Positions 1 through 64,000 of a stretch of DNA of 64,000 nt are shown one piece after another. Origin of the DNA: Ignavibacteriales bacterium (lineage in GTDB: Bacteria; Bacteroidota; Ignavibacteria; Ignavibacteriales; Melioribacteraceae). The stretch spans positions 1 through 64,000 of the forward strand of contig JAPLFG010000003.1 in NCBI GenBank assembly GCA_026390795.1, written 5' to 3'. The position numbers were made by a program, and so were the translations under genes. Under the pieces are notes generated by a model that ran no database searches, was not told the origin of the DNA, and was given only the letters and a program-made list of their open reading frames with translations. Numbering within the stretch: position 1 is the first letter of the stretch; each line of letters begins with the position of its first letter.

Positions 1-327
1 AGTATTTGCCGTAAGATTGCTTGAGGGTCTAAAAGTTGCAGTCGTGCCTGTATAAGATACTGTGCCTGAGACAAACGATGTTCCTTGCATCAATGTAAAT
101 GTTGCGGTGGTAATTGATGAAGAGTTCATCGCTTCACTGAAAGTTGCGGTTATATTACTGCCAAAAGCCACAGCAGTTGCAGCATTAGCAGGACTTGTTG
201 AACTCACTGTTGGTATTGTGACGACTGTTGGAGTTGTAACTCCAACTCTATCATCGCAGCTAGCCATAATCATTACAATCATCAGTGGAATTAACAACAT
301 CTTGAAATAGTTTTTTATCTTGTTCAT
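1..327 (-). CDS. Ig-like (Big_5-type) lipoprotein, N-terminal part only
   Basis: The gene begins at 327 and runs off the left edge, giving 109 residues. The start is an ATG preceded by AGGAGG. The N-terminus is a hydrophobic signal segment ending in a lipobox-like Met-Ala-Ser-Cys, so a lipoprotein is likely. After a Thr/Val-rich linker (residues ~28-45) comes a stretch with 'SPANAATAVAFGSNITATFS', 'MNSSSITTATFTL' and 'VSGTVSYTGTTATFRP', the pattern of bacterial Ig-like domain 5 (SbsA-type). In Bacteroidota such domains often precede a DUF3494 ice-binding-like domain; the C-terminus is outside the window, so that is only a suggestion. A copy of the shared 37-bp upstream motif lies about 80 bp upstream (406-443), as it does for the DUF3494 gene at 46643-47923. 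Confidence 0.8.
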   Translation of the reverse strand, partial: MNKIKNYFKMLLIPLMIVMIMASCDDRVGVTTPTVVTIPTVSSTSPANAATAVAFGSNITATFSEAMNSSSITTATFTLMQGTSFVSGTVSYTGTTATFRPSSNLTANT

Positions 328-405
328 TTTAAAGTTACCTCCTAAGGTAAATTAGTTCTCGTTTGCTTTTTACATATATAACGTAAGTAGATATTAACAT
401 TGTTG

Positions 406-443
406 TAATCGGTCAAAAGGATGAAAAAAGGACTACACCTTTT
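406..443 (-). promoter_or_regulatory. shared upstream motif, copy 1
   Basis: This copy of the repeated motif (see the first finding) has AATCGGTCAAAAGGATG, an extra A in the A-run, then GGACTACACC. It sits about 80 bp upstream of the lipoprotein start at 327. The arms AAAAGG and CCTTTT are fully complementary here. Confidence 0.7.
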
Positions 444-599
444 GGATGAGATATCAGTATGATTTCGAGATTTCAATAAGATGGTATTTCACTCGATCAT
501 CAGATACCATAAACAATCCCTTTTAGAACACTTCACTTGAAAAATAATTAACCCCCATGCATGTATTCGGTATCATCCAATCTTTAAATTTTTATACAA

Positions 600-926
600 T
601 TACTGTTCTACTGTTACTGACGGCGTTTGGTCTGAGCTAATTACAATTGTGTAGCGAGTATTCTTTGCAGCAAGAAAAGATACCGACTCATTCTGGGTAA
701 CACTTGTTACTGTAATGTTCCCTTCAGAGAATTTTTGATATTCAGTTGTTTGTCCCGCACCGATATCGTTAATGCTCAATTTATCGTTTCCCGTCGTCTG
801 TACATTTACATTGACTTTATTTGACTGTTCATTCTTTATACGGAACTGAGGGTCAGAACTACTTGAACAGGCATTGATGAAAACAAAAAGTACTAAGCTA
901 AGAATACCGATAAATATTTTTTTCAT
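600..926 (-). CDS. small lipoprotein, unknown function
   Basis: This is a 108-residue lipoprotein. The start ATG at 926 follows AGGAGA with good spacing. Residues 1-19 form a signal peptide ending in the lipobox Ile-Asn-Ala-Cys (Cys20), followed by a run of Ser. The rest is a small beta-rich Thr/Val/Asn sequence ('NKVNVNVQTTGNDKLSIND', 'GNITVTSVTQNESVSFLAAK') that I cannot assign to a named family. It probably sits in the outer membrane or periplasm. The nearest upstream motif copy is about 300 bp away (1231-1267), farther than usual, so shared control is uncertain. Confidence 0.75.
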   Translation of the reverse strand: MKKIFIGILSLVLFVFINACSSSSDPQFRIKNEQSNKVNVNVQTTGNDKLSINDIGAGQTTEYQKFSEGNITVTSVTQNESVSFLAAKNTRYTIVISSDQTPSVTVEQ

Positions 927-1482
927 ATGATCTCCTAGGTAAATTATTTGGTAACCACAGATACAACAGTGGTGGATGTCTTAAGATTATTCTTCCAATT
1001 ATTTTAGAAATAAATATCCAAGCGTGTAAGCGAATTAAATTTCTTGATCGCGTAATGAACATTCTTTTTAATTGTATTTATGAAATTGATCCTTTTTAAT
1101 TTTTCTTTTTAACTATTAGAATTGCACTTTTAACTGCTTAAATAGCAATCCATTGTAATGAAGACTCTATTTCTTATTCGCATTAGTCATATTATCCTAT
1201 ACTAAAATTTCTTAATAGTGAGAAGGTATATCAATAGGGCAAAAGGATGAAAAAGGAACTACATCTTATAGATGAATGAATTCACAATATTTTCAAATCT
1301 AAAGAAAGTATTTTTGAGCGAAAATCTTAAACTATAATGTTCAGTTAGTAATTTTTGTTTCATGGCGTTGATCATGAGATTGTTTCAGAATCATTTAATT
1401 CATTCTTATTGTGTCATTAAATATCTTGGAGTGTCTCAAATGCTGTTCTTTATTTTCATATTTTCAATCATTCTTTAAGCGA
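927..1482. other. gene-free stretch
   Basis: I see no convincing gene in these 556 bases: minus-strand ATGs open only frames of a few codons or run into 600-926 without a ribosome site. It contains motif copy 2 at 1231-1267. The DNA between the motif and 926 could be a long leader or an untranslated RNA. Confidence 0.5.
1231..1267 (-). promoter_or_regulatory. shared upstream motif, copy 2
   Basis: The copy reads TCAATAGGGC, AAAAGGATG, AAAAAGGAACTA, CATCTTA. It is one of the best-preserved cores but has no start codon within 110 bp downstream on the minus strand. The first gene in that direction starts at 926. Confidence 0.65.
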
Positions 1483-1617
1483 CTAACTCATTTGTTGATT
1501 GAAGAGAACTTGGTTTGTCTTAATATTTTTCTTTTCTCTTTTAGCTGCCTTTTTTTCTTTCATAGTTTTAGCAGTTTCTTTCTTTAGATTCTTTTTACCG
1601 CTTTGATCTTTGCTCAT
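1483..1617 (-). CDS. Lys-rich mini-protein (44 aa), copy 1 of 3
   Basis: A 44-codon reading frame starts at ATG 1617 after GGAAGAAAA and overlaps the last 23 bases of the sigma-factor gene, so it is probably translationally coupled to it. The protein begins MSKDQSGKKNLKKETAKTM and continues KEKKAAKREKKN. It is almost all Lys/Glu/Ala and has no membrane segment. The same protein occurs at 16024-16149 (MSKGQDAKKGSKKEPAKTM) and as a broken copy at 13637-13759. Conservation of the amino-acid sequence between copies argues that it is real. Function is unknown; a nucleic-acid or ribosome-binding role would fit the charge but is only a guess. Confidence 0.7.
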   Translation of the reverse strand: MSKDQSGKKNLKKETAKTMKEKKAAKREKKNIKTNQVLFNQQMS

Positions 1618-2206
1618 AATTTTCTTCCTTAATTTTTAATGCAGGGTGGTTATTTGACTGAACATAATTGTGGAGAAGTGCATATAGAATTTTTCGTGTG
1701 CGGTTTAATCGTGAGCGCACAGTACCTATGGGACAATCAACAAATTCAGAAATTTCTTTATATGAGTAACCCTCAATATCAGATAGGAAAACAACTGTGC
1801 GGAAATCATCAGGTAAAGTAGAAAGTGCATTTACAATTTCATCATCAAAAACATTGTAGAATTCATCCTGTATATAGTGCTGTGTTGATACATCTTCCGG
1901 TTTAATATTTTCATAAAAATTTTGGACATCATCGTAATCAAGTTTGAAAGGTTGTTTATTCTTTTTGCGGTAATCATTTATGAATGAATTTTTCATAATT
2001 TTGAACAGCCACGCTCTTGCGTTTGAACCTTTTTTATAATTATCGAAGAATCTAAATGCTTTCAACAAAGTATCCTGTAATAAGTCTTCGGAATCGTCAT
2101 TATCATTCGTCATTTTTAAGGCATAATTTTTGAGTGAACTTAAATGAGGAATTACTTCTGAATTGAAGTCAGAATATTTTTGTTCTAGAATAAGATCTTT
2201 AATCAA
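1595..2206 (-). CDS. ECF (extracytoplasmic function) RNA polymerase sigma factor
   Basis: This 203-residue protein is a sigma-70 family ECF sigma factor that directs RNA polymerase to a set of alternative promoters. Region 2 spans about residues 20-85, with 'DSEDLLQDTLLKAF' and 'NARAWLFKIMKNSFINDYRKK'. Region 4 spans about 125-178, with 'LSTLPDDFRTVVFLSDIEGYS', 'KEISEFVDCPIGTVRSRLNR'. Regions 3 and 1.1 are absent, as expected for ECF. The start appears to be TTG at 2206 after GGAAAG; the first ATG would cut into region 2. No classic anti-sigma gene follows; the Lys-rich mini-protein overlaps the 3' end. It may share a transcript with 2271-2651 (64 bp gap). It is a candidate reader of the repeated 37-bp motif, by inference. 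Confidence 0.93.
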   Translation of the reverse strand: MIKDLILEQKYSDFNSEVIPHLSSLKNYALKMTNDNDDSEDLLQDTLLKAFRFFDNYKKGSNARAWLFKIMKNSFINDYRKKNKQPFKLDYDDVQNFYENIKPEDVSTQHYIQDEFYNVFDDEIVNALSTLPDDFRTVVFLSDIEGYSYKEISEFVDCPIGTVRSRLNRTRKILYALLHNYVQSNNHPALKIKEENYEQRSKR

Positions 2207-2270
2207 TGTGTCTTTCCAAGTTAATTCAATGAAATCTATTTAGCTTATTCTCATCTTTGAATTAGAAACT

Positions 2271-2651
2271 CTATTTGGAAAAGTATGCTCTTACTTTTGC
2301 GGCGAATTGATTCTCGGTCATCTTGGCAGCAGTCCCAGTTTCAATCACTCGTCCAATTTGCTTTTCATTCTCGAGTTGTTTTTTGAACTCAACCTTCGCC
2401 TCACCAGGTCCAACTATCAGAATCGATTCTGCATCTTTAACAATCGAAATTACCTCACCATAGTATTTGTTGAGATGATTCATAAAGCGTCTGTCACGAA
2501 TATCCTCTTCAGAGTTTTTTTGCGCCTCACCGGAGAATCGAACATGTTTTTCCATGTCTGATGTGATTGACTTTATCTCTTCCTGATCCTCTGTTATACT
2601 TACTATGACCGCTTTTCTATGGTCAATCCACAAACCCACTTTTTTTTTCAA
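2271..2651 (-). CDS. eRF1/BaeRF-like small protein, unknown function
   Basis: This 126-residue soluble protein begins 'KKKVGLWIDHRKAVIVSI' and carries a conserved 'ESILIVGPGEAKVEF' segment followed by a Thr-rich turn and an Ala/Lys C-terminus. The layout resembles the single-domain release-factor-like 'translational machinery' proteins of bacteria (BaeRF group), a weak resemblance. The start is most likely TTG at 2651, preceded by GAGAG. The sigma-factor gene begins 64 bp downstream and also uses TTG, so the two may form one low-efficiency transcript. A ribosome-related stress role would fit the neighbourhood but is inferred. Confidence 0.7.
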   Translation of the reverse strand: MKKKVGLWIDHRKAVIVSITEDQEEIKSITSDMEKHVRFSGEAQKNSEEDIRDRRFMNHLNKYYGEVISIVKDAESILIVGPGEAKVEFKKQLENEKQIGRVIETGTAAKMTENQFAAKVRAYFSK

Positions 2652-2726
2652 TTTTTTTCTCTCGACTTTTTCAAAATTTTAAAATTCATTTTAGCATTAA
2701 TCACTTCTCTTCACTTTCAGTCTAGA

Positions 2727-2942
2727 CTATTTCTTTCTGCCGGATAGAAACACAATACCGCCGATTACTATTACACCCATACCAATAAATGGAGACCAAC
2801 TTGCTGTATGTTCTTTATCCTTTGTTATTTCGACGCTGCCTAAGTCCACAATTTTTTCTCTTGTTACATAATTAAAACCGGTATAGAGAGTCATCGCAAA
2901 ACCTATTGCGAGAATAATGAGGCCTACTGATCTTGTATTCAT
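2727..2942 (-). CDS. DUF3185-like two-helix membrane protein
   Basis: The 71-residue protein has one membrane helix at about residues 5-25 ('VGLIILAIGFAMTLYTGFNY') and a second at about 50-67 ('SPFIGMGVIVIGGIVFLSG'), separated by a charged loop. It ends with RKK. Size and layout match small inner-membrane proteins of the DUF3185 type. The function is unknown. It is flanked by stress-type small proteins on the same strand. Confidence 0.7.
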   Translation of the reverse strand: MNTRSVGLIILAIGFAMTLYTGFNYVTREKIVDLGSVEITKDKEHTASWSPFIGMGVIVIGGIVFLSGRKK

Positions 2943-3092
2943 TGTTATAATCCTTTATTTATTTTTCTAATGAGCATATTCCATTTGTATTCCCCTCCAA
3001 ATAATCCAAGTAACAAAATTATTTGATGATCAATAATTAATTGAATTTTACGAACATTCATTATTGCATGATAGATATTAAAGCAAACCTCG

Positions 3093-3311
3093 TTAGATAA
3101 ATTTTATTTGAAGTATTTCTTTTGCTATTGTTTCTTGGGCTTCGGGAACTAAAAGCTGAACACCTTCTGATTGATTAAACAAATGCAAAGTTTCTCCTCG
3201 GTCCTTTTTAAGAATGTTTGCTCTAATTCCGGCTTCTCTGAGATCTCTTTTTGCAATTATTGCATAAAATTCATTCTCAAATATTCCAATCACTATGTTG
3301 TGCTCATTCAT
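3093..3311 (-). CDS. DUF2007-like putative signal-transducing protein
   Basis: The 72-residue soluble protein reads 'VIGIFENEFYAIIAKRDLREAGIRANILKKD' then 'GVQLLVPEAQETIAKEIL'. This is the pattern of DUF2007, a small ferredoxin-like fold with an A-x-x-L-L-V-P/x-x-A segment. It is the last of a tightly packed set: 3318-3650 ends only 6 bp upstream, and 3662-4288 ends 11 bp before that. The molecular function of the family is not settled. Confidence 0.75.
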   Translation of the reverse strand: MNEHNIVIGIFENEFYAIIAKRDLREAGIRANILKKDRGETLHLFNQSEGVQLLVPEAQETIAKEILQIKFI

Positions 3312-3317
3312 GATATT

Positions 3318-3650
3318 TTAAATACCCATGTTCGCTAATGCATTTGCAATGTAATTCACATTTTCTACCAATTGCGGGTGCGATTCTTCAAAACCTTTTA
3401 CCGAACTGGACAAACCATCAACGGCAATCTTTAAAAGTGTTGGATTCTTCTCATGCCGTGTTGCTTCGTGAGCAGAGCGTTCCATGAATCCGGCAATGCT
3501 CTCCGCATGTTCTCTTTGTGCTTCTGAAAATTTCGAAATTTCGGGTTTCAGAGTTGCCAGCAGATCAAGAAGCTCAGTTTTATTTTTTGCCGTGAGAGAA
3601 CTGTTTGTCCTAATCTTCTCTTCGATTTTTTCAATTGTATTTTGCACCAT
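3318..3650 (-). CDS. DUF4404-like helical protein
   Basis: This 110-residue protein is entirely helical with charged heptads ('NTIEKIEEKIRTNSSLTAKNK', 'ELLDLLATLKPEISKFSEAQ', 'HPQLVENVNYIANALANMGI'). The C-terminal 'SHPQLVENVNYIANALANMGI' resembles the end of DUF4404 proteins, which are small and of unknown function. There is no signal peptide or membrane helix. It lies in the probable operon 4288-3093. Confidence 0.65.
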   Translation of the reverse strand: MVQNTIEKIEEKIRTNSSLTAKNKTELLDLLATLKPEISKFSEAQREHAESIAGFMERSAHEATRHEKNPTLLKIAVDGLSSSVKGFEESHPQLVENVNYIANALANMGI

Positions 3651-3661
3651 CTCTTCAGCTC

Positions 3662-4288
3662 CTATTTAATAATTGCCTTCCGTCTTAATGCAGGTATAAC
3701 AAGTTCGGCAATATCTTCTTGGACAGCTTTAATTGAATTACGTTCTGGAGAATTACTTGTTGCACTCCAAATCATTCGCTCATCATTCCTAATCACCCAC
3801 ACATCAATTGCGCGACGGTTAATAATTTGAGACTCAACATATCCCGGATGTTGAACGTTACGGAAATATGTGTCATACCTTTTTCGAAAAATATTATAGC
3901 GTGATTCTATTTTGGTTGTAACGTAACTATCTACATAATGTGATTTCGTTTCATCGTAAAGAAGACGAGTAATAAGAATTCCATCGAATCCTTTTTCTTG
4001 AACAGTTTGAATTACTTGATTTGTATCCGGCAATAGATCCGGAAATAGATTGTATGACGAAGTTGCTTGGACACCATGTTTGGAAAGTTCGCTGACAAAT
4101 GCATCCTCCCAGATTCGCCGCTGAACGGGATCTTTTCTTATGGCGATTACAAATATTTTCTTCAACGGAGATTCATGATATGATGGATCATTCCATACAT
4201 CAACGAGTGATGATGTTGAACAACTTTCTACTAGAATCAGTAGACAGCCGAACACTACAGTCATGATAAATTTTTCATACAGTTTCAT
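3662..4288 (-). CDS. DUF4136/GNA1162-like lipoprotein
   Basis: The 208-residue protein has a signal segment ending in a Val-Glu-Ser-Cys lipobox near residue 23, followed by 'STSSLVDVWNDPSY', a hallmark of outer-membrane lipoproteins that carry a small Rossmann-like domain. 'LKKIFVIAIRKDPVQRRIWED' and 'KGFDGILITRLL' follow the usual order of that fold (TolB-N-like). The C-terminal half ('VWVIRNDERMIWSATSNSPERN') is typical of DUF4136-like proteins. It probably anchors at the cell envelope; the partner is unknown. It lies 46 bp downstream of the alcohol dehydrogenase. Confidence 0.7.
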   Translation of the reverse strand: MKLYEKFIMTVVFGCLLILVESCSTSSLVDVWNDPSYHESPLKKIFVIAIRKDPVQRRIWEDAFVSELSKHGVQATSSYNLFPDLLPDTNQVIQTVQEKGFDGILITRLLYDETKSHYVDSYVTTKIESRYNIFRKRYDTYFRNVQHPGYVESQIINRRAIDVWVIRNDERMIWSATSNSPERNSIKAVQEDIAELVIPALRRKAIIK

Positions 4289-4334
4289 TTTATATCTCTT
4301 CTACTAAATGTGACTCGCATAATTATTTGCTCTC

Positions 4335-5366
4335 TCATTGATTTGTAAGAATAACTTTGAGAGCTTTTTCTTTTGCTGCATTTCCAAATGTATCGTATGC
4401 TTTCATTATTTCGTTTAGTGCAAACCGATGAGTTATTAGTTTTGCCGGTTGCAGTTTTCCTGACAATACTGTTTTCAACAACAATGGTATGGTTACTGTA
4501 TCAACAAGACGGGTTGTAATTGTTATGTTTCTAGACCACAACTTTTCTAGATGTAATTCAACACTTTTGCCGTGAACACCAATGTTTGCTATGTTTCCTC
4601 CAGCAGCAATGATTGATTGACAAATATCAAATGTCGCAGGTATACCTACTGCTTCGATAGCTACGTCAACCCCCTTTCCATTTGTAAGTTTCATTATATC
4701 TTCAATAGTATTGTTACTAACAAGCTTTGTTGCTCCAAATGTTTTTGCAATTTTTAACCGGTTTTCATCTTGATCAACCATTATAATCTCGGCTGGGGAA
4801 TAGAATTGTGCAGTTAGTAAAGCTGCAAGTCCAATTGGTCCTGCACCAACTATAGCAACTGTATCTCCTGGTTCGATTTGTCCCTTTAGAACTCCGCATT
4901 CAAACCCGGTTGGTAAAATATCGCTCAACATAACAAGCGCTTCTTCATCCACACCATCCGGAAGATGATACAGACTTGTATCGGCATGAGGTATTCTTAC
5001 ATATTCAGCTTGTGTTCCATCGATCATATGACCGAGAATCCAACCGCCGGTTTCGCAATGAGAATACATTCCTTTCTTACACGCGTCACAAATTCCACAA
5101 GATGTGATACATGAAATCAGCACCTTGTCGCCAACTTTAAAATTCGAAACACCCGTTCCAACTTCTTCAATAATACCAACTCCTTCATGCCCAAGTATAA
5201 GACCTTCAATCACTTCAGGAACATCTCCTTTCATGATGTGAAGATCAGTTCCGCAAATGGTAGTTTTTGTTATTTTTATAATTGCATCCGACGAATTTTT
5301 AATTACGGGTTTCGGTTTTTCTTCCCATCCTCGCTTGCCCGGACCATTATATACTAAGGCCTTCAT
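4335..5366 (-). CDS. zinc-dependent alcohol dehydrogenase (MDR family)
   Basis: This 343-residue enzyme is a class III-like zinc alcohol dehydrogenase that oxidises alcohols or reduces aldehydes with NAD(P). The catalytic zinc ligands are Cys38 (in TTICGTDLHIMKGD) and His60-Glu61 (GHEGVG). The structural zinc cysteines are Cys90, Cys93, Cys96 and Cys104. The Rossmann motif 'GAGPIGLAALLTAQ' lies near residue 175. Closest general resemblance is to the Tdh/'alcohol dehydrogenase' group with 'GDVPEVIEGLILGHEGVG', as in many fermentative bacteria. It could act with the keto-acid decarboxylase at 34230-35897, but they are far apart. Confidence 0.92.
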   Translation of the reverse strand: MKALVYNGPGKRGWEEKPKPVIKNSSDAIIKITKTTICGTDLHIMKGDVPEVIEGLILGHEGVGIIEEVGTGVSNFKVGDKVLISCITSCGICDACKKGMYSHCETGGWILGHMIDGTQAEYVRIPHADTSLYHLPDGVDEEALVMLSDILPTGFECGVLKGQIEPGDTVAIVGAGPIGLAALLTAQFYSPAEIIMVDQDENRLKIAKTFGATKLVSNNTIEDIMKLTNGKGVDVAIEAVGIPATFDICQSIIAAGGNIANIGVHGKSVELHLEKLWSRNITITTRLVDTVTIPLLLKTVLSGKLQPAKLITHRFALNEIMKAYDTFGNAAKEKALKVILTNQ

Positions 5367-5409
5367 TACTTTTCCTTTACCTTAATGAAAATGAAATCTG
5401 ATTATTGTT

Positions 5410-5640
5410 TCACTCCTTTTTCCTAAATATGACTATACCTAATAACACACTTAGGATGAAAGTAATAGCGGTTGGTACCCACAACCAGGTTATGTTGCCC
5501 CGCCATCCTTCTTCATTCATACTGTGATTCATTCCGCCGTTTAACAATGTTAGTGTAATAGCTCCGCCGCAAAAGAGTAAGAAAATTATTACAACAATTA
5601 TAAACGCAAGTACAAGAGGTGTATTTGTTATTGATTTCAT
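5410..5640 (-). CDS. two-helix mini membrane protein with Gly-Gly-Met-Asn motif (copy 1)
   Basis: The start chosen is the ATG at 5640 (MKSITNTPL), which follows GAGAGGAT; an in-frame upstream start lacks such a site and would lie inside the GH130 gene. The 76-residue product has helices at about 8-30 and 50-70, joined by 'LNGGMNHSMNEEGWRGNITWLW', and ends in RKKE. The gene at 38553-38774 encodes a clear relative (GGGMNGKINESGWTGGNGLR). The conserved loop faces one side of the membrane; function is unknown. Confidence 0.75.
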   Translation of the reverse strand: MKSITNTPLVLAFIIVVIIFLLFCGGAITLTLLNGGMNHSMNEEGWRGNITWLWVPTAITFILSVLLGIVIFRKKE

Positions 5641-5653
5641 ATAATCCTCTCTT

Positions 5654-6598
5654 TTATGAACTGTGTTGTTCAAGCCAACCAAGCATTTCTTTTATACTGC
5701 CTGTAGCTAAGGCAATGCTTGTATCTGCCGCGCCATAATAAATATTAAGTGTATCGCCATCCGGCCCGATTGTGTACCCGCATGGAAAAACAACATTACC
5801 AACATCGCCCCGTTGCTCGTAAGGTTCTTCCGGAGCGAAGACCCATTCGTTGCCACGCTTAATGCATATTTCTGGTTTGTTCAAATCAAACAGTGCGAGT
5901 CCTAACCTATAAATGCATCCACCACATGATTGTCTTACTCCATGATAAATAACTAACCAGCCCTGTGATGTTTCAATCGGCGGGGGTGAAAGACCAATTT
6001 TATTTGCATCCCACCATGCGCCCTTTCTTGCATCCATCATTAACTTGTGACTTCCCCAATGAATCAAGTCCGGTGAATAAGAAATCCACATATGGGCTCT
6101 TGGCGCACTGACCGGACGATGGATCAAAGCCCAATTACCGCCAATTCGATATGGAAGTAATGCCGCATCTTTATCTTCAGGCGACATTATAATACCATGC
6201 CGTTCAAAGGTGCGGAAATCTTCTGTGAGTGCCAAAGCAACACCGGGACCGTCTCGCGAAAAAGCAGTATAGACAACAACATATTTATTCAATTCTTTAA
6301 CGAAAGTAATTCGCGGATCTTCAATGCCCCATAATTCTTCCGGATGATTCTTAGGATCTGGTAATAGAGTTGGCTCCGGATCAATTTGCCAGCCATCAAT
6401 TCCATTTACGGAACGGGCAACACAAAAGTGAGATAATCCTCGCCGGTCTTCTACACGGCACAAAAGTAAAGTTGTACCATCAGGCAGTAATGTAGCACCT
6501 GCATTGAATACACTGTTTATAGGATAAGGCCAATTATTTGCTGTAAGAATTGGATTTAATTTATTACGGTGAAAAAGTTCTTCATGCTGATTGTTCAT
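5654..6598 (-). CDS. GH130 family glycoside phosphorylase/hydrolase
   Basis: The 314-residue protein is a five-bladed beta-propeller of the GH130 family, which cleaves beta-mannosidic or related linkages, often by phosphorolysis. Family signatures are 'VFNAGATLLPDG', 'GIEDPRITFV', 'YVVVYTAFS', 'WALIHRP', 'KIGLSPPPIET' with 'WLVIYHGV', 'DVGNVVFPCG' and 'NIYYGAADTSIALA'. The start overlaps the end of the glycosyltransferase gene by ATGA (6595-6598), so the two are translationally coupled. That GT4-GH130 pairing recurs in many bacteria and suggests one pathway making or recycling a mannose-containing oligosaccharide; the substrate cannot be read from sequence. Confidence 0.9.
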   Translation of the reverse strand: MNNQHEELFHRNKLNPILTANNWPYPINSVFNAGATLLPDGTTLLLCRVEDRRGLSHFCVARSVNGIDGWQIDPEPTLLPDPKNHPEELWGIEDPRITFVKELNKYVVVYTAFSRDGPGVALALTEDFRTFERHGIIMSPEDKDAALLPYRIGGNWALIHRPVSAPRAHMWISYSPDLIHWGSHKLMMDARKGAWWDANKIGLSPPPIETSQGWLVIYHGVRQSCGGCIYRLGLALFDLNKPEICIKRGNEWVFAPEEPYEQRGDVGNVVFPCGYTIGPDGDTLNIYYGAADTSIALATGSIKEMLGWLEQHSS

Positions 6599-8877
6599 TT
6601 TAATAATGCCTCCATAGATAGATGAGTCTGTTCAGCCAAGCGTAACTCCAACAATGATTGGAGAAAAGCTAAAGTTGATTCTGATCCTTGATTTTCGTTC
6701 AGACGGTCGGAATGCAAACCATCGCGGCAGCCGCCTGTCGTTGGATCGTAAACGGAAAGATTTAAATCATTACGTCCGAGAAACCATTCAAATGCTTGAC
6801 GAGCTTCCTGTTTCCAAAATTTATCACCTGTAATTCTGAATGCCTCGAGACTAGCCGATACCATCGTTTGCGCTTCAACTGGCTGCTGATCAAAACGGGC
6901 ACGTTCTTCACCTTCTTTATAAAAACCATTTGATCCGATCGGGACAAAATGGTCTGTATCCGCACGATGTAAATCTGCAAGCCATTTTAACGACTCCAAA
7001 CCGCCATCAGTCATAGCTGTGTTAGGTATTGATTTGCCGCATGAGAGCAATGCATGTGGTAGAACAGCATTGCAATATGAAAGTTCTTTTTCAAACCATC
7101 GCCATTTTTCAGAACGATTGTTTTGATATAATGTTAGAAGCCGTCCCGCTAATTCATCTCGTACATGGTTAGCCCTGCTGTCGCCTGCAAATTTTTGTAA
7201 ATATTCATAAATACCTATAAGTGCAAATGCCCAAGCACGAGGGCTTGTAGTTGAGAGAATTGCGGGTAAAGTTTGTTCAAACAACCAACCAGCTATACTA
7301 TTGAAAGCAGGTGTATTAGAATGGCTTAATAATGTTCCCAAAGCTAAAAGTGCACGACCATGACTGTCATCTGAACCATTATCTTCCAACCAATTGCGTT
7401 GATAGTCCATAAAATTTCGAAAACGTTTTGTTTCATCGTTGAATGCAAATCCAAGAAAGGCAAGATAGCGGTAAGTTAAACCCAAATTCTCGCTGCTGCC
7501 TAGTTCATCTAAGAGAATACTAACTAAAAGAGCCCGCGCATTGTCATCGGTTGTATAACCATGTGAATAATTAGGTACGGTAAAAAGTGCGTGTTGAAGT
7601 ATACCGGTATAATCTGTTAGACGGTTTAGGTGATCGAGTTTTAAAGGAGGCAATTCGCCAGATCTTTTATCAAGAGCTTTCGCAATAAATCCAGGTGGTG
7701 TATAATGTCGACGCTCTACCCGTGCAAGTTCAAAACTTTCCATATAACGTTTCGCCACTTCAGACCAAATCATACCTCGTCCAAATTTATAAGCACGCTT
7801 GCGCATGGCATGCCTTTCGGATTCATTCTCCAATAGATTGATTACTTGCTCAGCTAAGGCATCAGAATCGCGGAACGGAACCAGCATGCCACGCCCATCA
7901 GCAAGCATTTCTTGTGCATACCAATATGGTGTAGAGATAACGGCTTTTCCAGCTCCTACAGTATAAGCCAAAGTTCCGGATGTAATCTGTGCTTCATTTA
8001 AATAAGGAGTAATATAGATATCGGCTGCGCCAATGAATTCAACAAGTTCTTCCAGACTGACAAAGCGGTTATAAAAGATAACATTACTTTCTACACCTTT
8101 TTGATGTGCTAACCACTGAAGCGAGAGCCGATAAGTTTCACCCTCGGATTGCAAGACGTGAGGATGTGTAGCGCCAACTACCATATAGACACAATCCGGG
8201 TAGCGTGCAACTATTTTAGGCATAGCCGAAATTACGGTTTCTATTCCTTTACTTGCTGAGAGTAAACCAAAACTTAGCAAGACAGTTTTCCCTTCTACTC
8301 CAAATAAATCTTTATTGAAACTTGGATCAACAAACGGTACATCTGGAATACCGTGCGGAATCAAATCAATTTTTTCCGATGACACATTATAGATGGTTTG
8401 TAAAAAATCAGAACCGCGTTCACTCATAACTACGAGACGATCGGATAACGCTGCAACCTCTTCCAATACTCTACGTTGATCATGATCGGGGTTTTTTAGT
8501 ATTGTATGCAAGGTTGTAACTATCGGCATTCTCAGCTCACGCAAAAGTGAAAGAATATGACTTCCTACTTTTCCGCCGAAGATTCCATACTCAAATTGCA
8601 CACAAACCAGATCAACGTCGTTGATATTTAGAAAATCTGCTGCACGGCGGTAGGAATCAACATCTTTTTCTATGAGTTCAAATCGTACCCGTGTTGGATA
8701 TGCATAACCAGCTTCTATATCATTAACAGGAAGTGCAATACAAGTTGTTTCAACATATTGTGCAGCGATTGCCTCGCATAAATCTGTAGTAAATGTTGCT
8801 ATGCCGCACTGACGCGGTGAATAATTTCCGATGAAGGCGATACGGTTGAGTGTGGAAAGTGCTGCCTTTTTTTTCAA
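6595..8877 (-). CDS. GT4 glycosyltransferase with large helical C-terminal domain
   Basis: The 760-residue protein has a GT-B fold GT4 domain in residues ~10-390: 'FIGNYSPRQCGIATFTTDLC', 'VCVQFEYGIFGGKVGSHIL', 'VLLSFGLLSASKGIETVISA', and the donor-site 'TSGTLAYTVGAGKAVISTPY'. The C-terminal half (~395-755) is an alpha/alpha-barrel-like region with 'GYTTDDNARALL', 'DDSHGRALLALG' and 'QPVEAQTMVSASLEAF', which resembles glycoside-acting (alpha/alpha)6 domains. The protein is therefore a probable bifunctional enzyme. It is followed without a gap by the GH130 gene. Family is certain; the sugar is not. Confidence 0.9.
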   Translation of the reverse strand: MKKKAALSTLNRIAFIGNYSPRQCGIATFTTDLCEAIAAQYVETTCIALPVNDIEAGYAYPTRVRFELIEKDVDSYRRAADFLNINDVDLVCVQFEYGIFGGKVGSHILSLLRELRMPIVTTLHTILKNPDHDQRRVLEEVAALSDRLVVMSERGSDFLQTIYNVSSEKIDLIPHGIPDVPFVDPSFNKDLFGVEGKTVLLSFGLLSASKGIETVISAMPKIVARYPDCVYMVVGATHPHVLQSEGETYRLSLQWLAHQKGVESNVIFYNRFVSLEELVEFIGAADIYITPYLNEAQITSGTLAYTVGAGKAVISTPYWYAQEMLADGRGMLVPFRDSDALAEQVINLLENESERHAMRKRAYKFGRGMIWSEVAKRYMESFELARVERRHYTPPGFIAKALDKRSGELPPLKLDHLNRLTDYTGILQHALFTVPNYSHGYTTDDNARALLVSILLDELGSSENLGLTYRYLAFLGFAFNDETKRFRNFMDYQRNWLEDNGSDDSHGRALLALGTLLSHSNTPAFNSIAGWLFEQTLPAILSTTSPRAWAFALIGIYEYLQKFAGDSRANHVRDELAGRLLTLYQNNRSEKWRWFEKELSYCNAVLPHALLSCGKSIPNTAMTDGGLESLKWLADLHRADTDHFVPIGSNGFYKEGEERARFDQQPVEAQTMVSASLEAFRITGDKFWKQEARQAFEWFLGRNDLNLSVYDPTTGGCRDGLHSDRLNENQGSESTLAFLQSLLELRLAEQTHLSMEALLK

Positions 8878-8953
8878 GATAAAGATCTCCTTCAGAATTT
8901 TTCATAGTTGAATTTTAATAAGTGATATTATCTGACCAAATAAATTTTTCATA

Positions 8954-9073
8954 TTAATCTCTCTTGAACTCTTTAACTACTTCTCTCAATTCCGGGTAAA
9001 GTATTATTGTACAAATGACAATAACAATTGCCAAGAAACCGAAAACAATCATTGCTAATGTGGAAAATTCCAT
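8954..9073 (-). CDS. 39-residue single-helix membrane peptide
   Basis: A short frame begins at ATG 9073 after GAGAGTGAGTA. It encodes MEFSTLAMIVFGFLAIVIVI, a hydrophobic helix, followed by 'CTIILYPELREVVKEFKRD'. This is the layout of a one-pass small inner-membrane peptide with a charged cytoplasmic tail. It lies between the radical SAM and GT4 genes with free DNA on both sides. I have no family for it; the good start site and helix-plus-tail structure support it. Confidence 0.6.
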   Translation of the reverse strand: MEFSTLAMIVFGFLAIVIVICTIILYPELREVVKEFKRD

Positions 9074-9164
9074 TACTCACTCTCTTCTATTATTAGTTCG
9101 TTAACATGAACGATTAAACTTTATCATCAATTGCTTTCGACTCATTTGATTGCATGAAATTCTC

Positions 9165-10646
9165 TCAATAAAAACTGTTGGATATTTTTTTGAAATGAAA
9201 TCCGTAAATCGTAAATAATATTGCCAGAGAAAAAAGTTGCGGTTTGCGGAACAGCGACCAAAAAAATAATTTCCAATAATAAATTCTTTCCTCACCGACC
9301 ACTCCTAATTTCAACATTGATTTAAACAGCGCGAGTATATAATTCGGATTGAGGTGAAAAACTTTCTTCTTCTTTGGCTCAAAGTCTTTCATAAAACGCA
9401 TTACACGTTCATAAAAGTATTTGGGTGAATAGATTGTGTTTAATATTTTCTTGTAACCGTTTAAAAGAATTTCGGGATTCATCTGCGGGATAAAATTCAT
9501 TGAAAAGTCGGTATTATTTCCGGTAAAATCGCTTAACAATCTTCCTTCGTTAAGTAATCTTTTCTGAAGTTTCGTTCCTCTTGGTGCATTTAATAAACCA
9601 ACCATTGCTGTGACAATTCCGCTCTCTTGTATGAAGTTTGTAAGTTCTTCAAAGATAACCGGAGGATCATTATCAAATCCTACAATAAAACCGCCTTGAA
9701 CCTCCATGCCCTCCGATTGAATTTTTTTGACACTTTGAATTAAATCCCGATTACGATTTTGAGGCTTGTTGCATTCGATTAGACTTTCTTCATTTGGTGA
9801 TTCGATTCCTATAAACACTGCTTCAAATCCCGCCTTAACCATAAGTTGCATCAGTTTATCATCATCGGCAAGATTGATTGATACTTCTGTGTTGAAGTAA
9901 AATGGATTTTTTCTTTTCTCCATCCACTCAATGATTGCAGGAAGAACTTCCTCTTTCAATTTTACCTTGTTACCAATGAAATTATCATCTACAAAAAATA
10001 CCGGTCCACGCCAGCCGGTAAAATATAATGCGTCCAATTCCGCCAAAACCTGTGCTTTAGTTTTTGTACGAGGCTTCCTTCCATAAAGAACCGTGATATC
10101 GCAGAAGTCACAATCGAAAGGGCATCCGCGTGAATACTGAACATTCATGGAAGTATAATTTTTAAGAGATACTAATTCCCAAAGAGGCAAAGGTGTGGCT
10201 GTAATATTTGCCCACTCTTCCGAAGTGTATTTTCGTTTCGGCTTTCCTTCGTTCAGATCATTTAGAAATTGCGGAAGTGTAATTTCGGCTTCATTAAGAA
10301 TCAAATGATCTATCTCTTGGTAATATTCCGGGCTGCTTGTAAATAAAGGTCCGCCGGCAACAATTTTTGCTTTTAGCTTTTTGCATCTTTCGATGACTTG
10401 ATTTGCCGATTCACTTTGAATTGACATGGCGCTTATGAAAACGTAATCTGCCCAAAGAATATCTTTATCAATGAGATTGCTCGCGTTCATATCAATTAAT
10501 TTTTTGTTCCATTCTTTTGGAAGCATTGCGGCAACGGTTAATAATCCTAAAGGAGGAAAGCTTGCTTTCTTCGATACAAATTTGAGAGCATGCTTAAAAC
10601 TCCAAAATGTATCGGGATACATCGGATAGACCATTAAAATATTCAT
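9165..10646 (-). CDS. B12-binding-type radical SAM protein with DUF4070-like C-terminus
   Basis: The 493-residue protein has an N-terminal cobalamin-binding-like Rossmann region (residues 1-130; 'NILMVYPMYPDTFWSFKHAL', 'SFPPLGLLTVAAMLP', 'VAGGPLFTSSPEYYQ'), then the radical SAM core with iron-sulfur ligands Cys175, Cys179 and Cys182 (SRGCPFDCDFC, CX3CX2C) and 'FVDDNFIGNK'. The C-terminal 130 residues resemble DUF4070. Members of this group modify lipids, hopanoids (HpnP/HpnR-like) or other small molecules. The exact substrate cannot be inferred. The start overlaps a possible small gene by ATGA and has its own GAGG site. Confidence 0.88.
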   Translation of the reverse strand: MNILMVYPMYPDTFWSFKHALKFVSKKASFPPLGLLTVAAMLPKEWNKKLIDMNASNLIDKDILWADYVFISAMSIQSESANQVIERCKKLKAKIVAGGPLFTSSPEYYQEIDHLILNEAEITLPQFLNDLNEGKPKRKYTSEEWANITATPLPLWELVSLKNYTSMNVQYSRGCPFDCDFCDITVLYGRKPRTKTKAQVLAELDALYFTGWRGPVFFVDDNFIGNKVKLKEEVLPAIIEWMEKRKNPFYFNTEVSINLADDDKLMQLMVKAGFEAVFIGIESPNEESLIECNKPQNRNRDLIQSVKKIQSEGMEVQGGFIVGFDNDPPVIFEELTNFIQESGIVTAMVGLLNAPRGTKLQKRLLNEGRLLSDFTGNNTDFSMNFIPQMNPEILLNGYKKILNTIYSPKYFYERVMRFMKDFEPKKKKVFHLNPNYILALFKSMLKLGVVGEERIYYWKLFFWSLFRKPQLFSLAILFTIYGFHFKKISNSFY

Positions 10647-10843
10647 TTTCTAGACCTCACAAATATTTCTCGAAAAATCAATTTTGTTATGGAGAAGAAT
10701 AATTGTGCAAACAGATAAAGATAGAACGACCTCTTGTCAAACGATTTTGTATTATCAAATTTCCTTTCGGTCACAAAATTAATTTTGTGATTTAAGCGTA
10801 TTACAAATTTTTCTTCGGTAGAAAAAATGCTTACAAGTATCAT
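10643..10843 (-). CDS. possible 66-residue leader protein
   Basis: This frame opens at 10843, 66 bp below a well-preserved motif copy, and its stop overlaps the radical SAM start by ATGA. Composition is Lys/Phe/Ile-rich with a hydrophobic stretch 'FYLYLFAQLFFSITKLIF'. The ribosome site (AAGAAAG) is weak and I know no relative. The spacing from the motif and the coupled overlap favour translation; low complexity argues against it. If not real, the radical SAM gene has a ~260-base leader. Confidence 0.35.
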   Translation of the reverse strand: MILVSIFSTEEKFVIRLNHKINFVTERKFDNTKSFDKRSFYLYLFAQLFFSITKLIFREIFVRSRK

Positions 10844-10908
10844 TTTTCTTTCTTAAAAGATTAATTGGTTTTATTCCGATTTCAGTATCAACAGTTACGA
10901 GGAAGTAT

Positions 10909-10945
10909 TCAATCGGTCAAAGGGATGAAAAAGGGACTACATCCT
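10909..10945 (-). promoter_or_regulatory. shared upstream motif, copy 3
   Basis: The copy reads TCAATCGGTC, AAAGGGATG, AAAAAGGGACTA, CATCCTT. GGATG and CATCC form an exact dyad with a 12-base spacer. It is 66 bp upstream of the possible small gene at 10843 and about 260 bp from the radical SAM start. Confidence 0.7.
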
Positions 10946-11215
10946 TCGGGAGGTGAGGTTAGGGTTTTCTATTAATTTGATACTTATAATGCAGTTACTA
11001 ATGTTCAATTTAGATCAGATCCGATTCAGTTAATAGAAAATTTCATTAATATTTTTTTGTGTACAAGACCTTGTCTGAATTTTAGGTTATAGATAATAAT
11101 TGTCTCATCAAAAAGAGAGACACTTAGAAACAAACTAAATCAACTTGATGTGCGAATTAAAAAATATAGTTCAATAAACTGTTGATACAGTTAAATAAAA
11201 CATTCTTTCATAGAT

Positions 11216-11241
11216 TAACCCCGTGATTAATCGCGGGGTTA
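11216..11241. repeat. near-perfect 26-bp palindrome
   Basis: TAACCCCG and CGGGGTTA face each other around a centre that contains GATTAATC, itself palindromic. Only one base pair in the 13-bp arms is a G-T mismatch. Neither side is followed directly by a T-run, so a simple terminator is not obvious; an operator or a 3' stabilising hairpin is also possible. Confidence 0.6.
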
Positions 11242-11352
11242 GAAACAAAATGCAATGTTAGAACCGTTTTAAAGGTTTACATTCTAATTCACACAACGGG
11301 TTAAATCAATTAATTTCGAGTATGAGTAATTTGTTCTCAATCAATTTACGAT

Positions 11353-11394
11353 ACCGGTTTTGAGATGCAATAATGCAATTAAATCAAAACCGGT
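11353..11394 (-). terminator. inverted repeat below the 11423-11992 gene, possible terminator
   Basis: ACCGGTTTTGA (11353-11363) pairs exactly with TCAAAACCGGT (11384-11394), an 11-bp stem with a 20-base loop, starting 29 bases past the gene's stop. The T-run expected for intrinsic termination is poor on the minus strand, so it may only mark the transcript end. Confidence 0.45.
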
Positions 11395-11422
11395 TTAGAA
11401 TTTTTGTAATTATAAATCCCGG

Positions 11423-11992
11423 TTACTTTTTATTCCTGCCGTTTTTCTTATTGCGATCGTTGTTTTGATTGTTATTCTCTTTTCTATCATTGTTATCATT
11501 TCTTTTGCTCCAACCATCGCGTTTATTCTTATCCTGCCTTTGTTGTTTAATCCAATTATTATGTTCCGGATGATATTTGTTCGCAAAATATTTTGACTCG
11601 CGGCTATCACGAATCGGCTGCTGATCATGGCGATCTCTAAATGAAGAATATTTTTCTCTGTAGTTATTATGATTTCTCCAAGGTTCTCGTTCATTAATAA
11701 CTACTTTATAAGAATTATACAGGTTAAAGTTTCTATAACGGTAAGGTAAAGAAGTTCTTCCAACCCAACGCCCTCTTTCATTAAAATAAAAGCGATGTAG
11801 TGAAACATTGTAGTAGGCTTCAATTCCCGGTATGTAATAATATTCAACTTCATCATACCCGGTAGGTCCCCAAGCCGGCTGGCTATTTAGATTAAAGCTG
11901 ATACCAAAACGTATTTGTGCATCTACTCTACTTGAAGTGCTGAAAGTAGTGGACAAGAATAATACTACGATTAGTACATATACATAACGCAT
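11423..11992 (-). CDS. secreted Tyr/Arg/Asn-rich protein, Bacteroidota type
   Basis: The 189-residue protein has a signal peptide (residues 1-26, ending VDAQ). A conserved region follows: 'QPAWGPTGYDEVEYYYIPGIE', 'YYNVSLHRFYFNERGRWV' and 'YRYRNFNLYNSYKVVINEREP'. This set is seen in many secreted Bacteroidota proteins of unknown function. The last ~60 residues are a low-complexity Asn/Lys/Asp/Arg tail. It is probably periplasmic or surface-located. No motif copy lies directly upstream; the NarL-type regulator gene ends 65 bp upstream. Confidence 0.8.
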   Translation of the reverse strand: MRYVYVLIVVLFLSTTFSTSSRVDAQIRFGISFNLNSQPAWGPTGYDEVEYYYIPGIEAYYNVSLHRFYFNERGRWVGRTSLPYRYRNFNLYNSYKVVINEREPWRNHNNYREKYSSFRDRHDQQPIRDSRESKYFANKYHPEHNNWIKQQRQDKNKRDGWSKRNDNNDRKENNNQNNDRNKKNGRNKK

Positions 11993-12056
11993 AACGTTGC
12001 TCCTTTTTTTATTCCGCTGTTTCGCCCAACAACTGTTGGAATGAAGAGCGAATGTT

Positions 12057-12749
12057 TTACAAATTGTTAATCATTGAAATACTCTTGGAAATTGTTGCAA
12101 GAGTTTCATCTGTGTAAGAATAGTTTGCAATTTCCAATCGTGTATGTAGTGCCAGCTTTTCCATGATATTATGAATATGACTTTTAACGGTATATGTTGA
12201 TACATGAATTTTATGACCGATCTCTCTGTTACTCATTCCTTCACCAAGAAGCGCAATAACCTCTTGTTCCCGTTTAGTCATCTGGACAGCTCCCTTCAGT
12301 TTAGTTTTTCCTTCCCTTACCGCGTTGTCAACAATCTGTGAAAAAAGTGAATCAACTAATAAAGGCGGAAGCACTGTTGACCCATCTGCTACAGTTCGTA
12401 TAGTGATTAATAAATCATTAAGCGATGCATCTTTAAGGATGAATCCATTAGCGCCTGCTCTTACGTATTGTAAAATATCGGCTTGAACTGGGGCAAGATC
12501 CATAATAATTATTTTTGCCTGCGGAAAATCTTTTTTAACTATTTCCACTACGTGTAAACTGTTTTGACTTCTTAATCCCAAATCCAAAAGAACAACATTT
12601 GGTTTTAACTGCTTTATTTTTGCTAAAGTGGTCTTACCGTCTCCGCTTGCGGAGATTATAATTATATCATTGTGAGGTTTAAGAATCGTAAGAATTCCAT
12701 TGCGAAGAAGACGGTTATCTTCAATAAGTAATAATCTTATTTTTTTCAT
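12057..12749 (-). CDS. NarL/LuxR-type response regulator (paralogue 1)
   Basis: The 230-residue protein has a receiver domain (residues 1-125) with acidic pair Glu10-Asp11, phospho-acceptor Asp56 (NVVLLDLGL) and Lys106 (FILKDAS). A LuxR helix-turn-helix follows at ~157-210 ('MTKREQEVIALLGEGMSNRE', 'VSTYTVKSHIHNIMEKL'). The position where typical receivers have a switch Ser/Thr reads 'IIMDLAP', i.e. Asp84-Leu85. The gene at 19150-19842 has the same change (IVMDLIP) and is its close paralogue. There is no kinase beside it. The long linker (126-155) with 'LPPLLVDSLFSQIVDNA' is shared with the paralogue. It is a candidate binder of the repeated motif. Confidence 0.92.
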   Translation of the reverse strand: MKKIRLLLIEDNRLLRNGILTILKPHNDIIIISASGDGKTTLAKIKQLKPNVVLLDLGLRSQNSLHVVEIVKKDFPQAKIIIMDLAPVQADILQYVRAGANGFILKDASLNDLLITIRTVADGSTVLPPLLVDSLFSQIVDNAVREGKTKLKGAVQMTKREQEVIALLGEGMSNREIGHKIHVSTYTVKSHIHNIMEKLALHTRLEIANYSYTDETLATISKSISMINNL

Positions 12750-12933
12750 ATTATTTTCTCGAAATTAAATTGAAATACAAATGATACTTTGTAAAGACTC
12801 ATAATTAATTTTTACTAAAAGCTAGGGGTTTGAACAAACTGCTGGCATCGAACAGCAAACAAATCAAACCCCTTTGGAAAACACCTTTCATTTTCAATTC
12901 TCTTAGCTTTACTTCTAGTCCTTCTATTTCATC

Positions 12934-13426
12934 AAAAATAATATCTTCCTCCGGGGGCAGAATCCATCGCTAATCCCGGTTTTGAAGTCAACTGGAGAGA
13001 AGGAACAAATTCTATTAAGATATCAATTGGTGTTTATTGCGGAACCTACGCAAGATCCACCACAAAGCGAACGGCTAAAGAATTGTAATACCCGCCACCG
13101 CCGCTGAATCACCCTCCTACTTCATAACAAATTGGGAATTCCTCAGTTGAACCAATTGCATTATATTGATGCAACAGATAATCAAAATGTAAATGAACAC
13201 GGATGCTTCCATCATTGTAGCCATCGTAACAACTGATGCGGTCACCGCATAAAGACAAGCCGATACCGAAATAAAATGCAGTAGTTTGAGAAGTCCACAA
13301 TTTTGCACTTAAACCGGTCGGTTCGCCAATAATTACACCAAGCCCAAATGAACGCTGTTGAGCGGGAGACTCATTGATGATAATAGTCAAAAAAACTATT
13401 GTCATTATTAACCGGATCTTTTTCAA
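12934..13426 (-). pseudogene. decayed outer-membrane beta-barrel protein
   Basis: The frame starts with a signal peptide (MKKIRLIMTIVFLTIIINES, PAQQ) and 'SFGLGVIIGEPTGLSAKLW', a barrel-protein opening. It is open to a TGA after 'FPICYEVGG'. Reading on in the same frame gives 'FSGGGGYYNSLAVRFVVDLA', two more stops, then 'TPIDILIEFVPSLQLTSKPG', 'LAMDSAPGGRYYF' and the natural TGA at 12934. The tail is the usual C-terminal strand of such proteins. So it is an old gene with three in-frame stops and no frameshift. A motif copy remains 80 bp upstream (13506-13542). Confidence 0.75.
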
Positions 13427-13505
13427 ATAGAATCTCCATCTTTATTCCATTATGGTATTTTTCATTTACTACCGAAATTAAGATGCAACTAATCAAGATC
13501 TAAAT

Positions 13506-13542
13506 TCAATCGGTCAAAGGGATGAAAAAGGAACTACATCTT
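13506..13542 (-). promoter_or_regulatory. shared upstream motif, copy 4
   Basis: The copy reads TCAATCGGTC, AAAGGGATG, AAAAAGGAACTA, CATCTTT. It precedes the decayed barrel-protein gene by 80 bp and is intact although the gene is not. Confidence 0.7.
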
Positions 13543-13636
13543 TTAGGCGGTATGGCAAAAAGGAATTATTTAATAATAAAGTTGTCGAAACTTCATTTCA
13601 ATCTATATATAATTTTAGGCTTCTTTGTAAGGTGAG

Positions 13637-13759
13637 TTATTGATTCAGAATTCCATGATTATTCTTTTCGTTTTTCTTTTCCCTTTTTGCGTTTTTTTTC
13701 TTTCATGGTTTTGCCGGTTCTTTCTTTAAATTCTTTTTACTGTCCCGACCTTTGCTGAT
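13637..13759 (-). pseudogene. broken Lys-rich mini-protein, copy 3
   Basis: This stretch is clearly related to 1483-1617 and 16024-16149: codons for SKGRDSKKNLKKEPAK are readable. The start codon position is ATC, one base is missing from the A-run before the internal Met codon, and the 3' end still matches the 16024 copy (NNHGI-LNQ-stop in the ancestral frame). It is thus inactivated by start loss and a -1 frameshift. No replacement start is visible. Confidence 0.7.
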
Positions 13760-13947
13760 GATTTTTCCCGATTGTTGTTTTCCCTTTTGATTTTGATCCC
13801 TACTTATCGCTGCAGATTTTCACTTACTCTTTAAACAACTATTTTCAACAAGGTCCAACTCAATCAACCACTGCTCATTTATAGAAAACACTAGCTTTAT
13901 CAACCAGCAATTGGATTTCAATTTCGTCTCTCAAGCATCTACAAAAA

Positions 13948-15696
13948 TCAACTAGCCTTTTTTCCGGTACGACTAAATTTTATGAATTTATCTGCTTTTC
14001 TACTCTTTGCCATTTTTTTCTCATTATGTACAAACATTTCCGCTTTTGCTTTTTCCATATCGATGATTTTTTGTGTTTCTGATTCTTCCTCTTTAAATTC
14101 AGATCGCAGTACAACAATCTGAGCTTCGGTCGCTGCACGTTTTAGTGCTAATCCAAATTGTCTACGCTCAATTTCTTGCCGGCGTAATAATTGTTCTGCA
14201 TCGTTTTTAGCTTCTTGTGATAAACGAGCGGAACCGGTTAATACACCTTCCGGACCAACATAAACATCAAGCAATTCAATCCCATGGTCTGTCAGTTTAA
14301 ACTCGCGAATCTGATTAGAATGTTCCATCCCGCGAGATTTAAGAATATACAATCCTCTATTGCGCTCACCGCCAATTTCAATATCACGCAAAAGCAGCCA
14401 TGTATCTATCAGCGATGATATTGACATATCTGTAAGTTCCTGGCTATCACCCGCGTCAGAAAGATTTACGAAGAATGCAGTAATATTTCTCATCTTTAAA
14501 AAATCTACAAGTCGTAGTAACATTATTTTTACTTCAGTTTGGTTGTTTCCAATAACAAAAGCATCAATAGGGTCTAGAACAACTATTTGCGGTTGAACTT
14601 TATTAATTAATTTAATAGTAGTAGTTAAATGATGTTCCAATCCAAAGAGTGTTGGACGTGTTGCATGAAAGCTAAGTATTCCTTTTTTAACCCACGGTGC
14701 TAAATGAATTCCGATTGATGCCATATTACGCATATACTGACTAGGGGATTCTTCGAAAGCAAAATAAAGAACGCGCTCTCCGCGCCTGCAAGCAGCTTCA
14801 ACAAATTGTGCCGCAAGGCTTGTTTTACCTGTACCTGCGGTACCAGAAACAAGTATAGTACTGCCGCGATAGTAACCTTTACCCGAAAGCATTGTATCCA
14901 GTCTTGGAATACCGGAGGATATTCTTTCGTTAGTTGAAATGTGGTTTAATCCAAGCGAAGTGACCGGTAGAACAGAAAATCCATCCTCATCAATTAAGAA
15001 AGGATATTCGTTTGTACCGTGAGTTGAACCGCGGTATTTAACAATTCGCAATCTGCGTATGGATGATTGATCGCTGACGCGATGATCCAGAACAATGACA
15101 CAATCGGAAACGTACTCTTCCAAACCTTGACGTGTTAAACGAGTATATGTACCATCTCCTCGTTCTCCGGTAATTATAGTTGTAACACCTTTCTTTTTTA
15201 ACCAGCTGAATAACCGCCGCAGTTCTGTTCGTACAATAGTAGAATTGGGCAGCGCTGAGAAAAGAGATTCAATAGTATCAAGCACAACACGTTTAGCACC
15301 GATGCTTTCAATTGCACTATGGATTCGGACGAACAAACCTTTCAGATCATATTCACCAGTTTGTTCTATTTCACCGCGCTCAATTTTAATGTGTTCAAGT
15401 AAAATCTTTTTATGGGCAACAAGACTATCTAAATCGAATCCCAAGGAAGCAACATTTGCCGTAAGTTCTTTTTCAGTTTCCTCAAACGAAATGAATACAC
15501 CGGGTTCATTGTAGCGAGTTGCACCTCGAACGAGAAACTCCATCGCAAAAAGCGTCTTTCCGCAACCCGGACCTCCGCATATTAGAGTTGGTCTTCCTTT
15601 CGGTAATCCGCCGCCTGTAATTTCGTCAAATCCTTGAATACTTGTTGGGGCTTTTGGAAGGGTCTTCCGCTGAAATTTCACTTCTTTTTTATTCAT
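13948..15696 (-). CDS. KaiC-like double-domain RecA-fold ATPase
   Basis: The 582-residue protein has two KaiC-type domains. The first Walker A is 'GGPGCGKTLFAMEF' (residues 41-54) with catalytic Glu pair in 'FISFEETEKEL'. The second is 'GTAGTGKTSLAAQF' (near 285) with 'YFAFEESPSQY'. Walker B segments are 'RVVLDTIESLF' and 'IVVLDPIDAFV'. The C-terminal ~90 residues form a charged coiled coil ('EQLLRRQEIERRQFGLALKR'), unlike cyanobacterial KaiC but usual in non-clock KaiC-like proteins. No kaiA or kaiB is present. Such proteins are thought to act in stress signalling, often with kinases. The start ATG follows GGAGATAAAATAA. Motif copy 5 lies 178 bp upstream, which suggests a longer leader. Confidence 0.9.
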   Translation of the reverse strand: MNKKEVKFQRKTLPKAPTSIQGFDEITGGGLPKGRPTLICGGPGCGKTLFAMEFLVRGATRYNEPGVFISFEETEKELTANVASLGFDLDSLVAHKKILLEHIKIERGEIEQTGEYDLKGLFVRIHSAIESIGAKRVVLDTIESLFSALPNSTIVRTELRRLFSWLKKKGVTTIITGERGDGTYTRLTRQGLEEYVSDCVIVLDHRVSDQSSIRRLRIVKYRGSTHGTNEYPFLIDEDGFSVLPVTSLGLNHISTNERISSGIPRLDTMLSGKGYYRGSTILVSGTAGTGKTSLAAQFVEAACRRGERVLYFAFEESPSQYMRNMASIGIHLAPWVKKGILSFHATRPTLFGLEHHLTTTIKLINKVQPQIVVLDPIDAFVIGNNQTEVKIMLLRLVDFLKMRNITAFFVNLSDAGDSQELTDMSISSLIDTWLLLRDIEIGGERNRGLYILKSRGMEHSNQIREFKLTDHGIELLDVYVGPEGVLTGSARLSQEAKNDAEQLLRRQEIERRQFGLALKRAATEAQIVVLRSEFKEEESETQKIIDMEKAKAEMFVHNEKKMAKSRKADKFIKFSRTGKKAS

Positions 15697-16023
15697 TTTA
15701 TTTTATCTCCACATATACTTTTTTTACATGCAACATGGCTTTCATTATTGGTTTAATTTGATACTATTATCCACTTGCTAATAAAAGTTCAAAAGTTGAG
15801 CAACCTCTTAGTAGCGATTTTAGTATTTTGAAATTATTATCGCGTAAAGAAAAGAAGAATCTGTAGAACAAAACAATAGTCCAAAAGGATGAAAAATGGA
15901 CTATATAATTTCCACTTAAGGTTAAGTAGGGTTTATAGTAAGAAGAGGCAGCTTCATAAAAGTCGGCATTAAGCAGCAGCATTGTTTTAGATGATACAAT
16001 TTCAAACTTCCAGATTAAACGAG
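15697..16023. other. gene-free stretch
   Basis: Only motif copy 5 is recognised here. A 71-codon frame on the minus strand runs through the motif itself and is not considered a gene. Confidence 0.5.
15873..15909 (-). promoter_or_regulatory. shared upstream motif, copy 5 (divergent)
   Basis: The copy reads ACAATAGTCC, AAAAGGATG, AAAAATGGACTA, TATAATT. The left and central parts are kept; the right CATC arm is lost. It lies 178 bp upstream of the KaiC-like gene. Confidence 0.55.
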
Positions 16024-16149
16024 TTATTGATTAAGAATTCCATGATTATTTTTTTCGTTTTTCTTCTCTCTCTTAGCAGCTTTTTTTTCTTTCATAGTTT
16101 TTGCAGGCTCTTTCTTTGAACCCTTTTTTGCGTCTTGACCCTTACTCAT
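16024..16149 (-). CDS. Lys-rich mini-protein (41 aa), copy 2 of 3
   Basis: The frame starts at ATG 16149 after AGGAGAAAAAA, a strong site. It encodes MSKGQDAKKGSKKEPAKTM, then 'KEKKAAKREKKNEKNNHGIL' and ends NQ. The relative at 1483-1617 keeps 'MSK-x-Q-x-x-KK' and 'KTMKEKKAAKREKKN' although its DNA has diverged, so selection acts on the protein. It lies between the CsbD-like gene and the KaiC-like gene. The function is unknown; the strong positive charge would suit RNA or DNA contact. Confidence 0.75.
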   Translation of the reverse strand: MSKGQDAKKGSKKEPAKTMKEKKAAKREKKNEKNNHGILNQ

Positions 16150-16208
16150 TTTTTTCTCCTTCTATTGCAGTTAGAAATCTAGTTCCAAAAATTTCTTCTA
16201 AAATGGTT

Positions 16209-16433
16209 TTATAACTTGTCAATCATTTTTTTCCATTCTTCTTTGCTTAGATTAAGCTTAATCCGAAGATTTTCAAACATCTCGTTTTTTTTACCTTCAT
16301 GATATAGTAAATCATTATTAGTTAGATTTGGAAATTTCTTTTTTAGTTTGGCTTTTTGTTCAATCCATCTGTCCATCATAGATGGTGTGGAAGGTGAAAA
16401 TTGTCTCGCTGCTTTATTGGATTTAGATTCCAT
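16209..16433 (-). CDS. CsbD-like stress protein
   Basis: This 74-residue protein has the CsbD pattern: 'WIEQKAKLKKKFPNLTNNDL', 'YHEGKKNEMFENLRIKL' and a terminal 'EEWKKMIDKL'. The usual W-N-x-L-x-G-K-L-K-x-x-F-x-x-L-T-D-D-D-L is altered at the start and extended by ~20 residues. CsbD proteins are small general-stress proteins of unknown biochemical function. A motif copy stands 66 bp upstream (16499-16535). It is a distant paralogue of 44143-44328. Confidence 0.8.
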   Translation of the reverse strand: MESKSNKAARQFSPSTPSMMDRWIEQKAKLKKKFPNLTNNDLLYHEGKKNEMFENLRIKLNLSKEEWKKMIDKL

Positions 16434-16498
16434 TCTAGTCCTCTCTTACATGATCAAAATAATTGCTAAAAGATGTTACTCATAATAAACAAGATTTC

Positions 16499-16535
16499 AC
16501 AATCACCCAAAGGGATGAAAAAGGGACTACATCTA
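16499..16535 (-). promoter_or_regulatory. shared upstream motif, copy 6
   Basis: The copy reads ACAATCACCC, AAAGGGATG, AAAAAGGGACTA, CATCTAT. It is 66 bp upstream of the CsbD-like start. Confidence 0.7.
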
Positions 16536-16683
16536 TAAAGTATTTGATGTATGGGAATTCCCCACCAATTAGAAAAGTTGTATCAATCGCAGTTTTTGTT
16601 GCCGGAATATTTTATTCACTATGACATGATCCCTTTTTGATGTTCAATCATTTTATTATGTATTCGGAATTTGTTAGCGAGTA

Positions 16684-17016
16684 TCATTCATGTGACTGAC
16701 TCTTTTGATCTTGCTGCCTTCCGAGTAAACTCTCGATCAATCTAACCAATTTATCAGCAGCACCGTTAACCGCTTGATCAACTGTCGCGGCATTATGAGT
16801 GACCGCGATGGGCTGGCGTTTTTCGAGGCGGGCTTCCATTACACAGCGTTTGTCGTCCTGACCGCTCTTCTCTCCATTCTCATCGCTCAGATGGATTTCC
16901 ACACGCGTGATATTATCACTCAATCGACTCAGAGCGCTTTCCACTACACCATTGATCTGTACCGCAAACGCTTTGTGAACCTTGATGTTATTATCTGTAT
17001 TAATTTGGATCTGCAT
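16684..17016 (-). CDS. HPF/RaiA-like ribosome hibernation factor
   Basis: The 110-residue protein starts 'MQIQINTDNNIKVHKAFAVQ', continues 'LSRLSDNITRVEIHLSDENG' and 'KRCVMEARLEKRQPIAVTHN', and ends in an Ala-rich helix 'AATVDQAVNGAADKLVRLIE'. This is the beta-alpha-beta fold of HPF/YfiA, which parks 70S ribosomes in slow growth. A long C-terminal dimerisation domain is absent, so it is the short form. The DNA is far richer in G+C (about 53% in 16801-16920 by count) than its neighbours, a sign of recent transfer. It fits the stress character of the block. Confidence 0.85.
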   Translation of the reverse strand: MQIQINTDNNIKVHKAFAVQINGVVESALSRLSDNITRVEIHLSDENGEKSGQDDKRCVMEARLEKRQPIAVTHNAATVDQAVNGAADKLVRLIESLLGRQQDQKSQSHE

Positions 17017-17191
17017 ACTTTTCTCCTGATGAAATAATTTTGATTAATTTACTATCGATAATGGTCATTAATCCCCTTTCTCTTCTTACTCGGTTAGTCT
17101 TACAATCGTAACACCTACTAACGGAATCTTATTGCATTCGGAACCAATTAATTTGTTTATCAATCCAAAGTTGAGACAAGAAAAACAATTT

Positions 17192-17677
17192 TCATTTTTC
17201 CTTTTTAGTCGGTACGATGAAAAGCGGTATAGAAGTGTGATGTAAAACTTCTTCCGTAACACTTCCCATGATTATATTTTCCAACCATTTCTTACTATGA
17301 GAGCCCATAACAATAACATCCGCATGCAATTCTTTTGCAGTATTTAATATCGCTTCGGCAAAATCCCCCTCTTTTACGACAGTTTGGATTGTTTCATCGC
17401 CAAGATGGTGTTTTGATTTATCAAGAAATTGTTGGGATCCTTTTTTCAATTCTTCAACAATATCTAATTGTGAAGGATCCATATTCATGTAACCGGTAAA
17501 CCCCATTATAGGAGAATATTCAGTAGAGGAATAATACGCAGGATTTGATGTTACATGCAGCAAAACAACTTCCGCGTTCATCCCCTTAGCCATTGAAAAA
17601 CCAAGCTCTGCAACTTTTTGCGCAGTGGGATCATAATCCAGTGCAATTAGTACTTTTTTCATTTTATTTATTTTCAT
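17192..17677 (-). CDS. universal stress protein (UspA family)
   Basis: This single-domain Usp protein starts best at ATG 17677 (MKINKMKKVLIALDYDP) behind AAAGGTGA; the extra upstream codons begin with TTG. 'KVLIALDYDPTAQKVAELGFSM' begins the fold, and the nucleotide-binding segment near the C-terminus is 'VIVMGSHSKKWLENIIMGSV'. One Gly of the usual G-x2-G is Ser here, so ATP binding may be altered. The middle has an insert 'YSSTEYSPIMGFTGYMNMD'. Usp proteins help survival of starvation and stress. Confidence 0.9.
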   Translation of the reverse strand: MKINKMKKVLIALDYDPTAQKVAELGFSMAKGMNAEVVLLHVTSNPAYYSSTEYSPIMGFTGYMNMDPSQLDIVEELKKGSQQFLDKSKHHLGDETIQTVVKEGDFAEAILNTAKELHADVIVMGSHSKKWLENIIMGSVTEEVLHHTSIPLFIVPTKKEK

Positions 17678-17829
17678 TATCAATCACCTTTGTATTTTAA
17701 TTTTCACCTAAACTGTTATGAAAGATATCTGTCCCTTCAATTTTTGTTTGCATTCCTAAAATCGTAAAATGTTTTATGTGCTTATTATATTTTGAGGTAG
17801 ACATTTATTAGAAGCATTACTCTCTATAC

Positions 17830-18216
17830 TTACTTTTTTTTATATGTATCCAAGAAAACTGAAGTGCCGCTTGCCAATGCCTTAACATTTTTGAGGAGGT
17901 ATTTGGCGGGGTACACAACGGTTTGAAAATTTTTATGAGACGTAAAGATTGATAACCGCTCACGCAGATTTTTAATTGAGCTATCAATCTCCTCCCAATA
18001 ATTTTCAACTTCAGAGACAACCCGTTTAATCCGTCGAGACATTTCTTCTAAATTATCACAAATCGGGTTTGTCTTTTCGAAAAATTCGTGGACATCCTTT
18101 CGGAGAGCTTCAACTTGTTCAGTAATTCTTTTCAAATATATAATCGCAAAAACACATAAAGCGGAAGCCGATAAAATTAATATGATTAACAAAATATCAA
18201 TAACAGTCATCATCAT
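17830..18216 (-). CDS. DUF948 membrane-anchored protein
   Basis: The 128-residue protein has an N-terminal membrane helix (residues 5-28, 'IDILLIILILSASALCVFAI') followed by a long helical region 'LKRITEQVEALRKDVHEFF' and 'IKRVVSEVENYWEEIDSSIK'. This is the pattern of DUF948 general-stress proteins, which commonly sit beside a YtxH gene. The YtxH gene ends 20 bp upstream, so the two form an operon, as in Firmicutes and Bacteroidota. Start ATG follows GGAAGGAAGTGAA. Confidence 0.85.
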   Translation of the reverse strand: MMMTVIDILLIILILSASALCVFAIIYLKRITEQVEALRKDVHEFFEKTNPICDNLEEMSRRIKRVVSEVENYWEEIDSSIKNLRERLSIFTSHKNFQTVVYPAKYLLKNVKALASGTSVFLDTYKKK

Positions 18217-18236
18217 TTCACTTCCTTCCTTAGCTT

Positions 18237-18635
18237 CTACACATCCATTCCTGCTTTGATTGCAGTTTTCAAACGCTCACTTTCTTTTTCATACTTTTCT
18301 TTTCCTTGATTAGCTACTTTTCCAGTTTTATCTTTCGCTTCGGTAAGAAGTTTCTCCGCTTCATTTAAAAGCATATCAACTTTTTCCTTAGTTTCGGCAA
18401 CCAATTTTTCGGACTTATTTTTGCCTTCATTCATTAAGTGCGAAACCTTATCCTTTGCTTTCACAATGTACTCATCAACATCGTCAAGAAAGTCGTGCGA
18501 TTTCGTTTTGATCTCTTCGCGTAAATTTTTCCCGGATTTCGGAGCATATAGAAGTGCTATAATTGATCCGACAGCGGCACCGGTAAGAGTTCCAATTAGT
18601 AACCCTTTTCCAATTCCCTTTGCTTCGTTCGTCAT
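18237..18635 (-). CDS. YtxH-like stress protein
   Basis: The start chosen is ATG 18635 (MTNEAKGIGKGLLIG), which follows ATGGAGGTTTAAG; the longer frame has no such site. The protein has a glycine-rich membrane helix 'GKGLLIGTLTGAAVGSIIAL', then the YtxH signature 'LYAPKSGKNLREEIK' and a long Lys/Glu coiled coil ('EKLVAETKEKVDMLLNEAEK'). It anchors in the membrane with a cytoplasmic helical tail. It lies directly upstream of the DUF948 gene. A degenerate motif copy is about 100 bp upstream (18734-18770). Confidence 0.88.
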   Translation of the reverse strand: MTNEAKGIGKGLLIGTLTGAAVGSIIALLYAPKSGKNLREEIKTKSHDFLDDVDEYIVKAKDKVSHLMNEGKNKSEKLVAETKEKVDMLLNEAEKLLTEAKDKTGKVANQGKEKYEKESERLKTAIKAGMDV

Positions 18636-18733
18636 CTTAAACCTCCATTGGTTATGACATTTTAAAAATTCATTCATTAGTCCATAAGAGATTATTTTAT
18701 TCATGTTCCTTTATTACCAGGTGAATGGAATAA

Positions 18734-18770
18734 TCATTCATTCAAACAGATGAGAAAGGAACTAACCCTT
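18734..18770 (-). promoter_or_regulatory. shared upstream motif, copy 7 (degenerate)
   Basis: The central GATGAGAAAGGAACTA is kept while the left block (TCATTCATTC) and the right arm (ACCCTT) are changed. It is ~100 bp upstream of the YtxH start at 18635, the usual distance. Confidence 0.55.
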
Positions 18771-18871
18771 TTTTGCCAATAAGAATTTTATTGCTAATGA
18801 ATCCAATTCACCATAAGTCGAATTATCTAAAACTAACGAATCATTATTTTAGTAATATTTTGATGATCTAA

Positions 18872-19003
18872 TTATTTTGTTAATTCGATAGTTTTACTGT
18901 TTTGTTGTTTATTTGTTGAGACTTGACCGCTTGCACTGCAGCTGCAAACCAAAAGTGATACTGCAAAAATTAAAATTAAGAATATTGCGTTTAGCTTTTT
19001 CAT
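18872..19003 (-). CDS. 43-residue lipoprotein
   Basis: A short frame starts at ATG 19003 behind TTGGAGAATCACA. The product is MKKLNAIFLILIFAVSLLVC then SCSASGQVSTNKQQNSKTIE and LTK. The first 20 residues are a signal peptide with a lipobox Leu-Leu-Val-Cys; only ~23 residues follow, so this is a tiny lipopeptide-like protein. The start region and leader resemble those of 55791-57140. Motif copy 8 is ~90 bp upstream. Confidence 0.7.
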   Translation of the reverse strand: MKKLNAIFLILIFAVSLLVCSCSASGQVSTNKQQNSKTIELTK

Positions 19004-19040
19004 TGTGATTCTCCAATTAAATTAATTTTACAAGTCATTC
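18984..19040. repeat. leader-start block shared with 57121-57176, copy A
   Basis: About 57 bases covering the codons for MKKLNA, the ribosome site and part of the leader match 57121-57176 closely (shared blocks ATTGCGTTTAGCTTTTTCA and ACAAGTCATTC). The distance on to the motif (about 52 bases) is also the same in both copies. Confidence 0.7.
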
Positions 19041-19091
19041 ATATAGTTGTCTAATGCTTGTGTGAAAAGCTATAATTACGAGTAGTAAAAT

Positions 19092-19128
19092 GCTATCGAG
19101 CAAAAGGATGAAAAAGGAACTACATCTC
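19092..19128 (-). promoter_or_regulatory. shared upstream motif, copy 8
   Basis: The copy reads GCTATCGAGC, AAAAGGATG, AAAAAGGAACTA, CATCTCT. It is ~90 bp upstream of the small lipoprotein at 19003 and starts 21 bp past the stop of the NarL-type regulator gene. Confidence 0.7.
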
Positions 19129-19149
19129 TAGCTGGTTTACGATCGGTAG

Positions 19150-19842
19150 TTACTCACCAATTAATGAAGTAGTGTCTACTGCGGTTTTATAATTGTCTGA
19201 AAGATGAGCATGTTTCGCAATCTGGACACGTGTATGCAGCGTTAATTTTTCAAGAATGTTATGAACGTGGCTTTTCACTGTGTAGGTTGAAAGATGGAGA
19301 TTTTGTGCAATCTCTTTATTTGTAAAACCCTCTGCAATCAATTCAATAACTTGCCGTTCACGTTTAGTCATACGAACTGCTTCAACAATTACTGATGGTT
19401 TGAATCTGTTAATTGCATGCTCGACTATTTGAGAAAAAAGTGAGCCGGTTAAATTAGGCGGCAAAACTTGAAGACCATTATAAACCGATCTGATAGTTTT
19501 GTAAAATTCAGCAATGCTTGCATCCTTTAGTATGAATCCTGATACCCCAGCTTGTATAAACTCAAATACATCTGCCTGAAGAGGTATAAGATCCATTACT
19601 ATTATTTTAGTTTCGGGAAAATTCTGTTTACTTAATTTGACAATCTGTAAACTATTTTGATCACGTAAACCAAGATCTAAAAGGACTACATTTGGTTTGT
19701 GCTTCTTCATTGTGATTAAAATGTTTTCGCCATTACCAACCATAGCCACGACACTCATATCCGGTTGCTTTTTTAGAATCGACACAATTCCGTCACGCAG
19801 AAGCCGGTTATCTTCTATTAGCAATATCTGTATTTTTTCCAT
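19150..19842 (-). CDS. NarL/LuxR-type response regulator (paralogue 2)
   Basis: This 230-residue regulator is a close paralogue of 12057-12749 along its whole length. Phospho-acceptor Asp56 (VVLLDLGLRDQNSL), Glu10-Asp11 and the Lys in 'FILKDAS' are present. The switch position is 'IVMDLIP' (Asp84-Leu85) rather than Ser/Thr. The helix-turn-helix is 'MTKRERQVIELIAEGFTNKE' and 'LSTYTVKSHVHNILEKLTL'. It follows the kinase 19971-21257 by 128 bp on the same strand, so that kinase is the natural partner. The shared linker 'LPPNLTGSLFSQIVEHAINR' may be a dimer contact. Confidence 0.92.
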   Translation of the reverse strand: MEKIQILLIEDNRLLRDGIVSILKKQPDMSVVAMVGNGENILITMKKHKPNVVLLDLGLRDQNSLQIVKLSKQNFPETKIIVMDLIPLQADVFEFIQAGVSGFILKDASIAEFYKTIRSVYNGLQVLPPNLTGSLFSQIVEHAINRFKPSVIVEAVRMTKRERQVIELIAEGFTNKEIAQNLHLSTYTVKSHVHNILEKLTLHTRVQIAKHAHLSDNYKTAVDTTSLIGE

Positions 19843-19970
19843 TTCACTTTCAATTTATCTAAAATAAACTGTTTGGATGAGGTCTAAATTCTACTAAAAT
19901 TATTTTGTCTTCACAATGGGTATGATGTAATTCAATAATAAATTCATTGCATTATCAAATGGTGATAAAT

Positions 19971-21257
19971 TTATGAGATTGATTTGTTTAAAGTGAATTT
20001 AAATTTTGATCCCTCTCCTAATTCACTCTCTGCCCAAATTTTACCGCCGTTTTTTTCTACGAATTCTTTACAGAGAGGTAATCCAAGTCCTGTTCCCTTT
20101 TCTCCATCGGTCCCTATACTTGTAGCTAACATGTTAAAGTCGAACAGAGTAGAAATTTTTTCTGATTCGATACCTATTCCTGTGTCCTGGATACACACTT
20201 CAACAAAACCATCTTTCTCAATAGATGAAATAATTACACGTCCATCAGATTTGGTGAATTTAATTGCGTTTGTTATAAGGTTATGAACAACCGAGCGAAG
20301 CATATTATCATCAGCAAAAACTATAGTTCTGGTGTCTACTTTGTTTGTGACAGTGATATTTTTCTTTATCGCACTCTGACTTGAAATTTCAATTTTTTTA
20401 TTCACTAAATCAAAGAGATTAAGATCTACCGGTGTATACTCAAGCATGTTTCTTTGCATCAGCGACCAATTGAGCAAATTTTTCAAAAGGGCATATAGAT
20501 TTTTCAAGTTGTCATTCAATCCTTTGCTAAACATAATTATCTCTTCTTGCGATAAACTTTCAGTTTCCGTAGCAAGTAATCCAGAAACACTTAGCAAAGA
20601 CTGGAAAGGGCTTCTTAAATCGTGCGCAATGATCGAGAAGAATTTATCTTTGGTAGAGTTGAGTAATTTAAGTTCTTCAGTGGAATCTTTTAAAGAATCC
20701 TCAGCTTTCTTGTATTTCGTCAAATCGATTAACGCAACCTGGCATTTTTGATCTATTCCCAGCAAGTCATCTAATTCTAAACCTTCCAGTAGAACATGGA
20801 ATACATGTTTATCTTTGTTCGTCACATTTAATTCGCAAGTTTGTTTTATGTGGGAATCAAAAACATTAGCAATAAACGAATTAAAAATTGACTTCTCATC
20901 TAGTTGAATAAAAGTACTAAAACTCTTATCAATTAATTTGTTCCGATCTAATTCAAACATTTTACTTGCGCTTAAATTTACTTCCTTGATTATGCCGTGT
21001 TTATTCAAAGTAAAGTAAGGGATTGGTGCAAAATCAAAAAGGTTTACATACTTATTTCTCGATACTTCCAATTCTTCCTGTGCAATTCTAAGTTCTTCGT
21101 TTTGATGTTCCAGTTCAATTTGATGGATTTGTAGCAACTGTACCAGTCTTTTAACATCTTCAAGTTTTTCAACAGCCGGCTTTTTAGTTTTTGGCTCAAT
21201 CTTTTTCTTAGTTTTTTTAATAACGGTCTTGTCAGATTCCTTTTTTGCACGTTTCAT
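19971..21257 (-). CDS. PAS sensor histidine kinase
   Basis: The 428-residue soluble kinase has a Lys-rich N-terminus, a coiled coil (~30-70), a PAS domain (~70-180, 'NLFDFAPIPYFTLNKHGIIK'), a HisKA domain with phospho-acceptor His212 in 'DKFFSIIAHDLRSPFQSLLS', and a HATPase domain with 'NLITNAIKFTKSDGRVI', 'VQDTGIGIESEKI' and 'GTGLGLPLCKEFVEKNGG'. It lacks membrane segments, so it probably senses an internal signal. It begins 13 bp after the CheB-CheR fusion ends, and the NarL-type regulator follows, suggesting one signalling unit. Confidence 0.92.
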   Translation of the reverse strand: MKRAKKESDKTVIKKTKKKIEPKTKKPAVEKLEDVKRLVQLLQIHQIELEHQNEELRIAQEELEVSRNKYVNLFDFAPIPYFTLNKHGIIKEVNLSASKMFELDRNKLIDKSFSTFIQLDEKSIFNSFIANVFDSHIKQTCELNVTNKDKHVFHVLLEGLELDDLLGIDQKCQVALIDLTKYKKAEDSLKDSTEELKLLNSTKDKFFSIIAHDLRSPFQSLLSVSGLLATETESLSQEEIIMFSKGLNDNLKNLYALLKNLLNWSLMQRNMLEYTPVDLNLFDLVNKKIEISSQSAIKKNITVTNKVDTRTIVFADDNMLRSVVHNLITNAIKFTKSDGRVIISSIEKDGFVEVCIQDTGIGIESEKISTLFDFNMLATSIGTDGEKGTGLGLPLCKEFVEKNGGKIWAESELGEGSKFKFTLNKSIS

Positions 21258-21270
21258 TTTTTTTCTCTCT

Positions 21271-24228
21271 TTATTTTAGACTTTGGAACTGGATTGCAAG
21301 AAGAATGAGTTTAGATTCTTTATCTCCTTGAAAAATTTCACGGGCATTCAATAGTAATTTTTTTCTGCCCACTAATGCAGAATTATATTCAACTTCGTAA
21401 TCCTCAAAATGATTGTGTTTAGGTAGTATTTGTTCAAGCAGTTCTCGCAGCTTAGGGATATCCCAATTTTTATCGTCAAGATCATAAATAAACTTACCGA
21501 CAGTTTTTTCGCTGACGGTGTTAAATAATTTATAAAAAGAACGGTTGGCCGAAAGAACTTTCAATTCCTTATCAAGAATAAGAAGCGAATCTCTAACCGT
21601 ATCAACAATATTATCTGAATATTCACGCGCAAGCTGAATATCCTGGTTTAGCTTACTGATCTCTTCATAGGCAGTTTTTATTTTGTGAATATGTGTAAAG
21701 GTAATCACAAGTCCATCAATCATATTGCTCGATGTCCGGTAAGGTAATATCCGCATTTGATACCAGGTTCCATCCTTGGTTTGTAATTCAACTTCTTTAA
21801 AAACAAGGGTTCTTAAAACTTCTTTTGAGTCCTCAATAAACTTTTCATATTTGAGATTCGTGGCTATATGGCTTATTGGTCTTCCAATATCGGATGCAAT
21901 CAGGTTTACAACTTTTGTTGCATGATACGTAAATCTTTTAATAAGTAAATTATTATCAAGAAAAATGGTAGGAATATCATTGCTATCCATCAGGTTTTTC
22001 ATATCATTATTAAGAACCGATAATTCATCATTCTTATTCTGCAGCTCGGTATTTACCGTTATCAATTCCTCATTAAGCGACTGTAATTCTTCTTTGGAAG
22101 TTTCCATTTCTTCATTAGAACTTTGCATCTCCTCGTTAGTTGATTGCATCTCCTCGTTGGTCGATTTCAATTCCTCGTTGGAAGTTTCCAATTCTTCAAT
22201 GGTTGACCGTAAATTTTCTTTAGTCGCTTTTAAATCGTGTTCAAGTTCTCTGATAATTTTTTCCGATTTCTTTTCATAATGTATTTTTTTAGAAGTCGGT
22301 ACCTTTTTTTGTGGTGTTACTTCTTCAAAAATGATCAATAAATAACCCAGCATTTCTTTAGGTTCTTTGATCGGTTTGATCGTAAGATTTATAAACTGCT
22401 TGCTGCCGTTAGTTTTTACTTTTATTCCTTCAGCTGTTAGTGATTTCTTGCCTGCTATAACTTTTCTAATTAATGCCGGAAGTTCTTGTTGTAATCCTTC
22501 ACGTGCCATTTCAAAAATGTTCATCTTCGCTTCGCCGTTAGTAAGCTCTAGGTATTTACCGGTTTTCCCATGAATATAAACTATATCTCCATTCGCAGTT
22601 ATTATCACACAATTAGGAGAGTAACTTTGCAGAATGACTTTTTCCGCTAATTGAGTAATATTTTTTATTTCGTTCTTTTCCATAATAATCTCATTAGTTT
22701 TTCCTAATGGTCTCGACACCGGGAATTCCATAAAAGGTTGTGCTGAGTAAATTGATTCTCTTCTTTTATAAATTTTCCATTTATTATCTATTATTGAGAA
22801 CAGATCAACAAATCCACTAATTGTTTCCGAAGAACCCAGAAAAAGTATTCCCTTAGGTAAAAGACTATAATGAAATAAAGGAATTATTTTTTTCTGTAAT
22901 TCGGTATTTAAATAAATTAAAAGATTGCGGCAGGAAATTAGATCAAGTTTCGTAAATGGGGGATCTTTAATAATGCTCTGCGGCGCGAAGACCAACATTT
23001 CTCTAATTTCTTTTCTGATTTGATAAAGATTTCCTTCGGAAGTAAAAAAACGATTCAAACGTTCTTTACTAATATCGGATTCAATTCCAGAGAATGAACC
23101 TATACGCGCTTTTTCAATTGCATTATTATCTATATCTGTGGCAAATATTTGCACGTTGAAATTTTTCTTCACTTCATTTAAGCACTCTTTCAATATAATG
23201 GCGACAGAGTATGCCTCTTCACCGGTATAACAACCGGGTACCCATATTCTTATTTGACTATTATCCGGCTTAGTTTTTACTAACTCTAATAATACCTTTT
23301 TCAATTTCTCAAACGATTCAGGATCTCTGAAAAAATTTGTTACGCCAATCAAAAGTTCTTTAAACAAGGATTTAATTTCTGCCGGATTTTCCTGAAGCAA
23401 CCTGATATAGTTCGGGAGAGTATCCAATTGAGCTATATTCATTCTTCTTTCTACACGCCGGTAGATTGTATTATGTTTGTAATGTGAAAAGTCGTGGCCG
23501 GTATGAGTTCTGAGCAATATAAAAATTTTCTGAAATGAATCGGGGATTTTACCATCAGTAATTGCCCTATCGAAATAAACACCATTAATTTTTTGAGAAG
23601 TATATTTAATCAATTGTTCGGGCATTTCTTCCGGCGGGAGAATGTAGTCGGCTAATCCGGTTTTTATGGCGCTGCTTGGCATACCATCAAATTTTGCTGA
23701 TTTGGGATCCTGCACCATTACCATTCCTAATTCATTCTTCACAGCTTTTAACCCTGTAGTACCGTCGGAAGCCATACCTGAAAGGATTATACAAATAGCT
23801 TTTTCAGCTAAATCCGCAGAAAGAGATTTGAAGAAAAAATCGATTGGAAGTCGGAACCCATGTGCCTCGGGGGGTTCTATTAATTGTATTATCCCGTGAA
23901 GAATTGCTATATCCCTATTTGCCGGTGCGACATACACATGATTTGGTTCAACAACCATTCCGTCTGCAGCTTGAAATAATTTCATCTTGGTAGATTTTTG
24001 AATTAGTTCCGGCATAATACTTACATGATTTGGATCTAAATGTGTCACTACAACAAAAGCCATTCCAGAACTCTCGGTCATATTTCCGAAAAATCTTTCG
24101 AGAGCTTCTAAACCGCCTGCAGATGCACCTATTCCGACTACATAAAATGAATTATTTGAGGATGATACTTCAGAGGCTATTTTATTTTTTTTGACGGGAG
24201 ACCTTTTTGAAACAATTTTCTTCTTCAT
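21271..24228 (-). CDS. CheB-CheR-PAS fusion protein
   Basis: This 985-residue protein joins a CheB-type methylesterase domain (residues ~28-210) to a CheR-type methyltransferase (~220-490), then a coiled coil (~650-740, with repeated 'STNEEMQ' and 'SLNEEL' heptads) and two PAS domains (~745-985). The CheB triad is Ser36 (GIGASAGG), His63 (VTHLDPNH) and Asp155 (SGMASDGTTG). The CheR SAM site is 'IRIWVPGCYTGEEAYSVA' with 'IFATDIDNNAIEKAR'. The CheB receiver domain is missing. There is no kinase domain, but the histidine kinase at 19971-21257 follows after 13 bp. No chemoreceptor is nearby. Similar fusions in other bacteria are linked to stress signalling. Its last PAS domain is a close relative of the first one in 59663-63490. 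Confidence 0.92.
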   Translation of the reverse strand: MKKKIVSKRSPVKKNKIASEVSSSNNSFYVVGIGASAGGLEALERFFGNMTESSGMAFVVVTHLDPNHVSIMPELIQKSTKMKLFQAADGMVVEPNHVYVAPANRDIAILHGIIQLIEPPEAHGFRLPIDFFFKSLSADLAEKAICIILSGMASDGTTGLKAVKNELGMVMVQDPKSAKFDGMPSSAIKTGLADYILPPEEMPEQLIKYTSQKINGVYFDRAITDGKIPDSFQKIFILLRTHTGHDFSHYKHNTIYRRVERRMNIAQLDTLPNYIRLLQENPAEIKSLFKELLIGVTNFFRDPESFEKLKKVLLELVKTKPDNSQIRIWVPGCYTGEEAYSVAIILKECLNEVKKNFNVQIFATDIDNNAIEKARIGSFSGIESDISKERLNRFFTSEGNLYQIRKEIREMLVFAPQSIIKDPPFTKLDLISCRNLLIYLNTELQKKIIPLFHYSLLPKGILFLGSSETISGFVDLFSIIDNKWKIYKRRESIYSAQPFMEFPVSRPLGKTNEIIMEKNEIKNITQLAEKVILQSYSPNCVIITANGDIVYIHGKTGKYLELTNGEAKMNIFEMAREGLQQELPALIRKVIAGKKSLTAEGIKVKTNGSKQFINLTIKPIKEPKEMLGYLLIIFEEVTPQKKVPTSKKIHYEKKSEKIIRELEHDLKATKENLRSTIEELETSNEELKSTNEEMQSTNEEMQSSNEEMETSKEELQSLNEELITVNTELQNKNDELSVLNNDMKNLMDSNDIPTIFLDNNLLIKRFTYHATKVVNLIASDIGRPISHIATNLKYEKFIEDSKEVLRTLVFKEVELQTKDGTWYQMRILPYRTSSNMIDGLVITFTHIHKIKTAYEEISKLNQDIQLAREYSDNIVDTVRDSLLILDKELKVLSANRSFYKLFNTVSEKTVGKFIYDLDDKNWDIPKLRELLEQILPKHNHFEDYEVEYNSALVGRKKLLLNAREIFQGDKESKLILLAIQFQSLK

Positions 24229-24462
24229 TGTCTTTCTCTTATAAAATCGCAGTACTTCTGGAAATCTATATTAATAAGAATCATTCAATCTAGAAGAAGC
24301 TCGAACATTTGACCCGGGTCCTATGATATCGCTAGTCACTTCGTTATATATTAAACTAATATTAAAATTTGCTAAAAGCTATCGAAACTTTATCCGAAAC
24401 CAGGCTGCAGAATCTAATGATGTATAGAGCACAAAGCACCTAGGAAATTAAGTAGAACAATT
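24229..24462. other. gene-free gap
   Basis: I see no frame, hairpin or motif copy in this interval between the CheB-CheR gene and the Nramp-like gene. It probably contains the CheB-CheR promoter. Confidence 0.4.
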
Positions 24463-25728
24463 CTATTTGAACTGGAAATAGATTAATGCAGCGGCGGCTA
24501 CACTCATTAGTATAAGAGTTATTGTTCCAAGAATATTTGACCATTTTTTATTTGTAAATTCCCCCATAACTTTTTTGTTGTTACAAATGTGCATAATAAT
24601 GGCAATCATTACCGGCGCCGTTAAGCCATACAATACAGCCGTATAAATAAGTGCCTGTATCGGGCTTATACCTAGAAATTCCAACGACAATCCTACCAGA
24701 AGCGAGATAATAAGCGTAACGTAAAATCCTTTGGCTTCGTGAAATTTTTTGTCCAACCCTTCCTTCCAATTAAAAGTCTCAGCTAAAATATAGGAAAGTG
24801 ATCCTGCCAAAACCGGGATTGCCAAAAAACCTGTTCCTATTACACCGACGGCAAAAAGTAAATAAGTAAGTTTACCTGTTAAAGGTTCTAATGCTTTAGC
24901 TGCTTGGCCTACTGTATCAATTTGTCTTATGCCTGCCTTGTATAAAACAGCTCCGGTTGTAAGTATTATAAAAAACATAACAAGATTCGAAAACAACATT
25001 CCGAAATCGATATCCATCTTCATGTTGTCTAAAATTCTTTTATTAATTATAATTTTTTTGGTGCTGTGAGCCATGTCTTCAGCTTCCATAGTAGCTTGCC
25101 AGAAAAACAGGTACGGAGAAATTGTAGTTCCAAGAATTGCAACAAGTATTCCAAAAAAAGCTTTGTTGAAATGAATAGTTGGGATAAAAGTACTATTTAA
25201 AACTTCCCTCCAATTCGCATGCACCATGAAAGGAACTATCACATATAATAATAATGATATACAAAGCCATTTTAATGTAGCCGCAAGTTTAGTATATGGG
25301 TATTTGACTATCACGAAAATAAGTAGAGCCGTAAAAAGTATGCTGAAAAAAAATGAAGGAATTTGAGGTATAAGTAAATTGGCAACAGCTCCCATGCCCT
25401 GTATATCTGCGCCGATGTTCAGTGTTATTGCCGGAAAACTAAACAACGCCATTATATATAGAAAGCTTTTATGATATTTTTTTTTGAGTGTTCCTGTTAA
25501 TCCTTCTTGAGTAACCATACCGATTCGTGCGCACATTTCCTGTACGGCAGCCATAAGAGGAAAAGTAATAATTGCAGTCCAAAGAGTTGCAAAACCAAAA
25601 CCTGCGCCTGCTTGTGAATACGTTGCGATCCCGGAAGGGTCATCATCGCTTGCGCCTGTAATTAAGCCTGGACCAAGTATATGCCAATATTTTTTAAGTC
25701 TTGCAGAAACTATTTTAATTTTATTCAC
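24463..25728 (-). CDS. Nramp-related divalent metal transporter
   Basis: The 421-residue protein has about 11 membrane helices in the LeuT-type Nramp fold. Helix 1 is 'GPGLITGASDDDPSGIATYS', where Nramp proteins usually have D-P-G-N. Helix 6 is 'GTTISPYLFFWQATMEAED', where Nramp has M-P-H. Both unwound metal-site motifs are therefore altered, so the cargo may differ from Mn/Fe (Mg, or none of these). The start at 25728 is TTG or a near start; a good ribosome site is not seen and the true start may be a few codons later. It is followed by no coupled gene. Confidence 0.85.
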   Translation of the reverse strand: MNKIKIVSARLKKYWHILGPGLITGASDDDPSGIATYSQAGAGFGFATLWTAIITFPLMAAVQEMCARIGMVTQEGLTGTLKKKYHKSFLYIMALFSFPAITLNIGADIQGMGAVANLLIPQIPSFFFSILFTALLIFVIVKYPYTKLAATLKWLCISLLLYVIVPFMVHANWREVLNSTFIPTIHFNKAFFGILVAILGTTISPYLFFWQATMEAEDMAHSTKKIIINKRILDNMKMDIDFGMLFSNLVMFFIILTTGAVLYKAGIRQIDTVGQAAKALEPLTGKLTYLLFAVGVIGTGFLAIPVLAGSLSYILAETFNWKEGLDKKFHEAKGFYVTLIISLLVGLSLEFLGISPIQALIYTAVLYGLTAPVMIAIIMHICNNKKVMGEFTNKKWSNILGTITLILMSVAAAALIYFQFK

Positions 25729-25825
25729 GCAATTATTAACCGTAATAGAATTTGATGATAATAAATTTATTCATGGCAAATTTATTTTATAATTTCTGTC
25801 AAAACTTTCGTTAATGTTAGATTTG

Positions 25826-26017
25826 TCAGTTCGGACTTTTTAGTTTTGATTTGATCCTATGGATAATATCAAATATTATTGGACCTGATAAAGCTCCTAT
25901 TAACCAGATGTAAATAAATTGCAATGTTCTAATATTTTCATTCCCTGCAAGTCTAGAATAAAAAACGATTGCAAGTACTAGCAAGCCTAAATTATAATAC
26001 CGACTCTTGCCTTCCAT
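25826..26017 (-). CDS. 63-residue two-helix membrane protein
   Basis: The ATG at 26017 follows AAAGGAGAG with ideal spacing. The product has hydrophobic stretches at ~10-25 ('LGLLVLAIVFYSRLAG') and ~33-50 ('LQFIYIWLIGALSGPIIFDI') and a basic tail 'HRIKSKLKSPN'. I recognise no family. It lies between the LysE and Nramp-like genes. Confidence 0.6.
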   Translation of the reverse strand: MEGKSRYYNLGLLVLAIVFYSRLAGNENIRTLQFIYIWLIGALSGPIIFDIIHRIKSKLKSPN

Positions 26018-26157
26018 AAAACTCTCCTTTAGTTTATAAATGTAATAAGTAGTTGTTTAACAATACTTTATTATGATTTATAAAACGCAATATAAAAATA
26101 AATATCACCAATAAAAGACAATGTGTCGATAGCACAATTTTACCGGTATGTGAATTT

Positions 26158-26772
26158 TCATAACAGACTTGCGATTGCATAAACACCGGAGATGATTATA
26201 AGAATACCCGCAATTTTGTTTACCCATTGCAGCCCAACTAAATCCAGCTTCTTTCTAAAAAGTGTAACACCGGAGCTAAGCAGAAAGAACCATAAACCTG
26301 AACCAATAAAAACTCCTACTACAAGAGCCGCGGCAGATAAATAACTAAGACCGGCCCCTAATCCTAGTGCGGCAAATATTGCTATAAAAGCAAAGATAGT
26401 CATAGGATTAGTGAGTGTTAGGAAAACAGTAGTTAGATATGATCTTAAAATTCCACTGCTGCTTTTGATAGCGATTTTGGGATCTGCAGGGAGAGCACCA
26501 AATGTTCTTACACCAAGGAATAGTAGAAGAGCACCTCCAACCAGCCGTATCCAAATTTTTTGACTGACAAGCGTATTTGAAATGATTGTAAGTCCAAATG
26601 CAGCAACACATCCGTAAAGCATATCTGCAGTTGCGGCACCAAGACCAATAATTAAACCTCGTAATCGTCCTTCGGTAAGTGTTTTGCGTATACACATAAT
26701 TCCAATGGGTCCAACAGGAACTGCCATCGCAAAACCAATCAAAATTCCCTTTAGAAGAATTATTAATTCCAT
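26158..26772 (-). CDS. LysE-family translocator
   Basis: The start chosen is ATG 26772 (MELIILLKGILIGFA), which follows AAGGATTTTAAT; an earlier in-frame TTG is less likely. The product of ~204 residues has six membrane helices and the family opening 'GFAMAVPVGPIGIMCIRKTL'. It exports amino acids or related compounds; 'NPMTIFAFIAIFAALG' is the second conserved Asn-Pro motif. The substrate cannot be inferred. Confidence 0.9.
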   Translation of the reverse strand: MELIILLKGILIGFAMAVPVGPIGIMCIRKTLTEGRLRGLIIGLGAATADMLYGCVAAFGLTIISNTLVSQKIWIRLVGGALLLFLGVRTFGALPADPKIAIKSSSGILRSYLTTVFLTLTNPMTIFAFIAIFAALGLGAGLSYLSAAALVVGVFIGSGLWFFLLSSGVTLFRKKLDLVGLQWVNKIAGILIIISGVYAIASLL

Positions 26773-26857
26773 ATTAAAATCCTTCAATTGGATTATTCAT
26801 ATTATTAGTCATGTGTTCAACATTGCTTTCATTTAAAATAAGTTTTTAAATCAATTC

Positions 26858-29296
26858 TTATAATCCGAATTTTTTGAACAGATAAAATTTTGGGAAATCA
26901 ATGCCGAATGTAAAGAGCGCCGACAATCCCAAAACGCTAAGAACTATAAGTAAGTTTAGCGATGGAACAAGGATTCCGAATAAACTTATAAACGCAATTC
27001 CGATAATTGCCGAGGTGGTTGATATGAGCAAACCTTTACCCGGAAGCGATGACCAGAAATGTTTTCTTTCTCTAACGATCAGAACTCTAAATTGACTGTT
27101 AAAAATAAAACTCAGCATTACGAGAGTAGTTAGTTCTTTCCATTGCAAATGCAAATAATTAATACCAATTAAAATTATAATGATGTCTCCCAAGACATAG
27201 AAGAGTGCCGGAACAAGAGAAGCTAAGATTAAATTCCCTACGTTCCACTTATTCGGGTTAGTTGTACTCTTTACATTGTCGGTTGCAAGAGTCATTATCA
27301 CAAAATCATTTGCAAATACTAGTAAGGTCATTCCAATAAGAGAAAGCAAAATATTATGAAGCCAAAAAAATCCTATCGAAAGAAAAACAACAAATTCTAT
27401 AACCTTAATAACTTTATTGAGAACCCATGTTAGCATTCGTTGGTATGTCTGCCTGCTTATTGTTACCGCATCTATTATTACACCCACACCGGATTCAGTT
27501 AAGACTACACTTGCTGCTGCTTTTGCTACATCTGTCGAATTGCTTACAGCTATTCCCATCTCCGCTTGTTTCAAAGCGGGCGCATCGTTAACTCCATCCC
27601 CGGTCATTCCTACAATATGTCCTCCGGATTGTAAAAGTTTAACAATCTTATATTTGTCTTCGGGATATATTTCTGCAAATCCATCACATTTACTAACGAT
27701 CTCCAACTGTTTTTCAGCGCTCAAATCTTTAATGTCCGACATGCGAATAATGTTATTACCAATACCAATCTGATTTGAAATTTCCTTTGCTATTTCAATA
27801 CTATCTCCTGTAAGCATTAACGGCTTAATACCCAACTTTCTTGCTTGGTCTATCATACTTTTTGAATCCGGTCTTGGCGGATCTGCCAGGGGCAGCAATC
27901 CTATTATCTTGAGATTATTTAAATCATCTACACCTGATCTGGCAACAGCTATCGTTCTATAACCTTTCTTGGAAAAACCATCTATAGTTTTGTTTACTTC
28001 ATCTAATGTTCCTTTATCTACATTAGGACACAGAGATAATATCATCTGTGCAGCACCTTTAACAGATCTGAATCGTTTTCCTTCTGATTCAATTATTGCC
28101 TCTGTTCTTTTCGTAGATGGATCGAATGGGGTGTAGGAAACCTGTTTGTACTCATTAAAATTAATATCCGATTTTTTGGCATATTCAATTATGGCAAGAT
28201 CAATTAAGTCCATTCCTTCCGATTGTGAGGTAAGAGAAGCTATTCTCAGAACATCTTCTTTCTTGTTGCCGGAAAACGAAATACTATCAACAACCGATAA
28301 CTTGTTTTGAGTGATCGTGCCGGTTTTGTCAAAGCAAATAATATCGATCGAGGCAGCGTCTTCTACTGAATCTAGCTTTGTCACTAATGCTCCTTTTTTT
28401 GCAAGCTCAGTTGCGCCAACAGATTGCACAATTGTAAGGACTGCCGGAAGAGCCGCAGGAATAGCTCCCAAAAGGACAACAATTACGAAGGTCAACATTA
28501 TAAGAATGCTTAAATGCATAAGTAAGGCAGATACTGAAACCACAATGGATGCGGCAATACCGAGATAAATCATATACTTTACCACAGACATCATCATTTC
28601 TTCTTGATGTGATTTCGGCTTCGCTATTTTTATCAGTTCAGCTGTCTTGCCAAAAAAAGTGTTTGCGCCGGTGTTAACTACTATATTAATGGCTTCTCCA
28701 CGTTTTACCACTGAGCCAGAATAAATAATATCTGATGGATATATTTCGATTGGAAGAGATTCTCCGGTAAGTGCTGATTGATCAACAGAAAGTTCGCCCG
28801 ATATAATTTTGGCATCTGCGGGTACAATGTCTCCAAGTTTTACAGAGACAATATCCCCTACCACAATTCCTTTTGCATCTTGCGCCGACCATTTTTTATT
28901 CCGCAGTACTTTTGATTTAATGGCAAGTTTTTTCTTTAACAGTTCCATCACTTTATGTGAACCGCTTGAATGTATTTGTCCTATTATGGCGTTTGACGTT
29001 AACAATGTAAAAATTATTATTCCTTCAACGTAATGATTTAAAGCGAAGGCAAGTCCCATAGCAAGTTCCAGCAGCCACGGCATAGGCCCCCAATAACGCA
29101 GAATAAATTCGAGAAAGGAACTCTGTTTCTTTTCTACTATTTCGTTATTGCCGAATTTCTCAAGACGAATCTTCACTTCGGAATCTGAAAGTCCATCTGC
29201 AGTCGTCTCAAGAAGTTTATACATCTCTTCTAAGGAGATCTTTTTAAATTCAGATGTATTCTTAATATTTGATTCCAAAAAAGCGCTCTCTTTCAT
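26858..29296 (-). CDS. P-type (P3A-like) H+-transporting ATPase
   Basis: This 812-residue ATPase has the actuator motif 'SALTGESLPIE', phosphorylated Asp in 'CFDKTGTITQNKL', and hinge 'MTGDGVNDAPALKQAEMGIA'. The N-terminus is short, with a 'GLSDSEVKIRLEKFGNNEI' cation-ATPase domain, then 'WGPMPWLLELAMGLAF' typical of plasma-membrane proton pumps (P3A). About ten helices follow. It pumps protons out at the cost of ATP and could help pH control. The best start is ATG 29296 (MKESAF), though a TTG four codons earlier is possible; neither has a strong ribosome site. Confidence 0.9.
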   Translation of the reverse strand: MKESAFLESNIKNTSEFKKISLEEMYKLLETTADGLSDSEVKIRLEKFGNNEIVEKKQSSFLEFILRYWGPMPWLLELAMGLAFALNHYVEGIIIFTLLTSNAIIGQIHSSGSHKVMELLKKKLAIKSKVLRNKKWSAQDAKGIVVGDIVSVKLGDIVPADAKIISGELSVDQSALTGESLPIEIYPSDIIYSGSVVKRGEAINIVVNTGANTFFGKTAELIKIAKPKSHQEEMMMSVVKYMIYLGIAASIVVSVSALLMHLSILIMLTFVIVVLLGAIPAALPAVLTIVQSVGATELAKKGALVTKLDSVEDAASIDIICFDKTGTITQNKLSVVDSISFSGNKKEDVLRIASLTSQSEGMDLIDLAIIEYAKKSDINFNEYKQVSYTPFDPSTKRTEAIIESEGKRFRSVKGAAQMILSLCPNVDKGTLDEVNKTIDGFSKKGYRTIAVARSGVDDLNNLKIIGLLPLADPPRPDSKSMIDQARKLGIKPLMLTGDSIEIAKEISNQIGIGNNIIRMSDIKDLSAEKQLEIVSKCDGFAEIYPEDKYKIVKLLQSGGHIVGMTGDGVNDAPALKQAEMGIAVSNSTDVAKAAASVVLTESGVGVIIDAVTISRQTYQRMLTWVLNKVIKVIEFVVFLSIGFFWLHNILLSLIGMTLLVFANDFVIMTLATDNVKSTTNPNKWNVGNLILASLVPALFYVLGDIIIILIGINYLHLQWKELTTLVMLSFIFNSQFRVLIVRERKHFWSSLPGKGLLISTTSAIIGIAFISLFGILVPSLNLLIVLSVLGLSALFTFGIDFPKFYLFKKFGL

Positions 29297-29360
29297 TAAC
29301 TTGCGCAATACCAGCTAAAATTTTTTGAGTTAATCTGTCTTGAATATTTAAATACTTTGA

Positions 29361-29897
29361 TCATCTTACGCGATATTTGAACTGAGATGTTTTGTAGCCC
29401 ATACCAATATTCAGATTAATTGTAAATAAATATTCACCCTTCTCGTCAAGTGTAACGCCGCCACCGAAGTGATTCATCATCGGTTGTAAATTGACTGAGG
29501 CAATTTTCTTTGACGGGGAAACAATTTCTACTTTGGCGCTGGAATCGGCAAATTGTTTTCCGGTTGTAATATTTGTTACATCAAAAATAAAGTAATGTGT
29601 ACCGGTTAATACAGCAGCTTTAGTTTCTTTGTCCATTGCCATGTTATTTTCCATCTTTCCCATTTTCTTTCCCATAGTTGTCATCATCATTACTTTATAA
29701 TCCTTTTGGGTTAAGATCCAAACTTTGGTATTAAGACTATCTACATTAGATTCAAAAACCGGTTTGCCCATTACGCTCGAAACATCTTTTGGTGATGTGA
29801 TGGGCTTTGTACTAATTTTTTGTTTGGTTTGCCCAAACATTGTTGCTGTAAATACAATTACTATTATCGTTGAGAGAAGTAAATATTTTGTTTTCAT
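29361..29897 (-). CDS. secreted protein, unknown function
   Basis: The 178-residue product has a signal peptide (residues 1-22, ending MFGQ). The mature part contains 'VWILTQKDYKVMMMTTMGKK' and 'TGTHYFIFDVTNITTGKQFA', 'NLQPMMNHFGGGVTLDEKGE'. The beta-rich sequence with 'FDVTN' and 'HFGGGV' suggests a periplasmic all-beta protein; Met/His clusters could bind a metal such as copper. That is speculative. It lies 64 bp upstream of the proton ATPase start. Confidence 0.65.
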   Translation of the reverse strand: MKTKYLLLSTIIVIVFTATMFGQTKQKISTKPITSPKDVSSVMGKPVFESNVDSLNTKVWILTQKDYKVMMMTTMGKKMGKMENNMAMDKETKAAVLTGTHYFIFDVTNITTGKQFADSSAKVEIVSPSKKIASVNLQPMMNHFGGGVTLDEKGEYLFTINLNIGMGYKTSQFKYRVR

Positions 29898-29989
29898 AAG
29901 AATCCTTTAAAATTATTTTTTAGTAAAATTATTGTAGAACATCTTGTACCTTCAAGTATCAATTTCTTATGCAATAGTTGAGCAATATT

Positions 29990-30919
29990 TTAATTCCTTA
30001 GTGCTCCTAATTTTTTGAACAAATCGAGCTCCTCCTCGCTGAGATTCTCCGGCAGCATGATGTTAATTTTTACAAACAGATTTCCAAATTCATTCTTCTT
30101 TGCGTATACTGGCATCCCAAGCCCTCGAAGTCTGAGTTCTTTACCATTTGGTGTTCCCTTTGGAATATCAACAGTAACTTTACCTTTCAGTGTTTTGATT
30201 TCAACTTTACCACCAAGAACAGCAGTATACAGTTCAACCGGCAGATTATAATATAGATCGTTTTCCTTCCGATGAAATTCCGGATGCGGTGCAATCTTGA
30301 CTGTGAGAAAGAGATCGCCATTTGGACCACCATTTAATCCGCTACCACCTTTACCGGAAATTCTGAGTTTCTGTTTATCGGCAACACCCGGTTTAATCGT
30401 CACTTTAATAGTCTGATTATTTAGTTGTATGAGCCGAGCGGCTCCATGATATACTTCTTCGAGAGAAAGTATTGTTTCTGTTGCAAGATCCTCTCCTTTT
30501 TTAACAACATTCCTTCTCCCTTGTCGCTGACCACCACTGCGTTGTCCAAAAAGCATTTCAAAGAGATCACCGGCTCCTTCACCAGAAAACATCGAATCAA
30601 ATTCATTTGTACTTGTCCGGTGCGTTTGTCCGCCACGATCACTTGCATATTTCGACCAATCAAATCCTCCCGGCTGAGCTCCGGCTTCTTCGTAGTGTTT
30701 CCAATCCGCACCAAATTGATCGTACTTTTTTCGTTTTACCGGATCGCTAAGAACTTCGTTAGCCTCGTTAATTTCTTTGAACTTTTCTTCTGCTACTTTG
30801 TCTCCCTTAGTTTTGTCGGGATGATATTTATTGGCAAGTCTTCGATACGCTTTTTTTATCTCTGCTGGAGTTGCAGTTTTTCCAACACCCAAATCCTTGT
30901 AGTAATCTTTATAGTTCAT
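29990..30919 (-). CDS. DnaJ-class co-chaperone (CbpA-like)
   Basis: The 309-residue protein has a J domain (residues 1-70) with the HPD triad in '[12 protein letters not shown]', then a Gly/Phe-rich part, and two beta-barrel C-terminal domains ('[20 protein letters not shown]', '[20 protein letters not shown]', '[18 protein letters not shown]'). It lacks the zinc finger, so it is type B, CbpA-like. It stimulates DnaK and may bind DNA. It follows GrpE by 42 bp; no dnaK is in the window. A second, shorter cognate for DnaK elsewhere would be expected. Confidence 0.93.
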
Positions 30920-30961
30920 AGCTTGACCATATTGTATTCATAGCACAATCCCCCAGAATAT

Positions 30962-31450
30962 TTACTCACCTGCAACTCGTACTTGAGCTGTGCGTAGTAA
31001 TTCATCATTCATGTGATAACCGCGGCGAAGTTCATCAATAATAATTCCCGGTTCACTACCTTTATGTTTTGCCATTGCCACAGCTTCGTGTAGATTAGGG
31101 TTGAACTGCATGCCAACACTTTCGAACGGGAGAACTCCATATATATCTAACAAGTTGACAAGTTTTTGATGGATGATTTGCACTCCTTTGACAAAAGGTT
31201 TTTTCGTGTCGTGTGCAGATTGTAATGCTTTTTCCAAATCATCTATTATGTCTAACAAAGGAAGTATCATTTTCCTTTTTTCCTCCTCAACAATTTTATT
31301 GCCGTCTCGTTCAATGCGGCGGCGATAATTCTTAAAGTCTGCAAGAGAACGAAGATTCCGGTCACGCTCATCTATAAGTTCTTCTTGCAATCTTTCTATT
31401 TCCGCCTCCAAATCAACTGGAGGCAACAGGTTCTGTTCATTCTTTTGCAT
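30962..31450 (-). CDS. grpE: GrpE nucleotide-exchange factor
   Basis: The 162-residue protein carries the long N-terminal helix ('DLEAEIERLQEELIDERDRN') with 'LRSLADFKNYRRRIERD' and the C-terminal beta domain 'HEAVAMAKHKGSEPGIIIDE', 'LRRGYHMNDELLRTAQVRVA'. These are the family hallmarks. It releases ADP from DnaK. It precedes the DnaJ-class gene in the probable grpE-dnaJ operon. Confidence 0.93.
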   Translation of the reverse strand: MQKNEQNLLPPVDLEAEIERLQEELIDERDRNLRSLADFKNYRRRIERDGNKIVEEEKRKMILPLLDIIDDLEKALQSAHDTKKPFVKGVQIIHQKLVNLLDIYGVLPFESVGMQFNPNLHEAVAMAKHKGSEPGIIIDELRRGYHMNDELLRTAQVRVAGE

Positions 31451-31474
31451 TTTTATTTCCTTATTAAAACTTTT

Positions 31475-31903
31475 TTACTCTTTGTCTACTTCTGATTTAT
31501 GAAATCGTTCCAGGATTTTTTCTCCTTCTTCTTTTGTCTTCTCAGCCAGTTCAACATATTCTTTTGATAGTTCAATTATCTCATTTTCAGTTTTTACTTC
31601 CGCATTCATAACTTTATTGCTGGCAGATTCGTGTGATGCGACAAGTTCATTCACTTTCAAATGAAGCGAGCCGGAGAAACGGTTGAATGATTTTTGTATA
31701 ATAAATAAGTTCAGAAAAGTAATCCCGAGAATTAAATCGCCGATGCTGGAATGAATATCCTGAGTGTAAAATCGCTTGTTAGTGAGCCAGAATATTACGG
31801 CTCCTAATGCAAAAATAAATGTGATAGAGTTGCCAAGTATATTTATTACAAAGGACGTAAGTTTTTCAAAACCATTTTCGGTATGTCTATATATTTTTAT
31901 CAT
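31475..31903 (-). CDS. low-affinity iron permease family protein
   Basis: The 142-residue protein has two N-terminal helices ('SFVINILGNSITFIFALGAV' and 'SSIGDLILGITFLNLFIIQK'), then 'SFNRFSGSLHLKVNELVASH', the signature of the low-affinity iron permease family, and a charged helical tail ('EIIELSKEYVELAEKTKEEG'). The function in bacteria is uncertain despite the name. It starts at ATG 31903, and grpE begins 24 bp downstream. Confidence 0.8.
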   Translation of the reverse strand: MIKIYRHTENGFEKLTSFVINILGNSITFIFALGAVIFWLTNKRFYTQDIHSSIGDLILGITFLNLFIIQKSFNRFSGSLHLKVNELVASHESASNKVMNAEVKTENEIIELSKEYVELAEKTKEEGEKILERFHKSEVDKE

Positions 31904-32002
31904 GATTTTTATGTAAATATTTTAATTGTTGATTTTAGCATTCTTTAGTTAAAATTTATTATTCATCTTAAATCAGTTTGCGAAATATTGTTAATTAACT
32001 GT

Positions 32003-33010
32003 TCACACAACTCTCACAATTTGTTTGCCAAGATTTTCTCCAGAAAACAATCCGATGAATGCCTTCGGAGTATTTTCCAATCCAACGATTATATTTTCCT
32101 CATACTTCAATCTTTTTTCCCTCAGCCAGTGAGCCAATTGACTTATCCCCTCCTCGAAACGATCTGCGTAATTGTGGACGATGAAACCCTTCATGAGAGC
32201 ACTATGTGTAAGTAATTGAGGCTGTATTCGTCTTCCCGTCGGAATTTGTATCTCGTTGTATAATGAAATTTGACCGCATAATGGAATGCGCGCGTTATTG
32301 TTGATTAAAGAAAGGACTGCGTCTGAAATATCACCGCCTACATTATCAAAGTAAATGTCAACGCCATCCGGACAAGCTTCGTTCAATGCTTTCTCCAGAT
32401 TAGAAGTTTTATAATTGATAGCGTTTTCAAATCCAAGTTCATCAATCAAGTATTTTGTTTTTTTGTCAGATCCGGTTATTCCAACAACACGACAACCGTG
32501 TAACATTGCAATCTGTCCTACAATCGTTCCTACGGCACCAGCCGCCGCGGAAACAACGACTGTTTCACCTTTCTTTGGTTGACCAATATCCAACAATCCG
32601 AAATACGCCGTAAGTCCTGTCATTCCCAACACTCCCAGCGATGTACTAATCGGGGCAATATCAGGATTTATTTTCCTGACATCTTTCTCGCCAGCTATAT
32701 TGTAATCCTGCCAGTTAAGATTTCCAACTACAAAATCTCCCTTAACAAGGTTATTTGATTTTGACTCAATCACCTCTGCTACAATTCCTCCATTCAAAAC
32801 TTCGTTCAGTTGAAAAGGCGCGACATATGATTTTCGAACATTTATTCTGCCTCTCATATATGGATCAACTGAAATGAATTTTGTCTTCAGTAAAACATGT
32901 CCGCTCATCGGTTGAGGTAATTCAGATGTAACTAGTTTAAAACAACCCTCATCCGGTATTCCGATTGGTCTCTCAACCAATAATATTTTTCTGTTGATTT
33001 GTCGTTGCAT
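32003..33010 (-). CDS. NADP-dependent zinc-free MDR oxidoreductase (YncB/CurA type)
   Basis: The 335-residue enzyme lacks the zinc cysteines of alcohol dehydrogenases and has 'VSAAAGAVGTIVGQIAMLHG' with 'VVGITGSDKKTKYL', the leukotriene B4 dehydrogenase/CurA pattern. It probably reduces alpha,beta-unsaturated carbonyls with NADPH. The 'MRGRINVRKSYVAPFQLNEV' segment is typical of the group. It is encoded next to the old yellow enzyme gene (45 bp upstream), which acts on the same kind of substrate. Confidence 0.9.
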   Translation of the reverse strand: MQRQINRKILLVERPIGIPDEGCFKLVTSELPQPMSGHVLLKTKFISVDPYMRGRINVRKSYVAPFQLNEVLNGGIVAEVIESKSNNLVKGDFVVGNLNWQDYNIAGEKDVRKINPDIAPISTSLGVLGMTGLTAYFGLLDIGQPKKGETVVVSAAAGAVGTIVGQIAMLHGCRVVGITGSDKKTKYLIDELGFENAINYKTSNLEKALNEACPDGVDIYFDNVGGDISDAVLSLINNNARIPLCGQISLYNEIQIPTGRRIQPQLLTHSALMKGFIVHNYADRFEEGISQLAHWLREKRLKYEENIIVGLENTPKAFIGLFSGENLGKQIVRVV

Positions 33011-33055
33011 TATGCCTCCATACTTCCGTATAAATAAAAATGTTTGCTCACATTA

Positions 33056-34141
33056 TTAAGCATGCATAGGATAATCTGTATATCCTTTTTCACCTGGAGA
33101 ATAAAATGTGTTCATATCAAGATCTTTTGATAACTGCCAGCCGTCAGCAAATCGTTCAACGAGATCGGGGTTATTAATAAATGGTCTACCGAATGCGATG
33201 AGATTAGCAATTCCGTTTTCTAATTCATTTTCTGCGAGTTCCATTGTATATCCGCCGCTGAAAATAAGTGTGTGTTCAAATCTTTCTCGAATAGATTTTT
33301 TAATTTCGATAGGTACTTTCGGCGCACCCATAGCACTATGATCAACTAGATGAATGTAAAGTATTCCTATACTGTTCAGCTTTTCGGCAAGATATTTATA
33401 AGTGTCTTCAATTTCGGGATAAGAAGGCATATCACTGGCAACACCGTAAGGAGATAAACGCAAACCAACACGCTCTTTTCCAATCGCTTTAATTACATCT
33501 TCTACAATTTCCAAAAGAAAACGGCAGCGGTTTTCAATACTACCGCCGTAATTATCGTTTCTTTTATTACTAACCGGAGATAAAAATTGTTCTATCAGGT
33601 AACCATTAGCACCATGTAGTTCAATACCATCAAACCTTGCTTTCATTGCATTAGCTGCGGCGAAAATGTATTCTTGTTTGGTATATTTTATTTCTTCTGA
33701 AGTCATTTCCTTTGGGATTGGAAAATCCTGTAGTCCACTAACATCAGTCCACATTTGACCGGATGGCTTAACCGCCGAAGGGGCAATAATTACTGCGCCT
33801 TCCGACATGTTCGCTTGATGACTGATTCGTCCAGTATGCATAAGCTGTAGAAATATCTTTCCACTTTTTGAATGCACTGCATCTGTGGTTTTCTTCCAAC
33901 CTTCCACTTGTGTTTCACTATAGATTCCCGGAATGCGGCTATAACCGAGACCATTAGGCGAAGGAGAAGTCCCTTCAGTAATGATAAGTCCCGCACCGGC
34001 ACGTTGACCATAATATTCTGACATTAATTTGTTTGGAATATTTCCGATCGCGCGGGATCGAGTCATAGGTGCCATAACAATTCTATTTTTGAGTTCTATG
34101 TTTCCGAGCTTATATGGACTAAATAGTTTAGCATTTTTCAT
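33056..34141 (-). CDS. old yellow enzyme (NemA-like alkene reductase)
   Basis: The 361-residue flavin enzyme starts 'LFSPYKLGNIELKNRIVMAP' with 'MTRSRA', and carries 'GRISHQANM', the His-x-x-Asn pair in 'DGIELHGANGYLIEQFLSP', and 'SNKRNDNYGGSIENRCRFLL'. This is the FMN TIM barrel that reduces activated C=C bonds and nitro compounds with NADPH. It sits in a run of reductive or detoxifying genes with the MDR reductase and the decarboxylase. Confidence 0.93.
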   Translation of the reverse strand: MKNAKLFSPYKLGNIELKNRIVMAPMTRSRAIGNIPNKLMSEYYGQRAGAGLIITEGTSPSPNGLGYSRIPGIYSETQVEGWKKTTDAVHSKSGKIFLQLMHTGRISHQANMSEGAVIIAPSAVKPSGQMWTDVSGLQDFPIPKEMTSEEIKYTKQEYIFAAANAMKARFDGIELHGANGYLIEQFLSPVSNKRNDNYGGSIENRCRFLLEIVEDVIKAIGKERVGLRLSPYGVASDMPSYPEIEDTYKYLAEKLNSIGILYIHLVDHSAMGAPKVPIEIKKSIRERFEHTLIFSGGYTMELAENELENGIANLIAFGRPFINNPDLVERFADGWQLSKDLDMNTFYSPGEKGYTDYPMHA

Positions 34142-34229
34142 TTTACATTTCCTTATATAAAATCATTTATCAATTTCGAAAAGATTCAACCGAATTATTA
34201 CTAATATTATATTTGAGTCTATTCTCACA

Positions 34230-35897
34230 TTAATTAAGCTGATTTGTTTTTGCCATCGATCTACCTGCGCTTCGAAGTGACTCCGGACAATCCAACCGTC
34301 CAGTGTGAATTTCGATGAAAACAAGTCCGTCTGCTTTTACTGCTTTACCCAGCGCATCTTCAAGTTCACCTTCATTGCGAACATCAAGACCCAGCCCTTC
34401 TCCAAATACTTCCACAAGTTTGTGATAATGCCAAGGTTGGATATCGTTGTATGAATGATCAACAATTACGCGTTCAATAGTATATCCATCATTATTGATA
34501 AGGAAAATGATCGGCTTCAGGTTATTCCTAATCATTGTTGATAGATCCTGACAAGTAACTTGAAAAGAACCATCACCTATAAAAAGCACAACTTTTCGAT
34601 CCTGCGCTGCTATGCAAGCGCCTAGCGTTGCACCGACTGTATAACCGATCGATCCGTAAAAAGTTTGTGCGATGAAGGTCGCTCCTTCCGGCATAAGCAT
34701 CTCCGAAGCACTGAAAATGGATACGCCTGTTTCCGCAATTACTATTGAATTATTTTCGATAAAATGACTCATACGGTCGAAGAAACGCTTGATAGTAAGT
34801 GGTTTCTTTACATCTGGCAGATATGTTTCTGTATGCCTATGTACACAACTATTTGAAGCACATTGAATATCAAGAGTTGCGGTATCACGTCGTGAAAGTT
34901 TTTCCGTCAACCCAATAATAAAATCATGGAGATGCACGTTCTCGTAATAATGGTGTTTGATCTTTACGTAACCAATATTGCCGCTGATCATCTTTGAATC
35001 GTCTAGGTTCGTTGTGAACCCGCCAGTATTAAAATCTGTCATTAGTGTCCCGAGTTTGATAATACAGTCGGCAGACTCGACACGATTTTTTACATAGTCA
35101 CGGCTACGGTCACCTTCAAAGAGTCCAATAAATTGCGGGTGATGCTCTGAAAGTAACGTCTTACCCAACATCATAGTTACATATGGGAGACCTGTTTTGT
35201 CTAGAAACTCTGCAAATTCTTTTTGCAGTTTGAAGCGTATCAATTCCACATCGCCGATCACAATTGGTTTCTGTGCCTTATCAAGCATTTTAATTGCTTC
35301 CTTTATCGCCTCAGCCAGAGCATCCTTATTACACTGTGGGCGAGCCGGAAAATTGAAAGCATTTGGTTTGTTACATTTCATTAATACAACATCTGCGGGA
35401 AAACTTATGTAAACCGGTTGTTGATGTGAAATGCACTCCGACAACACTCGGTCAATTTCAGCCGGGGCAGTTTCAGAGGAAATGAGTTGCGTTGAAGCGA
35501 CTGTAATTTTCTCGTACATCTTCATGGGAATTTGATAATCACCTAAAGTGTGATGCAACAGAGGCCGAGTACGAAAATTAAGCGTAGCAGGAGAACCGGT
35601 TATCACTACTACAGGAACTCTTTCTGCAAATGCGCCAGCCACACCATTGATGGCACTCAATTCTCCAACACCATAGGTTGACGAAAATGCGCCGATACCT
35701 CTAATGCGTGCGTAACCATCGGCTGCATAAGCCGCATTGAGTTCGTTGCAAGTACCGACATATTTAATGTCGCTCTTCAGAACCTCATTGAAAAATCCAA
35801 GTACAAAATCTCCCGGTACACCAAAGAGATGATCCACCCCGATTTCTTTCAACCGGGTTAACAAGTATTCGGCAATAGTGATCTCTGAACTTATCAT
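34230..35897 (-). CDS. thiamine-diphosphate 2-keto acid decarboxylase (pyruvate/indolepyruvate type)
   Basis: The 555-residue enzyme belongs to the pyruvate/indolepyruvate decarboxylase family. It has 'VDHLFGVPGDFVLGFFNEVL', catalytic Glu in 'GTCNELNAAYAADGYARIRG', 'HHTLGDY' (catalytic His pair), 'FYGSIGYTVGATLGA', and the ThDP motif 'GDGSFQVTCQDLST' ending in 'LINNDGYTIE'. It converts a 2-keto acid to an aldehyde, feeding an alcohol dehydrogenase. The ATG at 35897 is preferred over a GTG four codons earlier. It lies 88 bp upstream of the old yellow enzyme. Confidence 0.92.
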   Translation of the reverse strand: MISSEITIAEYLLTRLKEIGVDHLFGVPGDFVLGFFNEVLKSDIKYVGTCNELNAAYAADGYARIRGIGAFSSTYGVGELSAINGVAGAFAERVPVVVITGSPATLNFRTRPLLHHTLGDYQIPMKMYEKITVASTQLISSETAPAEIDRVLSECISHQQPVYISFPADVVLMKCNKPNAFNFPARPQCNKDALAEAIKEAIKMLDKAQKPIVIGDVELIRFKLQKEFAEFLDKTGLPYVTMMLGKTLLSEHHPQFIGLFEGDRSRDYVKNRVESADCIIKLGTLMTDFNTGGFTTNLDDSKMISGNIGYVKIKHHYYENVHLHDFIIGLTEKLSRRDTATLDIQCASNSCVHRHTETYLPDVKKPLTIKRFFDRMSHFIENNSIVIAETGVSIFSASEMLMPEGATFIAQTFYGSIGYTVGATLGACIAAQDRKVVLFIGDGSFQVTCQDLSTMIRNNLKPIIFLINNDGYTIERVIVDHSYNDIQPWHYHKLVEVFGEGLGLDVRNEGELEDALGKAVKADGLVFIEIHTGRLDCPESLRSAGRSMAKTNQLN

Positions 35898-35939
35898 AAT
35901 GTAACACACTTCATCTTTCTATTATAGTATTGAAAATAT

Positions 35940-36278
35940 TCATTCACCTTTATCCTCATCAAGATCATCATGATCATCTCCCCCTAAACTGTAATAGTTG
36001 TTTTCCTCGTCTTCATTACCAACCTTTTCATCTTCATCATCCAATTCTGAACCGGGAACATCTAAGTCGTTTCCTGATTTATCTTCGTCAAAATCTTTTT
36101 CGTTTCTTCTTCCGGCTTTTTCATTTGGCACTTTGATTTTAGATTTATCTGCAGGATTTATATTCGTCTCTTTCTTGGATTTACTATATATATCTTCGTT
36201 GGCAGGATATACCGGGTAACCCGGAAAATCATTTTTATTTTCATCAGGCAGGTTAGAGTTTTTATTATTTTTTTTCAT
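35940..36278 (-). CDS. acidic low-complexity protein, Bacteroidota type
   Basis: The 112-residue protein is rich in Asp, Glu, Asn and Lys. It has 'NEDIYSKSKKETNINPADKS', 'KSGNDLDVPGSELDDEDEKV' and 'NEDEENNYYSLGGDDHDDLD'. This order of motifs recurs in many Bacteroidota small proteins of unknown role and is probably unfolded. The ATG follows GAGATATAAC. Despite low complexity, the conserved motifs make it real. Confidence 0.75.
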   Translation of the reverse strand: MKKNNKNSNLPDENKNDFPGYPVYPANEDIYSKSKKETNINPADKSKIKVPNEKAGRRNEKDFDEDKSGNDLDVPGSELDDEDEKVGNEDEENNYYSLGGDDHDDLDEDKGE

Positions 36279-36387
36279 GTTATATCTCTTTTATCTTCAT
36301 TCATTTTTGTTTTGTCTAATCCTTCATTTCATTTTGCTTCTAAACCGGGTGAAGCGATAATTTAAAATATGTTGTCAGCTATTCACT

Positions 36388-37239
36388 TCATTCTTCCGCA
36401 AATTTTATCAATTCAGAATTAAATTTTTTAGTTTCCTCAAGAAACATGCTGTGGCCGCTATTCTCAAAAGCAACGATATGTGAGTTGGAGATTCCAACTT
36501 TCATTTGTTCAGCCAGATCAAAAGAACAGATTTTATCTTTACGGCCATGCATTATCACTGTGGAGATTTTTATTTTCGGCATATCACTTCTCAAGTCTGT
36601 ATCGCGCAAAGCAATTAAACATTGAGCTGTTGCATAAGAAGAAGCGCTTAAACAAATCCCATTCAACCAACTACCTATACCATCGTTTAAGGAAGTTTCG
36701 GTAGCGGAAAATATCTTTGCAAAATTGGATAAAAGTTTTGGTCGATCGTGATTGTTCAATTCAATTAAATCATCAACCGCACTTTTTGGAAGATTGTAAG
36801 GAAAATCTTTGCGTTGTGTCCAGCTTGGAGCGGCTGCGCCAAACAATGCGAGTTTGGATATATGGGCACTATCATATGTTGATATATACCGGATGGCGAT
36901 CGCGCCGCCCATCGAAAAGCCCCCCAAAATAGCATCCTTTATATTCAGTTTATCTAAAACCTTTTTTATGTCCGACGCATGTATATCGTAATTATAATCT
37001 CCGTAAGGTTTACTGGATTTACCAAATCCTCTCAACGTAATACCAATTACGTGGAAGTTTTTATTTATCAAATCGTTGTATTGGTATTCATACATTTCAT
37101 CACTCAAAGGCCAACCCGGAATTAACACTATCGGATTGCCTTCACCGGCATCAGTTACGTGAAGATGTACATTAGGTTCTACCTCTATATACTCTGCTCT
37201 GGTAATTCCAGACAATGTTTTATTAAGTACATTTTCCAT
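36388..37239 (-). CDS. alpha/beta hydrolase (chloroperoxidase/esterase-like)
   Basis: The 283-residue hydrolase has the nucleophile elbow 'GGFSMGG' (Ser ~113), acid Asp in 'VIMHGRKDKICSFDLA' and His in 'FENSGHSMFLEETKKF'. The oxyanion segment 'IVLIPGWPLSDEMYEYQY' is typical of non-haem chloroperoxidase-like esterases. The substrate is unknown. The gene is upstream of the acidic protein and downstream of the reductase 37326-38003. Confidence 0.9.
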   Translation of the reverse strand: MENVLNKTLSGITRAEYIEVEPNVHLHVTDAGEGNPIVLIPGWPLSDEMYEYQYNDLINKNFHVIGITLRGFGKSSKPYGDYNYDIHASDIKKVLDKLNIKDAILGGFSMGGAIAIRYISTYDSAHISKLALFGAAAPSWTQRKDFPYNLPKSAVDDLIELNNHDRPKLLSNFAKIFSATETSLNDGIGSWLNGICLSASSYATAQCLIALRDTDLRSDMPKIKISTVIMHGRKDKICSFDLAEQMKVGISNSHIVAFENSGHSMFLEETKKFNSELIKFAEE

Positions 37240-37325
37240 TATCCCTATCCTTTTAAAAAATAAATTTTTATTGTTCTTTAAATCTGTTTGTCACTAAATA
37301 ACCTTTAGCTCATTTTTATGACCAT

Positions 37326-38003
37326 CTAAAATTCTTCTTTGACTATATATTTTTCATCCACCTTTAATTTCATCAACTGCTTCTCAATAGCTTTCATCAT
37401 TGGTGGAGGTCCGCATATATAAAAGTATTGACTAACATCTCCGATTTTTGATTTAAGAAAATCTTCCGTGATTTGTCCGTGAGCATAATCATTCACTGTT
37501 TCATCGGATAAAATGTTGATGAAATTAGTGCCTAATAATTTTTTGAACTCCTGTTCGAGTATAATATCGGCTTTTGTTTTATTTGCAAAGATGAGTTTGT
37601 TATTCCCTATTTCCTTTTTTGAATTAAGATACCTGAAGATGGAAATAAATGGGGTAACGCCGGCACCTCCTGCGATGAATACACCTTCGCCTTTGTAAGC
37701 GATTGCACCAAAAACATCATGCAGAATCAACTCGTCATTTTTTTTCAGTTGCAAAAGTTCGTTTGTCACGCTTTTATGAGCCGGGTAAGTCTTGATTGTA
37801 AATTCCAGGTAATCGTTTTTAGGCAAGCATGTAAAAGTGAATGGTCTTTTTTCCTTATCCCAACCTTTTTTATTAATTGCAATTTCGGTAGCTTGGCCGG
37901 GAGCGAAGTTATAATGCTGCGGTTTCTCAACAACAATTTGCAGAACATCATGAGTGATATGCTGAATTGATTTTATATTTACAAAATGTTGTTTTTTCAT
38001 CAT
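37326..38003 (-). CDS. ferredoxin-NADP reductase-like flavoprotein
   Basis: The 225-residue protein has an FAD-binding barrel with 'RPFTFTCLP' and 'FAPGQATEIAINKKGWD', and an NAD(P) domain with 'IAGGAGVTPFISIFRYL' and 'YFYICGPPPMMKAIEKQL'. It is the stand-alone oxidoreductase type without an iron-sulfur domain and transfers electrons between NAD(P)H and a small carrier. It starts just 26 bp after the bacterioferritin stop, so it could serve as the reductase that frees stored iron; this is an inference. Confidence 0.88.
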   Translation of the reverse strand: MMKKQHFVNIKSIQHITHDVLQIVVEKPQHYNFAPGQATEIAINKKGWDKEKRPFTFTCLPKNDYLEFTIKTYPAHKSVTNELLQLKKNDELILHDVFGAIAYKGEGVFIAGGAGVTPFISIFRYLNSKKEIGNNKLIFANKTKADIILEQEFKKLLGTNFINILSDETVNDYAHGQITEDFLKSKIGDVSQYFYICGPPPMMKAIEKQLMKLKVDEKYIVKEEF

Positions 38004-38029
38004 GATTTTTTTCTAAAGTTTCCCAAAAA

Positions 38030-38509
38030 TCAACTTACTGTACCTTCAGCTTGGTTAGTCAAATAATTTTCAATTCCCATTTGATCAATCTGAGTACGTT
38101 GTTTTTCTCCCCAATCGACGTGACCCTCTTCCATCTTAAGTATCTTTGTTAGTAGTTCAACGCTTCCTTCGTCGGATACTTCATGGGCAAGTTTAATAGC
38201 TTCGTTGTAAGCTTTTAATCCTTCAATTTCTGCATCTTGATCGTTACTAACCATCTCCAAAGCTGTCTTACCAATCTTAATCGGGTTCAACTTGGATACT
38301 GTAGGTGTGCCATCTAAAAAAATGATTCGCTCAATAAGCCACTCGGCATGGTGCATTTCATCCATCGCCTGCTTTCTGATAGCATTGTGAAGTTTAGTGA
38401 AACCCCAGTTTTCACACATTTCAGAATGTACCATGTACTGGTTTATTGCGGTGAGTTCATCAGCTAAACGCTGGTTAAGCACCGTTAGTAATTTTTCATT
38501 GCCTTTCAT
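38030..38509 (-). CDS. bfr: bacterioferritin
   Basis: The 159-residue protein has all ferroxidase ligands of bacterioferritin: Glu18, Glu51, His54, Glu94, Glu127 and His130. Met52 in 'MDEMHHAEWLIERIIFLDG' is the haem ligand. It stores iron and protects from peroxide. A ferredoxin reductase gene follows 26 bp downstream. The ATG follows AAGGAGAACAAAG. Confidence 0.95.
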   Translation of the reverse strand: MKGNEKLLTVLNQRLADELTAINQYMVHSEMCENWGFTKLHNAIRKQAMDEMHHAEWLIERIIFLDGTPTVSKLNPIKIGKTALEMVSNDQDAEIEGLKAYNEAIKLAHEVSDEGSVELLTKILKMEEGHVDWGEKQRTQIDQMGIENYLTNQAEGTVS

Positions 38510-38552
38510 CTTTGTTCTCCTTAAAAATTATTTTTAGAAAATTTTGGATTGG

Positions 38553-38774
38553 TTAAATCTTTTTTTTTCGAAAGAAGAGCCAAATAATTAAAACACCAAA
38601 AAAAATAGCGACTATTGCAGGGAACCACCTCAGACCATTGCCGCCTGTCCAACCGCTTTCATTTATCTTTCCATTCATTCCGCCACCCAGCAGTGCCCCG
38701 CTGCCGAAGTATAAAGAAAGGATCACAATGACTATAAAGCCCGCTATTAAATATTTGTTGTTTATTCGTATCAT
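38553..38774 (-). CDS. two-helix mini membrane protein with Gly-Gly-Met-Asn motif (copy 2)
   Basis: The 73-residue protein has helices at ~9-30 and ~50-68 and a loop 'GGGMNGKINESGWTGGNGLR'. It ends RKKKI. Compare 5410-5640 (NGGMNHSMNEEGWRGN): Gly-Gly-Met-Asn, Asn-Glu-x-Gly-Trp are kept. The ATG follows AAGGAGATTGATCTG. The function is unknown. Confidence 0.75.
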   Translation of the reverse strand: MIRINNKYLIAGFIVIVILSLYFGSGALLGGGMNGKINESGWTGGNGLRWFPAIVAIFFGVLIIWLFFRKKKI

Positions 38775-38828
38775 CAGATCAATCTCCTTTGTAATAATTC
38801 ATGTCACTCATAAATAATTCTTGTTTTA

Positions 38829-39614
38829 TCAATTCAATGCAATCCTGATCGATATCGGGTAAGTTGGAGACATTCCTAATATTGAATTACTGTTATTCTC
38901 ATGATGATCAACAACCCATGTTGCAACAAAGTAACCAAGTGCAGCTCCGGCAAAAGCATCTGACGCCCAGTGCTGATCTTGATAAACACGAGAAATTAGA
39001 GTGAGCACTGCCGGTAAGTAAACCAACGCTTTCCAAACGGGTGATTTAATATTTCTTGAAAGAACAGTTGAAAGTATGAATGCGACAGTAGAGTGACCGC
39101 TTGGTATTGATTTGTTGTCCTGATTAAAAATTGATGCAAAGGGACTGAATGAATGTGCTCCTTCATTTAAATATGGTCTTGATCTACCAATTGCAAGTTT
39201 TAATACAAATGAAATCCCCGCGGCATAGAGTGATGCCTGACCTACTTCATAAGCAATTTTTCTTGTTCCAATATCATTAGCTATTAGCGAATATGCGGCA
39301 AACCCGCTAAACAAAACTATAGGTGAATATATTTCTCCCCACATTCTTCCGAATTCAATTGGAAAACTCTTGGAATATCTTTGATCTTTTAAAACCGCAT
39401 CTCGAATAGGTTGATCGACAGTTTCCATCATTAAAAATGATGCCACGCTTACTACACCTATTTTTAGCCAGTCTCCTCCATCCCATTTAGCTGGTTGTTT
39501 GATGAAGTCGCCAGTTTCTCTAAAGAACTGAGGAAAAGTATATTTAAGTTGTCCAAAGAGAGAAGATCCAGATATTATAATTAAGAATAACGAGAAATAA
39601 ATTTTACGTTTCAT
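38829..39614 (-). CDS. PAP2-family membrane phosphatase, copy 1
   Basis: The 261-residue protein has a signal peptide (ending LFGQ), then 'KQPAKWDGGDWLKIGVVSVA' and a PAP2 core: 'KLAIGRSRPYL' (KX6RP), 'SIPSGHSTVAF' (PSGH) and 'ISRVYQDQHWASDAFAGAAL' (SRX5HX3D). All three active-site motifs are intact. It probably removes phosphate from lipids such as undecaprenyl or phosphatidic phosphates. It belongs to a tandem set of three with 39633 and 40633. Confidence 0.9.
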   Translation of the reverse strand: MKRKIYFSLFLIIISGSSLFGQLKYTFPQFFRETGDFIKQPAKWDGGDWLKIGVVSVASFLMMETVDQPIRDAVLKDQRYSKSFPIEFGRMWGEIYSPIVLFSGFAAYSLIANDIGTRKIAYEVGQASLYAAGISFVLKLAIGRSRPYLNEGAHSFSPFASIFNQDNKSIPSGHSTVAFILSTVLSRNIKSPVWKALVYLPAVLTLISRVYQDQHWASDAFAGAALGYFVATWVVDHHENNSNSILGMSPTYPISIRIALN

Positions 39615-39632
39615 TTCGTAAACCTTTTTTAT

Positions 39633-40574
39633 TTATAAATGAAGAGATAATCCAAGTCCATATGAATCAACAGAAACAAACGGTTGAATTGTAAGTCCGC
39701 GTATTCCTAGTTGAGATTTTTCACTTTCGTCTTCAACCCGATTCTCGTGCTGATCTACTACCCATGTTGCGGCAAAGTAACCGATTGCACCTCCGAAAAA
39801 AACATCAGAGGTCCAGTGTCTATCCAGATAAACCCTGCCTACAACACTTAGTGCGGCGGGAACATAAGCCAATATTTTTAACCAAAGCGGTTTGGCGTTT
39901 CTTGAAAGAACTGTTGTAAGAGCCATAGTAATACCAGTATGTCCGCCGGGAAATGATTGATGATCGGGGCTATCATAACGAGAGAATGGAGTATAAGATT
40001 GATTCCCTTGTTCCATATATGGTCTTGCTCTTCCAATTAGATATTTTAAAGAACCGTTCACTAGGAAAGTATAGAATGTGGCTTGTGCTATTTCAAAAGC
40101 AATTTTATGAGATGTTCTATCGCCGGCATATAATGCGTAAATACTAAAACCGCCAAAAAGTATTTCTGTAAAATATAGTTCACCCCACATATTCCCGAAT
40201 TCAATTGGATAACTCTTGGCGTATTTTTTATCAAGATTGATAAAATCACGGATTGGCTGGTCAGTCTGCATAACTAAAAATGTTCCGGCGCCTAATAATC
40301 CTATTCTAAGCCAATCTCCTCCATCCCATTTAGTCGGTTGTTTTATGAAGCCCCAAGTCTCATTCGCGAACTGAGAAAAATTATATTTATTCCTTTGTAG
40401 TGAATCCTGTAAAACAGAATTTTGTGCGGAAAGAGTAGACCCACAAAGGATTGTAAAAAGAATTGATAACATCCCGATCCAACTAACAACTTTTCTTGTT
40501 GCTCGACTTGAATTAAATTTATGATTTTCAGCTTTCGCTAACAAAAGATCTAATAGTAAATAGCTTTTTCGCAT
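39633..40574 (-). CDS. PAP2-family membrane phosphatase, copy 2
   Basis: A copy of the same type with 'YLIGRARPYM', 'SFPGGHTGITM' and 'VGRVYLDRHWTSDVFFGGAI'. The second motif reads PGGH rather than PSGH, so activity may be altered. Upstream of the core is the 'KQPTKWDGGDWLRIGLLGAG' segment shared by all three. The start is taken as ATG 40574 (MRKSYLLLD), downstream of AGGAACTGGAT; an upstream in-frame ATG has no site. The N-terminal signal region is longer than in its neighbours. Confidence 0.85.
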   Translation of the reverse strand: MRKSYLLLDLLLAKAENHKFNSSRATRKVVSWIGMLSILFTILCGSTLSAQNSVLQDSLQRNKYNFSQFANETWGFIKQPTKWDGGDWLRIGLLGAGTFLVMQTDQPIRDFINLDKKYAKSYPIEFGNMWGELYFTEILFGGFSIYALYAGDRTSHKIAFEIAQATFYTFLVNGSLKYLIGRARPYMEQGNQSYTPFSRYDSPDHQSFPGGHTGITMALTTVLSRNAKPLWLKILAYVPAALSVVGRVYLDRHWTSDVFFGGAIGYFAATWVVDQHENRVEDESEKSQLGIRGLTIQPFVSVDSYGLGLSLHL

Positions 40575-40632
40575 TGTGATCCAGTTCCTATATTTATGCA
40601 TTTTTACACATCTTATGTTTCGTCTAAAAAAA

Positions 40633-41445
40633 TTAGTTTAGTGGAATTGTAATGGACAGTGGAAAACCTGAAGATGCATCCACTAATAAATCTTTTTTCT
40701 CATGTTTATCTACAACCCAACTTGCTACAAAATAACCGAGAGCTGCACCTAAAAAATTATCTGAAGTCCAGTGATGATCTTGATAAACCCGAGCAATAAA
40801 AGTAAGTGCCGCCGGTATGTATGCTAATACTTTTAACCAACCGGGTTTAGCATTTCTTGAAAGTACAGTCGAAAGTGAAAATGCCCAGGTCGTATGTCCT
40901 GCGGGTAGCGAAGTAAAATCCCAACCAAGGAAAGAAAACGGTTTTAATTCAGTCGGTCCTAATTCTTTATACGGTCTTGCCCTGCCGAAAGCATGTTTCA
41001 CTATCTGCGTCATGATCTCAGTGTAGATTGCAGATTGTGCAACTTCAAAAGCAATTTTTTTCGAAAGAGAATTATTATCCGCCCATCCGTGTAATGCAAA
41101 TGCAACGCTGGTAATAACTGTTGGATACCAGTCTCCCCAAATATTTCCGATTTTGATTGGAGCGCTGTTGAAGTATTGTTGGTTTCTTAGAACTGCATCG
41201 CGAATAGGTTGATCGGCAGTTTTCATAATTAAAAAAGTTCCGGCGCTTACCAGTCCAAGTTTAAGCCAATCACTCCCATTCCATTTAGTCGGTTGTTTGA
41301 TGAAATCCCAAGTCTCATTTCCAAATTGAGAGAAATTATATTTATTCCTCTGAAGAGAATTTCCTAAAACTGGACTTTGTGCAAACAGAGTAGACCCGCA
41401 CATAACTATTAGGAGGAGAGTTAAATATAATCTCTTTATGGTCAT
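40633..41445 (-). CDS. PAP2-family membrane phosphatase, copy 3
   Basis: The 270-residue protein has a signal peptide (ending TLFAQ), the shared 'KQPTKWNGSDWLKLGLVSAG' segment and PAP2 motifs 'HAFGRARPYK', 'SLPAGHTTWAFS' (PAGH) and 'IARVYQDHHWTSDNFLGAAL'. It is therefore the most upstream gene of the three tandem copies. The ATG follows AAGAAAGAGAC. The DUF3943-like gene ends 34 bp upstream, suggesting one transcript of four genes. Confidence 0.88.
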   Translation of the reverse strand: MTIKRLYLTLLLIVMCGSTLFAQSPVLGNSLQRNKYNFSQFGNETWDFIKQPTKWNGSDWLKLGLVSAGTFLIMKTADQPIRDAVLRNQQYFNSAPIKIGNIWGDWYPTVITSVAFALHGWADNNSLSKKIAFEVAQSAIYTEIMTQIVKHAFGRARPYKELGPTELKPFSFLGWDFTSLPAGHTTWAFSLSTVLSRNAKPGWLKVLAYIPAALTFIARVYQDHHWTSDNFLGAALGYFVASWVVDKHEKKDLLVDASSGFPLSITIPLN

Positions 41446-41479
41446 GTCTCTTTCTTTATAAAAAAATAGAATAATCGAT

Positions 41480-43036
41480 TCACTTTTTAAACTCGAATTC
41501 TTCTATATGTAATTGAACGAAAATTTTCTGCTCGGTTCTTACAGTATGTACACTTGCAAAATCACGCGGGTATCTATCGCTGTAATAAATCAAATGCTCG
41601 AATCCAACGCTTAACCCCTTGTAGACTTTAACTGATATACTGGGCTTGATAATTCCTATGTAACTATCTCCCGCAACTCCAACATATGTTCTGAACCACC
41701 AATAATAGCCCACAACTGCAAGACTAACCCAACCACTTATATTATAAGCAGCTTCAATCTTTCCTTCTGCACCACCGGCATAATTATAATCTCTAACTTG
41801 TGAAGTATCGGTAATTCCAAACCGTTTACTAAGAGCGCCGAAAGGTACTACACCAAGATGAAGATTAGCATAAAGACTTGAGTTCTTACCAACGAGCAGC
41901 TTGGAAATTACACTTGGCCCAAAAGCTATGGAACCTAACTCGAAAGTATTATTGTCAAAAAAGTCCATGTGTTGAAACAATCCGACTAACATTTCCAGAT
42001 TACCGGTTTGAATATTTTTGCCGGTTAATAGACCATACCCAGTCGCAAGATCAATAATTTTTCTTCCTACCCCAAAATCCAAATCTCCCCGAACTCTGAA
42101 ATAATCAAAAGGTTTTCGAGATCTTTTTTCAAATGGATTTCCGTAATCGACAATAAGATTAAGATTAAGGCTACTGGTTCCAGTATTTTCGATTTTAGTT
42201 CCTGTATTTACCTTATGATAGCCGGCCTGGAATGTTAAATTAAAAGGTTCTTTTTGATAAACTTCTTCCGATGTTAACCTTGTAACTGCTCCATGCAAAA
42301 GCCTGCTAAAAAATCGTGTAGGTGTGATAAGAGCAACAAACGCTTCCCGGAAAAATCTCTCCACTCCGGTTGTTCGATCATCTAGAAAATTTGAGCCTAT
42401 TCTGTAAAATATTTCTCCAAGGAAGGTACCGTTAATCGGAGTATTGATGAAATCGTTATAAGAGGGACGAGTATTTTCTCCGAAATATTCCCATTCCAAA
42501 CTGCCTAAGAATGCAAAAGGCACGGATTCGAAGAAAGAATAACCGTTTGCACGCGCTCCATTGAAATACATTCCGCCGGAAAATGGATGGAAGAAATAAT
42601 TCATACCGAATCTGTCTAGATCCCATTCCCATCCTTTCTGAAAGTTGTACTTCCATGTATTGATCCCAACTCGTGAAAATTCATAGTTAAAAATGTACCG
42701 ATCAATAACAAAGGTAGAAACATTGGCAAGGGAGACCCTAAGAACAACCATACCTAAAGAAGATTTCGGATTATACAACGGATTGTCATTCAGTAAATCT
42801 CCATACATATTATACTTCATTGTGTCGGTTAATGAAGTATTAATTGTATCCGGGAATGATGTATTATTAGTATGGCTGACCAAAGCGGAATAACGATTAA
42901 TCTCATTATTTGATATCTGACGGTTCAACCACGCGTTCTGATCTAGAAATATTTTATTCTCATATACAGGTTTAAACTGCGCTTGAAGTAATGATGAGAA
43001 CAAAACCAAAAGGACTAAAGCGTAAATAATTTTCAT
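41480..43036 (-). CDS. DUF3943-like outer-membrane protein
   Basis: The 518-residue protein has a signal peptide (residues 1-19, ending LQAQ). The conserved part is 'GSLEWEYFGENTRPSYNDF', 'NTPINGTFLGEIFYRIGSNF', the DUF3943 pattern. The C-terminal half consists of barrel-like strands ('DYFRVRGDLDFGVGRKII', 'YSGGAEGKIEAAYNISG'-type runs) ending in a short 'KKIFVQLHIEEFEFKK'. It is probably an outer-membrane beta-barrel. DUF3943 proteins are often next to PAP2 phosphatases, as here. The function is unknown. Confidence 0.8.
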   Translation of the reverse strand: MKIIYALVLLVLFSSLLQAQFKPVYENKIFLDQNAWLNRQISNNEINRYSALVSHTNNTSFPDTINTSLTDTMKYNMYGDLLNDNPLYNPKSSLGMVVLRVSLANVSTFVIDRYIFNYEFSRVGINTWKYNFQKGWEWDLDRFGMNYFFHPFSGGMYFNGARANGYSFFESVPFAFLGSLEWEYFGENTRPSYNDFINTPINGTFLGEIFYRIGSNFLDDRTTGVERFFREAFVALITPTRFFSRLLHGAVTRLTSEEVYQKEPFNLTFQAGYHKVNTGTKIENTGTSSLNLNLIVDYGNPFEKRSRKPFDYFRVRGDLDFGVGRKIIDLATGYGLLTGKNIQTGNLEMLVGLFQHMDFFDNNTFELGSIAFGPSVISKLLVGKNSSLYANLHLGVVPFGALSKRFGITDTSQVRDYNYAGGAEGKIEAAYNISGWVSLAVVGYYWWFRTYVGVAGDSYIGIIKPSISVKVYKGLSVGFEHLIYYSDRYPRDFASVHTVRTEQKIFVQLHIEEFEFKK

Positions 43037-43072
43037 TTTATTCTTCCTTACAATGTAATAATCAATTACCGG

Positions 43073-43513
43073 TTAATCTTTTTTTGCGAATAAATCTTTG
43101 ATTGCTTTTCCAACAACCTCCATATCATTATTAAATCCTCGTTTGAATTCATCCCATTTATCTTTTCCTTCATACTTATATTCACTTATCTTTTTCTTTA
43201 GCTCTATATTTTTCTGCTCTAACACTACCACTTCCTTTTCATATTTAACTTTGAATTTTTTACTTGCTCTTTTTATCTCGGCTTTGAATTCATCAATGCT
43301 TTTTTCATTAGCGGTAATCTTTGCTTCTGCATCAGTCTTGAATTGCTGCCAATCTTTTTCATATTGCGCTTGCGCATCTTTCAGATCTTGTTTTGCCTGC
43401 TGAACGTTTTCTTTAGCGTCTTCAACTTTCTTTTCTCGATTGACGTTACAACCGATTAATAAAGTTCCGGCTATCGCCCCTATAACCATTAAGATGAAAT
43501 ACTTGTTTTTCAT
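43073..43513 (-). CDS. sll1863-like stress lipoprotein, copy 1
   Basis: The 146-residue protein has a signal segment with a lipobox Leu-Ile-Gly-Cys (Cys22) and a long charged coiled coil: 'KVEDAKENVQQAKQDLKDAQ', 'YEKDWQQFKTDAEAKITANE', ending 'KWDEFKRGFNNDMEVVGKAI'. This is the sll1863 stress-response layout. A second copy at 43625-44050 is very similar but has a plain signal peptide. It probably sits in the periplasm or inner leaflet. Confidence 0.8.
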   Translation of the reverse strand: MKNKYFILMVIGAIAGTLLIGCNVNREKKVEDAKENVQQAKQDLKDAQAQYEKDWQQFKTDAEAKITANEKSIDEFKAEIKRASKKFKVKYEKEVVVLEQKNIELKKKISEYKYEGKDKWDEFKRGFNNDMEVVGKAIKDLFAKKD

Positions 43514-43624
43514 AATATCCCTCGCTAATTCTTCAGAAATAATTATTTGCTTATTCTAGCACGGAAGCTTAACACCCGCACTTACTCTGCAGTTTTTCCA
43601 TTTCCATTTAAAAATCAATTACCG

Positions 43625-44050
43625 TTAATCTTTTTTGGAAAATAAATCTTTAATTCCTTTACCAACTGCCTTTAAATCACGATTAAACCCGCGCTTGAAT
43701 ATTACCCATTGATCTCTTCCTTCATACTTAAATTCACTTATTTTTTTCTTAAGCTTAATATTTTTTTCTTCTAACACTGTTACTTTTTTCTCATACTTAA
43801 TCTTGAATTTCTCATCTGCTGTTTTAATCTTCTCTTTGAATTCTTCAATACTTTTTTCGTTGGCAGCAATTTTTAAATCGGCATCGGTCTTAAATAGACG
43901 GTATTCCTTATCACTTTCCGCCTGAGCATCTTTCAATTCCTGTTTTGCTACTTTAACCTTTTCTTTTGCAGTTTCTACTTTAGTTGCCTGGGCGAAGTTA
44001 ACTCCTGTTAATAATACTATGGCTGTTAAGATGAAATATTTGATTTTCAT
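43625..44050 (-). CDS. sll1863-like stress protein, copy 2
   Basis: The 141-residue protein is a paralogue of 43073-43513: signal peptide ending 'NFAQA', then 'TKVETAKEKVKVAKQELKDA', 'KTADEKFKIKYEKKVTVLEE' and 'QWVIFKRGFNRDLKAVGKGI'. There is no lipobox Cys, so it is probably secreted to the periplasm rather than lipid-anchored. It lies between the lipoprotein copy and the CsbD gene, making a stress cluster. The ATG follows AAGGAGAATT. Confidence 0.8.
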   Translation of the reverse strand: MKIKYFILTAIVLLTGVNFAQATKVETAKEKVKVAKQELKDAQAESDKEYRLFKTDADLKIAANEKSIEEFKEKIKTADEKFKIKYEKKVTVLEEKNIKLKKKISEFKYEGRDQWVIFKRGFNRDLKAVGKGIKDLFSKKD

Positions 44051-44142
44051 AATTCTCCTTGCTGGTTGTTTAGAAATATATATATGCTAAAGCGCCAAAG
44101 ACTTAGGCACTGATTTGTATAAAATTATGTTCAGATTAACTT

Positions 44143-44328
44143 TTATAATTTTGAAATTATATTTCGTAATTCTTCCTTAGTTTTTCCGAGTTTACTCTGC
44201 AATCTTCCCAATAGTTCCTCTTCTTTACCTTCCTTGAACAACAAATCATCATCAGTCAGATTTGCGAATTGTTGTTTGAGTTTACCTGAGAGTTCATTCC
44301 AGTTTCCTTTAATTATCAGTGCGTTCAT
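44143..44328 (-). CDS. CsbD-family stress protein
   Basis: The 61-residue protein is a classical CsbD: '[20 protein letters not shown]', '[20 protein letters not shown]' and '[13 protein letters not shown]'. The ATG follows AAGGAGCCATGA. Motif copy 9 is 90 bp upstream. A broken duplicate of this gene is found at 45547-45639, on the other side of the mscS gene. Confidence 0.9.
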
Positions 44329-44417
44329 TTCATGGCTCCTTTAAAATTTTTAGTGATCTAAGTTTCGAGTACTAGTTCCTATTTGCGGGGTTATGATAGG
44401 AATGAATTCATGATTGT

Positions 44418-44454
44418 TCAATCGGGCGAAAGGATGAAAAAGGAACTACATCCT
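44418..44454 (-). promoter_or_regulatory. shared upstream motif, copy 9
   Basis: The copy reads TCAATCGGGC, GAAAGGATG, AAAAAGGAACTA, CATCCTA. It lies 90 bp upstream of the CsbD gene and about 90 bp upstream of the divergent mscS-type gene on plus, the only place where it could serve two strands. Confidence 0.75.
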
Positions 44455-44543
44455 ATGGTGGGTATAGTTTCACTTATAATTCTTTTATTAATAGATTAAT
44501 TCGGTAAATTAAAATTAGAATAAAGCATGTCTATCTCTATACA

Positions 44544-45449
44544 ATGAAAGAATTCACAAATCAAATACTAAAATATTTAAATGAAGTAAAAGACTTCCTT
44601 AATATTCGCTTGTTCGATATCGGGCATACTTCAATAACACTTTGGACTTTTATTTATTTTTTATTTCTTGCATGGCTTCTTTTCTTCATTACCTCCAAGC
44701 TAAAAAAATGGATGGTCTACAAAGTTCTTGCCAAAAGCAAGATAGAACTTGGTGTTCGTCTCGCGGTTGGAACTATTATCCGTTACGGTTTTCTTATACT
44801 CGGACTTGTGATAGCAGTGCAAACTGTTGGTATAGATCTAAGTGCAATAACTATTCTTGCCGGCGCTCTTGGCGTAGGTATCGGTTTCGGTCTGCAGAAT
44901 GTCACAAATAATTTGGTAAGCGGTATAATTATTCTTTTTGAAAGACCGATAAAGGTGGGAGATCGGATACAAGTGGGAGAAGTGTTTGGTGATGTTGTAA
45001 GTATTTCTATGAGATCAACAATGGTTGTGACAAATGATAATATTTCTGTGATAGTTCCCAACTCTGAGTTTATTTCATCAATTGTTACAAACTGGAGTTA
45101 CAACGACAGAAATGTGAGGTTCAGTATTCCGGTAGGTGTTGCTTATAAAGAAGATCCTGAAATTGTAAAGAAAATTTTACTGGAAGTTGCGGATATGGAA
45201 GATGGCGTTTTAAAAGATCCGCAACCCGATGTGGTTTTTGAAGAGTTTGGTGAGAGTTCACTAAATTTTGGTTTGAAAATTTGGACAAGCACTTACATAA
45301 CCACACCGGGAATTCTGAAAAGCAAACTATATTTTGAAATATTCAAAAAATTCAAAGAAAACAACATCGAAATACCTTTCCCCCAAAGAGACTTACATAT
45401 TAAGAATACAGAATTCATGATAAGTCAACCAAAAGTTGAAAAAAATTAA
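44544..45449 (+). CDS. MscS-family mechanosensitive ion channel
   Basis: The 301-residue protein is the only clear plus-strand gene. It has three membrane helices (~25-115): 'LWTFIYFLFLAWLLFFITSK', 'GTIIRYGFLILGLVIAV' and 'ITILAGALGVGIGFGLQNVT' (pore helix), then the MscS domain 'LVSGIIILFERPIKVGDRIQ', 'GDVVSISMRSTMVVTNDNIS', 'VIVPNSEFISSIVTNWS', and C-terminal 'EIPFPQRDLHI'. It releases solutes upon osmotic downshift. It diverges from the CsbD gene across motif copy 9. Confidence 0.93.
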   Translation: MKEFTNQILKYLNEVKDFLNIRLFDIGHTSITLWTFIYFLFLAWLLFFITSKLKKWMVYKVLAKSKIELGVRLAVGTIIRYGFLILGLVIAVQTVGIDLSAITILAGALGVGIGFGLQNVTNNLVSGIIILFERPIKVGDRIQVGEVFGDVVSISMRSTMVVTNDNISVIVPNSEFISSIVTNWSYNDRNVRFSIPVGVAYKEDPEIVKKILLEVADMEDGVLKDPQPDVVFEEFGESSLNFGLKIWTSTYITTPGILKSKLYFEIFKKFKENNIEIPFPQRDLHIKNTEFMISQPKVEKN

Positions 45450-45546
45450 TTTCGCCTAATCTAACAGTGACAATTTCAAAATTATTTTACTTAATCCTTT
45501 TTAGTTTTTCTGAAATTATTCCTCATTTTTTTTAGTAGTTGACCCC

Positions 45547-45639
45547 TTACTCTTTTAGTAAAAGTAAATCATCATCAGTTAGGTTTGCGAATTGTTGTTT
45601 GAACTTACCTACTGTTTCATTCCAGTTTCTTTATGGCAT
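45547..45639 (-). pseudogene. broken CsbD gene
   Basis: Reading from an ATG at 45639: 'MP', then a stop, '[20 protein letters not shown]', 'DLLLLKE' and a stop. The run NWNE[18 protein letters not shown] matches the intact CsbD at 44143-44328. A stop at codon 3 and truncation after KE remove function. Motif copy 10 lies only 18 bp upstream, against 90 bp in the intact gene, so the leader has also lost about 70 bp. Confidence 0.85.
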
Positions 45640-45657
45640 TAAGGAATTAAAGATTGT

Positions 45658-45694
45658 TAAATCGGGCAAATGGATGAAAAAGAAACTACATCTT
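45658..45694 (-). promoter_or_regulatory. shared upstream motif, copy 10
   Basis: The copy reads TAAATCGGGC, AAATGGATG, AAAAAGAAACTA, CATCTTT. It belongs to the broken CsbD gene at 45547-45639. Confidence 0.7.
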
Positions 45695-45811
45695 TCAGAT
45701 GAGGGATAAATTGTCAATCAAGTTTTTTTTGTAATCCGCCTCTACTGAAAGACAATGATTCTTTGGTTATCAAAGGCCTACTTTTATGTTTATCAAACTG
45801 GCGGAAATGTT

Positions 45812-46486
45812 TTAATGTGGGATTTGTATTTTTTTAGTACCCCATTCTTTATAATAAGACAGACTCGGAAAGATAGCGTCAGTGTGCTTTCCTTTAGCGA
45901 TTAATATAACTGTACTTAATAAAATAAGTAGGTCTAGTAAAAGCGAAGTCTTTTCAGAATAATGAAGATCAAGATCAATTAAATTTTCTATCCCTTTGTT
46001 TCTATTCCCAAATACTTGCCACATTCCGGTAATACCGGGCTTTATTGTTATTGAGTTTCGGATATGGTAATACTGCGGATAATAATTCTTCAGTACTTTA
46101 AGATCGCTAATAGTTAAAGGGCGGGGACCAACTAAACTCATATCACCTTTCAACACGTTGAAAATCTGAGGTAATTCGTCAAATCCAGTTTTTCTTAACC
46201 ATCTGCAAAAAGCAGGCACGTATTGAGATAAGTCCGGTTTGAAAAGAATGTTTTCTCTTTTTAATTGTCTAGTGTGAGTAGTCTTGATTGTTCTAAATTT
46301 GTAAATGTTGAAGACTTGGTTTTCTTCTGTAATACCCCGCTTTTGAATTACTAGCGGATATGATTTTAAGATTAGCGTCAATAGAATTGAAATCAACAGC
46401 ATAAAGGGAAACGCAACTATTAAGATAAATATGCTTAAGATAAAGTCGATTCTATATTTTGTTTCGAAATATTTTTTACCATTCAT
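45812..46486 (-). CDS. sugar-phosphate transferase for polysaccharide initiation
   Basis: The 224-residue protein has a single N-terminal membrane helix pair (~15-40) and the bacterial sugar transferase core: 'QKRGITEENQVFNIYKFRTI', 'RKTGFDELPQIFNVLKGDMS', 'LVGPRPLT' and 'TIKPGITGMWQVFGN'. It transfers a sugar-1-phosphate to undecaprenyl phosphate, starting exopolysaccharide or O-antigen. It is the short form without the large N-terminal membrane domain. The usual acidic tip 'DxxY' is 'DLDLHYSEKTS'. No cluster of glycosyltransferases lies next to it. Confidence 0.9.
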   Translation of the reverse strand: MNGKKYFETKYRIDFILSIFILIVAFPFMLLISILLTLILKSYPLVIQKRGITEENQVFNIYKFRTIKTTHTRQLKRENILFKPDLSQYVPAFCRWLRKTGFDELPQIFNVLKGDMSLVGPRPLTISDLKVLKNYYPQYYHIRNSITIKPGITGMWQVFGNRNKGIENLIDLDLHYSEKTSLLLDLLILLSTVILIAKGKHTDAIFPSLSYYKEWGTKKIQIPH

Positions 46487-46642
46487 TGTTTGATAATTAT
46501 ATTTTTCGAAATTACAAAATCGTAGTGTTATACTTCATACACTTCCTAGAGAAATGAATTCCTAAGCACTACTTTAATTTGGATCTATAAAACCGACAAT
46601 TTGTTACAACAGCATAATGATAGAAACACGGCTCGTTAAGTA

Positions 46643-47923
46643 TTATTTCAAAAGAATCATCTTCTTCATAATCGGATTATTATTACCCGTGTTGATCGAG
46701 TAAAAATAAATTCCCGATGGCAAATGAGACGCATTAAATTCGACTTGATATCTGCCCGGAAGTTTTTCTTCGTTTAAAAGGATTGCAACTTCGCTTCCAA
46801 GTACATCATAAACTTTTATCATAACTTTTGAATTCACCGGAATTTCATACGTGATGTTTGTTGTCGGATTGAATGGATTTGGATAATTCTGATAAACTGT
46901 AAACTGCTTCGGTGATTCTACTTCAACTTCTGCAACATCCGAGTATTCGAACGCGCCGTCAAAATCAATTTGCTTCAATCTGTATTGCAATTTTCCAACT
47001 TGTGGATTCTTGTCAACAAACGAATAATCTTTTGGCGAGTTGCTATTACCATGCCCTTGAATGAAGCCTATCTTATTCCATTCTCCATTCTGAATTCTCA
47101 ATTCTACATTGAACCCATAGTTATTTACTTCTGTAGCTGTGTTCCAATTCAATTCTACAACTCTGTTGTTTAACACTGCTGTGAAAGATGTCAGTTCCAC
47201 TGGCAATACATCAGAGTTTATTGTTACTGCACCGGTATTCGCCAACAATTGTGCTGTCACCGATGTTGCACCTGCATTCAGTGTGATTGAGGTATTAGCA
47301 AGTATGATTCCATAAAAAGTTGTCCCACTAAGAGCAGTTGCCGAAGTGCCGACGTACCAAAAGACATTTGACCACACCGCTCCACCTGTTAATAATACAT
47401 TACTGTTAGAGTTCATCGTAAGTGAAGTCGACGCACGTATAATGAAAACATCTGTTGCGCCCCCGCTTAGTATAAGAGTTCCGGTAAGAGCAAGTGCGAC
47501 TCCGTCATAGACACCCTTATATAGAGTTAATCCATTCAAAAGATCAGATGGGATTGTAAAATTCGAAGGTCGCGCTGAGTGATCGTTGATATTTGTTAAC
47601 GCGTCCGCCAAGTCGGCTTGCGCTTGTGTATTATGATTAACGTCATCGATATTCCAGTTCGTTCCGGTATATGTTATTCCCACACCAATTCCTCCTGTAA
47701 TAGTACCAACATCACCAGAAACATTTGCAGAACCGGTAATCCCCGTTGAAGCTAAAGCTCCATAAGTTCCCGCTGTTAAAAGTGGTACAACAGATGGGTT
47801 GGGATAATTTGATAGTTGCGAAAAAGCAACGGCAGGCATTATCAAAACAAATATTAGAATCGCACCAGTAAAACGAATACATTGGTTCAATAAATTTTTC
47901 GAATTAATTATATGAATATTCAT
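46643..47923 (-). CDS. DUF3494 ice-binding-like protein with type IX secretion signal
   Basis: The start is taken as ATG 47923 (MNIHIINSKNLLNQC), which follows GGAGATTCTT; the earlier in-frame start lies across the motif. After the signal peptide, residues ~50-245 form the DUF3494 domain ('GALASTGITGSANVSGDVGT', 'ANTSITLNAGATSVTAQLLA', 'GAVTINSD'), a beta-helix known from ice-binding proteins and from adhesins. Then a fibronectin-like stretch 'LPVELTSFTAVLNNRVVELN' leads to a C-terminal sorting tail 'YQNYPNPFNPTTNITYEIP', ending 'PIMKKMILLK', for T9SS. Motif copy 11 is ~66 bp upstream. It is exported and surface-located. Confidence 0.85.
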   Translation of the reverse strand: MNIHIINSKNLLNQCIRFTGAILIFVLIMPAVAFSQLSNYPNPSVVPLLTAGTYGALASTGITGSANVSGDVGTITGGIGVGITYTGTNWNIDDVNHNTQAQADLADALTNINDHSARPSNFTIPSDLLNGLTLYKGVYDGVALALTGTLILSGGATDVFIIRASTSLTMNSNSNVLLTGGAVWSNVFWYVGTSATALSGTTFYGIILANTSITLNAGATSVTAQLLANTGAVTINSDVLPVELTSFTAVLNNRVVELNWNTATEVNNYGFNVELRIQNGEWNKIGFIQGHGNSNSPKDYSFVDKNPQVGKLQYRLKQIDFDGAFEYSDVAEVEVESPKQFTVYQNYPNPFNPTTNITYEIPVNSKVMIKVYDVLGSEVAILLNEEKLPGRYQVEFNASHLPSGIYFYSINTGNNNPIMKKMILLK

Positions 47924-47988
47924 AAGAATCTCCTTAAGACATTTGTCTCTTAAAACTAGATTAAGATATGAAGAAGGTATGGTGTAAT

Positions 47989-48025
47989 TCAATCGAGCAA
48001 AAGGATGAAAAAGGATCTACATCTT
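47989..48025 (-). promoter_or_regulatory. shared upstream motif, copy 11
   Basis: The copy reads TCAATCGAGC, AAAAGGATG, AAAAAGGATCTA, CATCTTT. It is 66 bp upstream of the DUF3494 gene. Confidence 0.75.
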
Positions 48026-48135
48026 TCAGGTTAGTTTACTTTATTATTTTTGATTCGAAACTATTCAGGATTACAAAAAATTTAATACAGTCATTCTAAA
48101 TTTTGTAATCGCTTATTAATGTTTGAGCAAAAAAT

Positions 48136-49344
48136 TTATAGTGCAAGACCAACCTGTGCAACAATTAAAAACCGTGCTCTCTTCTCTACTGGGAAGAACG
48201 GAACAAATTCCAGACCTGCAGTGATTTTCTTGATGAAGTCGATTCCAAGTATTCTAGTCATCTCTGCCACATCAAGAAATACCGATAAAGCAAATCCCCC
48301 GCGATCAATATTGACATCAACAGGGGAATTAACACCGAATGTTCCTATTCCAAGATTAACCGGGAATCGATTCCCTGATACTCCATTAACATAATAAAAG
48401 CGTATCATAGCGCTTGAGTTACCGTAGTTTAAGCTATCTTTTGGTTGGTTGTCGTATAAAATTTTCGGTATGCCGATTGAAAAACCGACTTCTATCGTTG
48501 AACCTCTTACACGGAAATAACGGGTATAAGAATTTGCCCGATCATATCCTCCAATTTTTATTGTGTAATCCGGTTCGATGTTAATTTTGATAATGGACCA
48601 ATCAGGCAGTGAGTCCACATGAATCCGCACTTGTGTGAATTCCTCAGAACGGATAGCAGCAAATGCACCATATGCTGCACGGTATTGAATTAACATTGCT
48701 CGGTCACGGTTCGGATCGTTGTCACTTCTAAATGTTAAGACACGACGTTCAAAAGTTTGTGTAGTAGTTCCATCTCTCAATTGCACCGTAGTTCTTATTG
48801 TTACAAACTGCGGTCCCATTCCTAAACGAATACTATCTCGCCGGAAGATCACTCTAAGGTTTCGTATCTGACTACGGTCAAGGGTCAGAGCTGATTTTAC
48901 ATCCTGCCCACCTGCTTCGGGCTCAATATGTACATAACGGCTTACCTGTTCAATAACCTGATTCTCTTCTACATCTACGATGCAATCAGTTTCATAAACA
49001 AAACGTCGGCCTTGAGAATCAAGTACTCCGAGGCGAACTCGATATTGACCCGGTGCACAAGCTTGAGGGATAGTAGCGGTGTATATGTTATGGCCAATGG
49101 ATTTTAATATTGTTTTCTCAATGATTAAGATTGGCGTTACTGCAACTGTCTCCGTGCTGTCATTTCGTTGTAGAGTTAGATGAACCGTATCACCGGGAAA
49201 GTATACTGGTTTATCAACAGAAAGAATTACAATTTCATCCTCGAGTGATGATCGGATGAGTGTGGGATATCTCTGCTGTGCTTGCGCACCACAAGTAAAT
49301 AAAAAGCAGAAAGTTAGAACACATATAAAATTAATTTTTCGCAT
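48136..49344 (-). CDS. secreted protein with macroglobulin-like N-terminal domain
   Basis: The 402-residue protein has a signal peptide (ending AQAQ). The first domain has 'VILSVDKPVYFPGDTVHLTL' and 'QYRVRLGVLDSQGRRFVYET', resembling an MG2 domain of alpha-2-macroglobulins. The rest is beta-rich ('RNLRVIFRRDSIRLGMG', 'DYTIKIGGYDRANSYTRYFR') and ends with barrel-like strands 'LGIDFIKKITAGLEFVPFFP'. It is probably outer-membrane associated. Function is unknown. Codon usage looks G+C-richer than its neighbours. Confidence 0.7.
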   Translation of the reverse strand: MRKINFICVLTFCFLFTCGAQAQQRYPTLIRSSLEDEIVILSVDKPVYFPGDTVHLTLQRNDSTETVAVTPILIIEKTILKSIGHNIYTATIPQACAPGQYRVRLGVLDSQGRRFVYETDCIVDVEENQVIEQVSRYVHIEPEAGGQDVKSALTLDRSQIRNLRVIFRRDSIRLGMGPQFVTIRTTVQLRDGTTTQTFERRVLTFRSDNDPNRDRAMLIQYRAAYGAFAAIRSEEFTQVRIHVDSLPDWSIIKINIEPDYTIKIGGYDRANSYTRYFRVRGSTIEVGFSIGIPKILYDNQPKDSLNYGNSSAMIRFYYVNGVSGNRFPVNLGIGTFGVNSPVDVNIDRGGFALSVFLDVAEMTRILGIDFIKKITAGLEFVPFFPVEKRARFLIVAQVGLAL

Positions 49345-49483
49345 GTTATATTAAAATTTCGCAAAATTACACATACCGGATTACATGCACGGCTTAAGTC
49401 GAGCGATGTGGAAATCCGGTATGGCATAAACGGTCTATTGACATTCTCTCTTTTCTCTAAAACCCTCGGTTTATACTTAGTTT

Positions 49484-50383
49484 CTATTTAGCATGATCGA
49501 CAATAATTTCAACCCGGCGATTGTTCGCTCTACCTTCGACGCTATTATTATCAGCCACCGGTCTATTTTCACCGATTCCCTGTGCTTGAATCAAATCGCT
49601 TGGGTAACCGCGTGAAATAAGGTATGAACGCACTGCATCAGCACGCTGCTGCGATAACAACTGATTATGAGTGTCAGAACCCTGAGAGTCGGTATGACCT
49701 TCAACGGTTAGTTTCCTTTCTTTAGTCTCTAAGAGCGCATCGGCAACTTGGTTTAACCTATTCTGTGCCATTGGCAAGAGCTCCGATTTGTTCGAAGCAA
49801 AAAGTACACTTCCTGAAAGAGTAATTACGAGACCACGCGCCTCTTCTTTAACAGCCGCAAGTTTTGCAAGATCTGCTTGCGCTTTAGTTTCTCTAGCTTC
49901 TGCTTCGAGTCGTGCTTTTTGCTCTGCGGCAAGCTGTGCTCCTTGCATATCAGATACCTTTTTCTCTGCAGCAAGCTGCTCTGTTTTAAGCGCAGCGTTA
50001 CGCTCCGATGTAGCTAGGTCCTCTTTAGTGTTCTTCAAAATTTCGGTCTGTGATGCCTGGTAATCCTTCTCTGCCTTAGCGGTTTTTGCATTTTCAGCAA
50101 CAGTGGTAGCAAGAGCTTCAGCCATCTTGGCTTTGCGATCCGCAACATAAGCGAGATCTCGCGTTTGGTATGATTCAGGCTCGTCTTGGAAAGATTTTTC
50201 AGCAACATCAAGTGCCGCTTTTGCTTTGTGTAACTCGGCAGGAACTAATTGTGCGGCCTGCCCAGAACTTGCATGTTGATAAGCCTGACGCGCATTGATT
50301 AGCTCTGTTGGAGGAATGGTCGCACCGCAGCCAGCAAGCAGTCCGGCATATGCTATGATGATGAGATATGTAATTGGTTTCAT
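49484..50383 (-). CDS. OmpA-family lipoprotein with DUF4398-like N-terminus
   Basis: The 299-residue protein has a lipobox Leu-Ala-Gly-Cys (Cys19). Residues 25-110 form a DUF4398-like helical region ('ELHKAKAALDVAEKSFQDEP'), then a coiled coil ('TEQLAAEKKVSDMQGAQLAA'), and a C-terminal OmpA domain with 'LFASNKSELLPMAQNRLNQV', 'LTVEGHTDSQGSDTHNQLLS' and 'RADAVRSYLISRGYPSDLIQ', then 'GRANNRRVEIIVD'. It binds peptidoglycan through the OmpA part. The DUF4398 lipoprotein gene upstream ends only 3 bp before it. The DNA is unusually G+C-rich here (about 48% in sampled lines). Confidence 0.9.
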   Translation of the reverse strand: MKPITYLIIIAYAGLLAGCGATIPPTELINARQAYQHASSGQAAQLVPAELHKAKAALDVAEKSFQDEPESYQTRDLAYVADRKAKMAEALATTVAENAKTAKAEKDYQASQTEILKNTKEDLATSERNAALKTEQLAAEKKVSDMQGAQLAAEQKARLEAEARETKAQADLAKLAAVKEEARGLVITLSGSVLFASNKSELLPMAQNRLNQVADALLETKERKLTVEGHTDSQGSDTHNQLLSQQRADAVRSYLISRGYPSDLIQAQGIGENRPVADNNSVEGRANNRRVEIIVDHAK

Positions 50384-50386
50384 ATG

Positions 50387-50767
50387 TCACTTCCTTTCTT
50401 TAGGTAATTTATTGTCCTGTCGAAGCTTTTGTACTCGCTCCACAGCCAGTGCGGCTTCTTTCTTATCGGCATCGCTGTGAGAGAGCGCTATAGCCAGTTC
50501 GCCATCGGCTTGGGAACGTGAGAGCATTGATTCAGCTTGTTCCTTCTCGCCATTCGCCGCAAGTATCTTCGAATTGGCTAACTCCTCTTTTGCGAGTTGT
50601 AAATAGAGAGATGCGTTGGCAATGTCAGTAGCACCGACCTCTTCAGCAGCACGAATAGCAGATTTGGATGCTTCCTGATTGACCACTACCGGGGAACTTC
50701 CGCAACCCGCTATAAATATAACGGCCAGAACACACCCCGCTAGTTTGGTCAAGTTCATATGTTTCAT
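50387..50767 (-). CDS. DUF4398-like lipoprotein
   Basis: The start is ATG 50767 (MKHMNLTKLAGCVLA), behind GGAGGATCTC. The product of ~126 residues has a lipobox Ile-Ala-Gly-Cys and a helical DUF4398 region: 'ASKSAIRAAEEVGATDIANA', 'SLYLQLAKEELANSKILAAN', 'AESMLSRSQADGELAIALSH'. It is the partner of the downstream OmpA-family protein (3-bp gap), which repeats the same kind of domain. Both look foreign in composition. Motif copy 12 is ~110 bp upstream. Confidence 0.85.
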   Translation of the reverse strand: MKHMNLTKLAGCVLAVIFIAGCGSSPVVVNQEASKSAIRAAEEVGATDIANASLYLQLAKEELANSKILAANGEKEQAESMLSRSQADGELAIALSHSDADKKEAALAVERVQKLRQDNKLPKERK

Positions 50768-51082
50768 GAGATCCTCCATAGAAATTGTTATGTAATGCGA
50801 TTTTCGATTCATGTTACTCAAGAACAGAAAATCTCTTTTTGATTTCGGATTAATCTATCGATGATAACCTCAAAAGCCAATCGAGCGAAGGGATGAAAAA
50901 GGAACTACATCTTTTATTTGAGTTCATACAAGTTTTATACGGAATTCATTCGAAGTTTATAGGTAAATAATACGCAGTTAATTCAGCCCCATATTACTTA
51001 TAGAAGATATTTTTTCCTGTTGCGGCAATTCTAAATTTTGCAATTACTTATTATTGATTTTGCATCAATTATGATTATTCGC
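50768..51082. other. gene-free stretch
   Basis: Apart from motif copy 12 I see no gene. At about 51028-51053 a short sequence (ATTCTAAATTTTG, AATTACTTATTA) resembles one at 48095-48119, just past the stop of the gene above; both may be transcript ends. Confidence 0.4.
50877..50913 (-). promoter_or_regulatory. shared upstream motif, copy 12
   Basis: The copy reads CCAATCGAGC, GAAGGGATG, AAAAAGGAACTA, CATCTTT. It is ~110 bp upstream of the DUF4398/OmpA pair at 50767. Confidence 0.75.
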
Positions 51083-51757
51083 TTATTGCTTTCTAATTTC
51101 TTTTAATTCAAATTCGATGGTTCCATATCCTAGAAGATCCCTTAGAAATCCCATCACACCGCCGCCTTCAATTATTATTTTAGCTTTTATTAATCCAATA
51201 CCTTCAGCAAACCATTCGGTTACTCTATTTTTAGCATTCCCAGAACCTTCAATAATTGATTCCAATTTAATTGCTTCAAATCTTCCCGCTTTTGTTGTAA
51301 TGAATTCCTTATCAAAAGCCTTCCCTGTAACCTTTACTTTATTTGTATCACCATCTGAATATTCATCACCTTCCCATTTCCACTCAACACCAGGATATAA
51401 AGGAAGAGGAAATCGTAACAACGGTTTTCCATAAGTGAACGTTGCTTCCTTTTTTATAAATAGAAAAATCTTTAAATATTGATATGTTTCTTTTACGTAA
51501 ATGCCGTTTTCTTTTATTATAAAAGTTTGTCTATACTTGAATTTATCCGCTTCACTCGAACTGATAGTAAATTCACCATTTTGAGAGTATTTGGTAGTAC
51601 TTTCACCAAACGATGACTCATAAACCAGCGTAATACCATTATTAACCGGGAAGTATGTGCTTGTGTTTATTGGGGTTTTCCTTTTAACTGATGAAGCATC
51701 AATCAAAGAAACAAAAAAAAGTAAAAGTGGAATGATAAATATAGAATTGCTTTTCAT
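51083..51757 (-). CDS. secreted protein of unknown function
   Basis: The 224-residue product has a signal peptide (residues 1-21, ending IDASS). The mature protein is beta-rich: 'YFPVNNGITLVYESSFGEST', 'FPLPLYPGVEWKWEGDEYSD' and 'RVTEWFAEGIGLIKAKIIIE'. The 'W-F-A-E-G-I-G-L' motif is seen in many periplasmic Bacteroidota proteins (DUF-type). The function is unknown. The ATG lies ~8 bases after GGAAACTCCAACTG-like DNA. Confidence 0.7.
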   Translation of the reverse strand: MKSNSIFIIPLLLFFVSLIDASSVKRKTPINTSTYFPVNNGITLVYESSFGESTTKYSQNGEFTISSSEADKFKYRQTFIIKENGIYVKETYQYLKIFLFIKKEATFTYGKPLLRFPLPLYPGVEWKWEGDEYSDGDTNKVKVTGKAFDKEFITTKAGRFEAIKLESIIEGSGNAKNRVTEWFAEGIGLIKAKIIIEGGGVMGFLRDLLGYGTIEFELKEIRKQ

Positions 51758-51895
51758 GTCAGTTGGAGTTTCCTAATTACATCGTCTTGTAAGAATAAAA
51801 TCTTTCTTCTTCCAGATAGAAGGGGAAAAAGGGGGATTAAAATTGTTATTTATTATGACTTAGTTCTTTTACTCATCTGTAACATTTTTTAAATA

Positions 51896-51934
51896 AACCC
51901 AGCTGTAAATACCACTTTAATTTGCAGCTGGGTT
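51896..51934 (-). terminator. hairpin below motif 13, probable intrinsic terminator
   Basis: AACCCAGCTG (51896-51905) pairs exactly with CAGCTGGGTT (51925-51934); on the minus strand the stem is followed by TTTATTT. Its 10-bp stem and T-rich tail suit termination of transcripts coming from the motif at 52058. Confidence 0.6.
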
Positions 51935-52057
51935 AAGGGGTTGTATGAGCGCAATGTTCAACCAATCAAGTTCACAAATTAAATTATAATTTGTTTTTCT
52001 AATCACTTTATTGGTCTTATCATTGCTAAGTAATCATAGGAAGAAATTTAGTGCAGA
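51896..52057 (-). ncRNA. candidate small RNA between motif 13 and hairpin
   Basis: A full motif copy (52058-52094) faces a ~160-base stretch that contains no frame longer than a few codons on the minus strand and ends in the 10-bp hairpin at 51896-51934. The next gene in that direction starts 140 bp farther on. The arrangement is that of a short transcript unit under the shared motif. Exact ends are not defined. Confidence 0.4.
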
Positions 52058-52094
52058 GCAATCGTCCATAAGGATGAAAAAGGAACTACATCTT
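52058..52094 (-). promoter_or_regulatory. shared upstream motif, copy 13
   Basis: The copy reads GCAATCGTCC, ATAAGGATG, AAAAAGGAACTA, CATCTTT. It has no gene within the usual 110 bp and instead faces the candidate small RNA. Confidence 0.7.
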
Positions 52095-52205
52095 TCGAGT
52101 GAGCTCGATTCTTAAAACATGCATGATTATTTTGTTGAATAACTAATTACTAATAGTTAATTGGATTACCAACTGTAATATTAAGTTTGGGTTTACAGTC
52201 TAGCT

Positions 52206-52424
52206 CTATTTTACCGCTTGTCTTTTTTCTGTCCTAATTATGCGCAACCCTCTTTGCAAAGCTTCAGCACGATCTAATTCTTTTTCCGCACGAATCAATT
52301 CTATTTCCTTTTCATTTATTTTATAAAATTTTTGATTTTTATATAACGCATTAAATATTATATAAAACAATATTGATATTACTCCTAATAACAGAAGCAT
52401 ACCGGCTAAAGCTATTTCATTCAT
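52206..52424 (-). CDS. 72-residue single-helix membrane protein
   Basis: The product has one N-terminal helix (residues 4-27, 'IALAGMLLLLGVISILFYII') and a charged coil 'EKEIELIRAEKELDRAEALQ', ending 'EKRQAVK'. It may be a membrane-anchored helical protein. The AsmA-like gene ends 28 bp upstream, so it probably shares its transcript. I know no family. Confidence 0.6.
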   Translation of the reverse strand: MNEIALAGMLLLLGVISILFYIIFNALYKNQKFYKINEKEIELIRAEKELDRAEALQRGLRIIRTEKRQAVK

Positions 52425-52452
52425 ATTTTTACCTCAACATTATTTTATTAAA

Positions 52453-53850
52453 TTATTCTTTAGGGAATCCGACTAAATCGGCAACACCGCCTCTAAGAGC
52501 AAACCAAACAAATTGGAGAAAATAATCTTGCGGATTCCTTGTGTAATTTATTTCCCCGATCTTCATTAAACCTTTTTCATCCGGCGTATTAGTTCCGCGG
52601 ATGACAAATACTTTTCCAAAGAATGAAAAGATCCGATCGAAAATTCCTTTTTCACTTCCGGTATCTTTATTCAGGATTGCAATGGTTACATCTTTATAAA
52701 TGGCTCGCAAGGTACCGGTTGCATGTCCCCTATTAACATTGATATTAAACGATGCGGACTGAAGAGTTCCGGATTTTATACGATGATGTTCACCTGGTTC
52801 TATAAATTCATTTAGTTTAGTCACATCCAACCTGCTGAGCGAACCGGAATAATGTAAAGAAAAATTCTTTGGAGCGAGAGGAATTGCCATAGATAGTTTC
52901 ATTGTACCGGAGTTCATAAAAACACCCTCGCCATTAACAATCGCAGTATCAAGTGTAGAGGTATGATTCGCAATTCCACTTACTGAAACTTTGACTTTAT
53001 TAAATGTAATTACTCCAGGTTTTGCTCTTACTGCAAACCTCTCAGAATATTTCAACCGCCCATTAGTAATATTCAGACTATCAATTTTTACTTTCTCCTT
53101 CATTGAAGAGAGAGCCTCGTTCGGCATCTGTGGATTAGATGAGTTTTTGTCATATGGCTTGTCCATGTTCACCAGGATATCAGCAAACACATCATGTATA
53201 TTAATATTTTTGGCTCTATAGATATTTTCCTCTAGCATCGCGAAATAATCCAAACCAATTATTTTTATTTGAGGAATATCAAAACGAAATCTTGTTTGTC
53301 TGAATTTACTTTTTGCAAAAAATTGCTCATCGTTAATTAAAGAATAATATTTTATTGAATCTGCAGTCATTTCGGAATCAGGCACCGATACATGCAATGT
53401 TTTTAAACGAATTTCATTCTGAGACTTATGAAAAGTAAGAACAATTTTTTCCGCATTAATTGCTGCGTTCTTTGCAACATCAAGAGTAGAATCTTTTTGC
53501 AGAAGTATTTTCATCCAACCCATTCCGCCCACGGAAAATGAAGCAACTTTGCATGTGAATGTAGAATCTTTAGCTTTCACTGTTAATGAATCACATCCTA
53601 AACGATTCTTCCAGACATTGTAATGCAAATCGCCAAGCTTTATTGAGTATGCCGGATAGGCTTCTGCAAAATTTTTATTAATGCGGTCTTTTAAGAATGC
53701 ATTAATAAAAGGATCCGGAAAGAAAAGTAATACCAATGCAAAGATTAGTATAATACTCCCAATAACAATTCCTGTATACTTTAAAATTTTCCGAGTCGAT
53801 AGTTCTCCCCGCTTGAATAATTCTTTTTTAAACTGTGGTATTTGTATCAT
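52453..53850 (-). CDS. AsmA/DUF748-like envelope protein
   Basis: The 465-residue protein has an N-terminal helix ('YTGIVIGSIILIFALVLLFF') and a long beta-strand-rich periplasmic part ('IKLGDLHYNVWKNRLGCDSL', 'RLKTLHVSVPDSEMTADSIK', 'SGTLQSASFNINVNRGHATG'). The architecture matches AsmA/DUF748 proteins, which bridge inner and outer membranes and carry lipids. The start codon overlaps the AI-2E-exporter stop by ATGA (53847-53850). Confidence 0.75.
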   Translation of the reverse strand: MIQIPQFKKELFKRGELSTRKILKYTGIVIGSIILIFALVLLFFPDPFINAFLKDRINKNFAEAYPAYSIKLGDLHYNVWKNRLGCDSLTVKAKDSTFTCKVASFSVGGMGWMKILLQKDSTLDVAKNAAINAEKIVLTFHKSQNEIRLKTLHVSVPDSEMTADSIKYYSLINDEQFFAKSKFRQTRFRFDIPQIKIIGLDYFAMLEENIYRAKNINIHDVFADILVNMDKPYDKNSSNPQMPNEALSSMKEKVKIDSLNITNGRLKYSERFAVRAKPGVITFNKVKVSVSGIANHTSTLDTAIVNGEGVFMNSGTMKLSMAIPLAPKNFSLHYSGSLSRLDVTKLNEFIEPGEHHRIKSGTLQSASFNINVNRGHATGTLRAIYKDVTIAILNKDTGSEKGIFDRIFSFFGKVFVIRGTNTPDEKGLMKIGEINYTRNPQDYFLQFVWFALRGGVADLVGFPKE

Positions 53851-54917
53851 TGTTTTTTCTTCTTCGCCATTGGTTTAGAAATTTCATCTAATTTTTCTGA
53901 TCCCAGCAATACAGCTATCCATCTTGTACTTTCACTACTTTCGAAAGCAAACTTAAATGTCATTGTTAGCGGAATACAAAGAATCGCACCTACCAAACCA
54001 AGTAAACTGCCCCAGAAGATCAGCGATAGAAAAACGACCAAAGTAGAAAGTCCGAATTTCCTTCCCATAAGTCGGGGTTCAATCACATTACCAATTATGA
54101 ATCCGATAAAAACATTACCGGCAACAACAAGTAGAGCGCTACCCAACCCCAGTTGGACAAGAGCAAGAAGAGCAGCAGGAACAGCTGCTATAACAGAACC
54201 GATATTTGGTATATAATGAAGAATAAATGCGAGGAACCCCCATAATACGGGGAATTGTACGCCGAGTATCTGCATCCATACAGCAATTAAAATTCCGGCA
54301 ACTAAGTTGATTATTGTCTTGATTACCATGTATCGTTTCATATCAACTATAAATTTTGTGAATTGCGGAAATGCCTGCTTGGGATCACCGATGATGGTTC
54401 GAAGTTTTACCGGAAAGCTTGATACTTCAAGCAAGATAAAAGTTACTGTTAGAAGGATTAAAACAAGATCGGATAGTAGAGAACTTAATCCCGATAGTAA
54501 GCCGGCAGTGAGTTTCATTATCGCTTCGGGATTAACGTATTCTAGAAAAAATTTTGGGGAAACTACAATGCCCTTGCTTGTCAATAGTACTGTGAGTGCT
54601 TTGACTTGTTCTCTAATGCGTGTTTGCAATAAAGGCAGTTCATCGGAAAAGTTACTGACGGATGAACCAATTTGTGCGCCAATCAGAATTATAATAATTA
54701 TCATGACTGCCATTACGATCAATACGGCAAATCCTGATGGGATATGTTTTTCTTTTAACCAAAGCACCGCCGGAGTTCCTAGCAGCGCAAAGAAAACAGA
54801 AATAAGGAATAGGACAACAACAGATTGTGCAAGATTGATCCCGGCAATAATTATTACTAATGCGGCTGCGCTTATTAGAATATGCATTCCGCTTAAAGGA
54901 TTAGTTCTCTCAGTCAT
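53847..54917 (-). CDS. AI-2E family transporter
   Basis: The 356-residue membrane protein has about eight helices and the family segments 'FFALLGTPAVLWLKEKHIPS', 'LPVLWGFLAFILHYIPNIGS'-like 'FILHYIPNIGSVIAAVPAAL' and 'GNVIEPRLMGRKFGLSTLVV'. It exports autoinducer-like or other compounds, or works as a sodium/proton antiporter in some bacteria. It is translationally coupled to the AsmA-like gene. Confidence 0.9.
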   Translation of the reverse strand: MTERTNPLSGMHILISAAALVIIIAGINLAQSVVVLFLISVFFALLGTPAVLWLKEKHIPSGFAVLIVMAVMIIIIILIGAQIGSSVSNFSDELPLLQTRIREQVKALTVLLTSKGIVVSPKFFLEYVNPEAIMKLTAGLLSGLSSLLSDLVLILLTVTFILLEVSSFPVKLRTIIGDPKQAFPQFTKFIVDMKRYMVIKTIINLVAGILIAVWMQILGVQFPVLWGFLAFILHYIPNIGSVIAAVPAALLALVQLGLGSALLVVAGNVFIGFIIGNVIEPRLMGRKFGLSTLVVFLSLIFWGSLLGLVGAILCIPLTMTFKFAFESSESTRWIAVLLGSEKLDEISKPMAKKKKQ

Positions 54918-54929
54918 ATTTTTATCTGA

Positions 54930-55442
54930 TTATATTTTTTTTAGTTTTAAATCTGAGATCATTGCCACAGCCGAGATAAAATAAAAAATGACCAACCATT
55001 TGAGATATGCCGGTGCAAACAAATAACCGAGAAGTGCAATTGTTGAAACAGCCGAAGCAGCAAGAACAGTCGGAATGCCGGTGAATCCCTTTTGTTTATA
55101 TGCTGTGAAATATGCAAGTCTTATTGCCGCTGCACCAACGTTTAAAAATCCGGCAACGAGCATTGCGGGACCGGTTATACCTATAAACCAACCAAATACA
55201 ACAGAAGAAGCCACCGCCATAAAATCTGTAAAACTATCCAGATAAACACCCAACGCTCCCCCGCCAATTGCCCGAGCCAACTTTCCATCAAAATAATCTA
55301 AGAGGAATTGCAGAAGGATAAGAGCGTAAGCAAGAATCAAAAGTCCTTTGAAAGAAAAATAAACGGACAAGGAAACACTTAACAGACCGAGCAAGGTAAG
55401 AATATCCGGCAACCGAAGAGTACGGAGTTGTTTAAATAACAT
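54930..55442 (-). CDS. CDP-alcohol phosphatidyltransferase
   Basis: The 170-residue membrane enzyme has the family motif in 'DYFDGKLARAIGGGALGVYL', continuing 'DSFTDFMA' (DGx2ARx8Gx3Dx3D). It joins a CDP-diacylglycerol-type head group to an alcohol such as serine or glycerol phosphate. The substrate is not certain. It lies 12 bp upstream of the AI-2E exporter start, and so an operon of three genes is likely. Confidence 0.9.
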   Translation of the reverse strand: MLFKQLRTLRLPDILTLLGLLSVSLSVYFSFKGLLILAYALILLQFLLDYFDGKLARAIGGGALGVYLDSFTDFMAVASSVVFGWFIGITGPAMLVAGFLNVGAAAIRLAYFTAYKQKGFTGIPTVLAASAVSTIALLGYLFAPAYLKWLVIFYFISAVAMISDLKLKKI

Positions 55443-55533
55443 TGTTATATTTCCTTATGATTCATCGCTATTGTTAACGTTGTTTTCAATATCGATTTTC
55501 ATTATTAAAAAATAAATTGCATGTAATAATTGC

Positions 55534-55683
55534 TCAGAGTACACGTCTGCCGCTTATCACTCTTAGCAGAATCATTATTATTGCAATTACAAGAAGAACG
55601 TGAATAAGACCTCCGGCAACAGGGAATGCGAGAAATCCTAGTAACCATAGAACTATTAAAACTACCGCGATTGTATATAACAT
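55534..55683 (-). CDS. lmo0937/DUF5670-like small membrane protein
   Basis: A 49-residue frame starts at ATG 55683 behind AGGTGAAAATC. The product is MLYTIAVVLIVLWLLGFLAF, PVAGGLIHVLLVIAIIMILL and RVISGRRVL, two helices separated by Pro-x-x-Gly-Gly. This is the lmo0937 family pattern (WLLG...G-x-x-H-x-L-L-V-I-A). Members are general-stress-associated membrane proteins of unknown function. Confidence 0.85.
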   Translation of the reverse strand: MLYTIAVVLIVLWLLGFLAFPVAGGLIHVLLVIAIIMILLRVISGRRVL

Positions 55684-55790
55684 GATTTTCACCTTTTTGT
55701 TAGTTAGTAATATTTTTTTTCAATCTTCATCATCAAATACAGTAAATATTTTTATTCATATTATAAAGAAGAAATTCCGTTATTAAATAA

Positions 55791-57140
55791 TTATTGCAGT
55801 TTCTTATATTCTTTTTTGTCATCAGTCGAATTAGATTTAGTTTTTCGATCATTACCATTTTCCTTGTAAGGGTTTGTTGATCTAACCTTCGGTGGTTGTT
55901 CTCTATTATTATTCTTTGGTACCACAGTTTTCGGCGGCTGTAATGGTGGAACTATTTTATTATCTTTTTTTGGCGGATCTAAAGATCGCTGTTGGTATGG
56001 ATGATTTTTACTGCCGTTATCTTTAAGCGGAATTGTATTTTGTACCTGCGGCAATTGATCTTTTTTATTTTCTTTTCTTGGAGGATCTAGCTTCTGCGGT
56101 TGATACGAATTCTTTTTAACGTCAATTTTATTTACTTTATTCACAGTAGGCCGTGTATTTCTTGTTACATTGTTTTTCGCCGGGGCTGCATTTCGCTGTT
56201 GAGGTGAATTCTCTTTCCCATTGAATTTATTTGGAAGATTTACTGCATCTTGTTGGTCGTTTCTCTTGTTGCCTTTTTGTTGTTGTATATTTTGAGTTCG
56301 GTTTTCTGTTTCTCTAAAGGATATTTGTTTTACATCTTTTAATCTTGTGACTTTTGAAGGCACCGGTTTATAACTGTTATTATTCTTCTTCACTACTGGT
56401 CTGTATATCTGAATCTGATCATTTGTTAATCTTTGGCCTGGTCCATCTTTTTCATTAACAGAAATCGGTTTAATTGTTCTTCCGATAATTTTTTGAACAT
56501 CTTCTCTGATAGGTCCGGTGACATATATTGTTTTTCTTCTATTATCATAGTAAGATTTATTAAGCACCTTTGAATTGGTCATAATTCTAGAATTGTTTTT
56601 TCGGTCAATATAATTTCGATCAATGTCGTGCCTTTCAATATCTCTGTCTCTCACAAATATCCAACGATCGTTAGGCACATCATTGTAGCCGCTAAAACTT
56701 ATGCTAATTGATACTCCGGGTCGCATCGGAGCCCAACCATAATAACCCTCCGACCATCTCCAAGTGACCCATGATGGACCCCACACATTATCCGGAACCC
56801 AAAACCAACCATAAGAACCGTTGTAATCCCATCTACCATAATGGAAAGCTGCCCATCCCCAGTCATATTCTGATGTCCACATCCAACCGTCATCGGTAAA
56901 TACCCAATAACCATTGGATAAATATGGAGTAAAGTCAGGACCGGCTGTTGGAATCCAGATATATCCATAATTATCGTCATCAATCCATTGACCGTACGGA
57001 CTTAATTGATCATAAAACTCCTGAAAATTAACATCGTTTTGCTGTGCTGAGATTTGTCCCGGAAATATTGCGGATACAAAATTTAAAGTGACTAAGAGTG
57101 TAAAAATTCTCATTAATAACATTGCGTTTAGCTTTTTCAC
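55791..57140 (-). CDS. DUF6600-like Trp/Tyr-rich secreted protein
   Basis: The start chosen is GTG 57140 (VKKLNAMLLMRIFTL) behind AGGAGGATTACG; an in-frame ATG 27 bases upstream has no site. The protein of ~449 residues has a signal peptide, then 'FYDQLSPYGQWIDDDNYGYI', 'WMWTSEYDWGWAAFHYGRWD', 'GWFWVPDNVWGPSWVTWRWS' (DUF6600 pattern), and a long Asn/Lys/Pro/Gln low-complexity tail. It is exported and likely outer-membrane associated. Its promoter, leader and first codons repeat those of the lipoprotein at 18872-19003. Motif copy 14 is ~90 bp upstream. Confidence 0.8.
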   Translation of the reverse strand: MKKLNAMLLMRIFTLLVTLNFVSAIFPGQISAQQNDVNFQEFYDQLSPYGQWIDDDNYGYIWIPTAGPDFTPYLSNGYWVFTDDGWMWTSEYDWGWAAFHYGRWDYNGSYGWFWVPDNVWGPSWVTWRWSEGYYGWAPMRPGVSISISFSGYNDVPNDRWIFVRDRDIERHDIDRNYIDRKNNSRIMTNSKVLNKSYYDNRRKTIYVTGPIREDVQKIIGRTIKPISVNEKDGPGQRLTNDQIQIYRPVVKKNNNSYKPVPSKVTRLKDVKQISFRETENRTQNIQQQKGNKRNDQQDAVNLPNKFNGKENSPQQRNAAPAKNNVTRNTRPTVNKVNKIDVKKNSYQPQKLDPPRKENKKDQLPQVQNTIPLKDNGSKNHPYQQRSLDPPKKDNKIVPPLQPPKTVVPKNNNREQPPKVRSTNPYKENGNDRKTKSNSTDDKKEYKKLQ

Positions 57141-57176
57141 CGTAATCCTCCTGAAAATTAAATTCACAAGTCATTC
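57121..57176. repeat. leader-start block shared with 18984-19040, copy B
   Basis: See 18984-19040. The block begins at the codons KLNA and includes the ribosome site and leader up to CATTC. The motif follows 53 bases beyond, as in copy A. Confidence 0.7.
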
Positions 57177-57476
57177 TTGTATTTGACCAATGTCTCTGAA
57201 TAAAAGATATGCTTGCTAGTTGTGGTATACAATCGAGCGAAAGGATGAAAAAGGAACTACATCTTTATCGAGTATTTCTAAAAACGATTTTTAGAATAAG
57301 TTCAAATATTTAGGTATAGAAAAGCTTTTCATTACTTCGAATTTTTTTGGAAATATTGATATATCAACTAACTGTCGAGTTGGACTTGGAAGATAACATT
57401 GTCAGTCCAAAATGTTATTGGTTCTTAGATAATAATTATGATTTCTGATAGTAGCCGGTTTCCGGTTAATAGCAGA
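57141..57476. other. gene-free stretch
   Basis: It contains the leader block, motif copy 14 and, beyond that, about 210 bases with no frame or structure that I recognise, before the stop of 57477-59183. Confidence 0.4.
57229..57265 (-). promoter_or_regulatory. shared upstream motif, copy 14
   Basis: The copy reads ACAATCGAGC, GAAAGGATG, AAAAAGGAACTA, CATCTTT. It is ~90 bp upstream of the DUF6600-like gene. Confidence 0.75.
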
Positions 57477-59183
57477 TCAAAAACTTTTTGCATTTATTTT
57501 TGAAAAATCGTATTGATATGGAATTGTGACTACAAATTCTGACCCTTGTCCGACAACGCTAGTAATTTCGATTTTTCCTTCCAGTATTTGAATAAACTCT
57601 TTACAAATTGCCAACCCGAGACCGCCGCTATATCGCTCAGAATTATCTTCGTTCAATGAAACGAATGGATTGAATATATCAGTTAGTTTGTCTTTCGCTA
57701 TACCTATGCCGGTATCTTCAATTTTTGTTATAATTTCATATTGATCATCATCAAGATGCCTATTATTCAGAATAACATTGATATTACCTGTTCGTGTGAA
57801 CTTTATTGAATTGGCAATTAAATTAGTCATTATCTGTCTATATTTTTTCACATCCGAATAAGCCAATATTCTGGAAGATTTTTCTAAGATTAAACTTAGG
57901 CCAATGCATTTACCTAACGCTAATGGTTTTAGCAACTGTATAATGTCTTCAATTTCCTCTTGGATGTTGAAGAGAGCCATTTCATTTTCCATCTTACCTG
58001 TTTCAATTTTAGCATAATAAATAAAATTGTCAATCGTATTAAGCAAATGACCAACTGCTGTTTTTACAGATTTAGAATACTTTTTTACTTCTTCCATCGA
58101 TCGAAGTATATCTTCTTCGATCATTTGTTGAAACATTAGAATGGCATTAAGCGGTGTTCTCACTTCGTGATTAATTTTTGCTAATAATTGAATTTTTTGA
58201 TTCTTTTCCAAAATCCGCATTTGAGCGAAATGCTCTTTTTCTTTTGTTTCATTAAGCAATTTTAAAGCAATTTCTTTTTGCTCATTTCTTGCCAGGACTT
58301 CGTTAGACTCGTCTTTAATAATGAAGTCAATATTTTTATTCCCGCTTTCTGTTGATTTATATTTCGATATAACTCTCAGATAAATCATTTTATCTTCTTC
58401 GTTCTTATAATTTACACTGACTTCCCGAGCATCTGCACCTGAATAATTAATTTGAGAAAAATATTCGCTGAATTTAGAATCGCTAATAAGTTCAACTATA
58501 TTTGATTTTTTCTTTATTTGTTCCGCGCCTAATAAAAACGCTAAAAATTTATTCTGGGTTAGAATATTTCCAAAACCATCTGTTCTGCATATTCCGATAG
58601 GAATACTATTAAAAATGAAATTTACCTCTTCTGCCTTCGACTTATAGATTTTCCTTCGGCTGTAATTTACAGCACTAGCTACAATGCTTAAAAGACTGAT
58701 AAGACTGACAAATATTGTAATAGAGAAAAGATTAGGCAGAAAAAAAATATTAGATCCGTTAAAAATAATTGAACCGGCAAAGAGCAAGTTATAGTATATG
58801 GCCACAATGATTTGGTTTTTAACTTCCCAACTAAAAATTAATGCTGTTGTAAAAATTAGCAGCGAGAGTATTTGAGAGTTAATAAAGAGTGTGTTTGGAA
58901 TCTTGTAGATTGTATAAATGAATGAACTTATTAGAGATATAATAAGCAGATGTACAAGAATTGTTGTTAATCGTTGACTGATATTCTTAAATGAGAGGAA
59001 AAATATTGTTAGGGCTATTAAAGTGAACAAGACTCTAGCAAAGTAGATATCAACTTTAAAAAAGTGAAAATAGAAAATCTCAAATAATAAAGACCAGCTT
59101 CCGGCGATTATTGAAATTGCTGATGCAATTTTGAGAGACTTAATAATTTCAGCATCTGCTGCTCTATTTTCAACAATCGACAT
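57477..59183 (-). CDS. membrane PAS sensor histidine kinase
   Basis: The start is taken as ATG 59183 (MSIVENRAADAEIIK); an earlier TTG is less likely. The product of 568 residues has about six membrane helices in the first ~175 residues, a PAS domain ('FNSIPIGICRTDGFGNILTQ'), a coiled coil, a HisKA domain with 'LAKINHEVRTPLNAILMFQQ' and a HATPase with 'NLIANSIKFTRTGNINV', 'KIEDTGIGIAKDKL' and 'YSGGLGLAICKEFIQILEG'. It is encoded 70 bp from the receiver-only protein, so they may pair. The family resembles the PAS kinases of Ignavibacteria. The ligand is unknown. Confidence 0.9.
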   Translation of the reverse strand: MSIVENRAADAEIIKSLKIASAISIIAGSWSLLFEIFYFHFFKVDIYFARVLFTLIALTIFFLSFKNISQRLTTILVHLLIISLISSFIYTIYKIPNTLFINSQILSLLIFTTALIFSWEVKNQIIVAIYYNLLFAGSIIFNGSNIFFLPNLFSITIFVSLISLLSIVASAVNYSRRKIYKSKAEEVNFIFNSIPIGICRTDGFGNILTQNKFLAFLLGAEQIKKKSNIVELISDSKFSEYFSQINYSGADAREVSVNYKNEEDKMIYLRVISKYKSTESGNKNIDFIIKDESNEVLARNEQKEIALKLLNETKEKEHFAQMRILEKNQKIQLLAKINHEVRTPLNAILMFQQMIEEDILRSMEEVKKYSKSVKTAVGHLLNTIDNFIYYAKIETGKMENEMALFNIQEEIEDIIQLLKPLALGKCIGLSLILEKSSRILAYSDVKKYRQIMTNLIANSIKFTRTGNINVILNNRHLDDDQYEIITKIEDTGIGIAKDKLTDIFNPFVSLNEDNSERYSGGLGLAICKEFIQILEGKIEITSVVGQGSEFVVTIPYQYDFSKINAKSF

Positions 59184-59253
59184 CGTTATACACTCATTTA
59201 ACAAGGAATAGCTACATTATTATCTTACTGCCTTCATCAACACTCAAGTATAT

Positions 59254-59622
59254 CTAAAAATATTTCTGAATCTCTCCCAATAGATTTTTATTATCAAAGG
59301 GTTTAACTATAAATTTATCCGCACCAGCCTCCAGAGATAATTTCCGGTCTTTCGTAAATGCATATGCAGTTACCACTATTATTGGGGTTCCCTTGTATTT
59401 GTCCATTTGCCGCAGCTCCTTTATAAGGTCAATCCCGTTTTTTTCGCAATTAAGGGCTAGATCGATGATGAATAATTCATAAGTGTCTTCACTTAATGCG
59501 GAATAGAATTCTTTATCATCACCGCAGATTTTTACATCATAATGCTTAGATAGAACTCCCCTATATGCCAACTGATTTAGTTTATCATCTTCTACTATCA
59601 ATAGCTTATTTTTTCCATTCAT
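59254..59622 (-). CDS. single-domain response regulator (CheY-like receiver)
   Basis: The 122-residue protein is a lone receiver domain: Glu11-Asp12-Asp13, phospho-acceptor Asp54 in 'YELFIIDLALNCEKNGIDL', Thr in 'PIIVVTAYAFTKD' and Lys in 'KFIVKPFDNKN'. Unlike the two NarL-type regulators it has the normal Thr. The ATG (59622) follows AAGGAAGTGTG. Lying between two kinases, it could carry phosphate from one to another protein. Confidence 0.92.
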   Translation of the reverse strand: MNGKNKLLIVEDDKLNQLAYRGVLSKHYDVKICGDDKEFYSALSEDTYELFIIDLALNCEKNGIDLIKELRQMDKYKGTPIIVVTAYAFTKDRKLSLEAGADKFIVKPFDNKNLLGEIQKYF

Positions 59623-59662
59623 CACACTTCCTTTACCAGAGATTAATCTTTTATTGATGTAA

Positions 59663-62600
59663 TTATTTTTTACTTGTCAGGAATAAAGTAAATTTACTTC
59701 CAATTCCCTTCTTAGATTCAACTTCAATCGTTATTCCATTTAAACTACAATATTTTTTTACAAGTGAAAGACCTAGTCCATTCCCTTCATATCTCCTTGA
59801 ATACCCTCTATCTTCTTGTGTGAACTGATTATACATCTGCTCCATAAAAATTTCTGACATACCAATCCCCGTGTCTTCTATGGAGACCTTTATTTCCTCC
59901 GGTGCATCTTTATTTTTCTCAACCTTAACCGAAATAGAGCCCTTATTTGTGTATTTAACTGCATTGTCCATCAGATTCACAAATAATTGATATATGCTAT
60001 ATTTATCACCATGTATAATTACTTCTGTTAGTTCCGTATTGAAATTAAATTTGAGACCCTTTTCCTGCGCTAATAAAATATATTCTTTATTAATTTTTTC
60101 TAATATTTCTCCAATTAAATCAATATCTATGAAATTAGGTACGAAAGTACCGACTTGTAACTCAGAAGCGTTCAATATCAATTCAACAGTTCGTATTAGC
60201 CGATGACCGGCAGAATCAATCCCATCTAAGTATTCTAAAAGTTGAGGTGTTATTTTTCCCTCTAGATCTTCTTTTAATAAATTTGCAAAACTTACAACAG
60301 CATTCATAGGCGATCTTATTTCATGTGACATCTGTGCAAGAAATTCTGTTTTTAGTTTATCAGACTGTTCAGCTTTTTCTTTTGCTTCTATCAATTCTTT
60401 CTCAGTTCTTTTACTATCTGTAATGTCCTGATTAACACCATAGACTTTGTAGGTACGTCCCGAAGAATCTTTCAGAATCTTAAATTGAACACTTACATTT
60501 GCTATATTCTCATCGTCACGAAAAACTCTTATCTCCGCCTTTCCGAAATAATCCGGATTCGGTGAACTTATTGCTTCTTGTAAATTTTTGGCTATCATAG
60601 TTGCATCGTCGGGATATACGAATCTCCTGACAAATTCCTCGGCGCTCATAATATTACCGCCTTGTTTTTCAGTAGAGGTTCCATGTATGAGTCTATAATA
60701 CTGATCATTAAAAGTAAATTGCTCCGAATCAACATCATATTCCCAATAACCAAGTTTTGCGATTTCTGCCGCAGATGATAAATCGGTTTCCATCTTTTTT
60801 TTCTCGGTTATATCGGTTGCAACGCCAATTAGTCCCAAAGGTTTGCCGTTATCATCATTAATAACTGTGGTAGAAAGATTAATTAAAAATTCACTCCCAT
60901 TCTTTCGTTTATTCCACAATTCACCCTGCCATCCTCCTAATATTGTGCTTGGTAAAATTTTATTAACCAATTCATGTGGATTTTTTGATGAACGTACCAT
61001 TTTCATATTTTTCCCAACCAATTCATTTTCATCGTAGCCATAAGTTTTCAAAAATGATTCGTTGATAAATATTATTTTATCTTCCATATCAGTTATACTG
61101 ACACATTCTTTTATGCTTCTTAATGAGTGCGCAAGCATTGTAATTTCTTCTTCGGCACGTTTTTGTTCTGTAATATCAATTACCTGAGTAATAAAAAATT
61201 GAGGTTGATTATTAGAATTCCGGACTAATGATATTGAAACGTGAGCCCAAATTATCTCTTTATCTTTCCTTATATATCGTTTTTCAAATGATGCAATATC
61301 AATTTTACCATCCATCATTTTCTTTAATTGAGATACGCCAATGGATAAATCATCGGGATGAGTGATATCGGAGAAAGTAAAATTCAATATTTCATTTTCT
61401 TTATAACCTATCATTTCTTTAAAAGCTTTATTAATTTTTAGAAATTTCTGATCGGTACCAACTATACAAACACCTGTTGCGGCGTAATCGAATGAATGCC
61501 GGAATCGTTCTTCGCTATCACGCAATTTTTCTTCTGCTTGTTTGTGCTCGGTAATATCATGTCCAATTGTTGAAACACCGGTAATTTCACCATCTCTGTT
61601 TTTAATTGGTGATATCGTAAGAGAAACCTGAATAAGCCGGCCATCTTTTGTTATTCGTTCTGATTCAAAGTTATCTACCGATAATCCGTATTTTATTTTT
61701 TCAAGAATCTCCGGTATTTCATCCTTATGTGCTACCGGGAGTAACAACGAGATTGGAAGCCCAATAACTTCACTTTCGTTATAGCCATAAACTTTCTCCG
61801 CGCCTTTATTCCAATTTGTAATTATGCCGTCCAAAGTTTTGCTAATGATAATTTCATCGGAAGATTCTACAATGGCGCTAAGCTGAATCATTTTTTCTTC
61901 AGCCTTTTTACGCTCGGTGATGTCCTCAGCCATTCCTAATATTTCATGCGAAGCACCATCTTCATCGTGAAGTATTGTTACAGAAAGATTAATCCAGACA
62001 AGATTTCCATTTTTATGAACAAATCTTTTTTCCATGCTGTACTTGGATATTTTCCCATCGATCAAATCATTGAATTGATTCATATCTTTATTAATATCAT
62101 CCAGAAACGTAAAATCTGTAAACTTCATTTTCGACAGTTCAGTACTGCTATAACCGATCATTTTGGATAAAGGTAGATTTGAAATAACCGGGTGACCTTG
62201 CTTATCAAGCAGCGCAATTGCAATTGGGGCCTGGTCAAAAATGGCTCTGAAGCGCTTTTCGCTTTCTAGTACTTTATGTTCGGCTTCCTTGCGTTCTGAT
62301 ATATCACGAATGATCATGCTCGTACGTTCAAAACCTTCTTGGTTTTTGAAAATAGCCGATGAAATTTCAGCTGGAAAACGTGTTCCATCTTTCCGAATCA
62401 TCGTCAATTCACCATGTGCATGCCCATTTAATCTTCTTTCCATTAACAGATTAGGTAATATAGGGTCCATATTATCAACAATGCCGAATTGACCCACTTT
62501 TATAAGTTCCTCTTGCGAATAACCAAATATTTTACACGAAACTGGATTGGCTGATAATATTCTTCCATCTGGAATTGTTAACATTATTGCATCCATGCTG

Positions 62601-63490
62601 TTTTCAAAAAATGATCGGTATCTCTCTTCACTTTCCCTTAATAATCCTTCATCGAGCTTACGACTGGTAATATCTTGAGCAATAGTTGCAACAATATGTT
62701 TTCCTTCCTTATCAAAAATATTTGCTGGATTCCATAAGACTGTCTTGAGAACATTCTTTTTTGTCAATATCTCTACTTCAATTAGATCCGGTCTTTCATC
62801 ATTTATAAGTGTATTTTTAATTAGATCAAGTGTCAAATCAACTTTTTCTTTTGGGAAAAGAATTTCAATCTTTTTATCTCTGACCTCGGTCCAATCGTAA
62901 CCGCTCAAATTTTCGAAAGCCTTATTTATATGTATTATTACCCCCGAGGAATCCCAAACAATAATAGGTGCATATGCATGATTAAACAGAATGTCCAGAT
63001 ATTCGTTTGTAACACGGCTGGTTTCACTAACCGATTCTTCAGACAGTTTTCGATCAGTAATATCCTCAATGGCTAATAAAATTATCTTCTCTTTCCCAAA
63101 TGCTCTTTCAATTTGCCGGGCATTCAAAAGCATGATTCGTTTGCCAATTGTCGAAAAATCATGCTCAACTTCATAGTTATCAAACATTGTTTTTTCGGGA
63201 AGGATAGTTTCAAGCAATTCTCTCAGTTTAGGAATATCCCATTGACGATTCCCCAAATCATAAATAAGAGATCCAATTGTAACATCGGAATTTACTTTGA
63301 AGAAATCATAGAATGAACGGCTGGCTTTAACTACTCTTAAATCTTGATCCAAAACAAGTAGAGGTTCGCGGACAGTATTGATTATGTTTTCAGCAAATTC
63401 ATTTAATTCATTTGCGGATTTCAATTTGAATTTTGGAAGACCTGGACTACTTGGAGATTTTATTTTTTTCTTCTTATCAATCATTACCAT
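59663..63490 (-). CDS. large multi-PAS histidine kinase (about eight PAS domains)
   Basis: The 1275-residue soluble protein has about eight PAS/PAC units (~30-1030), then HisKA with 'KTEFLAQMSHEIRSPMNAVV' and HATPase with 'NLMDNAVKYTNKGSISVKVE', 'IEDTGIGMSEIFME' and 'GNGLGLSLVKKYCSLNGITI'. The PAS units include typical 'GYDENELVGKNM' and PAC 'VSTIGHDITEHKQAEEKLRD' repeats. The first unit (~28-150, 'DFFKVNSDVTIGSLIYDL', 'WDIPKLRELLETILPEKTMF') is nearly the same as the last PAS of the CheB-CheR fusion at 21271-24228. It starts at ATG 63490, 50 bp below a degenerate motif copy (15). Confidence 0.92.
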   Translation of the reverse strand: MVMIDKKKKIKSPSSPGLPKFKLKSANELNEFAENIINTVREPLLVLDQDLRVVKASRSFYDFFKVNSDVTIGSLIYDLGNRQWDIPKLRELLETILPEKTMFDNYEVEHDFSTIGKRIMLLNARQIERAFGKEKIILLAIEDITDRKLSEESVSETSRVTNEYLDILFNHAYAPIIVWDSSGVIIHINKAFENLSGYDWTEVRDKKIEILFPKEKVDLTLDLIKNTLINDERPDLIEVEILTKKNVLKTVLWNPANIFDKEGKHIVATIAQDITSRKLDEGLLRESEERYRSFFENSMDAIMLTIPDGRILSANPVSCKIFGYSQEELIKVGQFGIVDNMDPILPNLLMERRLNGHAHGELTMIRKDGTRFPAEISSAIFKNQEGFERTSMIIRDISERKEAEHKVLESEKRFRAIFDQAPIAIALLDKQGHPVISNLPLSKMIGYSSTELSKMKFTDFTFLDDINKDMNQFNDLIDGKISKYSMEKRFVHKNGNLVWINLSVTILHDEDGASHEILGMAEDITERKKAEEKMIQLSAIVESSDEIIISKTLDGIITNWNKGAEKVYGYNESEVIGLPISLLLPVAHKDEIPEILEKIKYGLSVDNFESERITKDGRLIQVSLTISPIKNRDGEITGVSTIGHDITEHKQAEEKLRDSEERFRHSFDYAATGVCIVGTDQKFLKINKAFKEMIGYKENEILNFTFSDITHPDDLSIGVSQLKKMMDGKIDIASFEKRYIRKDKEIIWAHVSISLVRNSNNQPQFFITQVIDITEQKRAEEEITMLAHSLRSIKECVSITDMEDKIIFINESFLKTYGYDENELVGKNMKMVRSSKNPHELVNKILPSTILGGWQGELWNKRKNGSEFLINLSTTVINDDNGKPLGLIGVATDITEKKKMETDLSSAAEIAKLGYWEYDVDSEQFTFNDQYYRLIHGTSTEKQGGNIMSAEEFVRRFVYPDDATMIAKNLQEAISSPNPDYFGKAEIRVFRDDENIANVSVQFKILKDSSGRTYKVYGVNQDITDSKRTEKELIEAKEKAEQSDKLKTEFLAQMSHEIRSPMNAVVSFANLLKEDLEGKITPQLLEYLDGIDSAGHRLIRTVELILNASELQVGTFVPNFIDIDLIGEILEKINKEYILLAQEKGLKFNFNTELTEVIIHGDKYSIYQLFVNLMDNAVKYTNKGSISVKVEKNKDAPEEIKVSIEDTGIGMSEIFMEQMYNQFTQEDRGYSRRYEGNGLGLSLVKKYCSLNGITIEVESKKGIGSKFTLFLTSKK

Positions 63491-63538
63491 GACACCACCC
63501 TTTGTCTGAATCGAGATCTAACTATTTAGGATATAAAA

Positions 63539-63575
63539 TCAATCAGTCAAAAAGGACGGGGACGGGGCTACAACT
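63539..63575 (-). promoter_or_regulatory. shared upstream motif, copy 15 (divergent)
   Basis: The copy reads TCAATCAGTC, AAAAAGGAC, GGGGACGGGGCTA, CAACTTA. Left part and CTACA are kept while several A are replaced by G. It is ~50 bp upstream of the multi-PAS kinase start. Confidence 0.55.
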
Positions 63576-63625
63576 TATAATGGAATGGAGAAGAGAATTA
63601 CATAAAGATTGTTTGACTGTTTTAT

Positions 63626-64000
63626 TTAATGTCCTTTAATGAATGCATATATTTTTTCAAATGTTATTTCGGGTTTTTCTTCCTGCGGGGCATGTCCGCA
63701 AGCATCAATTATCTCCAATTTTGTATGGGGTAATTCCTTACTTAGTTTAATACCATTATTCACTGATAATACCGAATCATTATTACCCCAAAGAATTAGG
63801 CATGGTGTCGTAATGTTCTTGTAAGCACTTATTATTTTTCCGTATCCATCGGGATCAATCTGTTCGGCAGACTTAATGAAAGTATACTCAAGTCCTTCAC
63901 CGTAATAAAAAGAAGCATACCTGTCAATTAGTTTTTTATTAGCCTTACTCTTATCGTATAATATTTTATCAAGTATATATTCTGCTTTGGATTTATTTGT
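63626..64000 (-). CDS. alpha/beta hydrolase, C-terminal part
   Basis: The frame enters from the right edge and ends with TAA at 63626, leaving 124 residues. The segments 'ITTPCLILWGNNDSVLSVNN' (catalytic Asp) and 'LEIIDACGHAPQEEKPEITF' (catalytic His) are the final parts of an alpha/beta hydrolase core. The nucleophile Ser is outside the window. The lid region 'SKANKKLIDRYASFYYGEGL' is also visible. It is the last gene on the right. Confidence 0.8.
   Translation of the reverse strand, partial: TNKSKAEYILDKILYDKSKANKKLIDRYASFYYGEGLEYTFIKSAEQIDPDGYGKIISAYKNITTPCLILWGNNDSVLSVNNGIKLSKELPHTKLEIIDACGHAPQEEKPEITFEKIYAFIKGH

Follow-up and report, generated by a model that had tools for sequence, protein, structure and literature searches.

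The interval at positions 51888-52052, minus strand, of the window (the whole 64,000-nt stretch of DNA that was analysed, from genome G000) is probably the gene of a small noncoding RNA that belongs to a regulon and would act in trans by base pairing, with partial read-through into the gene that follows. A short RNA expressed with the regulon had been proposed in the preliminary description, and on sequence grounds this proposal is supported by the conservation of the interval, by covariation between the two arms of its hairpin, by a shorter paralogue (type B) and by the locus in genome G152. Three features of a regulon small RNA were found, namely a shared regulon motif, a terminator-like hairpin and the lack of a shared reading frame. 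The layout of the locus is as follows.

52057-52092, minus strand: regulon motif in its 36-nt form, GATGTAGTTCCTTTTTCATCCTTATGGACGATTGCT; probable promoter, with GTAGTTCC and CGATTG blocks
51888-52052, minus strand: predicted small RNA of approximately 165 nt, its ends set from the motif and the hairpin
52021-52026, minus strand: 5' arm (GCAAUG) of the closing stem P1, from folding and alignment
52005-52016, minus strand: 5' arm (GACCAAUAAAGU) of stem P2, from folding and alignment
51960-51971, minus strand: 3' arm (ACUUGAUUGGUU) of stem P2, from folding and alignment
51951-51956, minus strand: 3' arm (CAUUGC) of the closing stem P1, from folding and alignment
51934-51949, minus strand: C-rich linker, CUCAUACAACCCCUUA, mostly unpaired; putative pairing region, from conservation and accessibility
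51896-51934, minus strand: terminator hairpin, AACCCAGCUG...CAGCUGGGUU, covarying
51888-51895, minus strand: rest of the T-rich tail after the hairpin, from sequence
51083-51757, minus strand: 224-aa gene (DUF3108_like), possible read-through target; regulon member in relatives

The regulon motif and associated genes

The window contains 12 copies of the motif core, GATGTAGTTCCTTTTTCATC, when up to three mismatches are allowed; all of them lie on the minus strand, and 100 shuffles gave none. The copy in front of the interval had been described as well preserved, and indeed contains an exact 20-nt core at 52073-52092 within the 36-nt form. The whole genome G000 (4.08 Mb, five contigs) harbours 21 core copies, with 13 of these located in the first 66 kb of contig C3, the home of the window. 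A consensus, GATGTAGTTCCTTTTTCATCCYTTTGNCCGATTG, was derived from 86 copies of several genomes, in which the core columns are fixed by construction, since the copies were chosen by core, and some copies are counted twice where stretches overlap. The GTAGTYCC and CGATTG blocks look like those of an ECF-type promoter, and the element at 52057-52092 is by this likeness a probable promoter. The motif, GTAGTYCCTTTTTCATCCYTTTGNCCGATTG, does not match the EcfG promoter consensus (GGAAC, 16-17 nt, CGTT).

Genes found behind motif copies include those encoding a CsbD protein (44143-44328), a YtxH protein (18237-18704), an OmpA/DUF4398 protein (49484-50383), a KaiC-like protein (13948-15696) and a DUF6600 protein (55791-57167), a partial list in which some are the second gene behind a copy. 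Judged by these products, the set reads as a stress or envelope regulon. The earlier statement that other copies have a gene at the distance occupied here by the interval was mostly right, though some of these genes are very short, an example being the one behind the copy at 44417, which encodes a CsbD protein of 61 aa.

A gene encoding an ECF sigma factor with a PhyR_sigma2 match (1595-2206, minus strand; 203 aa) is situated at the edge of the motif cluster. Its distribution did not help to single out the sigma factor of the regulon, as its relatives occur in 44 of 57 genomes irrespective of motif count. One such relative, in G033 (C9:106681-107226), lies approximately 192 nt behind a motif copy, which may be a hint of autoregulation. 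Tiny lipoprotein-like ORFs (MKKLNAI...CSCSASGG and similar) were also seen behind motif copies, at position 19091 of the window, at G000 C3:65127 and G001 C107:207, and in tandem at G007 C7:1622214 and 1622784.

The leader of the KaiC-like gene (window 13948-15908, minus strand) appears, as judged by eye, to be conserved over approximately 150 nt after the motif, the copies compared being those of L202, L206, L209, L210, L211 and G003 C53:80581. Some copies have complementary ends (ACACCAAA / TTTGGTGT, again by eye), and this is possibly a second structured leader of the regulon. The motif and the KaiC-type leader were additionally observed in metagenome bins labelled Chitinophagaceae (L206, L210) and Aminicenantes (L209), which would reflect either gene transfer or mis-binning.

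A terminator-like hairpin in an interval without a gene

No minus-strand ORF of at least 30 aa was found between the motif and the start of the 224-aa gene (51757), in agreement with the earlier account of an interval lacking an open frame; the longest minus-strand frame of the interval encodes 29 aa from a GTG start. Neither a tRNA nor a tmRNA was detected. The 10-bp perfect hairpin with a T-rich tail, also noted earlier, was recovered at 51896-51934, and consists of 10 perfect pairs (six of them G-C) and a 19-nt loop with four extra inner pairs, followed on the minus strand by TTTATTT.

When both strands of the window were scanned for a perfect stem of at least 10 pairs, with at least six G-C pairs, a loop no longer than 21 and five or more T in a 12-base tail, this was the only hairpin of such strength, and the same rule retrieved none from six first-order Markov windows. 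A terminator scan (with consensus sigma-70) of 50800-53200, in which the loop limit was 3-8, returned no terminator. From its sequence, the hairpin is a credible intrinsic terminator. The ends given for the RNA are approximate, the first being placed some 7 nt beyond CGATTG and the other where the T-rich tail stops; the covariance-model match covers 51893-52047.

Distribution and sequence conservation

A search of 57 relatives with the interval retrieved matches spanning the motif to the hairpin or beyond in four genomes, at identities of 79% (G007), 80% (G003), 74% (G001) and 70% (G041, of another family). With G000 as the reference, identity was 89-94% in the motif, 69-98% in the terminator, 45-82% in the linker, 58-76% in the stem and 54-71% in the 5' tail, compared with 34-55% in the upstream flank (-150 to -21) and 53-70% in the spacer between hairpin and gene. 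The first 90 bases of the 224-aa gene were 63-78% identical, and the stem segment is no better conserved than these.

A covariance model (R1) built from five sequences (G000, G007, G003, G001 and G041) identified the approximately 165-nt form of the RNA, hereafter type A, in 8 of 164 Ignavibacteriales genomes (order membership being assigned by record titles) at E <= 0.01, spread over three families. The genomes added by this model were G152 and G137, of the same family, and G089, of a third family, and the motif was found just upstream of the RNA in all eight. A further model (R3), built from all eight type A sequences, was run on 391 genomes drawn from the class; eight passed E <= 0.05, comprising seven already known and G200, with G041 absent among the matches listed. 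G200, from outside the order, was rejected as a homologue on account of a weak match on both strands and the lack of a motif, and no further credible type A homologue was identified by R3 in the 391 genomes.

Within the genus of the window, the RNA occurs in all four genomes that have 12-26 motif copies, and no copy of it was found in the eight with 0-2, several of the latter being incomplete. No R1 match was found in the motif-rich genomes outside the genus, namely G033 (18 copies), G019 (12) and G030 (10). Among 132 motif copies in fetched stretches, 12 were accompanied by a terminator-like hairpin under a loose rule, and seven of these belong to the RNA family. A pattern scan of named genomes returned 18 stretches, five of which carry the RNA on the motif strand: those of Melioribacter sp. 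fen_1284, Stygiobacter sp. RIFOXYC2_FULL_38_25, Ignavibacteriae bacterium HGW-Ignavibacteriae-3, Ignavibacteriales bacterium SURF_24 and Melioribacteraceae bacterium Tobar13.5m-G5. Comparison with Rfam release 15 produced no match at gathering thresholds, and the best lax matches were far below threshold.

Predicted secondary structure

The strand from the window folds at -41.2 kcal/mol (z = -3.04). Seven of the eight type A homologues fold singly to one plan, with G041 the exception, in which a long stem, whose closing pairs are GCAA(U)/(A)UUGC, is followed by a mostly unpaired linker and the terminator hairpin. In the eight-row alignment 84.0% of cells pair, against 79.2% in shuffles, and double-sided changes are present at 11 of 31 pairs over the eight sequences (3.8 in shuffles; 0 of 500 as high), counts that are somewhat generous because the model that retrieved several of the homologues itself favours pairing. 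Support for homology that is independent of this lean comes from the motif that accompanies each locus. Shifting the partner by one column reduced the paired cells to 44-52%, with 6-8 pairs with double changes persisting.

The double-sided changes of the eight-row alignment fall at 8 of 14 pairs in the hairpin, 1 of 6 in P1 and 2 of 11 in P2, the support for P2 being moderate (70% of cells paired). Over all 12 loci, type B included, the hairpin has such changes at 9 of 15 pairs (0 of 500 shuffles), a count that is generous to the same degree, although the hairpin has decayed in G041. The predicted structure is thereby supported by folding and by two-arm changes, best for the hairpin. Comparison with relatives for covariation and conservation, put forward in the preliminary description as a check, came out in favour of the RNA, both in its conservation (8 of 164 genomes) and in hairpin arms that change together.

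A shorter paralogue behind other motif copies

A paralogue of approximately 90-100 nt, type B, retains the 5' tail and the hairpin and has dropped the central stem. It was identified in four genomes, each time behind a motif copy: G000 (C1:33791-33916), G007 (from C7:1414679), G003 (from C53:80393) and G105. The G105 locus, from the third family, arose from a weak match to a hairpin model (E = 0.019) and was taken as type B because a motif copy precedes it at the right distance; its tail starts with a T run. Weak hairpin-model matches in G140, G145, G146, G147 and G072, none accompanied by a motif, were rejected as homologues. Type A and type B together give 12 loci, spread over 9 of 164 genomes, and every one of the 12 has the motif immediately in front of it. 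The genes after type B encode a PAS kinase (G000), a GAF/PAS kinase (G007), a KaiC-like ATPase (G003) and a YtxH protein (G105).

The motif copy at G001 C176:3685 (L099) precedes a 9-bp hairpin that is unrelated and has a T-rich tail, in a geometry that is type B-like; next comes a frame of 229 aa whose translation looks like that of a response regulator.

Relationship of the RNA to the downstream gene

A relative of the 224-aa gene follows the RNA on the same strand in seven of the eight type A loci, at a motif-to-gene distance of about 255-300 nt. In a survey of the genes behind 29 loci none was recorded at 15, a figure in which gene detection is incomplete and the negative rows are partial. 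Elsewhere the motif lies directly upstream of the 224-aa gene without a hairpin, at 184 nt in G033, 155 nt in G105, 153 nt in G077 and 115 nt in G046, which places this gene in the regulon, a point missed in the preliminary description. Some read-through past the hairpin is therefore to be expected, and would not by itself refute a small RNA.

These same arrangements favour a cis-acting leader, in which the hairpin would act as an attenuator within the 5' leader that precedes the 224-aa gene, the stem would set termination versus read-through and the short RNA would be a by-product. The leaders of G033 and G105 are in addition weakly related to the stem of the RNA (E = 0.027 and 0.0026, respectively), lacking the linker and terminator, and a C-rich stretch, hairpin and T run precede a paralogue of the 224-aa gene on contig C16 of G003. 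However, the RNA does not always precede the same gene. In G152 a second motif and a DUF3943 gene come after it, the 224-aa gene having its best relative there, at 50% identity, on another contig, and the type B copies stand before four unrelated kinds of gene. A second motif separates the hairpin from the next gene in 4 of 12 loci (G152, G105 and type B of G000 and G003), though in the window the stretch from the hairpin to the 224-aa gene contains none (best score -40). Moreover, no alternative, anti-terminator fold was seen in the single-sequence folds of seven of the eight type A RNAs. We regard a purely cis-acting leader as rather doubtful on this balance, though attenuation of the 224-aa gene or read-through into it is plausible, and a small RNA that in most species shares its promoter with the downstream regulon gene, with partial read-through, as the best reading.

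The G003 leader on contig C16 (L240 490-620) carries GATACAACCCCCTA, a CCCCTCC hairpin and a T run, with no motif, and resembles the linker-terminator part of the RNA.

It is improbable that the hairpin is a plain terminator behind a drifting leader, which would only end transcription from the regulon promoter or from the operon 52206-55442 and leave the RNA functionless. Its credibility as an intrinsic terminator agrees with that explanation, and transcripts of the upstream genes could end there too. Yet the 5' tail, stem and linker are also recognisable between families, other motif copies are likewise followed by the hairpin and 5' tail, and the upstream genes vary, being AsmA-like in G000 and G152, AI-2E in G137 and a response regulator in G089 (the last two by eye). 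A short protein encoded in the interval is highly implausible, for while short frames exist, including that of 29 aa in G000, no frame common to the eight homologues was seen when the three longest of each were compared by eye, and the changes follow base pairing.

Linker, candidate targets and proposed mechanism

The complement of the linker, UAAGGGGUUGUAUGAG, contains AAGGGG, UUGU and AUG. Since the linker CAUACAACCCCUUA thus complements a ribosome-binding site and start codon, base pairing with mRNA starts is the most likely action of the RNA. G000 and G003 have the same linker and G007 one that is a base shorter, and in G001 and G152 ACUCC replaces ACCCC (C to U), which by eye still pairs with AGGAG-type ribosome sites. 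Complementarity to a ribosome site is present in five genomes, with the start codon included in four. The linker differs in G041, G089, G137 and the type B copies of G000 and G003, so that in those copies there are other targets or the pairing hypothesis is mistaken.

A search of four genomes with the linker-complement pattern, allowing wobble and one mismatch, returned 18 sites (six in G000, three in G001, seven in G003 and two in G007), of which four are the RNA loci themselves; the 14 others compare with eight for a backwards control in the four genomes. Five other sites of G000 and two of the six in G003 were inspected, and one of the five in G000 spans the ribosome site and start codon of an L-PSP/RidA-type gene (start at G000 C1:353923), a candidate target that is considered a lead only. 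A trans-acting pairing mechanism is considered likely.

Under the small RNA reading, transcription would start at the regulon promoter at 52057-52092, run leftwards for approximately 165 nt and end at the hairpin at 51896-51934. The RNA would begin with a 5' tail, followed by the long stem with its closing pairs GCAAU/AUUGC, then by the C-rich linker, which is mostly unpaired, and finally by the terminator hairpin. With the stress regulon active, it would pair in trans with mRNA starts, lowering or reshaping their translation, and some transcripts would probably continue past the terminator into the 224-aa regulon gene.

A broader and more tentative possibility is that a portable RNA module, made up of the 5' tail, the linker, the covarying terminator and an optional central stem, has spread among the promoters of one stress regulon in the Ignavibacteriales, serving as a leader in places and as a free small RNA elsewhere. 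Each stress promoter carrying such a module would then make both a start-blocking RNA and a read-through mRNA.

Comparison with known systems

Transcription attenuators and riboswitch leaders are structured RNAs that end in a terminator and lie between a promoter and its gene, an arrangement shared by the RNA described here. It differs from them in that the gene is absent beside the RNA in G152, that type B fronts four other kinds of gene and that no competing fold was seen in the single-sequence folds. The families of Rfam release 15 offer a likeness in kind only, to bacterial small RNAs that possess a terminator.

Judged by listings, no published work on the small RNAs of Ignavibacteria or Melioribacteraceae was found. 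Should the small RNA reading hold, a structured RNA family would be tied to a clear stress-type regulon in the Ignavibacteriales, and post-transcriptional control would become testable in a group represented here largely by metagenome bins. It would also be a further case, outside the Alphaproteobacteria, of a stress regulon with its own small RNA and a C-rich pairing region.

Such a case is GsrN of Caulobacter, a small RNA that belongs to the EcfG general stress response and which according to passages of its published account has a stress-sigma promoter, an intrinsic terminator and a C-rich region that pairs with an mRNA leader, and which activates katG (PMC5869019). A stress-regulon promoter, an intrinsic terminator and a C-rich pairing region are likewise predicted here, whilst the phylum and the promoter motif are different and the C-rich part, which those passages place in a 5' loop of GsrN, is here the linker before the terminator. 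On these shared features as given in that account, GsrN appears to be the closest functional parallel, without kinship to its lineage being claimed.
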